DNA of 64,000 nt, taken from the NCBI GenBank assembly GCA_963422465.1, contig OY730171.1, positions 1,054,001 through 1,118,000 of the forward strand, given 5' to 3'. Both the position numbers and the translations under genes were made by a program. The notes below the pieces were generated by a model. It was not told the DNA's origin and did not search any database. It saw only the letters and a list, made by a program, of their open reading frames with translations. This document shows positions 1 to 64,000 of this stretch, one piece after another (the first letter of the stretch is position 1; every line of letters begins with the position of its first letter). The stretch comes from Lichina pygmaea (taxonomy: Eukaryota; Ascomycota; Lichinomycetes; Lichinales; Lichinaceae).

Positions 1-480
1 TTGAAGTAGATCTAGTTGTCTGGATCACAACATGAGTTGAAGACAATCATTCCATAAGGGAACTATCACTGGACTATATAGTGCTGGCCTGTCAAGATGA
101 TCAAGATTGTCTCAACAGTCTTGATGTCAAGACAGGTGAGATTGTCTCGACAGTCCCACCATGTTATGCACCCTGCGTCAAGACGGGTGAGATTGTCTTG
201 ATGCTTCATGCATCCTGCGTTGAGACTGGTGAGATTGTCTTGATGCTTCATGCATCCTGCGTCGAGACTGGTGAGATTGTCTTGATGCTTCGTGCATCCT
301 GCGTCAAGACTGGTGAGATTGTCTTGATGCTTCATGCATGCTGCGTCAAGACTCCTGTGTGTGTCTCGACAGTCACGTGACCCCTTGTTGGTTGGTCACT
401 TGACTTCCATGGTGTCCTCTTGCCTGGCCTGCGGCCTGATTGTCTATAAATGAGTAGCTCCCATCCTCTGGGTCGTAACA
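1..480 (-). mobile_element. LTR of the Ty3/gypsy family, minus orientation, truncated by the window edge
   Basis: Read on the minus strand, this stretch matches the first two thirds of the 516-bp LTR found complete at 1068-1583 and 12247-12762. Its terminus (TGTTACGACC on the LTR strand, here GGTCGTAACA) ends exactly at 480. It contains an internal tandem expansion (see 177-344). It abuts a plus-strand LTR tail at 481, which suggests one LTR inserted into another of the same family. The other end lies outside the window. It is an old, non-coding copy. Confidence 0.85.
177..344. repeat. 42-bp minisatellite, four units, inside the LTR
   Basis: Four tandem 42-bp units run at 177-218, 219-260, 261-302 and 303-344, followed by a partial fifth. 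Units begin GTCAAGAC or GTTGAGAC and end CATCCTGC or CATGCTGC. The two full-length LTRs carry only one copy, so this is a local expansion. Forty-two is divisible by three, which is why translated frames show a 14-residue repeat. That periodicity is a by-product and not a protein. Confidence 0.9.
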
Positions 481-569
481 ACACTCCTCTCCTGCAAGAA
501 CCAACCTGCCTTCCACATCTCACCCTTAATCCTATACCTGGTTAGGATAGCACAGTACAGACCACAACA
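481..569 (+). mobile_element. 3' tail of a plus-strand gypsy LTR
   Basis: These 89 bases match the last part of the plus-strand LTR (compare 1495-1583) and end in the family terminus CAACA at 569. The fragment faces the opposite way to the LTR at 1-480. The simplest reading is an older plus-strand LTR interrupted by a later minus-strand insertion of the same family. Confidence 0.8.
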
Positions 570-1067
570 TATAATTGTGACCAGTCAGCAACACTTGGTG
601 GCTTTGTTGATGTTCAGCATGTGAATAACCAATAGGAAACTTTTGCTGTCATGTGTTATCATTCTATCTTTCCTACCACAAAAGAGATAGACTGGATGCG
701 CACTGTGAAGGAAGGTATGTTTGAGGCATGACTCACTCCACCACATGTTTTCTGATTTGCTAAACAGTCCTGAAGACATCCAACACTGGCATAAATCTGG
801 CTTCAAACCCAAGCAGGCAACGCAGTTCCCTATATGTATAGTTCAATCTAGCTGGGCAGATGTTGAGCACACTGTTTGAGAATGGAAATCACTGTGGAAA
901 CCAGCCAGGTCTGCAGCCCATCAGCTGAAAGACAAGCTACTACACAACAAGATCCTAACAGGTCTTGATGCACACTCACTGAGAATAGCCTGCTTGACAG
1001 TCACATACTACCAGTCAAAGATTGATCAGGCAAAGGATTTTGTCCAACATGGCCAGAATTACGTTGG
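570..1067 (+). pseudogene. 5' part of a serine-peptidase-like host gene, split by a gypsy insertion
   Basis: A degraded coding segment. A canonical small intron (GTATGT...GCTAAACAG) lies at 715-767. The exon from 768 to 1067 is open except for one TGA at 877-879. The frame runs to the gypsy boundary and continues in phase right of the element at 12768, where it enters a DWALVKV block. The joining residues read HGQNYVGNIWATSG. DWALV-type blocks hold the catalytic Asp in fungal trypsin-like proteins, and GDSGS follows further on. Upstream of 715 the frame is open for about 35 codons and then meets a stop. The left limit is an LTR end at 569, so the true start is lost. CpG is scarce, as in the neighbouring transposons. 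The product would have been a trypsin-fold peptidase or pseudo-peptidase; its substrate is unknown. Confidence 0.6.
1063..1067. repeat. Target-site duplication GTTGG, left copy
   Basis: GTTGG immediately precedes the 5' LTR and is repeated directly after the 3' LTR at 12763-12767. A 5-bp duplication is normal for Ty3/gypsy integration. It shows that both LTRs belong to one insertion event and that no recombination has moved the flanks since. Confidence 0.92.
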
Positions 1068-1583
1068 TGTTACGACCCCTGGGATGGGAGCCACTTATTT
1101 ATAGGCAATCAGGCTGTGGGCCAGGCAAGAGGACACCATGGAAGTCAAGTGACCAACCAACAAGGGGTCACGTGACTGTCAAGACACACAGGCAGCTTAA
1201 CACAGCATGCATGAAGCATCAAGACAATCTCACCAGTCTTGATGCAGGGTGCATAACATGGTGGGACTGTCAAGACAATCTCACCTGTCTTGACGTCAAG
1301 ACTGTCAAGACAATCTTGATTGTCTTGACAGACCAGCACTATATAGTCTAGTGATAGTTCCCTTATGGAATAATCATCTTCAACTCATGTTGTGATCCAG
1401 ACAACTAGATCTACTTCAATACAATCCTTTTGTACAAAGCCATTGATCAGGTGTCACCACCACCACATTCCACCAAACCCCTTCACACTCCTTGACACTT
1501 CTCTCCTGCGAGAACCAACCTGCCTTCCGCATCTCACCCTTAATCCTATACTTGGTTAGGACAGCACGGTACAGACTGCAACA
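1068..1583 (+). repeat. 5' LTR of the gypsy element
   Basis: 516 bp, starting TGTTACGACC and ending CTGCAACA. Compared with the 3' LTR it has lost most CpG dinucleotides (they read TpG or CpA here). A TTTATA box lies about 30 bp in, and a second TATATA lies near position 275 of the LTR. Confidence 0.93.
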
Positions 1584-2500
1584 CTTTGAAGACCCTCAAG
1601 GATGAGTACCTCAGGAGCAACCAACCCTGGATTCCCAGATGGAAAAGTTAGTGTTACCAAGCCAGACCTGTTCTACAGCAAAAGGAACAAGGTTGATGAC
1701 TGGCTTATGCAACTCCAAGTCTACTTTCAATTCCAACCAGAGATAAAGCTGCCTAAAGAAAAGTGGCCTCTCTTTACAACCACTTACATAAGAGGTAATG
1801 CTTATTGATGGATCAAGCCCTACATCAACAAACATCTCTCAGGAAACAGAGACTATGACAGCACAACAGAATAGATGACAAAATAGACATGATTCAAGGA
1901 CAAGATCAAAAGGATTCTTGAACTATCTAACAAAGACAAAGTGGCTATACAAATAATCCAGCACATCAAATAACAACACTCAGCTGCAGAGTACACCACG
2001 CAGTTCAAGCAATACTCAGTACTGACTGACTGGGACAACAACACCCTGATAGTCATGTACTGACGTGGACTCAAAGAAAACATGAAGAACAAAATCACCT
2101 TTGACAGATGAGCGGTCAACACACTGGACAAGCTCATCACACAAGCAATCAACATTGATAACAAGCTATTCAAGCAAGCGATGGAGAAACACCACAACAG
2201 AGGATACAGCCACCCCGCATGGCATGTGAGTAACCACTACAAGCTGCCTAACAAGGCACTGCCACATGACCCATATAGCTATGCACCTATGGAACTGGAT
2301 GCAGTCCACCACAAGGGAAGGTTCACAAAGGGAAGGAACAACAAAAAGGGGAAAGCACTGAAGTGCTATACCTGTGGCAAGCTAGGCCACATAGTGAAAG
2401 ACTGTTGTTCAAAGAACAAGGTGCACTGACAGCAACTTAATACACTTGACAGAGACTGGAATGTCATCAAGCCAGAGGACCCACCAGGAGAGGCTTAGCT

Positions 2501-2515
2501 ATCTCTTGAACAATA
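2501..2515. repeat. 15-bp target-site duplication of the LINE, left copy
   Basis: ATCTCTTGAACAATA occurs here and again at 7822-7836, directly after the A-rich tail of the LINE. Removing one copy and the LINE restores continuous gypsy sequence. A variable duplication of this length is typical of target-primed reverse transcription. Confidence 0.93.
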
Positions 2516-2803
2516 AAACTCTTCCCAGAACCATGTTCTTCAAGGACCATCAATTTTGACAAACACCACAATTTGTCATATGTTCTGGAAAACAGCCGAG
2601 TTCCTCTCTGAAACCACCCAAACCTTAAGGTGAAAACCCATCACCTTTGAGAATCACACCTGTTTGTCAAAAGTTGTGATCTTGAATCCACGATCTTCTT
2701 CAACAACCAGCAATCTACCCCCAACCAGAGAGAGAGTCTCAGGATAAGAGGAATAGTTAGAGTCTGACTGACTCTGGAGCTAGCAGAGTCTTTGGCTCAA
2801 GGA

Positions 2804-2930
2804 AAGTCTAGATAGGGGGTCTGGTCCCTAGTCTAGGTTAATACTTCTAGCTTTGCCCAGAGCTTAGTTGGAAAAAGCTGCCCAGGAAAGTCTAGTCTTG
2901 GGGATTGGTCCCAGGACTAGATTATTACTG
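2804..2930 (+). repeat. Two related ~44-bp modules in the LINE 5' leader
   Basis: Segments 2804-2847 and 2887-2930 share the pattern AAAGTCTAG...GGTCC...CTAG...TTA-TACT, separated by about 40 bp. Repeated leader modules in LINEs often belong to the internal promoter. That role is inferred; only the repetition is seen. Confidence 0.6.
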
Positions 2931-3009
2931 CTGGGAAACCAGGTGACTCTTCTTTCTGGCAGTACTCTGCAGACAGGAAACACCCAACCAGTGCCAAACA
3001 ATCTCTAAC

Positions 3010-4401
3010 ATGGCTCCCAAGAAGAAAAAACCCACCTTTTCAGAAAGTAACACCAGAGCTACACCAGCTATACTCTCCCAACCAGCTCCCAGTCTGGCTA
3101 GCACCCAGTCCAGCTCTCCTACCCCCCAACCAGCTCCCCAGAGTGACTACAAACTAGTAGACTCCTGGATCAAAACTCAACCAGTCCCAGAATCCATTCT
3201 GAAAAGCTGGGAAAATATCAAAAAGAACTCCTTCCCTACAGAAGCCCAGTCTAGCTCCACTGGCCTCACCAACAGAATCTTCCAGGAGCTGGAGAATATC
3301 AACAAGCGGCTGGACAAACAAGAAGCCAAGCCATCATATGCCCAGGCTGTCCAAAAATCTATTCCAGCACAAATCCCTCTACCTGCAAGAATTCTCAAAG
3401 AAGTTCTTGTACATCCTGGTATCCAGCCACCTGACATAGCTAATAGAACTCACATCCAGCTTTTCCAGGCTCTTCAAGACAGACTACCCAGCCCCTACAA
3501 CAAGCAGGTCAGAGCAGTAAGGAAACTTCCTTCAGGGGATATCCTTATTAACACAGAAAGCCAAGAGACTAAAGTCTTCCTAGAGAAAAACCCTGCCTGG
3601 GTATCAGCTATCTTCACAAAGGAAGCAACCATCCAGCCCAAGAGATTTCCAGTTCTGATCCATGGAGTCAGAACAGAAGATATCCAACCTGAAGACCTGG
3701 AGAAAACCCGCCAGATAATCCAGAACAGCAACCCATCTCTGAGCAAGCAAATCACCATCCTGAGAGCCTACTGGTCTAAGAAGGCTATAGCTCAAAAGAA
3801 GCCAGTTACCTCTCTCCACCTGGATCTGGCTACCCCTGAACAAGCCAATCTTTTGATTGAGAGTGGGCTAGTGCTGGGGCACAGGATGCATGAAGCAGAA
3901 CCTTTTCTGGCAGACACAGTTATTGCACAATGTTTCAAGTGCTTTGGCTATGGGCACCAAGCACGCTTCTGCAAGAACAAAGCTGTGTGTGGTGCCTGTG
4001 GAGGCCAGCATGAAAGGAGAGCCTGCCAAGTTCCTGAACAGCTTCTCAAGCCAAAATGCTGCAACTGCAGAGGAGCTCACCCAGCCTGGGCCAGTGTCTG
4101 TCCAGTACACCAGGAAGCAGCCAAGAAGGCAAGAGAAGCATGGAACACATGCCCAGGAAAATATGAGATCCCAACAGCTACCTCTGTTCCAGCTCTACAA
4201 CCCCCCCCAGTTATGTCTTTCCCTCTCTCTCAGTCTCTACCAGGGGGGAAAAAATATAAAACAGCTGAGCCAAGCAGAAGCTCAGAGAGACTCAGAGGTG
4301 CACTCCCAGAAGTGCAAATTCTTTCGTCAAGATCAGCCAACTCTGGAGGAAAGCTACCAGCTAACTCCTTCAAGATCTTTGATGCTGAGATGTCTGCATG
4401 A
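3010..4401 (+). CDS. LINE ORF1, Gag-like nucleic-acid-binding protein
   Basis: A 463-residue open frame. The first 130 residues are Pro/Ser/Gln-rich with a basic start (MAPKKKKPTF, possibly a nuclear signal). The middle (about 130-300) is an RRM-like or Gag-like region. Three Cys-rich knuckles follow at about 308-364: CFKCFGYGHQARFC, CGACGGQHERRAC and CCNCRGAHPAWASVC. ORF1 proteins of this type bind the element RNA and form the ribonucleoprotein used for retrotransposition. The stop TGA overlaps the ORF2 start in an ATGA at 4398-4401, so ORF2 may be translated by termination-reinitiation. No stops or frameshifts are seen. Confidence 0.9.
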   Translation: MAPKKKKPTFSESNTRATPAILSQPAPSLASTQSSSPTPQPAPQSDYKLVDSWIKTQPVPESILKSWENIKKNSFPTEAQSSSTGLTNRIFQELENINKRLDKQEAKPSYAQAVQKSIPAQIPLPARILKEVLVHPGIQPPDIANRTHIQLFQALQDRLPSPYNKQVRAVRKLPSGDILINTESQETKVFLEKNPAWVSAIFTKEATIQPKRFPVLIHGVRTEDIQPEDLEKTRQIIQNSNPSLSKQITILRAYWSKKAIAQKKPVTSLHLDLATPEQANLLIESGLVLGHRMHEAEPFLADTVIAQCFKCFGYGHQARFCKNKAVCGACGGQHERRACQVPEQLLKPKCCNCRGAHPAWASVCPVHQEAAKKAREAWNTCPGKYEIPTATSVPALQPPPVMSFPLSQSLPGGKKYKTAEPSRSSERLRGALPEVQILSSRSANSGGKLPANSFKIFDAEMSA

Positions 4402-7400
4402 AAGACACAAAGCTGACACTTCTCCAGTATAATGTGCAAAAAAGCCAATCAGTCCAAGAGCTACTGCTAGCAACCTCAGCTCTCCAAGAGGTGGACATTA
4501 TTGCACTTCAAGAGCCCTGGAAAAACCCTCACCTAGAAACAAGCACTTCAACTGTTTTCTCTTCCTTTCTTCCTCTCTACTGTTCAGAGATTGGCAGAAC
4601 ACTTTTTCTTATTAATAAAAATCTGAAACTCTCTTCTCTTCATCCTACCTTCTGGAATAAAGACTTTGTTTCTCTTGAAATCTACTTGGAAAACTCTTCT
4701 ACTTCTCTTTGGGTACATAATCTCTACTTCACCCCATCAAGTCAAGAAAACTACACAGAGGCATCAGAAGCTCTTCTCTGTTTACTCCAAAATGCTTTAC
4801 AAGAACAAGGACAACATATTCTTCTCACAGACTCAAATCTTCACCACCCAGACTGGTCAAAGAAAAGAAGACTGTACTCTGAGACTGCAAACAAGTTTCA
4901 AGACCTAATGAAAGATTTAAATCTGGATTTAGCTATTGCACCTTTCACCCCTACCAGAGCAAGATCTCTTTCTGAAAAACCATGTTCTTCTATTGATCTG
5001 TCTTTTATTTCTTCTTCTTTTTCTAACTCTCTGATTTTCTCTAAAGTGGCTCTTCAGTTCTTTCATGGGTCTGACCACAGACCTGTACTAACCTGCCTGG
5101 ACCTGGATCCTCCAAGGAAAATCTGGAAACCAGAAAGAAACTGGAGAACACTGGACTCAAACCTTGCAAGAGTAGAGTGTGAGAAGCTACACCTGCCCTT
5201 CCACTTCCAAGACAAATATGAAGTGGATGAGTACTTGGAGTATCTTGACAACTTTCTCCAAGAAATAGCAAGCAAATCCACACAGCTCCAGAAGCAATCT
5301 GGCCACTCAGTTCCCTGGTGGAATCAAGAGATCCAAAACAAGATTAAAGAGGAAAGAAGAGTAAGAAGAAAAGTGCAAAAAAGGCAAGCAAGTCAAGAGG
5401 AACTTGAGCAAGCAACTAAGCTCAAGAAAAAGGCAGTCAGAGATGGAAAACAGAACACTTTCAGACACCAAATCCATGAGCTGGCCAGCTCTTCAAAGTT
5501 CTGGAAGCTTGCAAAGTGGGGAAAGTCCAAAGCCAACAAGACTCCTGATCTTCCTCTGGTTCCTGACCTGGAAACACAAGAAGGAATAGCCAAAACCTTT
5601 GAGGAAAAGACTAAAGCCTTCTCACAACAGTTCTTTCCAAAAGCTCTAGTTCCAGAACCAGGCTCAGAAAGCTCCCAGACTATCTCTGAGATACAGCTCT
5701 CCCAGGAGGTAACATGTGAAGAAGTGGAGCAAATTCTGGCCAAGAAGAAACCTTTCACAGCAGGAGGGAGAGATAAGCTGCCAAATGGATTTCTGAGAGC
5801 TCTGGGGCCTAGGTTCTGCCAAGCTCTAGCTATTCTGACTTCAACATGCTGGAAACTGGAGTACTTCCCTGAAAGATTTAAGAGTGCAAAAACAGTCTGC
5901 TTGAGGAAACCTGGCAAGGGAACCTACAATCAAGCTAAAGCCTGGCGCCCTATAGCTCTGCTAAACACAACAGGCAAGCTGATGGAAGCTATTGCTGCAG
6001 CCAGACTAAGCAAGATAGCAGAAGAAGCTGAACTATTGCCAGATATCCAGATGGGCTTTAGGAAAGGAAGATCCACAGAAGCAGCACTTTTCCTTCTAAC
6101 CTCCCAAGTGGAAAAAGTCTGGAAGGAAGGCATGGTTGCATCCCTACTCTCACTGGATATCTCAGGAGCCTATGACAGAGTTCTCCCCAAGATACTACAG
6201 CAAATTCTGAAAAGAAAAGGAATACCTGCCTGGCTAGCTTCCTGGATCTACTCCTTCTGTGATAAGCGCTCTACCACTCTTGTCTTTGATGATTCTGAGT
6301 CTTATTCTATTCCTATTCATTGTGGAGTTTCTCAAGGTTCTCCATTATCCCCTATTCTTTTTCTATTCTACATTTCTGAATTGCATGAGACTGTGCATAC
6401 TCCCTCTTCTGGTGTATCTGCCCTGGGGTTTGCAGATGATACAAATCTGCTTGCTTTTGGTCACTCCTTGAAAAGTAACCTTCTGAAGTTAAAGAACACA
6501 CACCACAAATGTCTATCCTGGGCTGCAAGACATGGAATAGTCTTCTCACCTGAGAAATATGAAATACTTCATTTTTCCAGAAGAAGATCAGACAATCTTC
6601 AGCTCAAGCTCAGACTGGGGAATGTGATTCTCAAACCAAAAGAAGAAGTGCGAGTACTTGGAGTGTACCTAGATGCAAAGCTCCACTGGCACAAACACCA
6701 GAGGATTATTCTTCAAAAAGCACAGAAAGCACTCTCTTCTCTTTCTAGAACTTCCTATTCTACTTGGGGCTTTCCAGTTCACACATCACGTCTGGTGTAC
6801 ACTGCTATACTGAGATCTCTACTGAGCTATGCAGTGGGGATCTGGTTTAACCCTCTAAGAAAATCCTCCAATATCTCTTCTCTTGTTTCATTTCAAAACA
6901 GATGCCTAAGACTTATTGGGGGTGCCTTCAAAGCCACTCCTTCTTTTCTATTAGAGAGTGAGCTTTTTCTTCTACCTCTAGACCTATACTTTAAATTTCG
7001 CACTGCCTGTTTTCTTTCTTCTATTCAAAACTCCCCTCTCAAATACTTTCTTGACAGTATCTTTTCCACTATTTCCAGCTATGCCTCTCTCTTGAAGAAA
7101 CCTTTAAAGGAATCCTCAACTATCTCTCCTAAGTGGAAATTCACTTGGTTAAGTCAAATAACTACTAACCAGGCTAGTTCAAAGAAAGAACTACAAAAGC
7201 TCTTTACTAAAGAGTGGGAAGACCAATGGGAAGAGAAGAAAAGAAGAAGCTATCCAGGCTGGCAGACTTTCTGTCAAAAGCCACACAAAAACAATCTGAA
7301 GCTCTACAAAGAGTTACAGAAAGCTGAGGCAAGTCTGCTACTGCAAATCAGGACTGGAAGAATTGGTCTGGCAAGTTTTCTTTTCAGAGCTGGAGCTCCT

Positions 7401-7640
7401 GACTTCCCTACCCCACTATGTGTGTGTGGCCAAGCAGAAGAAACTGCAAAACATATCACCTCTTCATGCTCTCTTTATTCAAGACAAAGACAACAAGTCT
7501 CTTTTAATCCCCAAGACTTCACCACTATTATTTCAAACCCAGAGCTACTACAGAAGTTCTTGTACTGGTTTATGTCTTTGAAAAGACTAAACCAGTTTAA
7601 TCTAGCTTTCAAACTCCACTATTCCCAATCCAATACCTAG
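4398..7640 (+). CDS. LINE ORF2, endonuclease and reverse transcriptase
   Basis: A 1080-residue open frame. Residues about 1-230 are an exonuclease-endonuclease-phosphatase domain (TLLQYNVQKS at the start, LQEPW, then SDHRPVL with the catalytic Asp-His). Residues about 490-760 are the reverse transcriptase: KAWRPIALLNT, GFRKGRSTEAAL, LDISGAYDRV, GVSQGSPLSPILF and the catalytic GFADDTNLL near residue 678. A C-terminal Cys/His cluster (CVCGQ...H...C) near residue 1010 resembles the terminal zinc motif of Tad1/Jockey-group LINEs. The enzyme nicks chromosomal DNA and primes reverse transcription from the nick. It starts inside the last codons of ORF1 (ATGA overlap). All key motifs are present, so it looks competent by sequence; activity is not shown. 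Confidence 0.92.
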   Translation: MKDTKLTLLQYNVQKSQSVQELLLATSALQEVDIIALQEPWKNPHLETSTSTVFSSFLPLYCSEIGRTLFLINKNLKLSSLHPTFWNKDFVSLEIYLENSSTSLWVHNLYFTPSSQENYTEASEALLCLLQNALQEQGQHILLTDSNLHHPDWSKKRRLYSETANKFQDLMKDLNLDLAIAPFTPTRARSLSEKPCSSIDLSFISSSFSNSLIFSKVALQFFHGSDHRPVLTCLDLDPPRKIWKPERNWRTLDSNLARVECEKLHLPFHFQDKYEVDEYLEYLDNFLQEIASKSTQLQKQSGHSVPWWNQEIQNKIKEERRVRRKVQKRQASQEELEQATKLKKKAVRDGKQNTFRHQIHELASSSKFWKLAKWGKSKANKTPDLPLVPDLETQEGIAKTFEEKTKAFSQQFFPKALVPEPGSESSQTISEIQLSQEVTCEEVEQILAKKKPFTAGGRDKLPNGFLRALGPRFCQALAILTSTCWKLEYFPERFKSAKTVCLRKPGKGTYNQAKAWRPIALLNTTGKLMEAIAAARLSKIAEEAELLPDIQMGFRKGRSTEAALFLLTSQVEKVWKEGMVASLLSLDISGAYDRVLPKILQQILKRKGIPAWLASWIYSFCDKRSTTLVFDDSESYSIPIHCGVSQGSPLSPILFLFYISELHETVHTPSSGVSALGFADDTNLLAFGHSLKSNLLKLKNTHHKCLSWAARHGIVFSPEKYEILHFSRRRSDNLQLKLRLGNVILKPKEEVRVLGVYLDAKLHWHKHQRIILQKAQKALSSLSRTSYSTWGFPVHTSRLVYTAILRSLLSYAVGIWFNPLRKSSNISSLVSFQNRCLRLIGGAFKATPSFLLESELFLLPLDLYFKFRTACFLSSIQNSPLKYFLDSIFSTISSYASLLKKPLKESSTISPKWKFTWLSQITTNQASSKKELQKLFTKEWEDQWEEKKRRSYPGWQTFCQKPHKNNLKLYKELQKAEASLLLQIRTGRIGLASFLFRAGAPDFPTPLCVCGQAEETAKHITSSCSLYSRQRQQVSFNPQDFTTIISNPELLQKFLYWFMSLKRLNQFNLAFKLHYSQSNT

Positions 7641-7789
7641 ATTCTCTTCTCTTACCAGAAACTTCAAGATTCCTTTTGTTACATTCCCTAGTCACACCCT
7701 GCCTTCAGTTTTTATCCCTTCAAAGGTTTTCTGAAGGAGTTCACTATTAGCTAGAAGATCTGCATGGCTGTAAAGCTACTACCAGTGTA

Positions 7790-7821
7790 AGAATCAAATA
7801 AATAAAAATAAATAAATAAAA
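7790..7821 (+). repeat. A-rich (AAAT)n 3' tail of the LINE
   Basis: Short tandem AAATAAAT units end the LINE immediately before the right copy of its target duplication. Simple-repeat tails in place of poly(A) are common in Tad1/I-like LINEs. Confidence 0.85.
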
Positions 7822-7836
7822 ATCTCTTGAACAATA
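7822..7836. repeat. 15-bp target-site duplication of the LINE, right copy
   Basis: Identical to 2501-2515. Gypsy sequence resumes at 7837. Confidence 0.93.
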
Positions 7837-10800
7837 GGACAACTACAATCAGATATTGGAAGCAGCCCACCAACTGGTAACATCAGGAGGCAAGGACCTA
7901 CCAGAACAGACAGGTCAGGACAAGGGATAGGAGCCCTTAACCACCTCTGATGGGGACTGAGACAAACCTGTGTCTATCAAAGAAGAAATACCATAAGGAA
8001 GCTATGCTTACAGCATGGACCCACAAAACCTACAGCACAGCAAACTACAGTGGAGGTTTTGCACGAAACACTACTACACCTACCACAAACAACCACAAAG
8101 GTACAGAGGACATTCACTCTACCGCGCCACCTGCCACAAGTATTGGGTCAATTGCAAGAAGGATGCGTGTGAGATCCATCTTTGGGATAAATGCCAACAC
8201 ACCGCATTCCCTGGGCACACACATGATTAGCACAAACACCTCATGTTCCTACAGCAAGGCAACAACCACGACTGCTATGTCAACAATTGGCAGTACTGCC
8301 TCAAACCCAGATGTGACAAGCATCAGCAAGACAAATTCATGAACAGATTTCTCAGAACTGATGGGAATGGCTGGACCTATTGCCCAGTCAGTGGAAAAAC
8401 ACTTTGATCAGGAAAAGATTGAACTCTCTTGTCAAGGGGTGACATCAGGAGCTCAACAACATGACCCCTAGCAACGCAAAGCAACTGCGATTACCTGTGT
8501 CACTACACGCCAACACACCAGTACAGACATACGCACTTGTTGACTCTGGAGCCAGTGGGAACTACATTTCAAGACAACTTTACAACACCCTCAGCACTGG
8601 AAGGAGACGCAAGCAGCAGCCCTATCAGCTCGCGATGGCAAATAGACAGACAGAGCTAGTCTGCCATAAGACGCAGCCAATGGAAATGGTTACCAGACAC
8701 CATGCTGAAAGGATCCACCTTGATATCATCAAGTTAGCCACTCAGGATATCTATTTAGGGATGCCTTGGCTAAAGAAGCACAACCCAGTTGTTAACTGGA
8801 GGACAGAAGTACTCACGTTTAGGAACTGCACTAACAACACAGCTCAGACCTGTTACCAGCCGCAGAAGGCGTGGACAGATAAGGGAAGGAGTCCTCAGTG
8901 GAACCTCACTGACAGAAAGGACAACTCTCAAGAGAAGAGGTCCACCTTGACAGGCACACCCCAGAACCAGGTGGCCAAACAGTCAGAGATGAAGAGAGAG
9001 GAAGTTGTTAACCTTCTGGAGATCCCTGAAGAGTACTGACCTGGGTATGATAACCTCTTTCAGGAAGAGACAACAACAGCAGTGTTGCCTAAGCACCAAC
9101 CTTGGGATTATGAGATCAAGTTGCAACCAGGGACAGAGCCAGGATTTAGACCAATTTACCAGTTATCAGAGAAAGAGCTCCAAGTACTTCGCGAGTACCT
9201 GGAGGAAAACCTGAAAAAGAGTTTCATTCAAGAATCTCAATTGCCAGCAGGATACCCAATACTATTTGCACCAAAGAAAGACAGAAGTCTTCAACTTTGT
9301 GTGGATTACAGGAAACTCAACAACATTACCATCAAGAACTGATATCTGTTGCCAAATGTGAACGAATTGTGAGACAGGATCAGCCAAGCTACAATCTTCA
9401 CCAAGCTGGACTTGAAAGAAGCATACAACCTGATACGCATGAAAGAAGGAGAAGAATGGAAGACAGCCTTCAGAACCTGATACAGACACTACAAGTATCT
9501 GGTTATGCCATTCAGACTTACGAACACACCAGCAACATGTCAAGCATTGATCAACAACATTATCAGAGCACACCTGGACCAAACAGCTATCGCCTACCTG
9601 GACAACATTCTTGTCTACTTGAACACGCAACAGGAACATACCAAACATGTGAAGAATGTTCTACGATGCCTACAAAAGGCAGGGCTCAAGCTCAACCCAA
9701 AGAAATACAAGTTCAACAAACTGGAAGTTGAATTCCTCAGATACATCATAGGGATCAAAGGGATCAAGATCAACCCTGAGAAAATCAAAGCAATTCAACA
9801 ATAGCCAACACTGACATCAGTTAAGGAAGTACAAGCCTTCCTAGGATTTACCAACTTCAACTGACAGTTCATCAAGAACTACTCACAGATAGCAACACCA
9901 CTGACAGAACTCACGAAGAAGGACGTGGAGTACTGGTGGACAGAGAGATAACAAAAAGTATTCTAACAGCTCAAGGACACTTACACCAAGGAACCAGTTC
10001 TCCTCAACTTCAAGACAGGCCAACCAACACGAATCAAGACAGACACTTCAGATCAGGCAGTGGGAGCATGCTTATGCCAACAGGCAGATGACAAGTGGCA
10101 CCCAGTTGCCTACTACTCACGAAAAATAACACAAGTGGAACAGAACTATGATATCCACGACAAAGAGCTACTGGTAGTCGTCAACGCACTCAAACACTGG
10201 AGAGTGTACGTGGAAAGCAGTTCCAAACTCACTATTCTCACAGACCACAAGAATCTGACAACATTCATGATAACCAAGAAGCTGAACAGATGACAAGTCA
10301 GATAGGCTGAACTCCTAGGGCAACACAAGTTCAAGATCTTGTACACCCCCGGACAAGATAACAGGAGAGCAGACACACTAAGCTGACAAAAAAACTACAT
10401 AGAAGATGATGAACACCAAGGAACAATCTTACAGCAGGACCAGCAAGGAAACCTGGTACCTTGACCACAGATCAACAAGCTCACAGCAGAAGACACTGAA
10501 GAATTAATAAGGAACTACTACGACAACCCAGCACATGGTCACCCAGGAATCACCAAGACTACAGACCTTATCCAACAGGCAGGGAACAATGTCATCAACC
10601 TCTGACAACATGTCACAAGCTACATCAGCAAATGTCTACTGTGCCAGAAAAACAAATACGGAAGACACAAGCTATATGGAGAAGGACACCCGAACATGAT
10701 ACCAAGAGGCCCATGGGAAGATGTGTCAATAGACTTTATCACAAAGCTACCCAAGTCCAAAGACCCAGTCACAGGAATCACCTACGACTTAATTATAGTG

Positions 10801-11842
10801 ATCGTGGACAGATTCACAAAATACCTAATAGTAGTACTATTCAAGGAAACCCACACAGCAGAGCAGTTGGGACACCTCCTACTGGACAGATTAGTCAGAG
10901 ACCACGGAGTTCCAATCACGGTCATTACTGATAGAGACAAACTCTTCACATCCAACTACTGGAAAACAATCAGTGTAGCCATGGGAACAAAACCCAAGAT
11001 GTCTACAGCCTATCACCCACAAACTGACGGCCAGACAGAGCGAGCAAACCAAGTCCTGGAGACTTATTTGCGGCATTACATCAACCAGACCCACAGCAAT
11101 TGGGTACCATTATTACCAGTGGCACAGCTGGCAATCAACCAGCACAGATCAGACTCAACAAAGGAATCACTATTCTTTGCCAATTTTGGACAGCACGCAA
11201 ACATCAGAATGCTAAGCAGAGCTTCACCAAACATGGAGAAAGCACTCCAACATGACAAGCTCCTACGACAAACACACACAATAATGAGGCATTACCTTTA
11301 AAAGACCTCAGAAAAGATGCAACGCCAAATGGACAAAAAATTGAAAATGGCACCTCAGCTGAAGAAGGGGGATAAAGTCTACCTCCTCACAAAAAATTGG
11401 AAAGTCAAGAAACCAAGAACAAAGAAACTGGACCATGTCAAGGTCAGACTATTTTCAGTCGAAGAAAGAACTGGACCAGTCAACATCAGACTGCGACTAC
11501 TGAGAGACGCTTGGGTACACCCAAACTTTCACATCTTAATGATTGAATTAGCCGACCAGAGCACACCCTTGCAGGAAACATTTCATTACCAACCAGAGGA
11601 AGAACAGGAATTCGAGGTCGAACAGATCTTGAAGAGAAAAGGTCAGCGATACCTTGTCAAGTGGAAAAACTACCCAGACTCGGAAAATACCTGGGAACCA
11701 CTCAGGAATCTCGCGAACTGCCAGCTCCTCCTGCAGCAGTTCCGGCAGAAGCAGGACTGAACAGCTCAGCCTGCAGCACAGACACGTCAATGACCGTCGC
11801 CGACAAGTCTTCACCATCCACCTCCATTTCAGCAACAAGGCA

Positions 11843-12202
11843 CTAGAGCTTCTTCTTTGCTTGACCCTCAGCACCTTCAAGAACCTTTCGCTTTCGGGAC
11901 ACACAAGCCTGCAGCTTGGCAAGCTGCTCAACAAGAGCATCCCGCTTGGCCTCATCAACAGCCAAATCCTCACGAAGGTTATCTCGGGTCATGTTCAGCG
12001 ACTCCCAAGAAAGCGACACACAGGACTTCCCACGACAAGTGCATTCAGCGCACTTCAACTTATCGTTGTCGTCAGACATTCGGAAGTAGGGCTTGTGGTT
12101 CAAAACACAGAAGTCACACAGAGCAAGCAACATGAAGTTATGATCACAGATCTGGGCTACCAGTTGTTTTCGGTAAGCAGAGGCACGTGATTTCGCAGAC
12201 AT
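11843..12202 (-). CDS. Antisense Cys-rich ORF carried by the gypsy element
   Basis: A 119-residue open frame on the strand opposite to gag-pol, between the chromodomain and the 3' LTR. It starts MSAKSRASAYRKQL; the ATG is at 12202-12200. Residues about 28-62 hold CDFC...KCAEC..RGKSC, a paired-Cys layout able to bind zinc. Residues about 70-119 are Glu/Lys/Leu-rich and probably coiled coil, ending KKKL. Small fungal proteins with a similar Tyr-Gln-Leu start, CxxC..CxxC..C module and coiled coil are familiar near transposons, but I cannot name a function. It remains open although the sense genes of the element are broken. It could be an accessory gene of the element or a captured host segment. 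Confidence 0.55.
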   Translation of the reverse strand: MSAKSRASAYRKQLVAQICDHNFMLLALCDFCVLNHKPYFRMSDDNDKLKCAECTCRGKSCVSLSWESLNMTRDNLREDLAVDEAKRDALVEQLAKLQACVSRKRKVLEGAEGQAKKKL

Positions 12203-12246
12203 ACTCAAGAATTCATCAGGACGATGAATGAAGAAGAGGAGGGTAG

Positions 12247-12762
12247 TGTTACGACCCCTGGGATGGGAGCCACTTATTTATAGGCAATCAGGCCGCGGGC
12301 CAGGCAAGAGGACACCATGGAAGTCAAGTGACCAACCAACAAGGGGTCACGTGACTGTCGAGACACACGGGCGGCTTGACGCAGCATGCATGAAGCATCG
12401 AGACAATCTCACCAGTCTCGACGCAGGGTGCATAACATGGTGGGACCGTCGAGACAATCTCACCCGTCTTGACGTCGAGACTGTCGAGACAATCTTGATC
12501 GTCTCGACGGACCAGCACTATATAGTCCGGCGATAGTTCCCTTATAGAACGATCGTCTTCAACTCATGTTGTGATCCAGACAACTAGATCTACTTCAATA
12601 CAATCCTTTTGTACGAAGCCATTGATCAGGTGTCACCACCACCACGTTCCACCAAACCCCTTCGCGCTCCTTGACACTCCTCTCCTGCGAGAACCAACCC
12701 GCCTTCCGCATCTCGCTCTTAATCCTATACTCGGTTAGGACAGCACAGTACGGACCGCAACA
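12247..12762 (+). repeat. 3' LTR of the gypsy element
   Basis: 516 bp, the same ends as the 5' LTR. It keeps many CpG sites that are TpG or CpA in the 5' copy, and differences between the two are nearly all of that kind. Confidence 0.93.
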
Positions 12763-12767
12763 GTTGG
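12763..12767. repeat. Target-site duplication GTTGG, right copy
   Basis: Matches 1063-1067 and restores the reading frame of the interrupted host gene. Confidence 0.92.
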
Positions 12768-13659
12768 AAACATTTGGGCAACTTCTGGGCTGCGCTCCAG
12801 GGGCACAACAGCCACTCCTTGGTTGCTGGATTGGGCACTGGTCAAAGTAATCCCTGATCAAGTTGGGGAGAACCTTGTAAGTTCTTTGAGAATAAGGATG
12901 AAACTAGAAGGCTAATAATGTTTAGCTCCCATCACCCTTGGATATCCCAAGGGAGGCCCAGGATCACTACAAAGTCCTTGACAATCCAGCTGTGATGCCT
13001 GGAATGGAATGTTTCAACTGTTCGACTGTGAACGCTACAGCGAGCAGTGGGAAGAAGAAGATGAGTGTCACGACTGATTGATTGATTAGGGAGAACTAGC
13101 TAATCATCTATATGTAGACACGAAGCTGATGTTTGCCTTAGAGCGACGGAAGGCTCTAGAAGGCACGAGGCGGATCCATGCAGGATCGACGGGAGACAGC
13201 GTCGACGGGAGACGGCAGAGACGGCACTGGGTGGCTCCATGCCGGATCGGCTGCACTATGCAGCAGCGCTATGCGGCAGCAGCAGGATCAACGTCAAACA
13301 TCAACAAGTTGTCATCCTACTTCAAACATGGGCAAACATTGGAGGGAACTTGTGGCCACTACAGTGGGATAACGCAGGTCAACTTCAAGGATTGTCTACG
13401 ACTGCAGGACAATCAGCCAAGAGACATGGTCATGTGGGATCACTGCATTGTGGGATTGAACAATATCCCTTTTGTGGCTGGTGGGGATTCAGGGTCATTC
13501 GTGTTTGACACAGAAGGACAATTTGTTGGGATGCTCATGGGAGCAGATGGTAGAGCAAATACCGCAACTGTACTATCAGCGGAAGCTCTGGTCAAAGACA
13601 TCCTGGACACCATCAGCGCCCGGGATGTAAGGCTGACTGGTACCCAACCTTCAGTCTGA
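12768..13659 (+). pseudogene. 3' part of the split serine-peptidase-like host gene
   Basis: This continues the frame from 1067. Residues read GNIWATSGLR then LLDWALVKVIPDQVGENL up to 12876. A 49-bp intron follows (GTAAG at 12877, branch-like GGCTAATAA, AG at 12925), then an open exon 12926-13076 (LPSPLDIPREAQ...) that ends in a stop. A last open part ending at 13659 contains YFKHGQTLEGTCG and GGDSGSFVFD (about 13475-13505). GDSGS is the catalytic Ser motif of trypsin-fold proteases, and the DWALV Asp lies upstream; the His site was not located. A CpG-rich patch at about 13137-13270 interrupts the family-like sequence and looks foreign to it. The exon joins after 13076 are unclear. It is a dead gene because the gypsy insertion splits it. 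Confidence 0.65.
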
Positions 13660-14864
13660 GTATCAGCGCAGCATCAAATGGGAGGTCCTGGCACAGCAAA
13701 GGTGGTGATAGCAGGTAGTGTTGATAATCACTTATATCACCAATGAAAACTTGCTGCTCTTCTCTGTTAATTCATGATTCTCACTGAAGTGTATAAAGCT
13801 ACCACTGCTATGTTTGTATGCCTACTTAGTTTACTTTTCAGCAAACTAGGTCAACCTTTGTGTTGATTGTGCAACAAGTACACTCTTAAGATCTACTGAG
13901 TACAACTTGTAGTGGTCCCTTTGTCCTCTCCATAGCCCTTGTACAGTAGCTTACCACTTAGTGGTACGTACAAGTACGTACATACGTACCATTGAGTCTA
14001 CGGTAACCCCTAAGTTAGGCTACCGGGGCGTGCGAGGCCACTCAAACAAAACACCAGAGGAGACCCCCCCCTACAAAAGGTGCCTACTTACGTACGTACA
14101 GTTGCCCCTCATGTATAAGAGATGCTTCGTATCTCCGCACTAGCAAAGCCACCACGGACTCTACGGTAAGATCTAAGACCAGCCACGACATCATCCACCG
14201 ATGTTGACCTAGCGTTCCGGTCGCGTTGACTGATTCCATCTACCGTAGAACTACTCGTACGTACATACGTATGTACACGTGCTACACATGCTACCGTGTA
14301 TTGCGTGACAGATACCGTAGGACCGTTGCAGTACTCCGTACATACGTACTTGGCTACAGTACCCCGTGCTTATAGTACCCCTCTAGTCCCCTCGTACGAA
14401 GTATAGGTCCGCTATGCCCCCTCTGCCGTGACACGTGCACAGGAGCGAACAAAGTGAGCATGAAATGGTGTACGGTATGGATGTCGAGATGACTATGGAT
14501 GACGGAAGATGGTGATGCTCATTACCTAGAGGGTAGATAAGGAGGCCCACATGCTGGGCCGGACTTGTTTACAGATGGTATGGTGTTAGTGTAGCCTCGT
14601 GCGGTGCATACTTGAGTAATACGGTACCGGTAGTAGAGAAAATTATCGAGTATCCGAAACGGAAAAATGCCATTGGTGTCTAGGTATCCACATCTAACGT
14701 ACACAGAATCGTAAAAGTCGTCCCAAATCATCATCATCATCATCATCGCGATCGTCACGTCATCGAATGCGCAAGGGCCGGTGACACATCAAGGAGTCGG
14801 AGGAAAGTACACGACACCGGCCCGTCGAGAAGTCCAGCGCGATCCCCGTCTAGGTGGAGTCGGT
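13660..14864. other. Intergenic spacer rich in GTAC palindromes
   Basis: No supported gene. It holds many TACGTAC and GTACATACGTAC clusters (for example 13963-13990, 14258-14275, 14330-14350) and a short (ATC)n run near 14729-14747. Base composition changes from the CpG-poor island on the left to CpG-containing DNA here. Confidence 0.6.
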
Positions 14865-17199
14865 CTAGAGACTCTGCTTGCCACGGGTTTCGATGGGCAG
14901 CAGACACCTTGCACGTCGAGACGGAATGCCATCATGGTCAGCGTCCAAGGATGAAGGAGGGACGAAGCTTCGAACGGGGATCGAAACGGCGCTTACATAG
15001 CAGTGAAGCCGGTCAGGAAGAGTGCGCCGGATACGTAGATAGGCATGACCGGCTGGGACGTGCTGATGTTCGCCGCGATGATGGGCGCCGAGAGACCAGC
15101 TACCCGGTTGAGGAACGACGCTATCCCCGTGCCGGTTCCTCGATTCGGGGCCGGAAACACCTCGGGCGTGCTGTTTCTCCTGCTGTCAGCGTCGAGGACG
15201 CGGCGACGACGAGCGAAAGGGATGTATGGGCGCACTCACTAAGCGTATAGAACGCCATACATGGCGTTCTGAAAGAAGGCGTGGACGCACGTGCAGGCCA
15301 GCTGGTACTTGGCGCTCGTGGCCACGGTGAAGAGGTAGACGAAGACGCCGCTGATCAGCGTCGAGATGGCCATCGTGCCCTTTCGACCGATGAACCTAAG
15401 GTCGACCGTGTACTGCGCCGCTGGTGTCAGCGTGTCCGAGCCCTCATTCGCGCAGTGCTCTTCGTATCGAGGGGAACACCGACCCATGCCAATAGCGAGC
15501 CTGGTATGCCCACCATCGACGTGATTACGAGGTTCCGATACACGATGGAGACGGGCGTGACCTCGGTTTGGGCTTTCCCGTTGATCGGCTGCAACAGGTA
15601 TTGTGGCAGGAAAGAGTTGAACAGCGGATAAGCCAGCCCGATGGTGCTCCAGATGAACCACAGCAACGCCGCTGTCGATGTTCGTCAGCAGAAGCCCGTC
15701 CTCTGACCATGGTTCGAACTGGTCGTACTGGTTATCCCGAGTCGCCTGTTGGCGAACAGCGGTCCGATGCGTTCCGTCGAGAATTTGCCGGCCGACCTCC
15801 TCAAGATCTCGACCGTCGAGAGCTTGCTGTCTGCTGCCACCTCGGTCCGCCCACCCACTTCGTCCAGGATGGCTTCCGTCAGCCAGGTCTTGCGCCTGTT
15901 CTTGTACGCGAGCCCGTGAACGGTAGCCACGGCCTCGGCCTGACGGCCGCGCGAAAGCAGATACTGAAAGCGAGTCAGCTCAGACGACATTCGGAGCACC
16001 GGGAAGTCGAACCTTGGGCGACTCGAAGAGGCGGAACAGGAAAGAGCGACAGATGAAAAGCACCAGAGTGACACCGCCGAGCGTGAATAGATAGTACCTC
16101 CAGTTCTTGTCGGACGGGAGGTTGGGAAGGAACGCCCATCCGACTGTCGACACGAGTGTTAGCTGTCCGGCGTTCGAATTCCGTACTCGATGGATCGACA
16201 CGTACTCAACGCAGCCAGCAGATGCCCGACTGGCCACCACAGGGAGAGCATAGTCAAGAGACCACTCGAGCTGAACGGTAGAAATTCCAAGAAGAGGGCC
16301 CCGTCAACGGGGAGGTTGCCTCCAATCCCTACGCCCATAAGGGCGTAGAGGGCACACGTCCCCACCCAGGTCTGGGCGCCGCCGATGGCGGCGCCAAAGA
16401 TACCCGCGAGAAGCAGAGTCGAGTTGAAGGCGACGCGCCGGCCGATGATATCGGACGCAACTCCCCAGAAGCTTGCGCCAACACAGAGCCCCGTGAAGAC
16501 TGCACAGGTCGTATATCGAACCTTGGAGTCCGATATTCCAAACTCCTCGGCGATCGATGGTAACGTGAGCGCAACACTCTGTTCCAAGATTTGTCAGCCG
16601 GAGCGCCTCGTTTCGTCACCAGTCATGTCAGCCCTCGTTTGGTTGGGCGAGCGTTACCTGAAGCCAGAAGCTACGAACGCAGTATGGTCAGCCATGCCAA
16701 CAGACGATTGTCTATCCAGGGAGACCCACTTGTCTGCGAACCAACCGAATCCGCACAGCACGAACAGCGCCCAGTTGTACCGGCCCATACCAATGTCCTG
16801 TATTGCCTTGTTGATGATCCTGGACTTTCCTGCTCGACCATGAAGCCATCAGCAGGCGGTTTCCACGGTAGAGTAGGGGAGAGTGGGCTGATCGACGGGC
16901 ACGCATCCAGATATCTCCACCGAGCCGAAGCAGAGAATAGCCGTGTCCGTGCAAGCTGTGCGGTACGTACGGTCATAGACGGAATCGTGGCCCGAGGCCG
17001 CCACGTCCAGGTCAATCTCGGCTCGGAGCCTATCAACGGCGCGCGACTCGTCGCCGACGTCGGGTCTATTCACGGTCTTTTCGGGATCATCTGAGCTTTG
17101 GGAAACAGAAGAGTGTCGCGGGGTGGTTTGAAGGGAGACCAGCACGTCCGGGAACTCGACGCCATCGTGTTTTCGGAACGGATTCACGAACAAAGGCAT
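14865..17199 (-). CDS. Major facilitator transporter, 10 exons
   Basis: A plasma-membrane-type MFS carrier of 552 residues. Exons on the minus strand: 17199-16971, 16829-16730, 16670-16658, 16578-16206, 16143-16013, 15963-15729, 15671-15484, 15412-15240, 15170-14997, 14907-14865. All phases agree. The joined protein shows AIQDIGMGRYNW, then GWFADNFWLQSVALTLPS (ADN-FWLQ comes from a 13-nt micro-exon), ALYALMGVGIGGNLPVDGAL, ESPKYLLSRGR, FIGRKGTMAIST and YAYTPEVFPAPNRGTGTGIA. These motifs mark the SV2/SVOP-like group of fungal MFS proteins, often labelled sugar or carboxylate transporters. The substrate is not predictable. About 75 hydrophilic residues precede the first membrane span. Two donor sites are unusual (GTTCGA, GTCGGT) but are supported by conserved protein sequence on both sides. 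Confidence 0.88.
16658..16670 (-). other. 13-nt micro-exon of the MFS gene
   Basis: The bases CTTCTGGCTTCAG (minus strand) lie between ...TTCGTAG and GTAACG.... They add N-FWLQ in phase between GWFAD and SVALTLPS, restoring the family consensus ADN-x-W-L-Q. The flanking introns are 59 and 79 bp. Confidence 0.85.
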
Positions 17200-17747
17200 G
17201 ATGATAAAGATCTCAGCAGAATTGTTTGAAGGATAGGTTCTGGAGCCGGAGCAGGAGATTGACCAAGGGAAACAGATGGATTAATGAATTCGGATTTCCA
17301 ACTTGTGCGGAAGATACGTCCCGCCCAGCTTCGCCGCCCGAGTTCGAGTCAGGAGGTTCTCCAAGTAGCACGTACCTCCCCATGGTCACGGTGTTCAGGT
17401 GATTGGGTTCTGTATTCCTGTGTACTCCGTAAGATACGTACAGTACAGTCACAAGTTTCGTCGAGATAATAACGGAAGACATGTTGGGAGAGTAAGGGGG
17501 CGAAGCTTTTGCAACCTCTGATGCTACCGGTGGTCTTAGAAGTTCCGCGATGATGTCAGTAGCGCAAGGCTAGTAGTAGCTTATCTTATCTTATCGCTCT
17601 AGCGCAGACCTAAAGGCCTTTTAAGGTTGTTTCGAGACAACTTCTAAATTCCTGGAGCCGCGTGTCAGATTGATTACATAAGCATCATATGGTACGTATG
17701 TACAGCACGTTTCTCCCGCTAAAGATTCTGACAGACGAGTAAGTAAT

Positions 17748-17930
17748 TGTTGACCTGGGGGGTGGGAGAGACCAGTCCTCGCTCGCTGCCAGAGCCGAGG
17801 TCACGTGAGAGAAGAGAATTTTCCTGTATATTAGACTGCTACCCGTGCCTTGGAGGTACGAAGTACCTCCAAGGCACGGGTAGATCACGACACAGAGAAT
17901 CAAGAGAGTCTTACGCGCTGGAAGCCTCTT
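17748..17930 (+). mobile_element. Diverged solo-LTR remnant, same family as 18468-18755
   Basis: It shares GAGACCAGTCCTCGCTCGCT, AGAGCC..GGTCACGTGAGAG, CTGTATATT and AATCAAGA..GTCTT with the solo LTR at 18468. The 3' limit is uncertain. A 45-bp perfect hairpin lies inside it and is absent from the other copies. It is an old, non-coding relic. Confidence 0.7.
17839..17883. repeat. Perfect hairpin: 21-bp arms, 3-nt loop
   Basis: Left arm 17839-17859 (CTACCCGTGCCTTGGAGGTAC), loop GAA, right arm 17863-17883, exactly complementary. The outer ACCCGTGCC and the centre GTAC-GAA-GTAC recur in the hairpin at 31981-32033. A mobile palindromic unit is possible; a terminator role is unlikely here. Confidence 0.9.
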
Positions 17931-18159
17931 CCGTACGGACGCTGACGCCGTACGCAGACCAGTCGCCTGGCCGCTCAACAGTCATGAGCTTGGAATCACA
18001 GATCACAGATTTGAATTGTAGCAGCCTTCGACAGATCCTTTCACAGTAATTTACCTGTCAGGACTTGATACAGTCCACTCTCTCTATAACGATAGCGTGG
18101 TTCCATTGGTCGAGTATCGTTATAAAGAGACGGCACGTGACCAATATTATCCAATTTGT

Positions 18160-18465
18160 TCATGATTTGTAAAAGCTTGTCAGGGTACTCTGATGAAGCC
18201 CCTTAAGCCTCCTTGCCCCAACAACACGCTCATGTCGGTAGAGCTGATCTATCAGCTGCTTATTGCCATTGTCTGATTGCTCTTCATGAAGGCAGAGGTG
18301 TTGGAGCATACCTGACGGAATTCTGTGCGATACAGTAGGCTTTTTAAACTCATTCTTAAACCAGACTGCCAACTCCTTCTGTGTTGCGAGTGGATTCTCC
18401 TTCTTACAGCAACGCAGGGCAATTTTCTCGATGCCAATGAACACCACCCTCTTCTTTGGTGGCAT
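18160..18465 (-). CDS. Truncated pogo-type transposase, N-terminal DNA-binding part only
   Basis: 101 residues starting MPPKKRVVFIGIEKIALRCC. The stretch ATQKELAVWFKNEFKKPTVS is the helix-turn-helix of the Psq/CENP-B-N type that opens fungal pogo transposases and would bind the terminal repeats. The catalytic DDE domain is absent because the element is internally deleted. The solo LTR sits directly at the ATG: its CATCT target duplication includes the complement of the start codon. The native promoter is therefore displaced. Expression is doubtful. A truncated DNA-binding product could compete with a full transposase, but this is speculation. Confidence 0.7.
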   Translation of the reverse strand: MPPKKRVVFIGIEKIALRCCKKENPLATQKELAVWFKNEFKKPTVSHRIPSGMLQHLCLHEEQSDNGNKQLIDQLYRHERVVGARRLKGLHQSTLTSFYKS

Positions 18466-18467
18466 CT

Positions 18468-18755
18468 TGTCAGCCGGGGGAGTGAGAAGACCAGTCCTCG
18501 CTCGCTGCTAGAGCCAAGTTCACGTGAGAGAAGAGAATTCTCACTGTATATTGGTGTCAACCAGGGACTCGACAGGGAGTCGATAGCCCGAGGATTTGCA
18601 GGGGTTCAGAGATCAGCCTCCCCCTGAGTGACGGCCAAATTGTTTGTCTGCACGTGACGGTGTGCAGAGTTTTCTCCTTGGTTGTCGCTCCTAGATTTTA
18701 GAGAAGAGAGAGATCAAATCAAGACACTCTTTCCCCGGCTGGTTGCCAGTTCACA
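18468..18755. mobile_element. Solo LTR, 288 bp, inside the pogo element
   Basis: It begins TGTCAGCCGGGGG and ends CCAGTTCACA, flanked by a perfect 5-bp duplication CATCT (18463-18467 and 18756-18760). No internal coding region remains, so it is a solo LTR left by LTR-LTR recombination. The family (Ty3/gypsy or Ty1/copia) cannot be told from the LTR alone. It is younger than the pogo copy it interrupts. Relatives lie at 17748, 57947 and in part at 31679. Confidence 0.85.
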
Positions 18756-18945
18756 CATCTTGATGAACAAGTGCTCAAAACTACAGTCTCAGCCTTCTCT
18801 TTCTATAACGATATATATGGTGACTAAGCGATAAAAGCTAACGATATTGTTATAAGAGAAAAATAACAATAATTGGGTGAGAAACTGTTGGGGCGTTGAG
18901 AAGCTATCGTTATAAAGAGTATCGTTATAGAGAGAGTGGACTGTA

Positions 18946-19628
18946 TCGCGAGTGACGTGATCGCCTACGTAGCCACCGAAAGCCTTTTTCCCTCGGTGCT
19001 ACGACGACGACGACGATGACAACAGCAAATGCGGACAAGCTGTCTGCTTCCTGCTTGACACAAGCGCAGGACTTCGACACGAGATGCAGCCAGCGTCGAG
19101 GTCGAAGCACTTCAGCTTCAGTGATGCCGAGATCCCTAGTGGGGCCGGGTACTGGTACAGCCGATCTTGGCGCGTGGCATGCATGCGAGTACGTGAGCTA
19201 CTTTGTGTCCTGACCTCGTTGCGCTTGGCCGGGCAGACGAACAAGATTCTTGATATGTCCAGGGGCGCGGAAACTCGGGCGGGCAACTCCGAGCCCCACA
19301 TGCAAGCGATCGGAGAGCTGCCCACTGATGTATGTACACTACCAAGCTCGGACGCAAGTTACGTGATGCCGTCGAGCGCCGATGATTGCGCTAGTGGCAG
19401 GGCGGAGGACCAGGACAAGAAGGCTGGAGACGACGATCCGCGTCACCGAACACTCGATTCACTTGTCGATTGAGCTTCGTCTCCTCCAGGCACCTCTTGG
19501 GTTCTGTTTGGTTGTTCCCAGAATACAGCCATTCTCGCAATCCTGTGAGAGCGTTCATGGTCTCGTCGCCTTGGCCATTTCGTACCGCACCGGTACTGTT
19601 TTCCGCCGCGCGCCTTTCCCCGCTCAAG
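18946..19628. other. Spacer upstream of the arrestin-like pseudogene
   Basis: Open frames here have no recognisable domain. A short CGA/ACG run lies near 19001-19017. No supported gene. Confidence 0.5.
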
Positions 19629-21467
19629 ATGGACCGCAACACCGTCTCCACGCGCAACGCCGTCGCGTCCCATGTGCGCAACGTGGCCCGGCTCGGTCGA
19701 CCGCGCGTAGATGTGATCCCGCAGGATCGAGTCGGTACCCTGGGCTCATCCTACACCACAGGCGATCATATCCAAGGGGAGGCTGTAGTGACGACGGCTC
19801 ACGATGCTCGCTTCGATGGTCTGGAGATATGCCTGGAAGGTGGGTCCAGTCTGCGTCTCCACGACCCGCCGCGCGCGGACTTGCGCATCCTTGGCGACTG
19901 CCGACGCCCATGGGCACCTGGGTGTAGGTATCACCTAGACGTTCGTGGAAAGTCTCATGCCCACCGCGCCGGGGGCGCGCACCGAAGCGCGGCACGTCTT
20001 TCTCAAGATGCGACAGCCCGTCGACGAGTCGACCTTGCCGCAGCCGCGCGTGCTCGAGAGCGACCGCACTCACCGACTCCCCTGCACCTTTGTGATGCCG
20101 GCCCAGCTGCTGCCGCACGTGTGCGAGCACGGGTGCGACAGCGAGCAGGTGCGCGAGGCGCATCTGCGTCTGCCGCCCCACCCTCGGCGACCCGTGCGCG
20201 TCTGGCGTCGGCGGGGCCGCGCTCGACGATCTCGCGCCCGACATGAGCAAGATCGCGTACTCGGTCCGGGCCAGGCTCACTCGTTCGCGAGAGCGTGACG
20301 GCGCGGCTGCCGTCGTCGCCGAGGGATAGCGCAAGGTTCGGATCGCGCCGGCCGCGGACGAAGGCCCGCCGATGCAGGTCGGCGGCGGCGGCGGCGGCGG
20401 CAGCGACGACGGTGATGGCGGTGCGCGCCGGAGGAGCCGACGCATCGGAGCTTAGGGACCCGCCGTCCACCGGTTGCGTAAGCACAAGGACCTCAAGAAG
20501 GGCCTGTTCGAGGGCCGGCCGGGTACCCTGTCCGTCGAGGCCGCCCAGCCCAAGGCGCTCGAGCTCGCGCCACCGGGATACGCGTCGTCAGGTAACGCAA
20601 ACACGGTGGTGACGGTGCTGCTGCGTTTCGATCACGCCGATCATGCGACGGTGACGCCGCCACCACCGCGGTTGTCCGAGCTGGCCAGTCGGTTGAAGGT
20701 GTACACTTACTTCGGCACGACGCCATCGAAGGGGTTTCCGGACGGCAGCGACCACTGGAGGGGCCCGCCGGGCAGCGCGCAGCAGCTCTACCGCCGGTCC
20801 TCCTTCGAGACCTTGCCGCTGTCGTCGCGTTGCGTCGAGTCGGCGAAGTGGGAACGGCACGACAACGACAGCAGCGATGCGACCGCTTGTGCCGAGAACA
20901 CCTTTGGTCGCCGCGACTCGAGCGTGTCGTCGGCGTCTTCGGTGCCACGTGCGACGCCGTCGTACCGCGGCCGTGTCTTCTTCGCGGCGAAGATCCTGGT
21001 CCGGTGTCGCTCCCCGCGGACAAAGCCTTTGTGCCGACCTTCCACTCCTCCTGCCTCGTGTCGCGCGTGTACGTGCTCGAGATGTCGCTCGACGCGCACG
21101 CGCCCGGACCGGCCCCGGGGGGGGCGGGCGCGCCAGCGGGTCGAGCAGCATCCTGACGGAAGGCATCGGTGGCATCCCCGTCACACTTCGCGTCCCTGTG
21201 CAGGTTTCGCACGAGGCCGAAGCGCCGCCATCGCCACAGACGTCGAAGGCCCCCTTCCCGGCTCCCGTTGCATCCGTGCTGGCGGCGGTGGCGGCGTGCA
21301 GCCCGATCCCGACGTCGACGCCGAGGTCGAAGCCGTTTTCCAACCGCGACTGGTGTATCCTCCGCCAGCATCGCTGTCCAATCCAGCCACGTATACACCC
21401 CTGTAGCGGGTCCGCGGCCGAAGTCATTGTCGTCCGAGTGATCTCTCTCGAGCATCGACGTGTCTGA
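19629..21467 (+). pseudogene. Arrestin-like (ART/Bul-type) gene, frame-disrupted
   Basis: Successive frames read as one fungal arrestin-domain protein. 19629-19840: MDRNTVSTRN... then SSYTTGDHIQGEAVVT and ARFDGLEICLEG (arrestin N). 19945-20170: RHVFLKMRQPVDE and QVREAHLRLPP. 20170-20330: TLGDPC, LDDLAPDMSKIAYSVRARL. 20477-21000: HRLRKHKDLKKGLFEG to FFAAKILV (arrestin C). 21004-21090: LPADKAFVPTFHSSCLVSRVYVLEM. 21170-21210: TLRVPVQVS. The pieces are in order, but joining them needs frame changes near 19840, 20170, 20460 and 21000, plus an in-frame TAG near 20328 (AEG*RKVRI). Standard introns do not explain these. Arrestin-related proteins are adaptors for ubiquitin-driven endocytosis of transporters. 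Uncorrected indel errors at G/C runs are the main alternative, but neighbouring genes read cleanly. Confidence 0.72.
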
Positions 21468-23265
21468 GCCATCGTTCACCGCTGCTGCTGTTCCTGCAAC
21501 TTCACCTCCGGGTATCGAAATGCTGGCGCGGAGTGCTCATGCGTCATCTCGACCGCAGGATACCAAGGCCAGCGAGCCTTGGACGCAACGCCCGATCCCA
21601 GCGCACATGCGCGTTCACCCACCACCGTCTCCACTCTCCAGCACAACAGCCCCATGGTCACTGCACTAGGGACCAGAACCTCAAGATGCATCTGTCTCAC
21701 AGGTCCAGAAACATGACCCGCAGTCGCCTCCATGTTTTGAAACACAGCAAGATGATTGTCAAGAATAACGCCAAGACGAGCAGACTCATCGGCAAGAACA
21801 CTGGCATCAAACACACTTCCCATGCACTCAGCCCCCGAGCTACTCTTTTTTGCCAGCTCGACAGCCGAGCGGTGCTACCCGTGGTGCACGCTGACCTGCG
21901 GCGATGACACAGCGTGGGCTCATGGGTATCATCGCGGGCTGTGGCTGAGCTGGAATAGTCTCTGTGTTCTATTGAGTGGTCGGGGTGATGATCGACAGCG
22001 ATAGAGGCATGGGGGAGGTGGTGTTCATGATGGTGAGGGTTATGACGATGGTGTGATGATGTGAGCATGTTGACAACAGTCAGTATTTTGATGATGATGA
22101 TGATGATGATGTTGACAATATGATATACCTATAGACTGCCAATACAGTACCGTACAACATATACTGCTCTATCTCAACACACACCCCATCATCTCCCCTA
22201 TGTTCTTCATCTCCATCATCTTCTCAAGTTTATCCTGTCTCATCTCATCTCTTGTCTTCTCTATCCTCAATTCCCAACCCGTTCTTCCACTTCTGAGCTG
22301 TGTCCCTTCCCGCTCTCCTCTCTTCATCCCTTGATTAATCCATATCATCACTACCATCTTCATCATCATTCCATGATTCCACAGCCAAGAAAGCTGTATT
22401 ACTTCGTACCTCTGGTGAAAAGACAGATGGAAAAGGTGCACACCAATATGTAGGAAGACGCAGTGAGGTACAGGTTTTTTTTGATTTGATTCTTACACTG
22501 ATTCGGCTGTTAAGCCATGCAGAACTTGAAGGATTTTTGTCTCTGGTAGACTTGACTCGGGGACCTCACGCATTTACCGTACACCCCGTGGTTTGTAGTG
22601 TACGTACTGTGGGAAAACCCCAACCCCCGTAGGGGAAATAGGAAAACCACAGTAATGAGGGTTTTGTGGATCTTGACGGATATTGGGTGAGCTATTTCTC
22701 GAGGGTTTTCATACATCTTGCGAGGAGTACATCTTAGACAAGTTCTATGAATCTCAGGGGTTTTTGTGGCAGAATGTGGGGTGGGTCAGATTCGAACTGA
22801 CGACTAGTTTAGTCAGGTTCTCCAGGCCTGACACCACTAGTTCCGGGTCATGGGTGCCACGTAGTGGGAAACTCTCACCAGCTTCCCGCTACACCATGCC
22901 GCCCCACTACGCAGCTGAGGTACAGGTACTTCTGTACACATATGTACTGTACATAAGTACTTGTAGTCCTCTACTGTACTTGATACGGTTACGGATCAAG
23001 CTCTGTCCGCTGTCCGTCTACTACATCTATTGTCTATGTGTGCCCTCCCATCCTTCTCAAACTTTTTTCATTTGTATTGTTGAACACTGTAAACAGAGGA
23101 AGATGTGAAGATTAGTGATAAGTGATGGTGATGATTGATTTGGTGGCAGAAGCGAATTCTTTCGGATTGTGGGAAGCAGGTCAGCTCACTGGGAAGTACT
23201 GTACAGTACCCCTACGGTACAGCGCAGCAAGGAAAATCAATTCAACGAGCCAGTCAATTAGTCAG
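21468..23265. other. Intergenic region with simple repeats and a tRNA-like short element
   Basis: No protein gene supported. It has a GATGAT run at 22091-22112, a pyrimidine-rich stretch around 22170-22330 and a tRNA-derived element at 22776-22906. GTAC palindromes occur at 22932-22965 and 23195-23215. Confidence 0.5.
22776..22906 (-). repeat. tRNA-like short element (SINE candidate), copy 1
   Basis: On the minus strand it begins GGGGCGGCATGG, carries a box-A-like TAGCGGGAAGCTGG and, about 95 bp later, a box-B-like AGTTCGAATCTGA with a 5-bp stem (GTCAG/CTGAC). The ends GGGGCGG and CCACCCC pair with one mismatch. A GTCAGG...CCTGAC hairpin sits between the boxes. The D-arm geometry is not that of a normal tRNA. 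A second copy at 31033-31153 argues for a dispersed, Pol III-transcribed SINE-like family over a tRNA gene with a long intron. Confidence 0.55.
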
Positions 23266-25728
23266 TCAGTCCGCTTTAATGGCGCTGCATGTTGCAAAGC
23301 CTTTGTGTCAGCGACTGCCTGGAAATTGATTGGAGGGGTGGTGGTAATGTTGGTGAAAGGGTAAAACAGTGCAGATGCTGATGCAGATGCTGATCGAATT
23401 TGATGATGCATGGAGACAATAACTCACCCGTAGATACGCCTCACGAATGCATAAGCTGTCAAGAATCCAATGGTGCTGGTGAGCAGACCGTACAGGGCGC
23501 AGGCCAGGAAGGAGTAGCCAAAGAAGAGCATGCTCGAGACCAGACCCTGGATGTGAAGGTGCGTGAAGAAGTAATAGGCCGAGTAGAGGAAGATCCAGAC
23601 GGCGCTGCCGCCGCCGACAAGGAAGGACTGCCACCACCAATTGTAGTTCTAAGATTCTGGCAGGTCAGTGTCTCTTCGGAGAGTGTAAAGGGGTACATCG
23701 ATTCTGGTTGCAAGTAAGGGGGCAGGGGGAGATGAAACTGACTTCAGCACACAACTGCATGTACGTCGCCACGATGGTGACCTCGGTGACGGTCAAGACG
23801 AGAATGAGGCCGACGGCGGCGAGATAGCCAAAGACGTAGTAATACCCGCTCTTGTCCTGCCAGAGACTCCGGAAGACGAAGAACAGCTCGATGAAGACGA
23901 CGGCAAAGGGCAGAAGACCGGCCAAGAGCAGGCTCGCAATGGGCCGGCCGTACCAGGTCGAGCGAGGGATCCGACGCGGCATGACGTGCGTCCGGGTCGG
24001 ATGGTCCCAGGGCCCTGTGCGCACGTAGCCGTACCAGCTGCCGGCGTAGACGAGCGGCAGCTGGATGAACAGCCACAGCAGCGTGAGGGCGACGATGGTG
24101 CCGAAAGGGATGGCCGTGCTCGAGGCCTGAGCCCAGACGAACAGGTTCAGGACGAAGACGAAGGCGAAAGACAGGCCGGGGAACAGGACGGCCGTCATGA
24201 GCGCGTTCTGCCGCCACCTCTGTCTGCCAAAGGTCTGGTAGATGCGTCCGGAGAAGTAGCCGGAGAATACGCCGGCGAAGATGAAGAGCCCAATGCCAAC
24301 GCTTACGAAACCGCCGCGGAAGCTAGGGTTGAGGATGCCAAGGCAGCTCAGCATCAACAGCCCGCCGGCCATGAAGACAAGCTGGACGCCAGACCCGACG
24401 AGCGGCGCCAGCAGACCTCCGTACGGCGGCGACCGGAAGACGTCGCCGTGGAGAAGCTTCCAGCCCGTGACATCCTCCAGGGACTCGTCGTCCGAGGAGA
24501 CGTCGGCGTCATGGTCGACGTCGGTGAGCTGGTCCAGCAGAGCTCCGGCCAGGGGTTTCTCGCCGCCACCGCCGGCGCCGGCGCCGGCGCCGGTTCGTGG
24601 GGACTGCCTGCGGCTCGCTGGCCGCTTGGGGCTCTTCAACCGCAGCCTGCCGTCCTCGAGACCATCCTTGCCGGTGTAGCCCCGAACATCGCTGCGCACG
24701 GTGCGAGCGAGGATGACACCGACGACGGTCGTCAGCACACTCGAGATGGCGAGGGAATTGAGGATGGCGAGCCAGTGGATGGTCGAGCTGGCCTCGGCGT
24801 TGAAGAAGTACATGTCCCAGCGATTGGCCCACTCGACCTTGTCCTCCTCGCGGAAGTAGACCGAGTACGTGTACGGGATGAGCAACGAGGCGCCGTCGTC
24901 TTCGTCGAGAGGACCATCGTAGTCGTCGTCGTCGATGTCGGTCGGATGAGGGTTGTAGGACGACGACGGATGCCGGTCTCGACGCTCGGTGCCGTTGGTC
25001 GGTATGCGAAGCTCGAGGCCGCCGTCCGGCTCGTGCGGCTCGTTCGGACAGCCTTCGGCGTCGCGATCGGTCGCGCCGATGCTCTTGGGGTAGACCTCGA
25101 ACCCGACGATGACCTTGCGACCCATGTCGCCGCCCTTGCCGGGTGCCTTGCGCCATCGCAGCAGCAGCGTGACGTGGTTGTGGAGCAGGAAGCGTGGCTT
25201 GCCGTCGGCGGCAGCAAAGTCCCTGACGCCGAGCTTGAAGCCGGCAGCATAGTACCTGCGGGTCCTGTCCATGGTCACGAACGTCGTGGCGCCGGGCAAG
25301 TTGTCGACGATCCACTCGGTCACGTATGCCCTGGCGACCAGCTCCCGGGCCCGCTTCAGGCCACGACGATCAACGTCCTTGCGGCACAGCAAGCGGCACT
25401 CTTGGTCCCTGCCCATGCGCAGCTCGTAGTCGGAGTTGCGGATGCGGTCTCCGCGGAGCACCTCGCCGAGGTTCAGCGAGATGCTGTGACCGCTGACGAG
25501 CCTTGCGCCGGCCTGTTGGCGGCCCGACGGAGGACAGACGAAGGGCAGGTCGGAGTAGGCGTACTGAAGCTGGGTCTCGTCCGAGAAGACCTTGTTGACG
25601 AGAAGCGGGATCGGGGCATCGTCGTCGTAGCTCTTGATGGACCATCCTGGGATGTAGAAGGCCTCGACGACAGAGGCCAGGCCCAAGAGGACCACGGGCA
25701 AGACTGCTAACCGCGAATCGGCGTGCAT
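23266..25728 (-). CDS. Transmembrane-9 superfamily protein (nonaspanin, EMP70/TMN type)
   Basis: A 741-residue protein from three exons: 25728-23743, 23648-23428 and 23284-23266. It acts in Golgi/endosomal membranes, where nonaspanins sort membrane proteins. A signal peptide (MHADSRLAVLPVVLLGLASVVEA) is followed by FYIPGW, a lumenal domain to about residue 370, and nine hydrophobic spans with SMALL-family motifs such as ENYNWWWQSF across the first splice and LTAYAFVRRIYG across the second. The last exon is only 19 nt and adds the tail GAIKAD, the K-x-D COPI-retention signal typical of the family. An in-frame ATG lies 44 codons further upstream, but the chosen start gives the signal peptide at the N-terminus. 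An acidic Asp/Glu-rich insert lies in the lumenal half. Confidence 0.93.
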
Positions 25729-27571
25729 GATCTTGAGAGACGTTGTTCCGGGTGGAGGTGAACGCTGTCCAAGAGGTTCGAGATCAAGAGGTCGGCAACG
25801 ATGGCGAGGGAGACCAGGACGGAAAAAGAGCGTAAGCGGCACGGAGTGCCAGCGCTGCAATTAGCCTCTGCGAGTAGGTCGGCCTGTCGAACGGTCCACA
25901 ATCTTGCGTCGGGTGTGTGAAGAGGGTTGTAATCGATAGATAAGAGCGCTGGATTCAATTACCGGTCACGCCGGTATAGCCGGCAAAAGTAAGATACGGT
26001 GGCACGACATAAGTCTGTGTACGGGGGGTACTGAGTACGACCCCAAACGTCCATTGGATTGTTAGTAATCAATGCAACTTCAGTAGTAATCGCGAAGCAA
26101 TGTTGATCCGGTCAATTACCGCCGTACCCCCCCTCTTGCCTCCACACCCCCTACTTACAAGTACGGAAGGTACTTTTAGAATAGTGGCAGCCACACCAAG
26201 ATACAAGTACTCCTACACTTTGGACATATCATTCTCTGACCAACATTGCTCACACCACTTACAAAGTCTCTACCCCCTCTGGAGAAAGCTGAATCTGACA
26301 TCAAAACTAAGATCTAGCACTGTGATTGTAGAGTCTAACATCACAGGTAGCTAGTAAAAACTTGTGACTGGGGATTTAGGACATTTCCATTGTGAAGGGA
26401 TACCTACTGTAGCTTGATCTGGTGCCGCTCGGCAAAGTAAACAGAGCCATAGGGGGGGGGGGGGGGGGGTACGTATCGTACGGAAGTAAGAAATCTGCAT
26501 GAGGGGGGTCCGGCAGTAATTGTCCAATGTCGTGACCCTTAGGACCGACAGCATGTACGAGTACCTCGTACATACGTACCGTAGGGGCGTACACGGACTT
26601 GTGTCGCGACACTGTATGCCGGCAAATTCCGTCTCTTACAGTAATCAGACAGCGAACCATCCCAGATTGGCCTTCCCAACGTTCGTCGACCGACACCATA
26701 CGTACGAGGTGTACGCCGTACGGTACCGTATGTCTGTACAGAACAGGGAAGCCGTCGATCGTCACACGCTGAACTGTCCCGACGTGAACCACATCCAGAG
26801 ACCAGCTGGCCATGTGTGGTGCACGTGAGTGCATGCTGTAGAAACGCGCCGCCGTGGACATCTTGACGTGACCGCCGAGAAGAACCTCTCATCCATCGGT
26901 CAATTCGCTCGGCGTGATGGTCTGCGTTCCGTGAATGACAAACCAAGTGCGAGTAGGCAAGACGGACAGCGCTCAGGATCTTCAGGCCAGCCTGCTCTTC
27001 AAGTACGAGGTAGGCATTCCTGGAGACTTTGCTTCCAGGCTCCAATGCCTTATCCGGGAATGCCTCATCGTTCCGTCGTGGTATCAGAGGAAGTAGCCAG
27101 CAAGCTCTGTAAGAGATGTAAACATGACAGGCCTGTCGCGGCTGGGAACTCAGTGGCCCGGCTACACCAGACACGCCGACGACGATGTCAGTTGGCCTCC
27201 TCGGCCTTTTCGAAGGGATGAAATACTTCCACCGACTGATCGGTCGTTAGAGCGCATCACCATCATCATTATCGTCACCGTAGTCGTTCTCGAGAGTCAC
27301 CGTTACCTAGCCTTCAAATGCGTGTCGATCACCAACAAGAAGCATCATACTCGTCGATTATCTGAATATAAGCTCGCTTCGAGGTGCGAATCGAGAGCCA
27401 CGCCGGCGCAAAGTGCCAGGCCCAGAGCAAGATCTTAGCCATGCAGACAACGCATCGCGACCCTTCTCTTCCCTCTCTACGGTCCGACAAGATTCACAAC
27501 TTTTATGCCGGGGACAGATCTCGCCCCGGTTCGAGAATGGGCCGAGGGACCGTCTAGTGATTACGGTAGAA
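25729..27571. other. Intergenic region with an 18-G run and GTAC clusters
   Basis: No supported gene. A run of 18 G lies at 26452-26469 next to GTACGTAT. GTAC palindromes occur at 26555-26580 and 26698-26730. Open frames on both strands at 26370-27220 show no domain. Confidence 0.5.
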
Positions 27572-29218
27572 CTAGTTCGGTACCGTCGTGGCGGCCACCG
27601 TCGACACGAGCGTCGTGGGGCAGAGGAAGTAGTCGGCATACACGACGATCGTCGAGTAGACCGTAGGCGCGGCACCGCAGGGGCCCGTGCTCGCGCCAAA
27701 CATCGTCTGGGGCGGGAGAGTCGCCGTCACGATTCGCGTCGAGCCAGTCGGCACCCCGAGGAACGTGCTGTCGATCCGCGACGGCACCACGACCGTGGTC
27801 GCCGTCGTCCTCTCGACCGCCGTTGTGTTGAAGTAGCTGACCGAGAGCGACGTCGAGTAGTACGTCACCGTGCCCGATGCCGACACGGCCGTCGACTGCG
27901 GCACGAAGCTCGTGCCCGTGCGGACGACCGTCGCGTTGAACTCGTTGGTGACCGTCGTCGGGGACAGCAAATCTCCGGTGAGCGTCGAGGGCGCAAAGGA
28001 AGCAGAGTCCACGCCGGTGCCCGCCGAGGAGGTCAAGTCACCGTCGATGCCAGAGGGCGAACCGGTGCCGCTGGGCGACACGCCCGCACCATCAGGAGCA
28101 GAGCCGGAGCTGCTGACCGAGCCGCCGCCAGATGCAGACGCCGTGTTGTTCTGCGGCGTGGAGCCATCTCCGGTGACCGACGGCGAGCCGAAGCCGACGC
28201 CAGATCCGAACGCGGTGCTCGTCGTCGTCGTCGGCAATATTTCGAGGGTGGTGCTAAATCCGCCGGCCCCCGAGACCGATGCGGTTCCCGTGGGCGATTC
28301 GGATCCAGAGCCACCGACCGACGCGTCGTTGGGGCCAGATGCAGTGTTGGTCTGCGACGCGTCGTCTTCGGTGCCGGTGGGCAAAGCGCTCGTCCCACCA
28401 AGGGAAGGTTCGGACGGCGGAACCGAGCCGGTGACCGAGCCGATGTCCGAGATGTCGACCCCCGTGGCGTAGATCAGCGTGATCCCGCCGCTGGGCAGCG
28501 TCAGGGTGGAGGCCGTGCGGGACGCCGACTCGTCCACCGAGGAAGCAGGGAAGCCAGACGTCGGGCTGGGGGAAGTTAGGGCGACGGAGTCGGTCATTGT
28601 GCCCGTCGGCGGGCCCGAACCCGAGGGCGAACTGGAACCGGATCCATTTTCGGACGGCGAGATGGAGCCAGAGTCGGTCCCGGTGGACGCAATGATGGAG
28701 TCAGAGCCCGAGCCGAAGCCGTCACCAGACTCGGGCACGGAGACAGAGGCAGTGGACGAGCCAGCTGCCACGAGAGAAGTCGGGGCGACGGAGTCGTTGA
28801 CCGGGCCCGTCGACGAGCCCGAATCCGGGGTCGCACCGGAACCCGAGAGAGATGCCGACCGCGTCGTGGAATCGGAGAAAGAGTCACCGCCCGGACCGGA
28901 CGCCAAGTCCGTGACCGACGCATCGTCCGAGACGGAGCTGCTGGGAGTCTGGAGACCTACATCGTCTGTCGACGAGAAGGTTGGGTCCGTGACCAGAACA
29001 GCCGTCGTCGCGACGCTGATGAAAGAAGACGCGTTCGACGTGGGCACGAAGTCCTCCGTCAACGCCGTCTCGCTGCTGGCCCCCGACGGTGATGCCGAAG
29101 AGGACGAGCCACCGAGCGGGCCACTGAAGTAGCCTTGAGCGTTGCGGGGACGCAAGCCAGGGCCGGCCAAGGCCGAGCTGGCCAGACCCGCCACGACGAG
29201 TCCAACCGTGGCACGCAT
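27572..29218 (-). CDS. Secreted Ser/Thr/Gly-rich mucin-like protein
   Basis: 548 residues, single exon. The ATG at 29218 is preferred because it opens a signal peptide (MRATVGLVVAGLASSALA, then GPGLRPRNAQ); an in-frame ATG further upstream would bury it. Nearly the whole mature chain is low complexity, with repeated SGS, PSG and GSGS blocks rich in Ser, Thr, Gly, Pro and Asp. The last 60 residues are more ordered and hold two Cys (PCGAAP and FLCPTT). There is no hydrophobic C-terminus, so no GPI anchor is predicted. Such proteins are usually heavily O-glycosylated and sit in the cell wall or medium, for example as adhesins. The exact role is unknown. Confidence 0.75.
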   Translation of the reverse strand: MRATVGLVVAGLASSALAGPGLRPRNAQGYFSGPLGGSSSSASPSGASSETALTEDFVPTSNASSFISVATTAVLVTDPTFSSTDDVGLQTPSSSVSDDASVTDLASGPGGDSFSDSTTRSASLSGSGATPDSGSSTGPVNDSVAPTSLVAAGSSTASVSVPESGDGFGSGSDSIIASTGTDSGSISPSENGSGSSSPSGSGPPTGTMTDSVALTSPSPTSGFPASSVDESASRTASTLTLPSGGITLIYATGVDISDIGSVTGSVPPSEPSLGGTSALPTGTEDDASQTNTASGPNDASVGGSGSESPTGTASVSGAGGFSTTLEILPTTTTSTAFGSGVGFGSPSVTGDGSTPQNNTASASGGGSVSSSGSAPDGAGVSPSGTGSPSGIDGDLTSSAGTGVDSASFAPSTLTGDLLSPTTVTNEFNATVVRTGTSFVPQSTAVSASGTVTYYSTSLSVSYFNTTAVERTTATTVVVPSRIDSTFLGVPTGSTRIVTATLPPQTMFGASTGPCGAAPTVYSTIVVYADYFLCPTTLVSTVAATTVPN

Positions 29219-31032
29219 CGAGACCGTTCCGAGCGTAGGACAAAGACGAGAGCGGACGAACAACGACGGTCGCCTGGCGCAGACGGTGAGCCAGGGGAGA
29301 GGGAGAGGCGAGGAGCCAGAAGAACCGACGAGCGAGTGGAAGGGGCCCGATGAGGCAAAGGAGCTGCTCAGCACCTCGAGGGAGAACGAGTGACAGAAAA
29401 ACGGGGAAGAGGCCGAAGACAAGAGGCCAGAGACAGACGAGCACGGCTGAAGGATGAAAGAGAGAGAAGGAGACCCAGGAGGGCGATGGTGCCCTTCTTA
29501 TACAGCGGGGCAGAGGAGAAGGGGAGGGCCCCTCGTCCCCCACCCCATCACCAAGAGAACGACGACGTTCCAGGAAGGGCAATGATCAGCACAGAGGTCA
29601 GGCGCTCTCGTCGCCGTCCCCACCGTCATCACGCCATCCAGACCATCCAGGCCATCCAGGCCTCGCTTCACCGCTTCCTCCTCTGCAGAAGGAGCTCAGA
29701 TCGAGCAACGAGAGCCGACGTCGATGGCCACAGCGGGAAAGAGCCAGCCGGATGGCTGCCATCACCTCCTTCTCTGCGTCGAAGATCAGCGTCATCGCCC
29801 CGGGGTATCAAGGACGGCTCCCATCGAGCTGGACGAGAGGACACCTGCCAAGCTCGCACGTGCACAGAAACCGCTGTCTGTCTCTGGGTTCAGAAAGAGC
29901 GATGGGCTTCCCCCAGGCCGTTGGCCGGATCGGTTCGAGTATTCCGTCATGGCCGCCACAGCAAAGGATGACTAAGGATCTGCTCTCGGCCGTTGCTGCT
30001 TCCTGAAAGGAGTAGACGGCCTCGACCTCGACGACGACGATGACAACGACTGCCCACGTGACGTGTCGTTTCAAGCATCTCCTGTCCGGCTAGGACTTCA
30101 TTAATGGTGAGCCACGGATATGGCATGCCTGCGATAGTTCCAGCTTCGTGCTTCGTAAGTCCTGTCCAGTGCCCACCAAGGGTCTGGCGTCGTTGCATCA
30201 TGTGACCACGCTCCATTCCCTCCGTTCTATTCGCGTCCGAAGGCACCTCCTCCATCCCTGGGCTTGGCTCAAGGAAAAGTGAGATACGGGGCCGATGCTT
30301 TTCTCCTTGGAGGCCGCGACTTCTGTCTGGTCTCACGGCCTAGGGTCTTGTCTTCTGGTAAGCCACTAGATCATCCTCACGATGCCCCTTGGATGAGAGC
30401 TCGTGTTTTGTAGGGCTGTTGTAAGAGTACGCCATAAAGTGATTCAGAAACCCCCCCCCCCCCCCCGTCCTCCCTGTTGTGGACGTGGAGAGGATCTGGC
30501 CACTGCCCATGTCCCCGGCGTGAATTTTCCCGAGGTGGTATCATGGATCTGGAACGGCTATTCCTCGCGACTTGCCTTTTCCACGACTCACAATAGTTGC
30601 CAGCGTTCGGGCAATGTAGGAGTATACAAGACCCGGAGATGCTGAGCTTCAGGCAACTGACCTTCGAAGAATTGCGCACCGATTTGTCGTACAGAATACG
30701 ATACAAAGAAAGCCAGCATGGCGTCGACCGGAGAGGCGTCGACCTTTCTCGGAAAGAAATGAAACCTGAGCTATGCGAGGATTTGCATTGATCTTGACAC
30801 AGTCTGGAAACGGCATGATATGTCTGTTGACATATCACTCTGTTGAGCTGTTCCCATGACCGACTTGAATCAGATCTCGTAGGGGCAAAGACCGAAGTGA
30901 CAGAAAGAAGGTAGCCGATCGCATTGGGAAGAAGAGACCACTGCTATCCTCGGTGACTGAATTAGATACGTAGCAATGGCGACCAAAGGTCAGCGAAGTA
31001 TTTGAATCGCGCAGGCCGGATGGGCAATTGAG

Positions 31033-31153
31033 GGAGAGGATCAGATTCGCACGGACAACTAGCTAAGCCAGGTCCTCCGGGCCTGAAATCGAATTGTTGG
31101 TACCATGTAGTGGTAAAATCTCTCCAGTTTCGTGCTACCCTGTGTCGCCCTAC
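31033..31153 (-). repeat. tRNA-like short element (SINE candidate), copy 2
   Basis: It aligns along its length with 22776-22906: GGGTAGCACGAAACTGG (box A region), ACCACTAC.TGGTACC, a CAGG...CCTG stem and GTGCGAATCTGAT (decayed box B). It is more diverged than copy 1 and in the same orientation. Confidence 0.55.
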
Positions 31154-31678
31154 GTTTGGTGAACATAGCGTCAAGAAGGGGCATGTCTGTTGGACTTGTC
31201 AGCCTGGTACTAATTAGAGCTAGTCGAGTACAAGGCTAAGTTTAAGATCGAACTGGTGCAAGAAGGATTGGCCAAGGTACTTCCCTACTCAGCACCAAGC
31301 ACCTGTATGTCTTGTCAAGGAGTGGGCTCTCTTCAAACACGGGACTTCTCTTAAACAGGGAAAAGAGTCGACTTACTCGAGGATGGGTGTACCGTCGCCG
31401 AGCCGAAGACTGGGTAGTTGCTATTTATCATCAGTGGAGGCTGACTGCTTAACGAGAGACTGATATCTGTGGCCGCTCATATCTGCGAAGTCGATGGCAT
31501 ACATCTACAGTACCGTACGGTACGCCGGGGTAGATTTTGATGTCAGAGAACAAGGGGATGTATTTCCTTAAACAGAGGAGAGAGTACTCCGTACTCTGTA
31601 CGTTCATTCAGGGATATGTTCTCATAGTAGGAGGAGGACAGGGGAGAAGTAAGGAGGAGTCGAGAGTAGCGGTACGTT

Positions 31679-31775
31679 ACTGTCGACCGGGGACGAGAGA
31701 GAGAGAGAGAGAGAAGTCGGTCACCCGAGGATCCGCAGGGGTGTGGCAGAAGCAGCATTCAGAATCTACACGTGA
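31679..31775 (+). mobile_element. Partial remnant of the 288-bp LTR family
   Basis: CACCCGAGGATCCGCAGGGGT and the downstream CACGTGAC match the middle of the solo LTR at 18468-18755 (compare 18588-18660). A GA-dinucleotide run interrupts it. Its ends are not definable and it is old. Confidence 0.4.
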
Positions 31776-31980
31776 CTAGACTACTCCGTACGAAGGTACG
31801 TATATATGGAAATACTCGTACACTCGTTCCCGGCCGGACCTTGGGTCTCAGTTGCGTACCTCATACATACGTACTCGTACATTCCGTAGTTGCTGCTCAT
31901 CATTGAGGAAAGACTGATATCACGTGATAATTCACGTGACCTCTCTGTACGTACTCGTACATAGTACTGTAGAACCACCA

Positions 31981-32033
31981 GTACCCGTGCCACTGGGGGG
32001 GTACCGAAGTTACCCCCCCAGCGGCACGGGCAC
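31981..32033. repeat. Hairpin: 23-bp arms, 7-nt loop
   Basis: Arms at 31981-32003 and 32011-32033 pair with two mismatches around a CCGAAGT loop. The outer ACCCGTGCC and the GAAGT centre match the perfect hairpin at 17839-17883. Confidence 0.85.
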
Positions 32034-32399
32034 GGAAGTACTTACAGTACGGAAGTCCATATGCTGCGACCAACTCGGTTAACAGGTGTCAGGAGCCGCC
32101 TCGCCGGACGAGGCCTCGACCCTCTTCGGGCCGACGGTACGTACTTCGTCGGTACGAGAGGTTCCCGTCGGAGTTCGCTCTTTCGGTCCACCGATGACGA
32201 TCCCATCGAGCAGCGCGACCGACAGAGCGCTCGGCCTCGTGGCTTGTGGTGGCGACAGAGCCTCGCTGGGCCAGGGTCTACCGACCTCCATGGCCACATT
32301 GCTGGCTCCTCGTCCGTCTCCGTGACCTACCCTTTACCGTACTCATATTACGTTCGTCTCGACTTCTGGGCTCCCAACAGCCAGCTGGTACCTCGCAGC

Positions 32400-35300
32400 A
32401 TGCGGATTCCTATCCGCGAGCAGCTTGGCCTGCTAGTCCTCTTCACCACGCTGGTTGCCTTGGCCGTGGTGGCGATCGCAACGGTAAGGACGCCATTCGC
32501 CCTCCCCTGTCGCGGCCACCTTTCTTTGACCGGCTCGAGCGCTGATGGCGGAGACGTACGTAGTGGATCAACAATTACCGCTTCGTCGTCGACATCCGGT
32601 CCTCGGGCCTCGCCTTGACGGCGAGCCTCAAGGCAGCCCAGGTCGGGGCGAGTCTGCTCCTGCTGCAATCGACCGTCGAGACCGTCTCGACGCGACTCCT
32701 GATCCAGAACGCCCTTCAGCGATACCGAGACGACGGTAACGACACGGAGGCAAACTGGGTCAATGCGCAGAACGACTTGAAGGCGGCCTTGGCCGGCGGC
32801 GGCAATCTGTTGATGCAGGCTGCGATATACTCGATTGAAGGGGACGGCCCGGCCGGGTCGTCGAGTGTCTTGAATTACACCAGTGACAGGGTGAGCGGCC
32901 AGGTCGAGCTGCCATATCGAAATGCGAGCGGGGACCTGGCGATGTTGGGGGAGGGGTCGTCGGGCTTTCCTCCGCAGCTTTATCCGAATCTTACCTACGT
33001 CGACGAGCCTGAGCCTGGAACGTCCAACCTATCGAGGGTCTCTGTGTTCAAAAACCGGACCATCACGCCGAGCTCGCCGGTTCTGCTGGGCCCGCTACAG
33101 ATCAATCCCACGTCCGCCCTTCTGTCCATCACCGTCGTCATCATCAACAACACCGTCGTCGACGATGTCCTGGGCTATCTGACGGCCGTCGTCGACGCCA
33201 GGCAGATCGCCAACGTCCTCGGCTCGGTCGAAGGATTGGAGAACGACGGTGGCGTGTTGCTGATCGGTCCGGACGCTCCCGACAACAGGTTTCCCGTTTC
33301 CTTCCGCTCCGATCGAGGGCCGCTGGAGTTCGACGACGATTTCAAGCCGGAAGATGTCTCGGTCAGGTTTGTGTGGACGCCACCGCAGACCGGGCCGCCA
33401 TCGTCCCGGCACTCGGAGCGCGCCTTTGGCAGACCCAACACGCCCTTCTCCCTGACCGACTTTCCGGCCGTGCGCGAGGCCCTGACGACCGACTCGGGCG
33501 CCGCCAGCAACACCGGCAGCATCTTGTCGACCCGGAACGAGGACGGCAACTCCGTCGCCGTTGGCTACTCGCGCGTGGGCGACCCCCTGTGCGATTGGCT
33601 TTTGATCGTCGAGCAGGATCGGCACAAGGCTTTCTCGCCGATCCGGCGTCTCCGCAACGTGCTCCTCGCCTGCGTCTTTGGGACCCTGGGCGTCATCCTC
33701 CTGCTCGTCTTCCCCGTCGCGCACTTCTTCGTTCGACCGATCCGCCGTTTGCGCCAGGCGACGAAGGATTCGGTCGAGCCCCCGGGCTACGACAGCGACA
33801 TGGCATCGCGTCCGTCGTCCGACAGCCGGCGCCGCGGCGGCGGCGGCGGCGGCGGCGGCGCCGGACCCCACGGGGGCGGTATGGCTGCCGGCTACGAGAA
33901 GGACGTTCCCGGAGCGCCCAAGGGATACTTGGCCCGGAAGCTGACGCACTGGCGGCAGCACAAACCGAAGCCTGGCGGGAGCGTGAGCGTGAGCGTGGCG
34001 GGGCGCCGGAACGGGCGCAGGTCGGCCATCCGCATCCCCCGGCGCGTGCAGGACGGGAAGCATGTCGTCCAGGACGAGCTGACCGACCTCACCGAGACCT
34101 TCAACGAGATGGCGGACGAACTGATGGTGCGGTACGAGCAGCTGGAGGACCGGGTGCGGGAGCGGACCCGCGAGCTCGAGCTCAGCAAGAAGGCGGCCGA
34201 GGCGGCCAACGAGAGCAAGACGTTGTTCATCGCCAACATCTCGCACGAGTTCCGCACCCCGCTCAACGCCATCCTCGGCCTGACCGCCGTCTGCATGGAG
34301 GAGGACGATCTGGTGCGGGTGAAGCGATCGCTGGGCATCATCTACCGCTCCGGCGACCTTCTGCTCCACCTGCTCACGGACCTGCTCACCTTCAGCAAGA
34401 ACCAGATCGGGCAGCAGCTGTCGCTGGACGAGCGAGAGTTCCGCCTGACCGACATCGGCCTCCAGGTCTCGAGCATCTTCGAGAAGCAGGCCGGCGAGGG
34501 CGGCATCTTGTTGCGGACGAGCTACGGCACGCCCGAGGCCGGCGCCAACGCCGCCACCGCCGGCGACGGGACCGAGATCCTGTTCGGCACGTCCAAGGTC
34601 AAGGACGTCGTGCTCTGGGGCGACCAGAACCGGATCTTGCAGGTCGTCATCAATCTCGTCAGCAACAGCCTGAAGTTCACCCCGGCCGGAGGGTCGATCC
34701 ACTTTCGCGTCCGCTGCCTAGGCGAGGTCGACGGTGACGCGCAGAGCCAGCGGATAGGCCGGAAGACCTCGGCCAAGTCGAACCCACCCAACCTGCGAAC
34801 CACGACCGGAAATCTCAACACGAGAGTCGGCTCGATCGCATCCGCGGCCGCCGCGGCCGCCGCCGCCGCGGCGTCTGGCGACGAGACGCCCAAGGTCATC
34901 GACACGGCGCTGACGATCAACCCGATGGAGTCCGGGCCGCTGGCACGGGTCCACAGCCAAGATCGGTCCTTCTCGCCGCCGACCGGCTCCAAGACGTTCG
35001 CGTTCGAGTTCGAGGTCGAGGACACCGGTCCCGGCATCCCAGAGCACCTCCAGACGCGCATCTTCGAACCCTTTGTCCAGGGCGACCTGGGCCTGTCCAA
35101 GAAGTACGGCGGCACCGGCTTGGGCCTGAGCATCTGCTCCCAGCTGGCGAAGCTCATGGGAGGCTCGATCGACCTGCGCAGCCAGATCGGCACCGGCAGC
35201 ACCTTCACGATGCGGATCCCGTTGAAGACCGTCCGAACGCGACCCGAGAGCAGCGCCAGCTCGACCCTCAACGTCCACTCACGTCCGCCCTCGACCGCGG

Positions 35301-36222
35301 CCCCCCATCTGCCCGAAGAGGTGATGGACGGCAAGAGCTCTGTGTCGGCGCAGGACCGACCGGGCACGAACAACCCGCGGCAAGCGTCGAGCGTGGCATC
35401 CGACGGAATCGGCGACGGCGTCCCGATCCCAACCGCTAGCAGTCACGGCGCCGGCCCCAACCCCCGACTCGTGGGCCTGTCCCAACCGTTCTTCGCGCCC
35501 AGCCCTCTCCCCGACCCTGTCAATGCCGCCGCCCCCGCTTCCACTCCTGCGGGTTTCCCTGAGCGGCCGAGGACCAAGGATCGGGTGAGGATATTGGTGG
35601 CGGAAGACAACAAGGTCAACCAGGAGGTCGTTCTTCGGATGTTGAAGTTGGAGGACATTTACGGTACGCATCGACGGTTTCCTTCGCCGTCGTAACTCCG
35701 CTCGGGCCTGAGTATCTAACGATCGAATCGTAGACGTCACCATCGCGAAGGACGGCCAAGAGGCGTTTGACAAGGTTCGCGAGAGCATGGAGCAGAAGAG
35801 GCTCTTCCATCTGATCTTCATGGACGTCCAGGTGATTTTTACCCTGCGCTAGCTCGCGCGAGCTTCCCCTCTGACCGATGACGCCGTAGATGCCAAACCT
35901 CGACGGTCTGCAGAGCACGCGGCTCATCCGGCAGATTGGATTCCCGGCGCCTATCGTCGCCCTCACCGCCTTTGCCGAGGAGAGCAACTTCCGCGACTGT
36001 GAGTGCTCTCTATCCCTTGTGTCTCCATCACCGCTCGTGGCGCGCATGGCAGATCTTGGCCGCCAGCATTCTTTGCCGTCTTTGAGTCTAGCTGCTGAAC
36101 GCCGTTCTCTCCTCCGTGTAGGCATCAACTCTGGCATGAACTCGTTCCTTGCCAAACCCATTCGACGACCGGCTCTCAAGGCCATCCTCAAAGCGTATTG
36201 TTCGACCGTCCCAGAAGAATGA
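32400..36222 (+). CDS. sln1: Hybrid histidine kinase, Sln1/TcsB osmosensor type
   Basis: 1163 residues from five exons: 32400-32483, 32564-35663, 35734-35831, 35890-35998, 36122-36222. A membrane sensor kinase feeding the Ypd1-Ssk1-HOG phosphorelay. It starts [14 protein letters not shown] with a first membrane span at about 8-28. An extracellular domain follows, then a second span near [18 protein letters not shown] and a HAMP linker. The H-box [14 protein letters not shown] has phosphoacceptor His589. The ATPase domain has [13 protein letters not shown] (N box), DTGPGIPE (G1) and GGTGLGLSI (G2). The receiver has [17 protein letters not shown] with Asp1092 and LAKPI. Low-complexity inserts split HAMP (Gly/Arg-rich) and the ATPase (a 10-Ala run near 34846-34872). 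The last intron is 123 bp with no stop in frame, so its retention would add 41 residues inside the receiver. Confidence 0.93.
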
Positions 36223-38010
36223 ACGAATGCGCAGAAGGACGATGAAGATCCAGAGAGTTGCCGTCCACCGAGCTTCTCTTCATGTTATGGGCAGCCGGCA
36301 GTTGATCGGAAGTCACCTCTGATTGCCGCGAGCGAGAAGGGCCATCACGACACCATCACCTCTACAATGGGCGGCGCTGCCGCTCCTTTGCATGCACTTA
36401 TATATACCCGAAGACGACGAGGGTCTTTCCCTCGAGCCTGCTCCTCGTCGACCATTCATCTCCCTTTTCTCTCGTCCTCAATCCTCGCTGAAGACCCCCC
36501 CTATGCATCTTCTCGCACCCGATTCCCAGGGTCTGCTTTCCATGACTCTCCCGGTTTTTGTTTTGGTCTGTTGGTCCATTCAGCGAAAAGGAGCGTGACG
36601 GCGTACAGCGACAGCGAAATGCACAAGGGTCCACGCGGCGAGAGGGTTGTTCAGGCCGCCGGTCGGAAGATCTTTTTTTGGTATACTATACCGGTACAAG
36701 CTTGTGCGGACCATGTTTTTCTACCTTCCTGCCTCAACCGTAAGGAGACCGGTCGGGTTCTCTCATCGATGTGGGTGTCTATTCGCCAGGGCACGACCCA
36801 TTTTCTTCCTCGCCCTTCTGGTTACGTACAAAAGGAAAGGCCACGTTGAGCTTTGGAGCTGCACACGGCTCAGGTCGAGGCGAGGTGCAGTCGATACCGA
36901 AACTCTCTCCTTTACTGTACTACTCCGTACCTCTCTCGCCTCTACCAGTCCTCTCTTCCACACGACGTCTCTTTCTTTGCATCTCTCTCATGCACGAGCG
37001 GGGGGTTTTTTTGGATGTGTCTTCTATTCTCAGCATCTGTCGTGGCAGCTGATTCATACACACGGGGAGCCACGAGAAAGACGGGATTCTTTCACTCTCC
37101 ACATCTGTCTTGGGGTTCTCCGAGGTTGTCCTAGTTGCTCTCTCTCTCTCTATCTCTCTATCTCCTCCGGCCTTTGAAGTACGTCGCGCTTCGTCTCAAG
37201 AAGCCCCCCAAGATGCCACCCCCTTCATATCGAACCCTCAATATCCTGTCCCGCGAGACGAGCGGAGATATGCAGTAATTGGTAATTGGTATTCCTACTC
37301 CATTCTAGTGCTAGTTATCAGCTATGAAAATTAAGCAAGGAAAACCCTAGGCCTGCTAGGGTGAAAAACCTCCTTCTGCAGTGCCTGGCCAGCACTATCC
37401 TGTCGAGATGCTGTAGAACGTGGGGGGTGGCTGGCTAGCAGCCAGCTTCCAGCTGCTCCTGAGCCCAGGAGAACTGGGGGAGAATGCCTTGTCGGAGGAT
37501 CCACGCTGTGAGGGCGGCGGCGGGCCGCGGTCGGGATGTCAAAGCCTGGAGAGATATGCAGTATAGAGTGCCAATTCCACCAATAAAATATACAACCAGA
37601 CAACACCACCAGACAACACCACCAGACAACACCACCAGAACTTATAGCCGACGTCTTGAGTTGGAGTCTTCTTGTTGGCTGTAAGTGGGCTCTAGGCGCA
37701 CATCGCCTACTTGAAAAAGCCCTTGGATCGGAGTGATGCTCCTGAACCCATTCACGCCCGTTCCAGCGAACGATCATCGTACGTAGAACGAGAGGCGGAG
37801 ACAATCAATCTAGGTTTGTTTGAATCATGCGAGTCCAAGGAATCGATGGTCCGGGCCAGGTATCGTAGAAGCACGCCGCTAGAGATGAAGAGGTGCTTTG
37901 GGGTGTGAGGGGAGAGAGGGTGGGGGGAAGAGAAGGGGATACACGTGGTGTGTATACGGCCAGGTAAAGACGTGCAGGCTAAAGGAGCTCGTTCAGGTGA
38001 CTGCTCCACT

Positions 38011-38042
<32 letters not shown>

Positions 38043-38500
38043 ATCTTTCATGAAACTAACGCCGGTCGGTTGGGTATAGCAGGGGCATGGACTGACTGCT
38101 CAATGTGAAAGGAGGAAGAGAGGAACAGAGGAACAGAGGAACAGAGGAACAGAGAGAGCAATCATCGCTGGGTCGCCAGATGAACGAGGCAAAGAAGCAG
38201 ACAAGGGGAGAGGCCAAGCAAAGACCAGAGAAAGGGATCATCCGTCGGCGTTTGGTATGGCCTGATTCTCAAAGCTGCACTTTGCAGTCCAGTACACCCG
38301 TTCATCTCCGATCTCTGGTCTCTGATCCGTCAAAGTATGCTCCCTCGATCAATGGTACCCGTGCCTCGATTCAGAAGTCCATGGCACTCGTCATTCGCTG
38401 CACGGCTGTTCTGTGCTGTGGTCGTCGAAGGGCCCTGCCTTTATTTTGGCTTGGGGGGATGGGGGGGGGGAGGGGGCGGTTGGGGGGGGGGAAGACGACT
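36223..38500. other. Intergenic region with simple repeats
   Basis: The 3' flanks of two genes meet here. It has a 13-bp tandem (ACAACACCACCAG, three units, about 37591-37636), an (ACG)n run at 38012-38042, an 8-bp tandem (AGGAACAG, about 38121-38153) and G runs at 38454-38490. No supported gene. Confidence 0.55.
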
Positions 38501-39534
38501 TTATTCGTCGTCGAGGTCTCGATGTCTCGCGAGCGTCAGACGCTTGTACTCGGCCGGGTCCTTGTCCCATAGTTCGGCGGCTTGGCCGTTGAGCGGGGAT
38601 GCGCTTTTTGAGACTGTTAGCTGCGGATTTCTTTTTGAAAAGAAAGAATGCGTTCTTCAAAAGGTCCCGAACAAGTCTGAGCTGGGACAGCAGACGGCAG
38701 TGCTGGCTTGAGGTTCGGGTTGAAGGGCGGTAAGAGGGGTCGGAAGACTGGGAGATTGGGGTTGGCTTGGGGAGGTCAGGACGGGAAGGGAGAGAAAGAG
38801 GTCATGTTGACGATAGGTGACGAAAGGGCGATGGCTAGACAGGATTTGATGAAGATGAAGGGAAACGTGGGACCGGAAGGGGGTACAAGTGCAAGCCAAA
38901 GTAACCTAGGCGATATATAGAGTATGATTGGAAGGGCAGGGGCAAAGGGCCGGTACCAGGTGCACGTACTTGTTCGGCTCCCCTAGGAGACTCTGCAAGC
39001 TCAAAAGAACGCTCTGGACGTTGTACACGGCGCTCCATTTGTCCTTGAGGATGTCGAGGCAGATGCGGCCCGAGAAGTCGACGTTCGGGTGGTAGATCGG
39101 GGTCTTGAAGACGACGAGCGGAGGCGCATACGGGTACGACGCCGGGAAGGAGAAGGACAGCTTGAGCTTGAGTCCCTCGTAGTAGGTGCCCTCGGGCCCG
39201 ACGATGGTCGCCGTCCAGCTCAGCAGATTACCGTCGGCATCCGGGAAGGCGGATATGCCCGGCGTCGACGACATCATGAGCTGCATGAGCTCGGTCTGGA
39301 GGCTGGAGAATCGAGAGCTTGTCAGCAGGCACTGGCGGGAATTCATCCCCCCCGGGATTGAGGACAGCGACGAGAGTAGCTCCCGAGACGGAGATGTCGA
39401 CGGACGCGAAGAGCTTACCGCTTGGTGACGCTCAGGTTGGACTGCTGTATGGCCGGCGAATGCACCTTGGCAGTGGCATCGATGGCGTTCATGGTGCTGG
39501 CCATGCCGCTGGAAGTGTCCATGGCGAAATCCAT
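38501..39534 (-). CDS. ubc11: Ubiquitin-conjugating enzyme E2 C (UBE2C/Ubc11 type)
   Basis: 183 residues from exons 39534-39419, 39302-38970 and 38603-38501. It charges ubiquitin for the anaphase-promoting complex, which destroys cyclin B and securin. After a 39-residue extension come [47 protein letters not shown] with active-site Cys120, and [23 protein letters not shown] across the second splice. The -LMMSxxxGISAFP- start of the fold and GEPNxxSPLN separate this subfamily from other E2s. The second intron is long (366 bp) for this genome. It is divergent from chk1, with 506 bp between start codons. Confidence 0.92.
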
Positions 39535-40040
39535 CTTCTGGGCGGTGCTGAGGTGCGAGCGACTAGGCCCGAGCAGAATGAAAGATTGCGACTCCGAGTC
39601 CGAGGGCGACGGAGCACTATGGCGAGCAGCAACCGAGGAAAGTGTCGAGCGAGGAGACTGGGTCTACTACGAAGACGTGGTGGATGTCGTCGACGAAGAG
39701 AAAGCGGAGAAGACGCTGGAGGTAGAAGAGGAAAGATGTCTGTCGAGTGAATCGTGGCGGTCGAAGAGCTGGGCACCAACAGGACAAGAACCGGCCCGGA
39801 TTTGTTTACGGCGAAATCCAGTCGCGTTGCTTGCGGCAACCGCAACCACAGCCACTTCCCCGTTCCCGGACTAGCGCATCCCGCTAGCGCGAGTCGCGTC
39901 GGCCTCTCGTTTTTCCGTCTCCGCCGGCGGGCTTCACCCCCACCAAGCACGTGCTTGGCGCTTCACCGCGGTCGTCAGGGATCGTAGTCAAACGACAGGC
40001 GTCTCAATTGGTGTCAGGACGAGCCCGGCGTACCGTTGTC
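39535..40040. promoter_or_regulatory. Shared upstream region of ubc11 and chk1
   Basis: 506 bp between the two divergent start codons. It is GC-rich with no supported gene, and must contain both promoters. No specific operator was identified, and co-regulation is only inferred from the arrangement. Confidence 0.5.
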
Positions 40041-42290
40041 ATGGTGAGTTGTGTCTCGAGACATGCTGCAGTCGGTTTTGACGCGAACGGAACGCGACCC
40101 CGCTGACCGGCCGCGACGCGACACAGTTGGACGAACAGCAGCAGTCGCAGTTCGACGTGACCCGCATCAAGCTGCCCTTCCGCCTCATCTCGGACACCAT
40201 TGGGCGTGGGTCGTACGCATCGTTCGTCGCCTCCGATCGGAACAGGCAGGGGGGCCCAAGCGTGCGACGGACAACGGAGGCGCTGACGTGTTCCTGTCGC
40301 GCTCGACCTGCAGCATCAGAAAGGCGGTCCGGTTCGAGCGGCCCGACCTCGTCGTCGCAATCAAGTTCATCAACAAGGAACGCGCGGTCAAGTTCGGCAA
40401 GATCAAGCTCTCGCAGATCAACTTCGAGATCAGGCTGCACCAACATGTCACCGGCCACATCAACATCATCAGCTTCTTCGATTGGGGCGAAGATCCCGTC
40501 TGGCAATGGATCGCCATGGAGTACGCCGACGGCGGCGATCTGTTCGACAAGATCGAGGCCGACGTCGGCGTCCCGGAGGATGTCGCCCACTTCTACTTCA
40601 TCCAGCTCGTGAGCGCCGTCGATTTTTGCCACTCGAAGGGCGTCGCTCATCGAGACATCAAGCCCGAGAGTGGGTTTCCATCTTTCTTCTACCACTTCTC
40701 GTCTCTTTTGCTTGCCTATCCTGCATCTCTCCCTCGATCTCTCGTCCGTGTTCCGTTCGTTCGGAAAGAAATGCGCTGTAACGCTTCCCCGCCGCAGACA
40801 TCCTCCTCTCGGCAGACGGCCACCTCAAGCTCGGCGACTTTGGCCTGGCGACGCTCTACTCGCACAATGGCAAGGAGCGCCTCGCGAACACCGTGTGCGG
40901 GAGTCCGCCATACGTCGCCCCTGAGGTCGTCGCGGGTAGCTACGACGGCCAATATCAGCATCGGGTACTGACCCGCGTCGCCTATCGACCAGACCGCGTC
41001 GACATATGGTCGTGCGGGGTGGTGCTGTTCGTGCTTCTGGTGGGCAACACGCCGTGGGACGAGCCGACGCCGCAGAGCTGGGAGTTCCAAGAGTACATTC
41101 GGGGCAAGGGCCGGAGCCAGGACGAGCTGTGGAGGCGGTTGCCACCAGATACGTTGTCCCTGCTGCGGGGCATGATGAAGGTCGACCCGTCGACGCGGTG
41201 GACGTTCCAGGAAGTGCGACGGCACCCGTGGTTCACCCGCGCGAACCCCTACACGAGCGCGGACGGCAAGATCAAGAATGCGCTCTCGCTGGCGACGACG
41301 ATGCTCGAGAACCTCAAGATCGACCTCAGCCAAGAACCGGGCTTTGCGCGGCTGGCCGGCACGGCGAGCTCGGACGACGTGGTCATGCTGGACGGAGACG
41401 ACCCCGATCTCGGGTCGTCGAAGTTCGCCTCGACCCAGCCCGAGACGCCGCTCGACGACACGCTCTTCGACTGGCAACGGCCGGGCCGCGGCGGCATGGG
41501 CTTTGCAGCGACGCAAGCAGCTCCGGTGTCGGGTCTCAGGACGCCCGTCAGCGCCAGCCAACCTGTCCGATGCCTCGACGACGACGACGACGACGACTAC
41601 CACGGCGACGGACGCCGCCGCCGACGCCACCACCACCACCATCACCACGACAATCGTCCCTCCTCCCGCGCCAACACCCCCGGCGACAGCAAAAGCGACA
41701 ACGTCTTCTGGTCGGCCGACCAGGATCTCTCGGAAGACCCGAGCATGAGCCAATTCTCGTCCTGTCCGAGCGTGCCGCTCAGCCTGACGCAGCGCGCGCG
41801 TCGCTTCCGGGACATCATCCCGTCGCACTCGCTGACGCGCTTCGTCTCTCACTTTCCGCACAAGCTGCTGCTGCCGCTGCTGTCGCAATCGCTGCACCGG
41901 CTCGGCGTGCCTCTCACGGCATTCCCCGTCAGCGCTCTGCGCGGCAACGACGACACCGTCTCTCGGCGGTTCAAGGCCGTCGACGGCAGGAAATGTGAGC
42001 TGCAGGGCTACATCGTCGTCGACAGGATGCTTCTCTCGACCGGTCTCAACTATCATCACCAGCAGCAGCAGCAGCAGCAGCATGACCACTTCGGACAACA
42101 ACAATATTCTCCTACGAACGATGACGCTACGCGCGGCCAGAACTACGACGACGACGCCGACGCCGAGGACTCCTTCCTGGAGGTCCGCTTCGTCAAGCTC
42201 AAAGGCGATCCGCTCGAGTGGCGCCGCTTCTTCAAGAAAGTAGTCCTGCTGTGTCGTGAGGCCGTCTACGTGCCCGGCGACGCTGGCTGA
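40041..42290 (+). CDS. chk1: Checkpoint kinase Chk1
   Basis: 648 residues from exons 40041-40043, 40127-40221, 40314-40669 and 40798-42290. The first exon is just the ATG, followed by a strong donor (ATG|GTGAGT). It arrests the cell cycle after DNA damage or stalled replication. The kinase domain has IGRGSYAS (27-33), VAIK with Lys50, HRDIKPEN with Asp147 across a splice, DFG Asp165, and CGSPPYVAPE followed by DIWSCGVVLFVLLVGNTPW, which is strongly Chk1-like. A longer loop (YDGQYQHRVLTRVAYRPDRVDIW) sits after the APE motif. The C-terminal half has Asp and His runs, then a KA1-like regulatory domain ending RFVKLKGDPLEWRRFFKKVV. The donor at 40222 is GTTCGT, unusual but in phase. Confidence 0.9.
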
Positions 42291-42340
42291 TGTATTTATC
42301 TATGTGTATATATATATATGGCTAGGTTTTTTTTTGTGTC

Positions 42341-42386
<46 letters not shown>

Positions 42387-43228
42387 GAATAATCATTTTC
42401 TAGGGGAAGGAAGACAGAAAGGAAGGAAGGAAGGGTGGATGGATGAATATCCAACATTCTCTCCTCTCCTCCCCTCTTCTCATCTCTTCTCAAGCAGCCA
42501 TCCCGGCTCGACTTGTCACTGTATAAAAACAAACGAGCCAGGAGTAATCGCTCATCTCCTGTATTCCGACCAGCCATTCTGATCAGCCATTCTGATCAGC
42601 CATTGTGACATGCTTTCGTACGTACTACACGTACTGCAAGCAACGGCTGCGTGAGTGTACTGTACTCTTCCAATGATTTGACACGCACGGCTCTGGCTCT
42701 GGCTCTAGCTCTGCTTCAACATGTCGAACCCAACGTACGTAGCTCGAGACAGCTCCCGTCTACTTGTGATCCAACACGCATGGCTGTGTCTAGCTCCGCC
42801 TACTGTACGTTCAATTCCACATGCATAGCTCCGGATAGCTGACGCCTACCTGCATCGTATCGAATGCACCGTGCAGCCCACGCTCCGATTCCCACTGACC
42901 TTTTGGTCTGTTTGGGAAGTGCAATAGAAAAAGGGCTCCTAGACGGCTGATGGTGATAGGAGGCCTGCAAGTTCAAGATGAAGTTGAGAGGGTCCTGGCA
43001 TTGCTGATAAGTGGGCTGTTGGAGAGGGTTGAAAAGTTCGAGTTTTCGCTCTGCCTCCACGTCTGGTGCTCCTCTCGGTGAATACGTAACGTACGATTGC
43101 TGAAATCGGAACGTGGTTGGATGCCATTTCATTGCAATGCCTCTTCAGATGCTTGCACGTCTGGCTATCGACTCCACGAGCATCATCCCCCGAAAGAATG
43201 CACGTCGCACCCCACCTCCGCTCCTCCT
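42291..43228. other. Intergenic region with (TG)n microsatellite
   Basis: A TG run lies at about 42344-42384, GGAA repeats near 42413-42432 and three GATCAGCCATT copies near 42565-42605. No supported gene. Confidence 0.6.
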
Positions 43229-43806
43229 TCAAGTATCCTCGACCACCGTCGTCTGTAGACCCTTTGGATCCTTGACGCCGACGGCCTGCACGTAGCTGTA
43301 CAGCTTCTCCTTGGCACCTTCTTCGTCGTTGCGTTTCCGCGCGATGCGCAGTCTTAACCGGAATGGGACGCCTCGGATGCCAGACTTCCAGACTTCCTTG
43401 TTCAGCAGCGGGTCGAGCCGGACGTCTCGGGTGCCCTGTTCTCATCATGTCAGCCTCGATCTGGGCTGCCCAAAGTGCTCTGCGAAGCTGGTTCACGATC
43501 GACAGCGAGGGGAAACACGGCAGAGAGGAACTGCGTACCATGGCCTGTTGGGTGAAGCTTCGAATCTCCTTGATCGCTCGCGGAGCCCGCTTCTTGAACG
43601 ACGCGCCGAATATCTGTTTGAACCCAGAGGCAACGGTCAGCATCCACACAGCCCGGAGTCCGGATGGGACGCAGCTTCCGGTCGTTGGACAGTACCCTCT
43701 TGTGCAGGTGGATTGTGTACTCTCGAGTCACGACATCGGCTATGGCGGATCGACCGGGCTTGGCGCCGGTTTTCCGTGCACCGGGTGCTTTCGCTTTGGT
43801 CGGCAT
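43229..43806 (-). CDS. rpl31: 60S ribosomal protein eL31
   Basis: 130 residues from exons 43806-43696, 43613-43539 and 43435-43229, all joined in phase 0. It is a component of the large ribosomal subunit near the exit tunnel. Visible blocks are [50 protein letters not shown] and [16 protein letters not shown], covering the family in full. The N-terminus ([18 protein letters not shown]) is a few residues longer than in yeast. An in-frame ATG lies 15 codons upstream but gives a non-ribosomal extension, so it was not chosen. It is divergent from the SCP2 gene. Confidence 0.93.
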
Positions 43807-44327
43807 TGTTGATGATCTATGGAGACCGTGGTGCGAGGAAGATGTCACCACCTGAACGTTGCGAGACGGAAATCCAAGTGTGGCTGTATGGGGATTAGGG
43901 CTTAGGGCTTCGGATATGTAGGTACGGGGATACTTGATTTCACGCGATCACGTGGGAATCGGTACGAGGTACGTAGTACTCCCGACTGACTTAGCCACTT
44001 AGTCATCACCACCACCTTTTTGTGTGGCGTTGGTGGCCTGCGGATCATAAGTAGTTTGACGTGCAGTCAACGCTGAAATCACTTCAAGAATCTCATTACA
44101 TTTAGCGCACACGGTGAACAGCCTCGGCAGAAGGCAGCTGATATGATATGGCGTTCATGTGCAGCTCCGCGTGCCCTGTTAGCAATCCGTAGCTATAGTA
44201 TGTTTCCTGTTGTTAACTATCATTCGAAGCGTCTGGTAATCACTGTCGACATACCAGTATCTCTGAAAATCTCAAATTAATACCATCTACCCCGACGCTA
44301 CCAAACCCACGCGAGACCAACGCCATC
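43807..44327. promoter_or_regulatory. Shared upstream region of rpl31 and the SCP2 gene
   Basis: 521 bp between divergent start codons. It has a GTACG cluster near 43965-43982. No coding sequence supported. Confidence 0.45.
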
Positions 44328-44891
44328 ATGCCAGTCAAGGATGGTATGTTGCATGCCTGATTGCGTCTCCACCGGCGCTGACAGAGCCTCCGCTCCACTC
44401 TAGACGCATTCCCCTCCTCCGTCGCCTTTGACTTGATCGCAACGTCACTGGGCGGCGACATGGCCCAGCGTAAATCGGCCATGAAGAGGGCCAATGCCGT
44501 GTTTGCCTTTGCGCTGAAGAACGCTCAAGGCAACACGGCTACGTGGTACATCGACCTCAAAGAGACCGGCGAGGTCGGAAAGGGCAGCGCACCCTCAGGC
44601 AAGGAGCCCGATGGTAAGTCCACCCAGACCTCTGCCCGTCCTTGCGGTCTCTTCCGCTCGTGATCTTCCCGACAATCCCGCCAGGGCCACGATCCAGCCT
44701 TTTGGACTGACGTCCTCCCTCGCCCAGTCACACTTACGCTCGCGGACGAGGATTTTGGAAAGTTGGTGCAAGGCAAGGCCAACGCGCAACGGCTCTTCAT
44801 GGCAGGCAAGCTCAAGATCAAGGGAGACATGACCAAGGCGACTCGGGCGGAGCCAGTCTTGAAGATAGCACGAAGCAGCGCCAAGCTGTAG
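44328..44891 (+). CDS. SCP2 sterol/lipid-transfer protein, peroxisomal
   Basis: 129 residues from exons 44328-44343, 44404-44613 and 44728-44891. A one-domain SCP2 protein (yeast Pox18/fungal SCP2 type): a hydrophobic pocket that carries fatty acyl-CoA or sterols in peroxisomes. Seen: AMKRANAVFAFALKN, TWYIDLKETGEVGKG, VTLTLADEDFGKLVQGKANAQRLFMAGKLKIKGDM. The chain ends SSAKL; AKL fits the type 1 peroxisomal targeting signal. The length equals the usual 120-135 residues. The first exon codes only five residues and one base. Confidence 0.92.
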
Positions 44892-45894
44892 TGGAGCCAG
44901 TAGCAGTGTAGATCTTGAATGTCTCCGTCAGAAGTACGGAGTAGCCGTTGCCAGCCTTTGGCACTCTACGTCTTAGATGTCAACTGAACTTCTCGCTTTG
45001 TGAAGGATGCTTCTCATTGGCGTGGCGTTACCGTAAACTGTGCCGTACAAGGCGCGTTAAGGACATATCCTCAGCGGAGTACTATTAGTAGCAAGCCGAG
45101 CCACCGGCGGAGTCGTAACTACTGAGTCTTTTCACGCAGCCGTATAAGGGTATCTCGCCTCAGTAGTTTTGACATCTTAGCTGTACAGTTCACTTTCGCT
45201 TGTACCGCGCGAATGTCATTTTGGTTACTCATCTCCTAAGCGACAGATCGCGGTCATCCACACGTGATGCTAATCACGTGGCTCCAAGTATTCGAGTACC
45301 ATATCACCCGGGATTCTGTGATGCGACAAGTCGTTGGAATATACCTCCGTACACAACAAAAGCGATCAACAACAGCTCTTGGTCACGGCATAGAGGTCCT
45401 GTCGCTGCTGCTCATGTTGATGGCTCTTGAGTATTAATCCTGGAAGAGAAACGATCTCACGGGCCGAGGCGAGCTAACGGCCGTGGATTCGAGTTTCCCA
45501 TCTCGTTCTGGCGCTTCCGCCCGAGTCGGGCAAAATTTTTGAGGCCAAGGAACGGCCTTCCAATCTTCCCCCTGATCGCACCGTCGAGGTACGACGTTGT
45601 CCCTGTCGCTCGACCGGCCAGTCCGCCAGGTTTGATTCCGACCGAAGGCGAGATAGTCGACGTGGAAGTCCTTTAAGGTCGTGGGGCCATGCTTGGCACG
45701 CTCGTGAAGGAGCCAGAACATCCCAACTTCGCAGTACGAGCATCGCGACGTTTGCAGAGCCTGGCAGTCGGCTCGGGATTGCGTCTTGCGTCGACGTCAC
45801 TCCATCCTGGAAGCTGATCGCATCTGGCCCGAGCACATAAAGAAGGGCGCGCTCCGGCGCTGCTGGCCCGCCTCGGCCACGCGAGGGAGTGTGG
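44892..45894. other. Intergenic region upstream of nup2
   Basis: The minus-strand ORFs at 45434-46131 are shadows of GC-rich sequence without domains. A CACGTG-type site lies near 45261. No supported gene. Confidence 0.5.
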
Positions 45895-48800
45895 ATGTCG
45901 AAGCGCAAGACCGAGGTCCAAGGCAGTTCCAACGGCGAGTCGTTCGTGGGTGACGGCAGTTCGGCGGTGGCAGCCATGGATCAACACAGGAAGGCGACGG
46001 CGGCGCAGATCGCCAACAGGAGGTAAGTTGCGCTTTTCATGTGTCGATAGGGCAAGAAGTTTGTCTGCCCTAGACGCGTTGTTTGTCTGTCCGTTCACCG
46101 AGTGAATGGCATCGTCCTCCTGATCGCGCATATGCTCGCCGTCTGCTTCTTTTTATTTATTCCAGTTGTGTTGCTTGGCCCGAGCTTGCCCTAACTCGTG
46201 GATTCACCTATTTGAACAGGATCCGCCAGGCCCGACCTCCTCGTCGACCTTTCTCCAATACATCTACCACAACCACCTCTTCTGCCTTCTCTTCACTTGC
46301 ACCAGCCAACCCAAACTCGGGCCCTCAAACCGCTCAAGCTACCCAGCTACCAGCATTTGTTCCTCCGACAGCTCATCTGAGCACCCCTCTCTTCTCTGCA
46401 TCTGCATCTGCACAGCAGCAGCAACAACCGCCGCCGCCGCCGTCGGGAGGTGGATCCAGCGCGGCGTCCCTCTTCGGAGGCGGCCAGTCCTTCAGCTTCT
46501 CCGTCCCATCCGAATCCTTCTCCTTCAGTGCGCCCGCCACGAACAACCCCTTCGCCTCGACCAACGGCTCCTTTGGAGCGAGCAACCCTGTCGCCAACGG
46601 TTTCAGCGGCTCGATCTTCAACCTGCCACCGTCGGTTCCGTCGGCGAATTTGACACCCTCGCGGCCTGCACAGCCGTCGACGGTTCCATCTCAGCTACCT
46701 CACGGTGACGGCAGTCAGACCGCTCCGCAGCCGCCTGCCACCGTCGGTCTCTTCGGAGCGACATCACAGCCTCAGTTATTCGGCGCGTCGGTCTCCGCGA
46801 CCGCTCCTTCCATCACGCCGTTGACGACATCTCTCCCTGCCGATAACACATGCGGTGGCGACCAGGACATCACGATGCTGTCAGCATCACCTGACTCATC
46901 GTCTCAGAAGAGTCGAATTGTGCAGGAAGGGCTACAGAGCCCTAATTCCCCGACGAATATGTCGGCTCAACCCCAAGATCTAACCAGAAAGGCCGTGGAT
47001 AACACGCCGGATAACACAGCGAATAACGCGCCGAACAAAACGCCGGAAAAAGCCGCCGATAGCGCTGCCAACGACATGGGCAACAACACTGCCAATAACA
47101 CCACCACCGACAAACCCACAGCCAAAAGGAGCTCGGACAACAAGAACGAGGCTGAAGCGATCGACAATCGCCCTTACAACATCTTCCGGGAAGCTGCCGC
47201 CCAAGGCGAAGCAGCCGCCTCCACTACGATGAAACCCAAGGACGCCGTCGCCGCGACGTCCTCCACTCTCGATACCACCAACAAGGAACCTGTCCCCGCG
47301 CCTCTCACGTCAAAGGCGACCAGCATGCCGACAACCGCGGGCCCGTCCAGCTCCGCCAACAACAATAAGAAGGCCGCCGTGTTCGGCTCAAGTGTCGAAA
47401 GGGCCCGGCTCGATCCAAAGCGGCCGCGCCCTTCAGGTGTTCCAAAGACCGCCGAGGAGGATTCCAAGTACAAAGCCCTTATAAGGCTCTTCATTGCGAA
47501 CAAGAAGTTCAAGAAGGCCGTGGCCGATCTACCTCTTCATGGAGACTTCAAGACGCTCTGCGTCGACTATCTGGCACAATGCGATGAGTACGGGTCTGGA
47601 ATGCCGCCGCCGAGCATTGGATCAGGCGCAGGCTCGAAGAGGAAGGAGACGGACGACACCTCCCAAGATGATAAGGCCGCGAGCCGGAAGCGGCCCAAGC
47701 CAGACTCGGCCCACAGAGGCCAGGAAACCCCCGGAAGACCGACGGCCCAGGATCATTCTAAACGCAAGGCCGACGAGGAGTTGACCAAAGACGGCGACGG
47801 CGACCCAGCCACGATCAAGAGGGCCAAGGCGACGCAGGACACGGCATCCCCCAAGAGCCCGTCGCACACGTCGTCGCTCCTCAGCAACATCCTGAATCGC
47901 AAGAGCGCGAGACAGTTCGACCCGCGCACTGACCTCCGTGGCTCGAAGTCGCCCGCCGTCGGCGCAGGGACCAGCAAGGGCACCGACGCGAAGAAGTCAA
48001 AGACGACCGCTCAAGACACCGTCAAGTCGGCGCCCGCACCACCGCAGACCCCATCCTCGCACGAGCCGGCACCTGACGCTCCTAGCGCGCTCTCCGCGTC
48101 CAAGCCCTCGGCTACCACCGGCAGCTCTGTCGCCGGCCAGGCGGCGTCGACCGGCTCGTCCGTCTTAGGGCAAGCAGCCTCGGCCGGAAAGGCGCCAGCT
48201 TCCACCACGAGCTTGTTCGCCGCGAAGCCGACCCCAGCGTCGGGCAGCTTCTTCGGAAGCCCGGCTCCCGGCCCAGCGACCGCACCGGCGTCGGGCTCGT
48301 CTCTATTCAAACCGGCAGCGGCCAACAACGATTCGGCCAGCACCGCAGCGCCGTCGGCGTCGGGCGCGACCACGGGTCAGACCATGTTCAAGCCTTCTGT
48401 CCCGGGTGGCAGTGCGACGACGGCGATGACTACAATCGGCTCGGATTCGTCCCTGCCCCAGCCACCCAAATTCGGCACGGGCCCGGTGAACTTCATGGCG
48501 CAGTTTGGCAAGGTGGCCCAGGAGAATGCCGAGGCCGAGAAGGCGAAGCGCAAAGCCGAGGACTTTGACTCGGAGGACGAGGACGAGGCCGAGTGGGAGC
48601 GCCGCGATGCCGAGAATCAGCTCTCCAGGAAGAAGAAGATCGAGGAGGAAGCAAAGGCGGCCAAGGCCCAATACATCCCCGGCAAGGGCTTCGCGTTTGT
48701 GTCTTCGGGCGAGAAGGACGGCGCGAAGGACGGGAAAGCGTCTGACACCACCATCGAATCGGTCGGCGAGATCTCCAAGCCGACGATGCCGCCTCCGGAC

Positions 48801-50123
48801 CGGCCCAAAGGGGTCTTCGGCGCCGCGAGCACCGATCGCCCGAGCAGCGGGGTGTCGATCTTCGACCAGCCTCAAACGCCCGTCAGCCGCAAGATACGGC
48901 CCGACAACATCTTTGCCCATCTCTCTGACTCCGGAGCCGACAGCGGCAAGACCGGCGACGTGGACGAGGACGAGACCGACACCGGCGAGGAGGGAAAGAC
49001 CAGCAAGACGAACATCGCCGAGAAGGGGAGCAACGTGTCGTATCCGTCCCTGACGCAAGGCCAGAACGGCCGAATCGAGTCGGACGGCGATGGAGACGCC
49101 GGCAAGATTCAGGAGCAGAAGAGCGAGGAGGCTGCCGAAGAGGTGGCGAAGCAGGGCGAGATCGTCGAGCAGAAGGAAGAAGGAAAAGCGGCCCGGGACG
49201 CGACGGAACAGGGCAACGGCGAAGCTACGAAGAAGAACGAGGGCCGAAGCCTCTTCGACAGGGTGTCCAGAGCTGAAGATGACGATCGCCCCCTGCCCAC
49301 GGCCTTGGACGATGTCGCGCCGGACACTCCGGCTGCCCCGGCCGAGGCCGACGCCAGCCGCAGCGTGTTCGGTCAGAAGTCCTCGAGTTCTGCGAGCGGC
49401 GGTGCTTCGGTCAACTTCAACAGCAGCCCATCGACCGACAACAGGTGGAATGCCACCACACCGATCAAGTTCGGGGCCACCGTGCCGGGCTTCAGCTTCG
49501 CCTCGCTGGGCGACACCAAGGGCGGCGCTCCATGGGCGTCGCAGTCGACGAAGACCGGCACCTTTGGTTCGGGCGGGCCATTGGCGGGCAGCGTTGGCGC
49601 GACCTCGTCGGCGCAGCTCGGCGGTGCAGGATTCGGCTTCGGCGTACCCTCGGCGACCTTCGGCGCGCCCGAAACGACGGACACCGGTCGCGACACCACC
49701 GACGAGAGAGATTCGGCCAAAGAGGACCAGCTCGACCTGACTCAGGCCGCGACGGGCGAGGAGGACGAAAACGTGCTGTTCACGGTGCACGGGAAGGGAT
49801 CGGCGTACGACACTGGAGACAACGTATGGAAGACTCGCGGCGTCGGCCAGATGCGCGTCTTGATGCACCGCCAGAGTGGCAGCGTGCGCCTCGTCATGCG
49901 ACAGGAGCGGATCGGAAACGTCATCCTCAACACCCCCCTGCTGAAGGCTGCCAACTACGAGATCAAGGGCGACGCCAGGCGATACGTCAGCTTCCCGGCG
50001 GCCGCCGAGGACGGCAGCGTCACGCCGTGGCTCATCCAAGTCAAAGAACGCGACGAGGCCAAGGCTCTGGTCAAGTTGCTCGAGAAGGCGAAGAGGCCCA
50101 GGAGGAGGAAGGTCAAAAAGTAG
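45895..50123 (+). CDS. nup2: Nucleoporin of the Nup2/Nup50 type with C-terminal Ran-binding domain
   Basis: 1343 residues from exons 45895-46022 and 46220-50123. It is a mobile nuclear-basket nucleoporin that helps importin-alpha recycling and RanGTP-driven cargo release. The N-terminus (MSKRKTEVQG, KATAAQIANRRIRQARPPRR across the splice) matches the importin-alpha-binding start of Nup2/Nup61. A long disordered Ser/Ala/Pro/Thr region follows with scattered FG, SLFG and FxF motifs, an Asn-rich stretch near residues 295-350, and a helical YKALIRLFIANKKFKKAV segment near residue 460. The C-terminus is a RanBD1 domain (about 1226-1335: ENVLFTVHGKGSAY, VLMHRQSGSVRLVMRQE). It is longer than yeast Nup2 (720), mainly through low complexity. 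Confidence 0.9.
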
Positions 50124-50134
50124 GCGGCACGACA

Positions 50135-50172
<38 letters not shown>

Positions 50173-52463
50173 CTACTCCTCACACGACCCACAACGAAAG
50201 GAATCGACGATAAGCCCGGAAGAAAGAATCGGAAGAACGAAGAGCAATGTCACCCGTCGAACAGCAGACATGATACCAAGAGAAGAGGGCATAGCGCATT
50301 GCAGGTTTGTCAGGCACCGGGGAATAAGAGATGGAGCATGGCAAAAGGGTCAAGACTGGATGGGCGGATCCTTTCTTTTCTCTCTTTGCCATCTCGTACT
50401 CTTTCTTCTCATGTCTAAGAGCGTGCGATCGCATCAGCATCGGCAGCAACACCAACGAAAGAGCAGAGCAGAGGGGAGGAGGGGGACTTGACATGGGAAG
50501 TACAGTACAGGATCGAAAACGACATGGGATCAGGGAAGGGGAGGATCACCACTTGCTACAACTTTGCTAATACTTTTCTCATACTTTGCTCATCACCCTT
50601 GCTCAAGCAAGTCTACATTGAAAATAAGAATGGGCACATGGCCACTGATTTCTGCCAAGTCTTTGTTCCAACTCGTCCCTTTGCACGCAGATACTGTGAT
50701 TACGTAGGCATGGTAGATAACCTGGTCTCGTCGGTTTGCCGAGGGAGACGGTGAGTTACTCATCTCAACTTGCTGTCACGAAGAGTTGGTGAATGCAGGC
50801 AGTGATTGGATCACTAGACAGCTCTAGTGCAAAGGCAGGCGGGGATGTTCTTCTGTCAGTCGGCCTCTTCAACAGTGAATGCTCTTGTGATAAGTCTAGC
50901 TCTTACGAATTTATATAGGACATATGGGTGTAGGACGTACGTACAGTATGTACCGGTAGCTCTACTGCTTTTAAGAGTTACTCTAGCGTGCAAAAGGGCC
51001 TGTCTGGCCCCTGACAGATCGTACGGTACTTTTATGCCAGCGTAGAGACAGATTGCTGTACGCCTTGTGCGTAAGCAGTATGTTAGCATGGCGCCACAGG
51101 CTTGCAATTAGTTAGTGACGGGGCTACGTATGGGTACAGTCGTCCGGTACGAGCTACCCCGCACTTGCTACTTTGTAATTAAAACAAGGCTTTGCAGCTT
51201 TCACCGCCGTACGTACGTATGTACGTAGTTGGCCGTTGTAAGGCTGGGCCGCTCTACGGGTCCTGGTAAGGCTGGAGTTGCGAGGCTGTGGCTCTGGAGA
51301 GAAGAGGCTAATTGCTGTGCAAGGCTGGATGGAACAACGGGAGTACGGCACCGTAGTCTCCTGTTTGGGCTTACCTGCGTACACCAAATACGTGCCTACG
51401 AAGCTAGTGATCGCCGTACAACTTTGTGCTACTGTACGACATTGTAGGCAGTCCTAGACTACCGCTGGAGACTGAGGTGAGACTGGGCTGGTCTTTTTGG
51501 CGGTGACAGTCATCTGACAGGTCTACTCCGCACACACACGTACGGGAGTACATACTCGCGATACTCTATGTGCGACACCAGTACGGGAGTACCGTACAGG
51601 GTATTTCATGGGTAGCTCTACATCACAGGATGGAGGTAGTAGCTCCACCATAGGGATGCCTGATGAGAACTACTCTGCATACGTACCTTTATACCTATCA
51701 CTGCACTCGTGAACGGGGCTATGACTAGAGCTGGAGCCAGAGCTGGAACCAAAGCTGGAGCCAGAACCGGAGCTCACGTAGAGCTAGTAGGATTGATATT
51801 CCCCCCATGTCGGTACCGTACGTACCGTACAGTACGTAACGTAACGTGGTTGACGTACTGTACGGGGAGGGTCCGGTGCGGGCGTAGCAAGGACCCAAGG
51901 ACGCCCGGGACACAAGGAAATAAGCGCCGCAGAGACGCAAGAACCCCAGGAAGCAAGAAAGCGCAGCGACAACACAAGGAAGCATCTTCACAAGAAAAGG
52001 AGAGAGAAAAACAATCCGATGATATCTGAGCCACCCCCGGGCTAGACCGAGGCACTACGTGCCACTGACATGATATGAAAGTCGCCAGTCACGAAACAAG
52101 TTGATGTGTACGAAGGTACGATCAAGTCTGTCTTCCTGGGAGTTTGGATTCTATGACTATTATGTGGTAAACAAGCCCCCCCCCCCAAAAAAAAAGGATT
52201 ACACAGCTGACTACGTACTCCGTACGTTCGATGAGAGTCTTTGTTGGGAACAAGGCTGAGCGGGAGTTAGGCTGTGGCGGATCTCATGGTAGGGCTAGCC
52301 TTACGCGGAGCCGCATCGGTCTCTTGCTTCGACGGCTCTGTATCTCGTAACTTGAGCTGGTTCGTGAGCCACTTTAGATATTATGCCCTGTAGACGACCT
52401 TGGAGATTCCGCCGTTGATGATGGTATGCTTGATTTCCGCAGATGAGGGGTGGTAGATGGTGC
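50124..52463. other. 2.3-kb intergenic region
   Basis: No supported gene. It has a CT run at 50140-50167, many GTAC palindromes (50936-50955, 51211-51230, 51818-51845), a 12-bp Gly/Ala-coding-like tandem (AGCTGGAGCCAG) near 51726-51775, and C11-A9 at 52176-52195. Confidence 0.55.
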
Positions 52464-54070
52464 TCAGTAGATGGTGGCGATTCGCCAGCCAGCCAGCCGT
52501 ATACGTGCGACGATGAAGAGCAGCAAAGCTACGGCGTAGGCGGCACCGGTGAAGGCGATGAGACCCCAGTATCGACCTTTGGCGACCGAGAGCAGTTGCC
52601 CGGCGAGGGGGATGCCGCAGAGTGCGCTGAAGACGGCGCGATTAGTCCTTTCGAGGCGACGAGCTCGACCCAAAGCAGACAGGCTAGAAGAAAGAAGCGA
52701 CGTACCCGAAGCTTACGACGGTGTAGCAGGTCGCGAAATAGGTCCCGTACCGCTGCGTGCCGCAGAGCTGACCCACGCACGCGGGCGTCAGGCTGATGTT
52801 GCTGCCGCTGCCAAAACCAAAGACGAGGGCGAAGAGGACGACCACGGCGACGGAGGAGCCGGCCGGCAGCCAGAGAGCCACGGTCGAGACGAGACACATG
52901 GCGATGGTCAAGATCATGATGTTGTAGCGGCCGAGGTGGTCGGCGACGATGCCGGGGATCCAGCGGCCGAAGAACGAGCCGGCGTTGAAGATGGCGAGGA
53001 GCTGGTAGGAGAAGGCGGCGGAGAAGCCTCTGGCCATGCCGTACGAGGCCAGGTACGTGATCGGCACGAACAGGCCCAGCTGGATCGCGAAGACGCCGGC
53101 CGTGGTCAGGGCGAAGCCCGCGTCCTTGAAGATCCCAGGATCCGGTCTCGCGCTCGAGTCAGCCCTCGGAGGCAGCCTCGACCGGATCAGGGCGTTGGCG
53201 ACGGCGAGCAGGAACAGGGACACGAAGGCCATGATCCGGGTCGCCCAGGCCCAGCCTACGCGCGGGAAGAGTGCCTGCAGCATCAAGGGGAAGATGACGC
53301 CTCCGATGGAGCCACCGCAGGCTGCGACGCCCGTGGCCTTGGCTCGGCGGGCCATGAAGAAGTGGCCGACGCTGGCGACAGCTGGCGTCATGATCAGCGA
53401 TGTGCCCAGGCCACCCAGCAGGCCGACGACGACGAGGAAATGCCAGTAATCTGTCATCGGCTCGGACGGACAAGGACATCAGCACTCGTATCTTTACGGG
53501 CCGACATCGAGCTTGAGTCATCGGGGGTCCCAACTGACGCGTGCACGCCCCCATCAATATCTGGCTCAGAAACATGAAGATGCTACCTGCGAACACCAGC
53601 AGCCTCGGCCCTCGCGCGTCGAAGACGGGGCCGATCTGGAGACCACAGAAAAACGCCAAGAACACGTACAGACTGAAGATCCAGCCGATGGTGCCCTCGC
53701 TGTAATGGCGCAGCTGGTTCTTGGCCAGGTACGCCTGCAGCACGCCGATGGTGTTCATCATGCCAAAGGCCGACATCATGCCGCTCAGGGAGCCCAGGAC
53801 GACGAGCCAGGCGCGCCATCCGCCTTCCGGGTAGAGGTTGCCGTCGTCGGCCCCGTCGTCCTGCGTACCGACGTCCTGCGTTCCGACATCTCGGCGGAGC
53901 TCCTGCTTCTCGCTGTCAGGGGGCGTGTGTGCCTGCGGCAGCGTCGCTTCATGTCGATCCGAGGAGGCCACCGGCGACTCTTGGCCGGTGCCGCCGCCGT
54001 TGACGAAACGCGCCTTTCCCTCATCTCCATGTGAGACCGAAGACATGCTCGTGGCGCCATCATGGTTCAT
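52464..54070 (-). CDS. MFS monocarboxylate-permease-like transporter (MCT family)
   Basis: 479 residues from exons 54070-53539, 53450-52706 and 52626-52464. About 80 disordered residues are followed by [16 protein letters not shown], the MCT-family opening (D/EGGW.AW). Then come [44 protein letters not shown] across the first splice, [12 protein letters not shown], a hydrophilic central loop, [20 protein letters not shown] and [11 protein letters not shown] across the second splice. Twelve spans are expected. Fungal MCT-like proteins move carboxylates, riboflavin or unknown solutes, so the substrate is open. Nine codons upstream in frame begin with TTG, so the first ATG at 54070 is taken as the start. 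Confidence 0.9.
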
Positions 54071-55636
54071 ACCTGTGGCGGTCCCGTATGAAGTCAACGA
54101 CGGCTTGTTGACAGTGACTGTCTCTTGCGAAGGTGGTCAGCTATGTGATTGCTTGGGTAATACGACTCTGAGGATTCAAGGCCCGTCGGGTACACACTCA
54201 CGATCGCTCAGATGACCTACTGTTTACATGATGTCAGGTGGGCCGGATATCCTCGGCCGTCGGCATGGAATGCCGCGGCGCATATACGGTAGAGTTTGGA
54301 CCCAACCTCCGGGCCGACAGTACGTACCGATATGTACGTACCGTACGTATCGGCAGGGAATACTGTATCTCCGAAGCCCGACGGGCGGAGATGCCGAGCG
54401 TCGATGCCTGCCAGCGAAGCGACCCGCTACGTACGTACGTATGTGCGGGAGCTGGCGACAGAAGTATTCGGAATCCCACTAAAAAGTGATGAGACTATCC
54501 TCACCACCAAAAACCACCTCACCCAACTCCATACCATCGATCAACCAGAACTAACAAAAGCATCAGCATTGCACAGAAAGCATGTGTGCTTGCTCTTCTT
54601 GAGGAAGGTACCGTTACGTATACCTGTGAAGCATATCAGTAATCTTGCAGACCTTTCTTTCAGCACAATCTATCATATCTGTCAAGTTATGTTTTGACTG
54701 TGGCTACCATCCACTCAGCTCGCCGTCGACTGGGCCCTTAGCACAGGGTGCAGCACCTGACTAAGCAGGTCGCGCGCAGCCCTGTCGGGCAGATGCCCGC
54801 CACAGTAGCCTTTTAAGGTTCAGAGCTCCGTAGCCGACTCGCGACCGACTGCGCGCGACAAACTCTGTGGACAAGAACAGCAACAGTGATAATGACAGAG
54901 TAATGAGAATAGTGACAGCTCAGAGTGGGAAGAAGACTAAGCTTCATAAGAAGATGCCTAAGGACTTCAGACCTCAAGATCTCAAACCACTGGGGTGGTG
55001 GTGGATAACAACAAAAATCATGATAACAACTGGAAGAGAAATTAGGATATAGTCTCATAACTTTTGTCACTCATATGGACATCTTTCTGAATACTTTTGG
55101 CGTGGGCCTCGGTACTTCCGTACTTCCGTACGTACGAGTACATGCATACAGCGCTTGCGTCCGCAAGGCTTGGTATCCCACCTTCTATTAGTACGAGTAC
55201 GCAGCGGTACGTACGTACATAAGTACATATGTACGTACGTACCTCTGTGCCGTAGAAGATGAGGCTCGTACTGTACCTCGTACGCTGTAGAACCCCGTCA
55301 GGCACCGTTGCATTAGCTGCCGTGCGACTTAACGTAGAGATTATGCCGTGCTGGGTACGGAACGTACGACATCCGGCGCAGTGTTCAGGAACGTTGCGTC
55401 ACGTTGTATTCCCAAGGATGGCGCCGCCAGCGACGTACCATCGAACTGAGCTTACTCCGTACTACGTCTACGCAAGACCCCGGCAAGTGACTTTGTCGAA
55501 TCGCCTCAGATTGACGATTGGCCATTAGATATTCACTCAGAACTCTCTCGATATATCTTCGAGATGGATCACCATCTCTCATTTTCAGCTCCGTCTTTCT
55601 TTTCCGGCACGCTGGTCAACCTCGCTCATTGCGAGA
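54071..55636. other. Intergenic region with GTAC clusters and a possible transposase fragment
   Basis: GTAC/TACGTA clusters at 54316-54350, 54428-54443 and 55115-55245 are the densest in the window. A 55-codon plus-strand stretch at 54533-54697 (ELTKASALHRKHVCLLFLRK...STIYHICQ) resembles the helix-turn-helix start of a Tc1/mariner-type transposase, but weakly. No supported gene. Confidence 0.45.
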
Positions 55637-56548
55637 ATGAGTCCTCCCTCCTGCTTCTCAAGGCCAAGATCATCCTGTTACGCCCGTGCAGACGCACTGC
55701 CTCAATATCGACGTTCCAAGCGCTCGAACGTCCCACGACGCTCAAGGGACGAACCAGATCAGATCCGGCATGGGTCTCCTTATCCCCGCCGTGACTATGC
55801 GTCTGTCCACTCTTTTCCCGAACCGTGGAGTGGTCACGCATTGTGCGAGACTTTCCTGTCCGCTCGCATCGGACGTTGCGGAATCGCAGGCCAAACTCCG
55901 ACCTTCATCGTCCCCGACGAGATACTCTTACGGACACTCGATTTGACCGACAACGAGGCCGCCGACGCGGTCATCAGACACTTCACCAACCGCTACAACG
56001 ACCCCCGGCAGATGGACGCCGAGAAACATCTCGAGCGTCTCGTTTGCTCCCCATTGCTTCGGAAGGACGATGTTCACAACGTTCTCCGATGCGCCGACGA
56101 CCTGTTCTTTGAAGGGCTGCTGCGGCCCGACGTCATGTTTTCTTGGTCAGAGCACCTGGTTGGCGAGATCGACCTGCGAGCCGCCCCCGACCTCGACATC
56201 ATCGGCACCACCCAGATACAACAACAGGAGAACAGAACGTTCAGGGCCCGCATCGTCCTGTCGAGCTCTATGCTGCAAAATTCCGCCTACGATCGACGTC
56301 TGGTGCTCTCTGCTGTTCTGCACGAAGCCACCCACGCCTATCTCTTTGTACGACTTGGCCTGGCTGCAAAGTGTGACAATGGCCACACCGAGGGGTTCTT
56401 CACTATCGCCGGCCTCATCGACGAGTGGTTCGATCGCTGCGGCGGTCATCCGGGTTATCTCCGGCTTCTGCACCCAGAAGCTGATCTTGAATGCTTTCTT
56501 GCTCGCGACGGTTCTGGTTGGGACCCGCTAGCGCAAGCCTGGCGATAG
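55637..56548 (+). CDS. SprT-like zinc metalloprotease-domain protein
   Basis: 303 residues, single exon. The SprT-like domain spans about 125-290. DDLFFEGLLRPDVMFSWSE opens the fold and LSAVLHEATHAYLF holds the HExxH zinc motif near residue 222 (nt 56300). A further His for the third ligand may be in CDNGHTEGF. Fungi carry many stand-alone SprT-like proteins related to the Spartan/Wss1 group that cuts DNA-protein crosslinks, but this one lacks a visible PCNA- or ubiquitin-binding tail, so its role is uncertain. The first 75 residues are Arg/Ser/Pro-rich and probably disordered. Confidence 0.78.
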   Translation: MSPPSCFSRPRSSCYARADALPQYRRSKRSNVPRRSRDEPDQIRHGSPYPRRDYASVHSFPEPWSGHALCETFLSARIGRCGIAGQTPTFIVPDEILLRTLDLTDNEAADAVIRHFTNRYNDPRQMDAEKHLERLVCSPLLRKDDVHNVLRCADDLFFEGLLRPDVMFSWSEHLVGEIDLRAAPDLDIIGTTQIQQQENRTFRARIVLSSSMLQNSAYDRRLVLSAVLHEATHAYLFVRLGLAAKCDNGHTEGFFTIAGLIDEWFDRCGGHPGYLRLLHPEADLECFLARDGSGWDPLAQAWR

Positions 56549-57946
56549 GTCGTACGGTGCCCCCTGGGTTCGTATGGTCCTGGTCTATACGCGTGTCGTA
56601 TAGCCGTCCGCGTTTTGCGTCACAGCTCTCCTCTTTGAGGGCCTGAAAATTCGAGCATCTGCCAACTGCCTCGCTTGTCGCGAGCGTCGAGCTCGTCAGT
56701 CGAGTTTTGCGCCAAGCACACTTTTGCTTCTTTTCTACGAACAAGCATCGTAGAAGCTTGTCTACGTCGGCTCTTCTCCAGCATTCTTTCATCCTTACGG
56801 TCTGAAGCTTCAAGCCACTTGACATGAGTTTAACGAGTGACTAGAGCTCTCCGATCTTGCTTGTCATTGCTCTTTCCTTGCATCATGGAGCTCTTGGATG
56901 CATCTTGAGAGTGATCTACTCCTTGATTACCGTGAACGCGTTCCAAATTTTCTGCCCTTCCTTTCTTTCCGTTTTGCTACCTCTCGGCTTGCCATGAGAG
57001 GCTACTTTGCTTCAAGGTGTCTAGGTACAGCTACCAAGTTGCCCCTAGCGCCTTTCATCGGTCGTTTTCTCTCTGTTCGCTCTCTACATACACAACGAGT
57101 ACTGTAACATGTATGGCAAGCTTCAATGATACGTGCAACCCTTCTCGAAAATGGGCCAAGAAGTTCCTTGGCCCAAAAACCACAACCACAGAATCGGCAC
57201 GGTCACTCGAAAAGGTTCTAAATGATCGCTCTATCTTCCGTATGGACGATACAGTTCTAGAGCTCTGATGCATTCAAAGGCGGAGGACGTGGTAGTTTGG
57301 AATAGGCTGCCGTAGGGGCCTTTCTTACCTGAGCCACACGGCCTTTGTGCTCAGCTTCTTTTCTGCCTCAGCGCTGCATCGGCGTTGTCTTTGCTTCTTT
57401 TCTGCCATGGCAGGAGCCTCATCAAGAACTGCATGCAGGGTAGCCAATCTCAGCAATGTCTTTGAATCTGGGCCGTAGGACAAGGCTACGGCTGGGATAT
57501 CTCGTCATCCTCGATCGAGCACATCTTACGGTCTGGCTGACGTCAGTTTCCATGTTGAGAGCGGTCGTGTGACTGCTCCAGGTTGTCTCGCCCTGACCGC
57601 AACAATCATCGGATGTCCGGCGTTGTCCACCCCTTTTCTTCTATCCCTAGGTGGCGAAAAGCGAAGAGCTCAGGATATCGATTTCGGAGTTCGAAGCCGC
57701 CGTGCTCGACACAGAATGCTCAAGTTAGCCGCCTGACTCGAGCGTGACTTTGCAAGCCTCGGCTGGCCTCACGGGCCACCGTGTGGGGGCCAACACGTAG
57801 CACGCATGGATGCGGTAGCACGGGGTAACCAAGACCTGAAGCATCACTGGCCTAGGGACAGCTAAACCTTATCGAAATGATCGTCCCGGTGTTTACCACT
57901 CTTGCAAGAGCAGTCTTCCAGTGATATGCACGTTGCCCTGAGGTAC

Positions 57947-58127
57947 TGTAGGAGAGACCAGTCCTAGCCCCCTACCGTACCAGGGGTCACATGTGGTGAA
58001 GCATCCTCAGGTATACTGTTGTTCCCAAGATCAGTGGTCTCCAAACATAGTCCGCTACCCTATACCATACTGTAGAGATTGAATCAAGCAAGACTCTTTC
58101 CCTGCAGGAGACTTTCCCATACAACAT
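57947..58127 (+). mobile_element. Diverged solo-LTR remnant, same family as 18468-18755
   Basis: It begins TGTAGGAGAGACCAGTCCT and shares GGTCACATGTG and GATTGAATCAAGCAAGACTC with the other copies; it ends near ATACAACA. No clear target duplication. It is shorter than 288 bp, old and non-coding. Confidence 0.65.
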
Positions 58128-59053
58128 CAATGACGTCACGGTGGCCATGAACATGTACGAGGTACGAGAACAAGTATCCTGATTCTTGACAAACAATCGA
58201 CAATCCACAAACAAGATAATAATCAGGCTTGCAGATTTCACGCAGACTTATCAACTAGTCGTACATACATACAGTAGTGGGGTGAGGCGACGTACCAACA
58301 TAGCGTCCGGAAGTACGTAACGTACTGCAGTACTACGTATGGCAGAGAGGAAGTCCACCAATCGGGAAGGCATGGTATGTGGACGCCACTGTCGATCAAA
58401 TATTATTTCTTTTTAAATTGCGTCGGGTGTTTCCGGTGTTTCGAGTATCTCCGGGGTTTCCGCAAAAAGAAAAAGTATAGGGCCCTGCCACTGTACTCGT
58501 ACGTTACGTACCGGTCATACGTACTCGTACAAAGTTCTGTTGATGATATATCTGAGCACTACAAAAATCACTGTCCCTGACGAGATTGGTGGCAACACTT
58601 TTGCTGTGGATAGCAGAGTGGTGATGTGCCATCAGGACAGTACCGGCTGCTTTCCCTTGAGTAATAAGAATCCATTGATGATGAATAGCAGCTGTCACTT
58701 TTCCGCAGTTTCTCCCTGGAAGTGACTGACAAATATCTCCCTCCCCCCCCCCCACCAGAATATGGATGCTGCTACAGGTCGCGCCTCTGTAGCACCGCAC
58801 ACAGCACACAGGGCCGCCTGTGGCAGCACAGAGCCTCAGGCAGGGTTAGTCAGCATATACAGAGTGCCTGCTTAGCTAGAAGAAGCAAGGCAGGCATAGT
58901 GAGTAGACAGGAGCTAGTAGGAGCAGCCTTAGATAGTCAGGTCGCTCGCTAGCTAGCAGCATCAATCAACTTACGTCACAACATGCACTGAGCGCTCTTC
59001 TTGACTAGAAGTAGGCGCCTGGTGCTTCACAGGTCCACGGTGGTGGACTCTAG

Positions 59054-59280
59054 CAATGGAAGCTAGGAACAGATATACTAGCTCTTTCCTTAATAACAAA
59101 CAGGGCGTACCAGCTCTCCATGTTTGTCAGCTTCACGACAGTACAGAAATCTCCAAGTAAGTCAACTCCCTCATCTGTTCTATAACACAAGAAGTGCCTG
59201 TGGCGGCTGAACACTTTGGTATAGCAAGTGGTGTTGTGAGCTTCTACAGTTTCTGGACCAACATGCTAAGCCCATGCTGT
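59054..59280 (-). other. Open protein-like stretch of unknown origin
   Basis: About 75 codons read without a stop on the minus strand and contain RHRHFLCYRTDEGVDLLGDF followed by CTVVKLTNMESWYALFVIKE. The composition (Trp, Tyr, Cys, balanced charge) looks like real protein, unlike the shadows around it. There is no ATG at its start and no family I recognise. A relic exon of a host or transposon gene is the best guess. Confidence 0.3.
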
Positions 59281-61161
59281 GGATCACGCTAAAGGCATGG
59301 TGAACCGAGCATCAATTTAATAAATAGGTTTGCTGCGGGTCAAACATCATGGTGGCTGAAGAGGATGATCCACAGACCCTCCTCGATAGACATTTTGCCG
59401 ACATGGAGAATGAATAGCCCTGTCAGCAACCTTGTCTGTCAGAGCTCTGGTCTCTGAAACATCACCAAAAACTGGCCGACAAATCACACCTATCGCAGAA
59501 CATAGCCATGTCCGCCTAATCTACAAACCCAACTATCCAAAAGCCCTCGTCCTTTACAGGCCCACTCAACTCGCCCCTGCAACTACGAACAGCGGCAACA
59601 TTGAGCTGGAAACTTTTCAACCCTACCGGTACCAGCCTCTGTTAGCTGGTGGGATTGGAGGGGAAAAAAGCCGAAGAGGGTAAGACCAAGGTCGTGGACC
59701 GAAGATTAAGAGCTGCGGAAGGGAACAACAAGACCGGAGAAGTAAAAAGCCAAATACGTTATAGCTAATAAGCATATCAGCACACCCCCCCCCCCCCCCC
59801 CCCAGCTGACTCGTGATAGAAAGCAAGCCACCTGTGATCTAGCATCATAGACGCCACCTATAGGTATGCTGAACATGTTATTCCGTAAGGTACATATAGT
59901 CTCAAGTAATCCTGACCTTTGTCACTAGTGCGCGGTGAGAAAGTACTTTGGCTAATTCTTCTGCAAAGAAGTAGGTCAGTCTCGGTATCGGCTGTATACC
60001 CGACTACATCACCGTCTTCTTTCCCAAGGCATCATGAGCGCACCTGTTGGCAGTGTCAAGTGCGTTGCAGTTGTAGACAAGAGGTCTTGCTACCGAGGAT
60101 GCCTGTTACGGGTCAGCCCTACAGCTAGCGCTACGCCGAACCGCAAGCTCAGCAGAGCTACGACATGCAGCTCAGCCCTATGCAAGGTACAGGGCCGGCC
60201 ACGGTTTGTCAGCACACTCCGGCGGAACATCAGGCAGTAGCGACCCGGTGGATCGGCAAGAGCTCGGCGTAGCTAGCTAGTAGTTTAGTTTCGATCTCGT
60301 CTAGGGACTCTCTTCTCCCCTCGATCAAGTCCTTTTTTTCACACATACGAGCTACTAGCACGTGAGACCACGGTCTCGGCATGCCTGACGCTCCTAGAGC
60401 CGTGGCCCTCAGCGATACCCGCTACCGTTGATCCCAGCTGGCTGCAGATCCCTGCTACCGTGAATCTCCCGGAATCGACCACTTCTTGTTGGAGTTCGAC
60501 TGACCAGAAAAAAAGTCTGTAAACAAAGCTGGACAAGAGCGGAGCGCACCAGAGCGGAGCGCACCAGAGCGGACCGGTCTAGGCTGGACCAAATCGGACC
60601 GGTGGGCCGTCATGGCTGCTCACATCACAAATCGATGTTGCCGATTTTTACGACACGCGTGAAGTGGATGGTGCCTTTCCCTTTGTCTGGGTCATCGCAC
60701 CTCCTCCGTACCGGTACCGGTACCCTATATTCTTTTTTTCTCTTGCTCACTTCTCGAGTTCTTGCTCTTGATGCAGGCGTAAGCGTACAGACACGCTCCT
60801 CCTCGACTAATTGAAGAGGCAAGATTAATTCTGTACAGTGCAGTCGTGACGGGATGCTGAAGATGTGAGTGTTACCTCCTGTAAGACGCGTGTCGTGAAG
60901 ACCAGGTTTCACTGATCACTCTGTGGTAGATCCAGCATGGTCTAGATTTCTGGTACTAGAATGGAGTAGTGATATAAGATACCGGTACCAATACCGGAGC
61001 CAGAGTCTGTGGCATTGGAACTGCAAGCCAGGAGCCATCGAAAAGTACCTCTTTTCCAAATGGAGTTGGCCTTACGTCGTTGAATGATACCCTCCAAAAA
61101 CCAAAAACCAAATAGGCGTAAGATGCGCCAACGTTGGGATGCATGCAACACAGTGCGCCGT

Positions 61162-62627
61162 TCATAGATTGGACAATGGCGAATGCTCTTCCCGACCCTT
61201 CCGTAGCCTGGAAGGTGTCGAAGATGCCCGTCGATCCTTCCAACCGAACGCAACGGGCTCCCAGTCTGCCACCAGTCTTGGCCGACATGTATCGTCCTTC
61301 CGTCGATTGACGATCCTTGTCGGAAGTTCATGCACACCCAGCTTGCCCCCCCAACGGCCCAACATGCAGTCATCCAGGCCGCGAAGAGGCACCATCTTGT
61401 GGAGATGACTTGCTTCCGCGGACCGCTGGTTTGGAACGAAGCCACCGTACTGCGGCCACCAAATGATCTGGTTGCGGTGGTCAATGTCAGACGTCTGCAC
61501 GTCAATTGTATACGTGCCATGCTCTGACCGAGCCGTGGACGCGGGAGCCTCTGGCGGAGAACCCGGACTATCCTCGAGTGCCCATCGGGACAGCTGCTCC
61601 GGGGGGTTGACAGCAACGGGCAGCGTGATCTTGAGAGGACTGATAGAAAGGAGCCTTTCAACAGAGCTCAAATCACGGTAGATGACATAGATCCACTGGT
61701 TAGGACAGGCAGGGTTCATGTTGGACTTGAACTAGTGGCGTCAATCAAGTCAGCTTCATGTGCGACCACTCTTGCGCAAGGCGTCTTGACGCCAGCAGGG
61801 CATGATGCAGGCCAGAAGCAACGAAAACCAAACAGGAGCGAGCAACAACCAATGTCCACATCGTCTGAGCTACGAGATAGAAAGCTCGATGATCAAGCTT
61901 GCACAGCTGATTCGGAAGGGAACGGGAAACAGCAACAGGCAGTACCTACTCGTTGGCTTCGGTAAGATACAACCTCCCCATACCTGCCCATCTCTTGGAG
62001 GATTCGTCTTGTCTGTTGCAGGGTCATTGGCTTGGGTCTCACCTCAAGCCGCACCGAGCGCCTGGTCGCCTTGGCGGTGATCAGATCGTCCTTCATCCCC
62101 TGCCTGACCCTCTCTTCTTCGGCAGACGCCTCCGTCTGTTCGCACCGAGCAGCCCAAAGCTTGGACAGCTCCGGCGGGGCTGTCACATCCGAACGACGTG
62201 CCTCGACAACATCGTCCGGGTCACTCTGGAGCTTGCGGGTGCTCGAAGAATGTCGGGAGCCAGAGGACGTGTAGGGACCTGGTAGTCTTCGCCTGGGCAA
62301 GCATCGTGGTGCTGGTCGCTGGTTCGCCGTAGATTGTAGCGGTGAGGATGCGGCAGCCAAAAGCGACGACACTGCAGGGTTGAGAGACGGCGCCGGTAGT
62401 CTTGTTGCTGATGGTATGCCTGATACTCGCGCTGACCTTGATTCCCGTACGACTGATCTTGATCGCATTCTGCGCAATTGCGACCAAAGCAAGAATCTGG
62501 AAGCCGAAGACGATACAGAAGATCGGGTGGCTGTCACACCGCTACTGAGGATGACCATGACGGCCGACAATGGCGTGGTCTGGCTACGCCGGCGTCGTCG
62601 GTCACCTTTGTAGGTCAGCACTATCAT
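61162..62627 (-). CDS. Probable mitochondrial protein of unknown function, RRM-like segment
   Basis: Two exons, 62627-61950 and 61731-61162, join in phase 0 to give 415 residues. The first 140 residues are rich in Ser, Arg and Ala with few acids, like a mitochondrial presequence. The core begins ELSKLWAARCEQ and continues RPKPMTLQQTRRILQEMGRYGEVVSYRSQ, then across the splice FKSNMNPACPNQWIYVIYRDLSSVERLL. That is a beta-alpha-beta pattern like half of an RRM. VPLRGLDDCMLGRWGG follows. I do not recognise a named family. The 3' end is uncertain: frame 60956-61288 is also protein-like (LEGSTGIFDTFQATEG), so another exon is possible. The start could also be the in-frame ATG at 62558. Confidence 0.6.
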
Positions 62628-63435
62628 CTAGGCCCTGCTGGGCAGTGCTCGGAACGGTGATACTGGTGACGAATGAATACCTGGCGTACCGTACGATACC
62701 GTACCGTAGAGCCTACCACAACGCTCACGAGCAGCACTTTTAGCCAAGTGGTACATAATACGGAAGGTACGTACTCCCGTACTTCGTAGATAGCGAGGAT
62801 GGCAGTCCCGCAAGACAGTCAGAAATGTTTCAAGACTGACGCCAATGCTCCGACTTGGTGTAAATGTTACACAGCCATATCCAGACGACCGCATCCCCAC
62901 ATCCCCACCTCATCTACTTCCGTACTTCCGTAAACCTCATGCAAACCCCATCCAAGCCCCAGGCGAACGAGTAAGCCCAACAAGCACCGACCAAACTCTC
63001 CCTTCCGCACTCTACGCTCTTCCTTTGCACGCTCTTGATCCTCCTAATCCAACACCGACACAGATGTGCTTGGTATATTTCCATACGTAGAACAGCCATA
63101 GATACATGATGTATGTAGCAAGGTGAAGTAGATCTATGATGGGTGTCACATGATAGATGTATGATACACACGACATGATAGACGCACGACAGACATAGCA
63201 AAGTAGATGTCAGATGCATACATAGCAAGGCACATCCTCACACCCAGAACAGACAGAGCAAGATCAGCCAGCAACAAGCATGCAGGCTTTGTTAGTATAA
63301 GAGAGAAGACGAGAAACAGAGCATTGGGTCGAGATTGGTGCATTCACTCAACGAGCCTGTCATGGAGAGGAAAGAAAAGACAATAACGCCCATAGATGCA
63401 GTGTTGGTATGTGATGGAGGTGATTAGGGCCCAGG
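62628..63435. other. Intergenic region
   Basis: GTAC palindromes near 62685-62710 and 62768-62785. A purine/CA-rich 3' flank of the mannosidase gene (63090-63430) has repeated GATAGA/CATGAT words. No supported gene. Confidence 0.5.
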
Positions 63436-63915
63436 CTACGGTGGCCGGGCATTGCCGGTAGAAGTGCTGGTAGCAGCGTGTGCTACGTCTTTCACGGAGA
63501 TGGTCTTGACGAGCGTTTGCGTGCTCGGGAGCGTCGCGGTCGGCGGTCTGGGCATTGCTGCGACGGCAGCTTCTAGCATTCCTGCTGGACCCGCTGCCGC
63601 GGCGCCAGCCCCAGCTCCAGCTTCAGCAGCCACTGGCCCCGCGTCGTTCGCATGGCCTTGCTCGTTCTTCCGACCTAGCTGCTCCCCCGGGTGCTGCTCA
63701 TCCTCTCCCGGTTTCGTACCTCGAAGAGGTTTTTGTCGGGGCGGACGCACGAGCTTGCCGTGCTCATCGCGCGGCTTACGCGTCCAGCCGGTCGAGAAGA
63801 GTCGGCCAAGCTCGAAGCGTGGGAGAATGTGCGCTTCGGTGTTGATGACAACCTGATCGAGCGGGAAGACATCGTTGGGCGAAAAGAGTAGGTAGAAATA
63901 TTTTAATGTTTCGGC
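63436..63915 (-). CDS. GH47 class I alpha-1,2-mannosidase, last exon only
   Basis: The final 159 residues of a gene that continues past the right edge. The exon starts after a clear acceptor (branch-like CTCACTAAC, then TTTCTGCCAAG) at 63915. It reads AETLKYFYLLFSPNDVFPLD then QVVINTEAH and RFELGRLFSTGW. NTEAH is the conserved C-terminal block of GH47 enzymes, whose Thr coordinates the catalytic calcium. These enzymes trim mannose from N-glycans in the ER or Golgi. After the fold the protein has a 105-residue tail rich in Ala, Gly and Pro, which is unusual since many GH47 enzymes end soon after this block. The LFS..D.PLD..V.NTEAH pattern is nearer the ER/Golgi mannosidases than EDEM. Confidence 0.85.
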   Translation of the reverse strand, partial: AETLKYFYLLFSPNDVFPLDQVVINTEAHILPRFELGRLFSTGWTRKPRDEHGKLVRPPRQKPLRGTKPGEDEQHPGEQLGRKNEQGHANDAGPVAAEAGAGAGAAAAGPAGMLEAAVAAMPRPPTATLPSTQTLVKTISVKDVAHAATSTSTGNARPP

Positions 63916-64000
63916 CTTGGCAGAAAAGAAGTTAGTGAGGTCGGCGACGAGGACACTCTCCCCAGGGAAGGGGAGGGGGTGGCGAGTTAGGGGGAAGAAG

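Follow-up and report, generated by a model that had tools for sequence, protein, structure and literature searches.

The window analyzed herein, a stretch of 64,000 nucleotides from Lichina pygmaea (contig OY730171.1, forward-strand positions 1,054,001 to 1,118,000), contains near its left end the corpse of a fungal serine-peptidase-like gene, a pseudogene disrupted by point mutations and by three separate retrotransposon insertions. All gene pieces in the window lie on the plus strand. The part of exon 1 that remains in the window (575-714) carries a C-x-H motif (presumed to hold the catalytic His) and one stop codon; the exon extends beyond the window for a further 7.4 kb, and the gene can be traced over about 21 kb. 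The most likely extent of intron 1 is 715-775 (61 nt), with the length and phase of the corresponding intron in the paralog described below; the originally predicted 715-767 would end out of phase. The first part of exon 2 (776-1067), again with one stop, ends in the pentanucleotide GTTGG (1063-1067), and the exon resumes at 12768-12876 with the LDWAL motif (presumed catalytic Asp). Intron 2 (12877-12925, 49 nt), the other predicted intron, held up, the paralog having an equally long intron in the corresponding position. Exon 3 begins at 12926-13018, the final five bases of which are TCAAC, and continues at 13306-13659, up to the stop codon, with the motif GDSGSFVFD (presumed catalytic Ser). 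The downstream frame had been predicted to run to 13659; its GDSGSFVFD is indeed in the phase of the paralog, but a foreign 282-bp long terminal repeat (LTR) occupies 13019-13300. Six in-frame stops were found in the gene pieces, two inside the window and four further upstream, and all of them lie to the left of the element termed gypsy-2 below; the three pieces of exon on its other side are free of internal stops. It is these six stops and three insertions, set against the uninterrupted homologue, that make the gene a pseudogene. It has no present role except as a fossil. No Rfam family matched 12700-14000 at gathering scores.

The original prediction held that one host gene had been split by a gypsy element and that both flanks should match neighboring parts of one protein. 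Such a protein is encoded in the same genome: the pieces on both sides of gypsy-2 align, in order and in phase, to one uninterrupted paralog on another contig (locus L023 on contig C4). The left (61 aa) and right (117 aa) pieces both match C4:2196787-2197564, on the same strand and in the same order, with 262 bases between the two matches. Eight gene pieces (1874 nt) can be placed on the paralog by a fixed offset without a gap, at 60 to 82% identity each and 65% overall, and the largest gives a gap-free alignment of 264 aa. As predicted, the frame ending at 1067 resumes in phase at 12768 through a perfect GTTGG duplication, with DWALVKV and GDSGSFVFD in the paralog's phase. That the flanks derive from unrelated sequences brought into phase by luck is a notion with practically nothing left to it, since it is refuted by the ordered paralog matches, the introns at shared places and the shuffle scores; chance similarity is ruled out because each of the five in-window pieces (30.8 to 119 bits) scored above the best of its 200 shuffles (19.6 to 23.5 bits).

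The three primary insertions are gypsy-1 in exon 1, gypsy-2 in exon 2 and an apparent solo LTR of another family (family B) in exon 3; gypsy-1 was in turn entered by a reversed solo LTR and gypsy-2 by a LINE, which brings the mobile elements to five. The LTR pieces left of 570, which had been assigned to the gypsy-2 family, proved to be of two kinds. Positions 481-569 are the plus-strand tail of the 3' LTR of gypsy-1, a copy of that family, and 1-480 belong to a separate solo LTR on the minus strand (643 bp in all, C3:1053838-1054480, starting 163 bases left of the window), inserted in the gypsy-1 3' LTR between 5-bp duplications (ACACT). Gypsy-1 extends from C3:1047378 to window position 569, and its right duplication, TATAA (570-574), equals the left copy, TATGA, at 4 of 5 bases. 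Gypsy-2 (1068-12762, plus strand) has paired 516-bp LTRs (1068-1583 and 12247-12762) with TG...CA ends, and a right GTTGG copy at 12763-12767. When its pieces were scanned apart, protease, RVT_1, RT_RNaseH, rve and Chromo domains were found in the gypsy order, all above the cut-off except rve, which was exactly at it. This arrangement is that of the chromodomain Ty3/gypsy elements (chromoviruses), where zf-CCHC, protease, reverse transcriptase (RT), RNase H, integrase and chromodomain follow one another; LTRs of 516 to about 600 bp and 5-bp duplications are further points of likeness, and nothing notable sets the present element apart, save that this copy is broken. The family-B LTR (TGTTCGACTG...CAAACA; 13019-13300, plus strand) is followed by the right TCAAC copy (13301-13305), and exon sequence adjoins both duplications. 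It has TG...CA ends, and these ends, with perfect 5-bp duplications, recurred in all seven other copies examined (39 other places are listed). Among the flanks of eight copies, some stretches of three (L002, L005 and L007) are alike at 71 to 96%.

The LINE (2516-7821, plus strand; 5306 bp) bears out the prediction that the gypsy element later received one: it lies within gypsy-2 between 15-bp duplications (2501-2515 and 7822-7836). It has an A-rich tail, no LTR and two open frames, of 484 aa (2947-4401) and 1083 aa (4389-7640), the longer of which combines endonuclease (Exo_endo_phos_2) and RT (RVT_1) domains, both over the cut-off. Duplication length is variable, as another copy (L058) is flanked by 12 bp. 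The LINE family is nearly CpG-free, yet has multiplied recently. Only 11 CpGs were observed in the window copy (248 expected) and 14 in a second copy (249 expected), TG plus CA amounts to only 1.12 times expectation, and arginine is specified in the window copy by 66 AGA/AGG versus 8 CGN codons. Long copies at 98-100% identity number 22, the window copy included.

The gene itself, a duplicated one, probably encoded a serine peptidase of trypsin-like (PA-clan-like) type, catalysis being presumed from motifs. The Ser of GDSG is present in the window and in all five related loci (L018, L019, L020, L021 and L023). The C-x-H motif is shared by the window, L018, L019 and L023, L020 having Arg instead, and the Asp of the LDWAL-like motif is kept in the window, L018, L019, L020 and L023, L021 having no match in that region. 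Of four exon-3 pieces compared with Pfam family S64, L019 passed (25.4 bits against a cut-off of 23.6), and L020 (21.5 bits) and L023 (21.3 bits) fell just below; the window's own piece gave no S64 match at E 0.1 and only sub-threshold matches to S32, Trypsin_2 and S3. For L023, the initial 310 aa compared gave no Pfam match at E 0.1, and NCBIfam matches were all far below the cut-off. A predicted model of L023 exon 3 alone was too poor for use (mean pLDDT 41.9). In a profile search of solved structures (E up to 1; best 60 of 77 sequences), neither of the two top rows (Tako8) contained a stretch that passed alone, and beneath them many trypsin-like enzymes matched around GDSG, at E 0.007 or weaker; these matches appear to support the clan only. 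S64, the family of yeast Ssy5, is the nearest Pfam family and has the GDSG motif in common with the gene.

The CpG content of the locus is strikingly uneven. Observed/expected ratios are 0.07-0.33 in four gene stretches, as against 0.99 in the 3' LTR of gypsy-2, 1.04 in the family-B LTR, 1.03 in the paralog and 1.06 in the window from 20 to 64 kb. Out of 152 CpGs in the paralog, the gene pieces preserve 10 and show TG, CA or TA at 102, the CpG content before death being estimated from paralogs with about half of their residues, or fewer, in common with the gene. The gene probably decayed before gypsy-2 landed, such that gypsy-2 split a pseudogene, because CpG is scarce in the last exons but plentiful in the adjoining gypsy-2 3' LTR and in the family-B LTR within them. 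We consider it very likely that a duplicated peptidase gene lost its function and became part of the margin of a retrotransposon island, its CpG decay probably preceding gypsy-2. The death of the gene and the insertion of gypsy-1 would both be early, in either order. Methylation and deamination may then have removed CpGs from both the dead gene and gypsy-1 ahead of the arrival of gypsy-2 and the family-B LTR, since the portions of these two that border on the last exons are rich in CpG although the exons around them are poor in it. The LINE would have entered gypsy-2 afterwards, and the reversed LTR would have come after gypsy-1. The three events originally dated thus stand as far as gypsy followed by LINE, but form part of a longer order with three primary insertions and five elements. 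Three matches in the genome exceeded the Pfam cut-off of the C5 DNA methylase model, and two of these were nearly full-length.

The earlier emphasis on gypsy-2 as the element that killed the gene was probably wrong. A gene alive until that insertion would be compatible with the position of gypsy-2 in a coding exon, with the exact continuity of the frame across it and with the confinement of all stops to its left. Such a history is nonetheless unlikely, as the gene stretches to the right (exons 2b, 3a and 3b and intron 2) keep only 3 of 34 paralog CpGs next to a 3' LTR with 35 and around an exon-3 LTR with 21, and as gypsy-1 appears to be older, its duplication being mutated and its two LTRs retaining 4 and 6 CpGs. 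More serious, if still doubtful, is the possibility that a CpG-rich copy replaced the sequence of the gypsy-2 3' LTR through gene conversion, in which case the CpG content of this LTR would say nothing of its age and the family-B LTR would be left as the one witness to the order of decay. LTRs of one element are expected to be identical when it inserts, yet these two differ at 37 of 516 sites, 33 at CpG and 4 not, with CpG confined to the 3' LTR at 32 sites and the reverse at 1 (6 CpGs in the 5' LTR); a second sorting (29 CpG, 2 TA and 6 other) left this one-sidedness unchanged. Two further pairs are strongly one-sided, in opposite directions, among 14 full-length pairs (gypsy-2 included; a non-random sample). 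Conversion would also agree with the absence, among six LTRs, of any non-CpG variant exclusive to the pair, and with the 3' LTR being nearly as close to two other copies (L015, 5 non-CpG differences and a gap; L013, 6) as to its own partner (4). From the side of the 5' LTR, however, its partner is the nearest, at 4 non-CpG differences against 9 to 23 for four other copies, the latter values being inflated by sites at which CpG was lost in both. Moreover, the best other copy reached only 97% identity (40 scored of 1078 candidates), such that no near-identical donor was seen, and CpG retention climbs unevenly from left to right through gypsy-2 with no single clear tract edge. A general bias of CpG loss towards 5' LTRs was rejected: a list-order sample of 10 elements (4 full pairs, 5 with partial LTR matches only and 1 without a 5' LTR match) yielded three pairs with no significant bias and one that was strongly one-sided the other way.

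Decay of the gene ahead of gypsy-2 remains the preferred order, and it implies that an element visibly splitting a gene need not be its killer. Raw LTR divergence misdates insertions here, given that nearly all the differences between the gypsy-2 LTRs are at CpG. A wider reading, which we advance tentatively and hold at rather less than an even chance, is that the host has a CpG-directed mutational silencing, recorded in the nest, which struck CpG-bearing elements and bystander genes alike, and that the LINE family may escape it by near-total shedding of CpG. If so, the LINE would represent the section of the nest beyond the reach of CpG methylation, and would offer a test case for transposon evasion of CpG-directed silencing. 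Neither a CpG-free fungal LINE nor this locus came up in the titles and abstract openings searched.

Nested retrotransposon islands and pseudogenes disrupted by transposable elements (TEs) are a familiar phenomenon, and the present locus resembles them in its retrotransposons within retrotransposons, its target duplications and its defunct host gene on the margin of the island. It differs in that five elements and an uninterrupted paralog allow the gene to be followed, and the stratigraphy, with exact joints throughout, is very clear. In basidiomycete TEs, Amselem et al. (2015, PMC4352252) describe a CpG-directed C-to-T decay, for which they propose that methylated sites were subsequently deaminated, with a link to a Masc2-like Dnmt1. 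The loss of CpG to TpG or CpA in repeats is common to both cases; the difference is that here a host gene decayed together with the TEs and that some LTR pairs decayed on one side only. The locus is ordinary TE biology, unusually well preserved, a clear fossil record and not a new kind of system.

The sequences on either side of the gypsy element were originally predicted to encode neighboring parts of one serine-peptidase-like protein, and this holds: 883-1065 and 13306-13656 both match a single locus on contig C4, where 262 bases separate the two matches, which share order and strand. The compared exons of this paralog (L023) are separated by two small introns and contain neither an insertion nor an internal stop. 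Placed on it at a fixed offset and with no gap, eight window-gene pieces totalling 1874 nt show 65% identity; the largest piece gave a tblastn alignment of 264 amino acids with 0 gaps. The two genes differ at 33% of first, 26% of second, and 49% of third codon positions, so some of the divergence accumulated under constraint. The gene assignment is borne out at the serine-peptidase-like level by GDSG in all six loci seen, the window gene included. When exon 3 of four members was compared with the Peptidase S64 profile, three matched, of which L019 alone exceeded the curated cut-off; the window's own exon 3 piece gave no match. A further member, L020 (C1:1272450-1275791), has Arg in place of the presumed catalytic His of the others. 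L018 (C4:48326-51613), about 50 kb from the contig end, carries several stops and is, judged by its sequence, a second dead copy of the family; its matches to exons 1 and 2 lie about 500 bases apart.

Intron 2 shares its position and length with the paralog. The end first proposed for intron 1 (715-767) is out of phase, and this intron most likely spans 715-775, matching the paralog. Exon 1 starts to the left of 570, and a further stretch of at least 791 nt (C3:1046587-1047377) precedes the window and stops directly at a gypsy LTR. Here begins gypsy-1, a copy of the same family as the gypsy element in exon 2 (gypsy-2), which extends to 569 with both LTRs present, is flanked by a duplication (TATGA at the left end, TATAA at the right), and leaves the reading frame of the gene in phase. 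A reversed solo LTR (C3:1053838 to window position 480), flanked by a perfect ACACT duplication, interrupts the 3' LTR of gypsy-1. This arrangement accounts for the LTR pieces noticed earlier at 1-569. The reversed LTR holds 42-bp tandem units (166-353), and LTR lengths in the family (about 516, 559, and 600 bp) are spaced at intervals of about 42.

The LTRs of gypsy-2 occupy 1068-1583 and 12247-12762, with GTTGG on both sides, and its pieces match models for a zinc knuckle, protease, reverse transcriptase, RNase H, integrase, and chromodomain. Comparison with L024, a family copy free of the LINE, showed that the LINE spans 2516-7821 and is bordered by a 15-bp duplication. At least 22 long LINE copies, this one counted, have 98 to 100% identity (best 22 of 1231 candidates). 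Its 1083-amino-acid open frame matches endonuclease and reverse transcriptase, and its 484-amino-acid frame matched no Pfam family at E 1. A third insertion lies in exon 3. The repeat at 13019-13300, found in at least 39 other places (best 40 of 90 candidates in a genome search with 12763-13659), starts with TGTTCGACTG, ends with CAAACA, and is flanked by TCAAC. All seven other copies examined have identical ends and a perfect 5-bp duplication that differs from place to place, and we read the repeat as a putative solo LTR of another family (family-B). The gene frame is kept in phase across it. GDSGSFVFD is reached by an open frame whose start, at 13090, lies within this LTR. The nest of a gypsy element with its LINE in the gene stands, but is larger than described, and the family-B LTR had been missed.

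Six stops interrupt the six exon pieces. Four of them lie upstream of the window, and 575-714 and 776-1067 hold one each; on the right side of gypsy-2, no stop precedes the gene end. Only 10 of the 152 CpGs of the paralog are kept in the window gene and 102 are now TG, CA, or TA. Outside CpGs, only 134 of 737 C/G sites carry such a transition, and 96 of 821 A/T sites carry its reverse. In four gene stretches, CpG observed/expected falls between 0.07 and 0.33. It is 0.14 to 0.23 for most of gypsy-1, whose 89-bp tail has 0.00, and 0.49 for the reversed LTR. The 5' and 3' LTRs of gypsy-2 have 0.22 and 0.99, the family-B LTR has 1.04 (21 CpGs; seven other copies have 18 to 20 each), and the paralog has 1.03. 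Because this CpG-rich family-B LTR sits in a CpG-poor exon, it most likely came in after the surrounding exon had decayed. The gene was probably already dead when gypsy-2 arrived as well; the CpG argument is weaker in this case because the two LTRs disagree.

These LTRs differ at 37 of 516 sites, by transitions throughout: 32 are CpG in the 3' LTR only, one in the 5' LTR only, and four are others. Relative to L024, gypsy-2 keeps 2 of 25 CpGs in the left internal part and 17 of 24 over the final 925 bp of the internal region, the rise between them being uneven (low bins of 0/7 and 1/6). Strongly one-sided loss was found in three of 14 full-length LTR pairs, a count that leaves out the split pair of gypsy-1: gypsy-2 (1:32), C1:1996k (1:21), and, in the opposite direction, L085/L086 (24:1); C5:1050k (2:10) is additional to these. 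Ten pairs were drawn largely from lists ordered by similarity to gypsy-2, and the remainder from rows 2 to 11 of a listing. Local methylation and gene conversion are both possible sources of this asymmetry, and under either one, LTR dating is unusable here if CpG sites are counted.

The LINE has 11 CpGs versus 248 predicted from base composition (14 versus 249 in a second copy, L058), with TG+CA only 1.12 times expectation and arginine encoded by 66 AGA/AGG and 8 CGN codons. That it avoids CpG-directed silencing by having shed its CpGs is a lead rather than a result; low CpG by itself does not demonstrate escape, and because the gypsy-family internal part in L024 is CpG-poor too (0.37), CpG shedding may be general among elements here.

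In this genome of 32.5 Mb and 8 contigs, the first 14 kb of the window (C3:1054001-1118000) belong to the right-hand end of a retrotransposon island. Past the island, CpG observed/expected lies between 1.06 and 1.09, GC is higher for the most part, and 14001-64000 gave no blastn match at E 1e-5 to the LTR, internal part, LINE, or family-B LTR. At the border (13940-14400), CpG observed/expected climbs sharply near position 14000, from 0.3 to 1.0, and GTAC-rich simple sequence is found. The island extends further left, where a third family copy with both LTRs (L025, C3:1034101-1044100) lies in reverse orientation with CCTTG on either side.

Three matches in the genome score above the cut-off for the C5 DNA methylase model; two of them are nearly full-length, and the third is partial. 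PMC4352252 describes CpG-only C-to-T signatures, weak in two cases, in transposable elements of its three basidiomycetes, and proposes methylation followed by deamination; PMC9674265 reports that repeats of Marasmius oreades are higher in CpG methylation than elsewhere and that its active elements are low in methylation. By its CpG content, the present locus appears to fit this picture; it is ordinary in kind and a very clear example.
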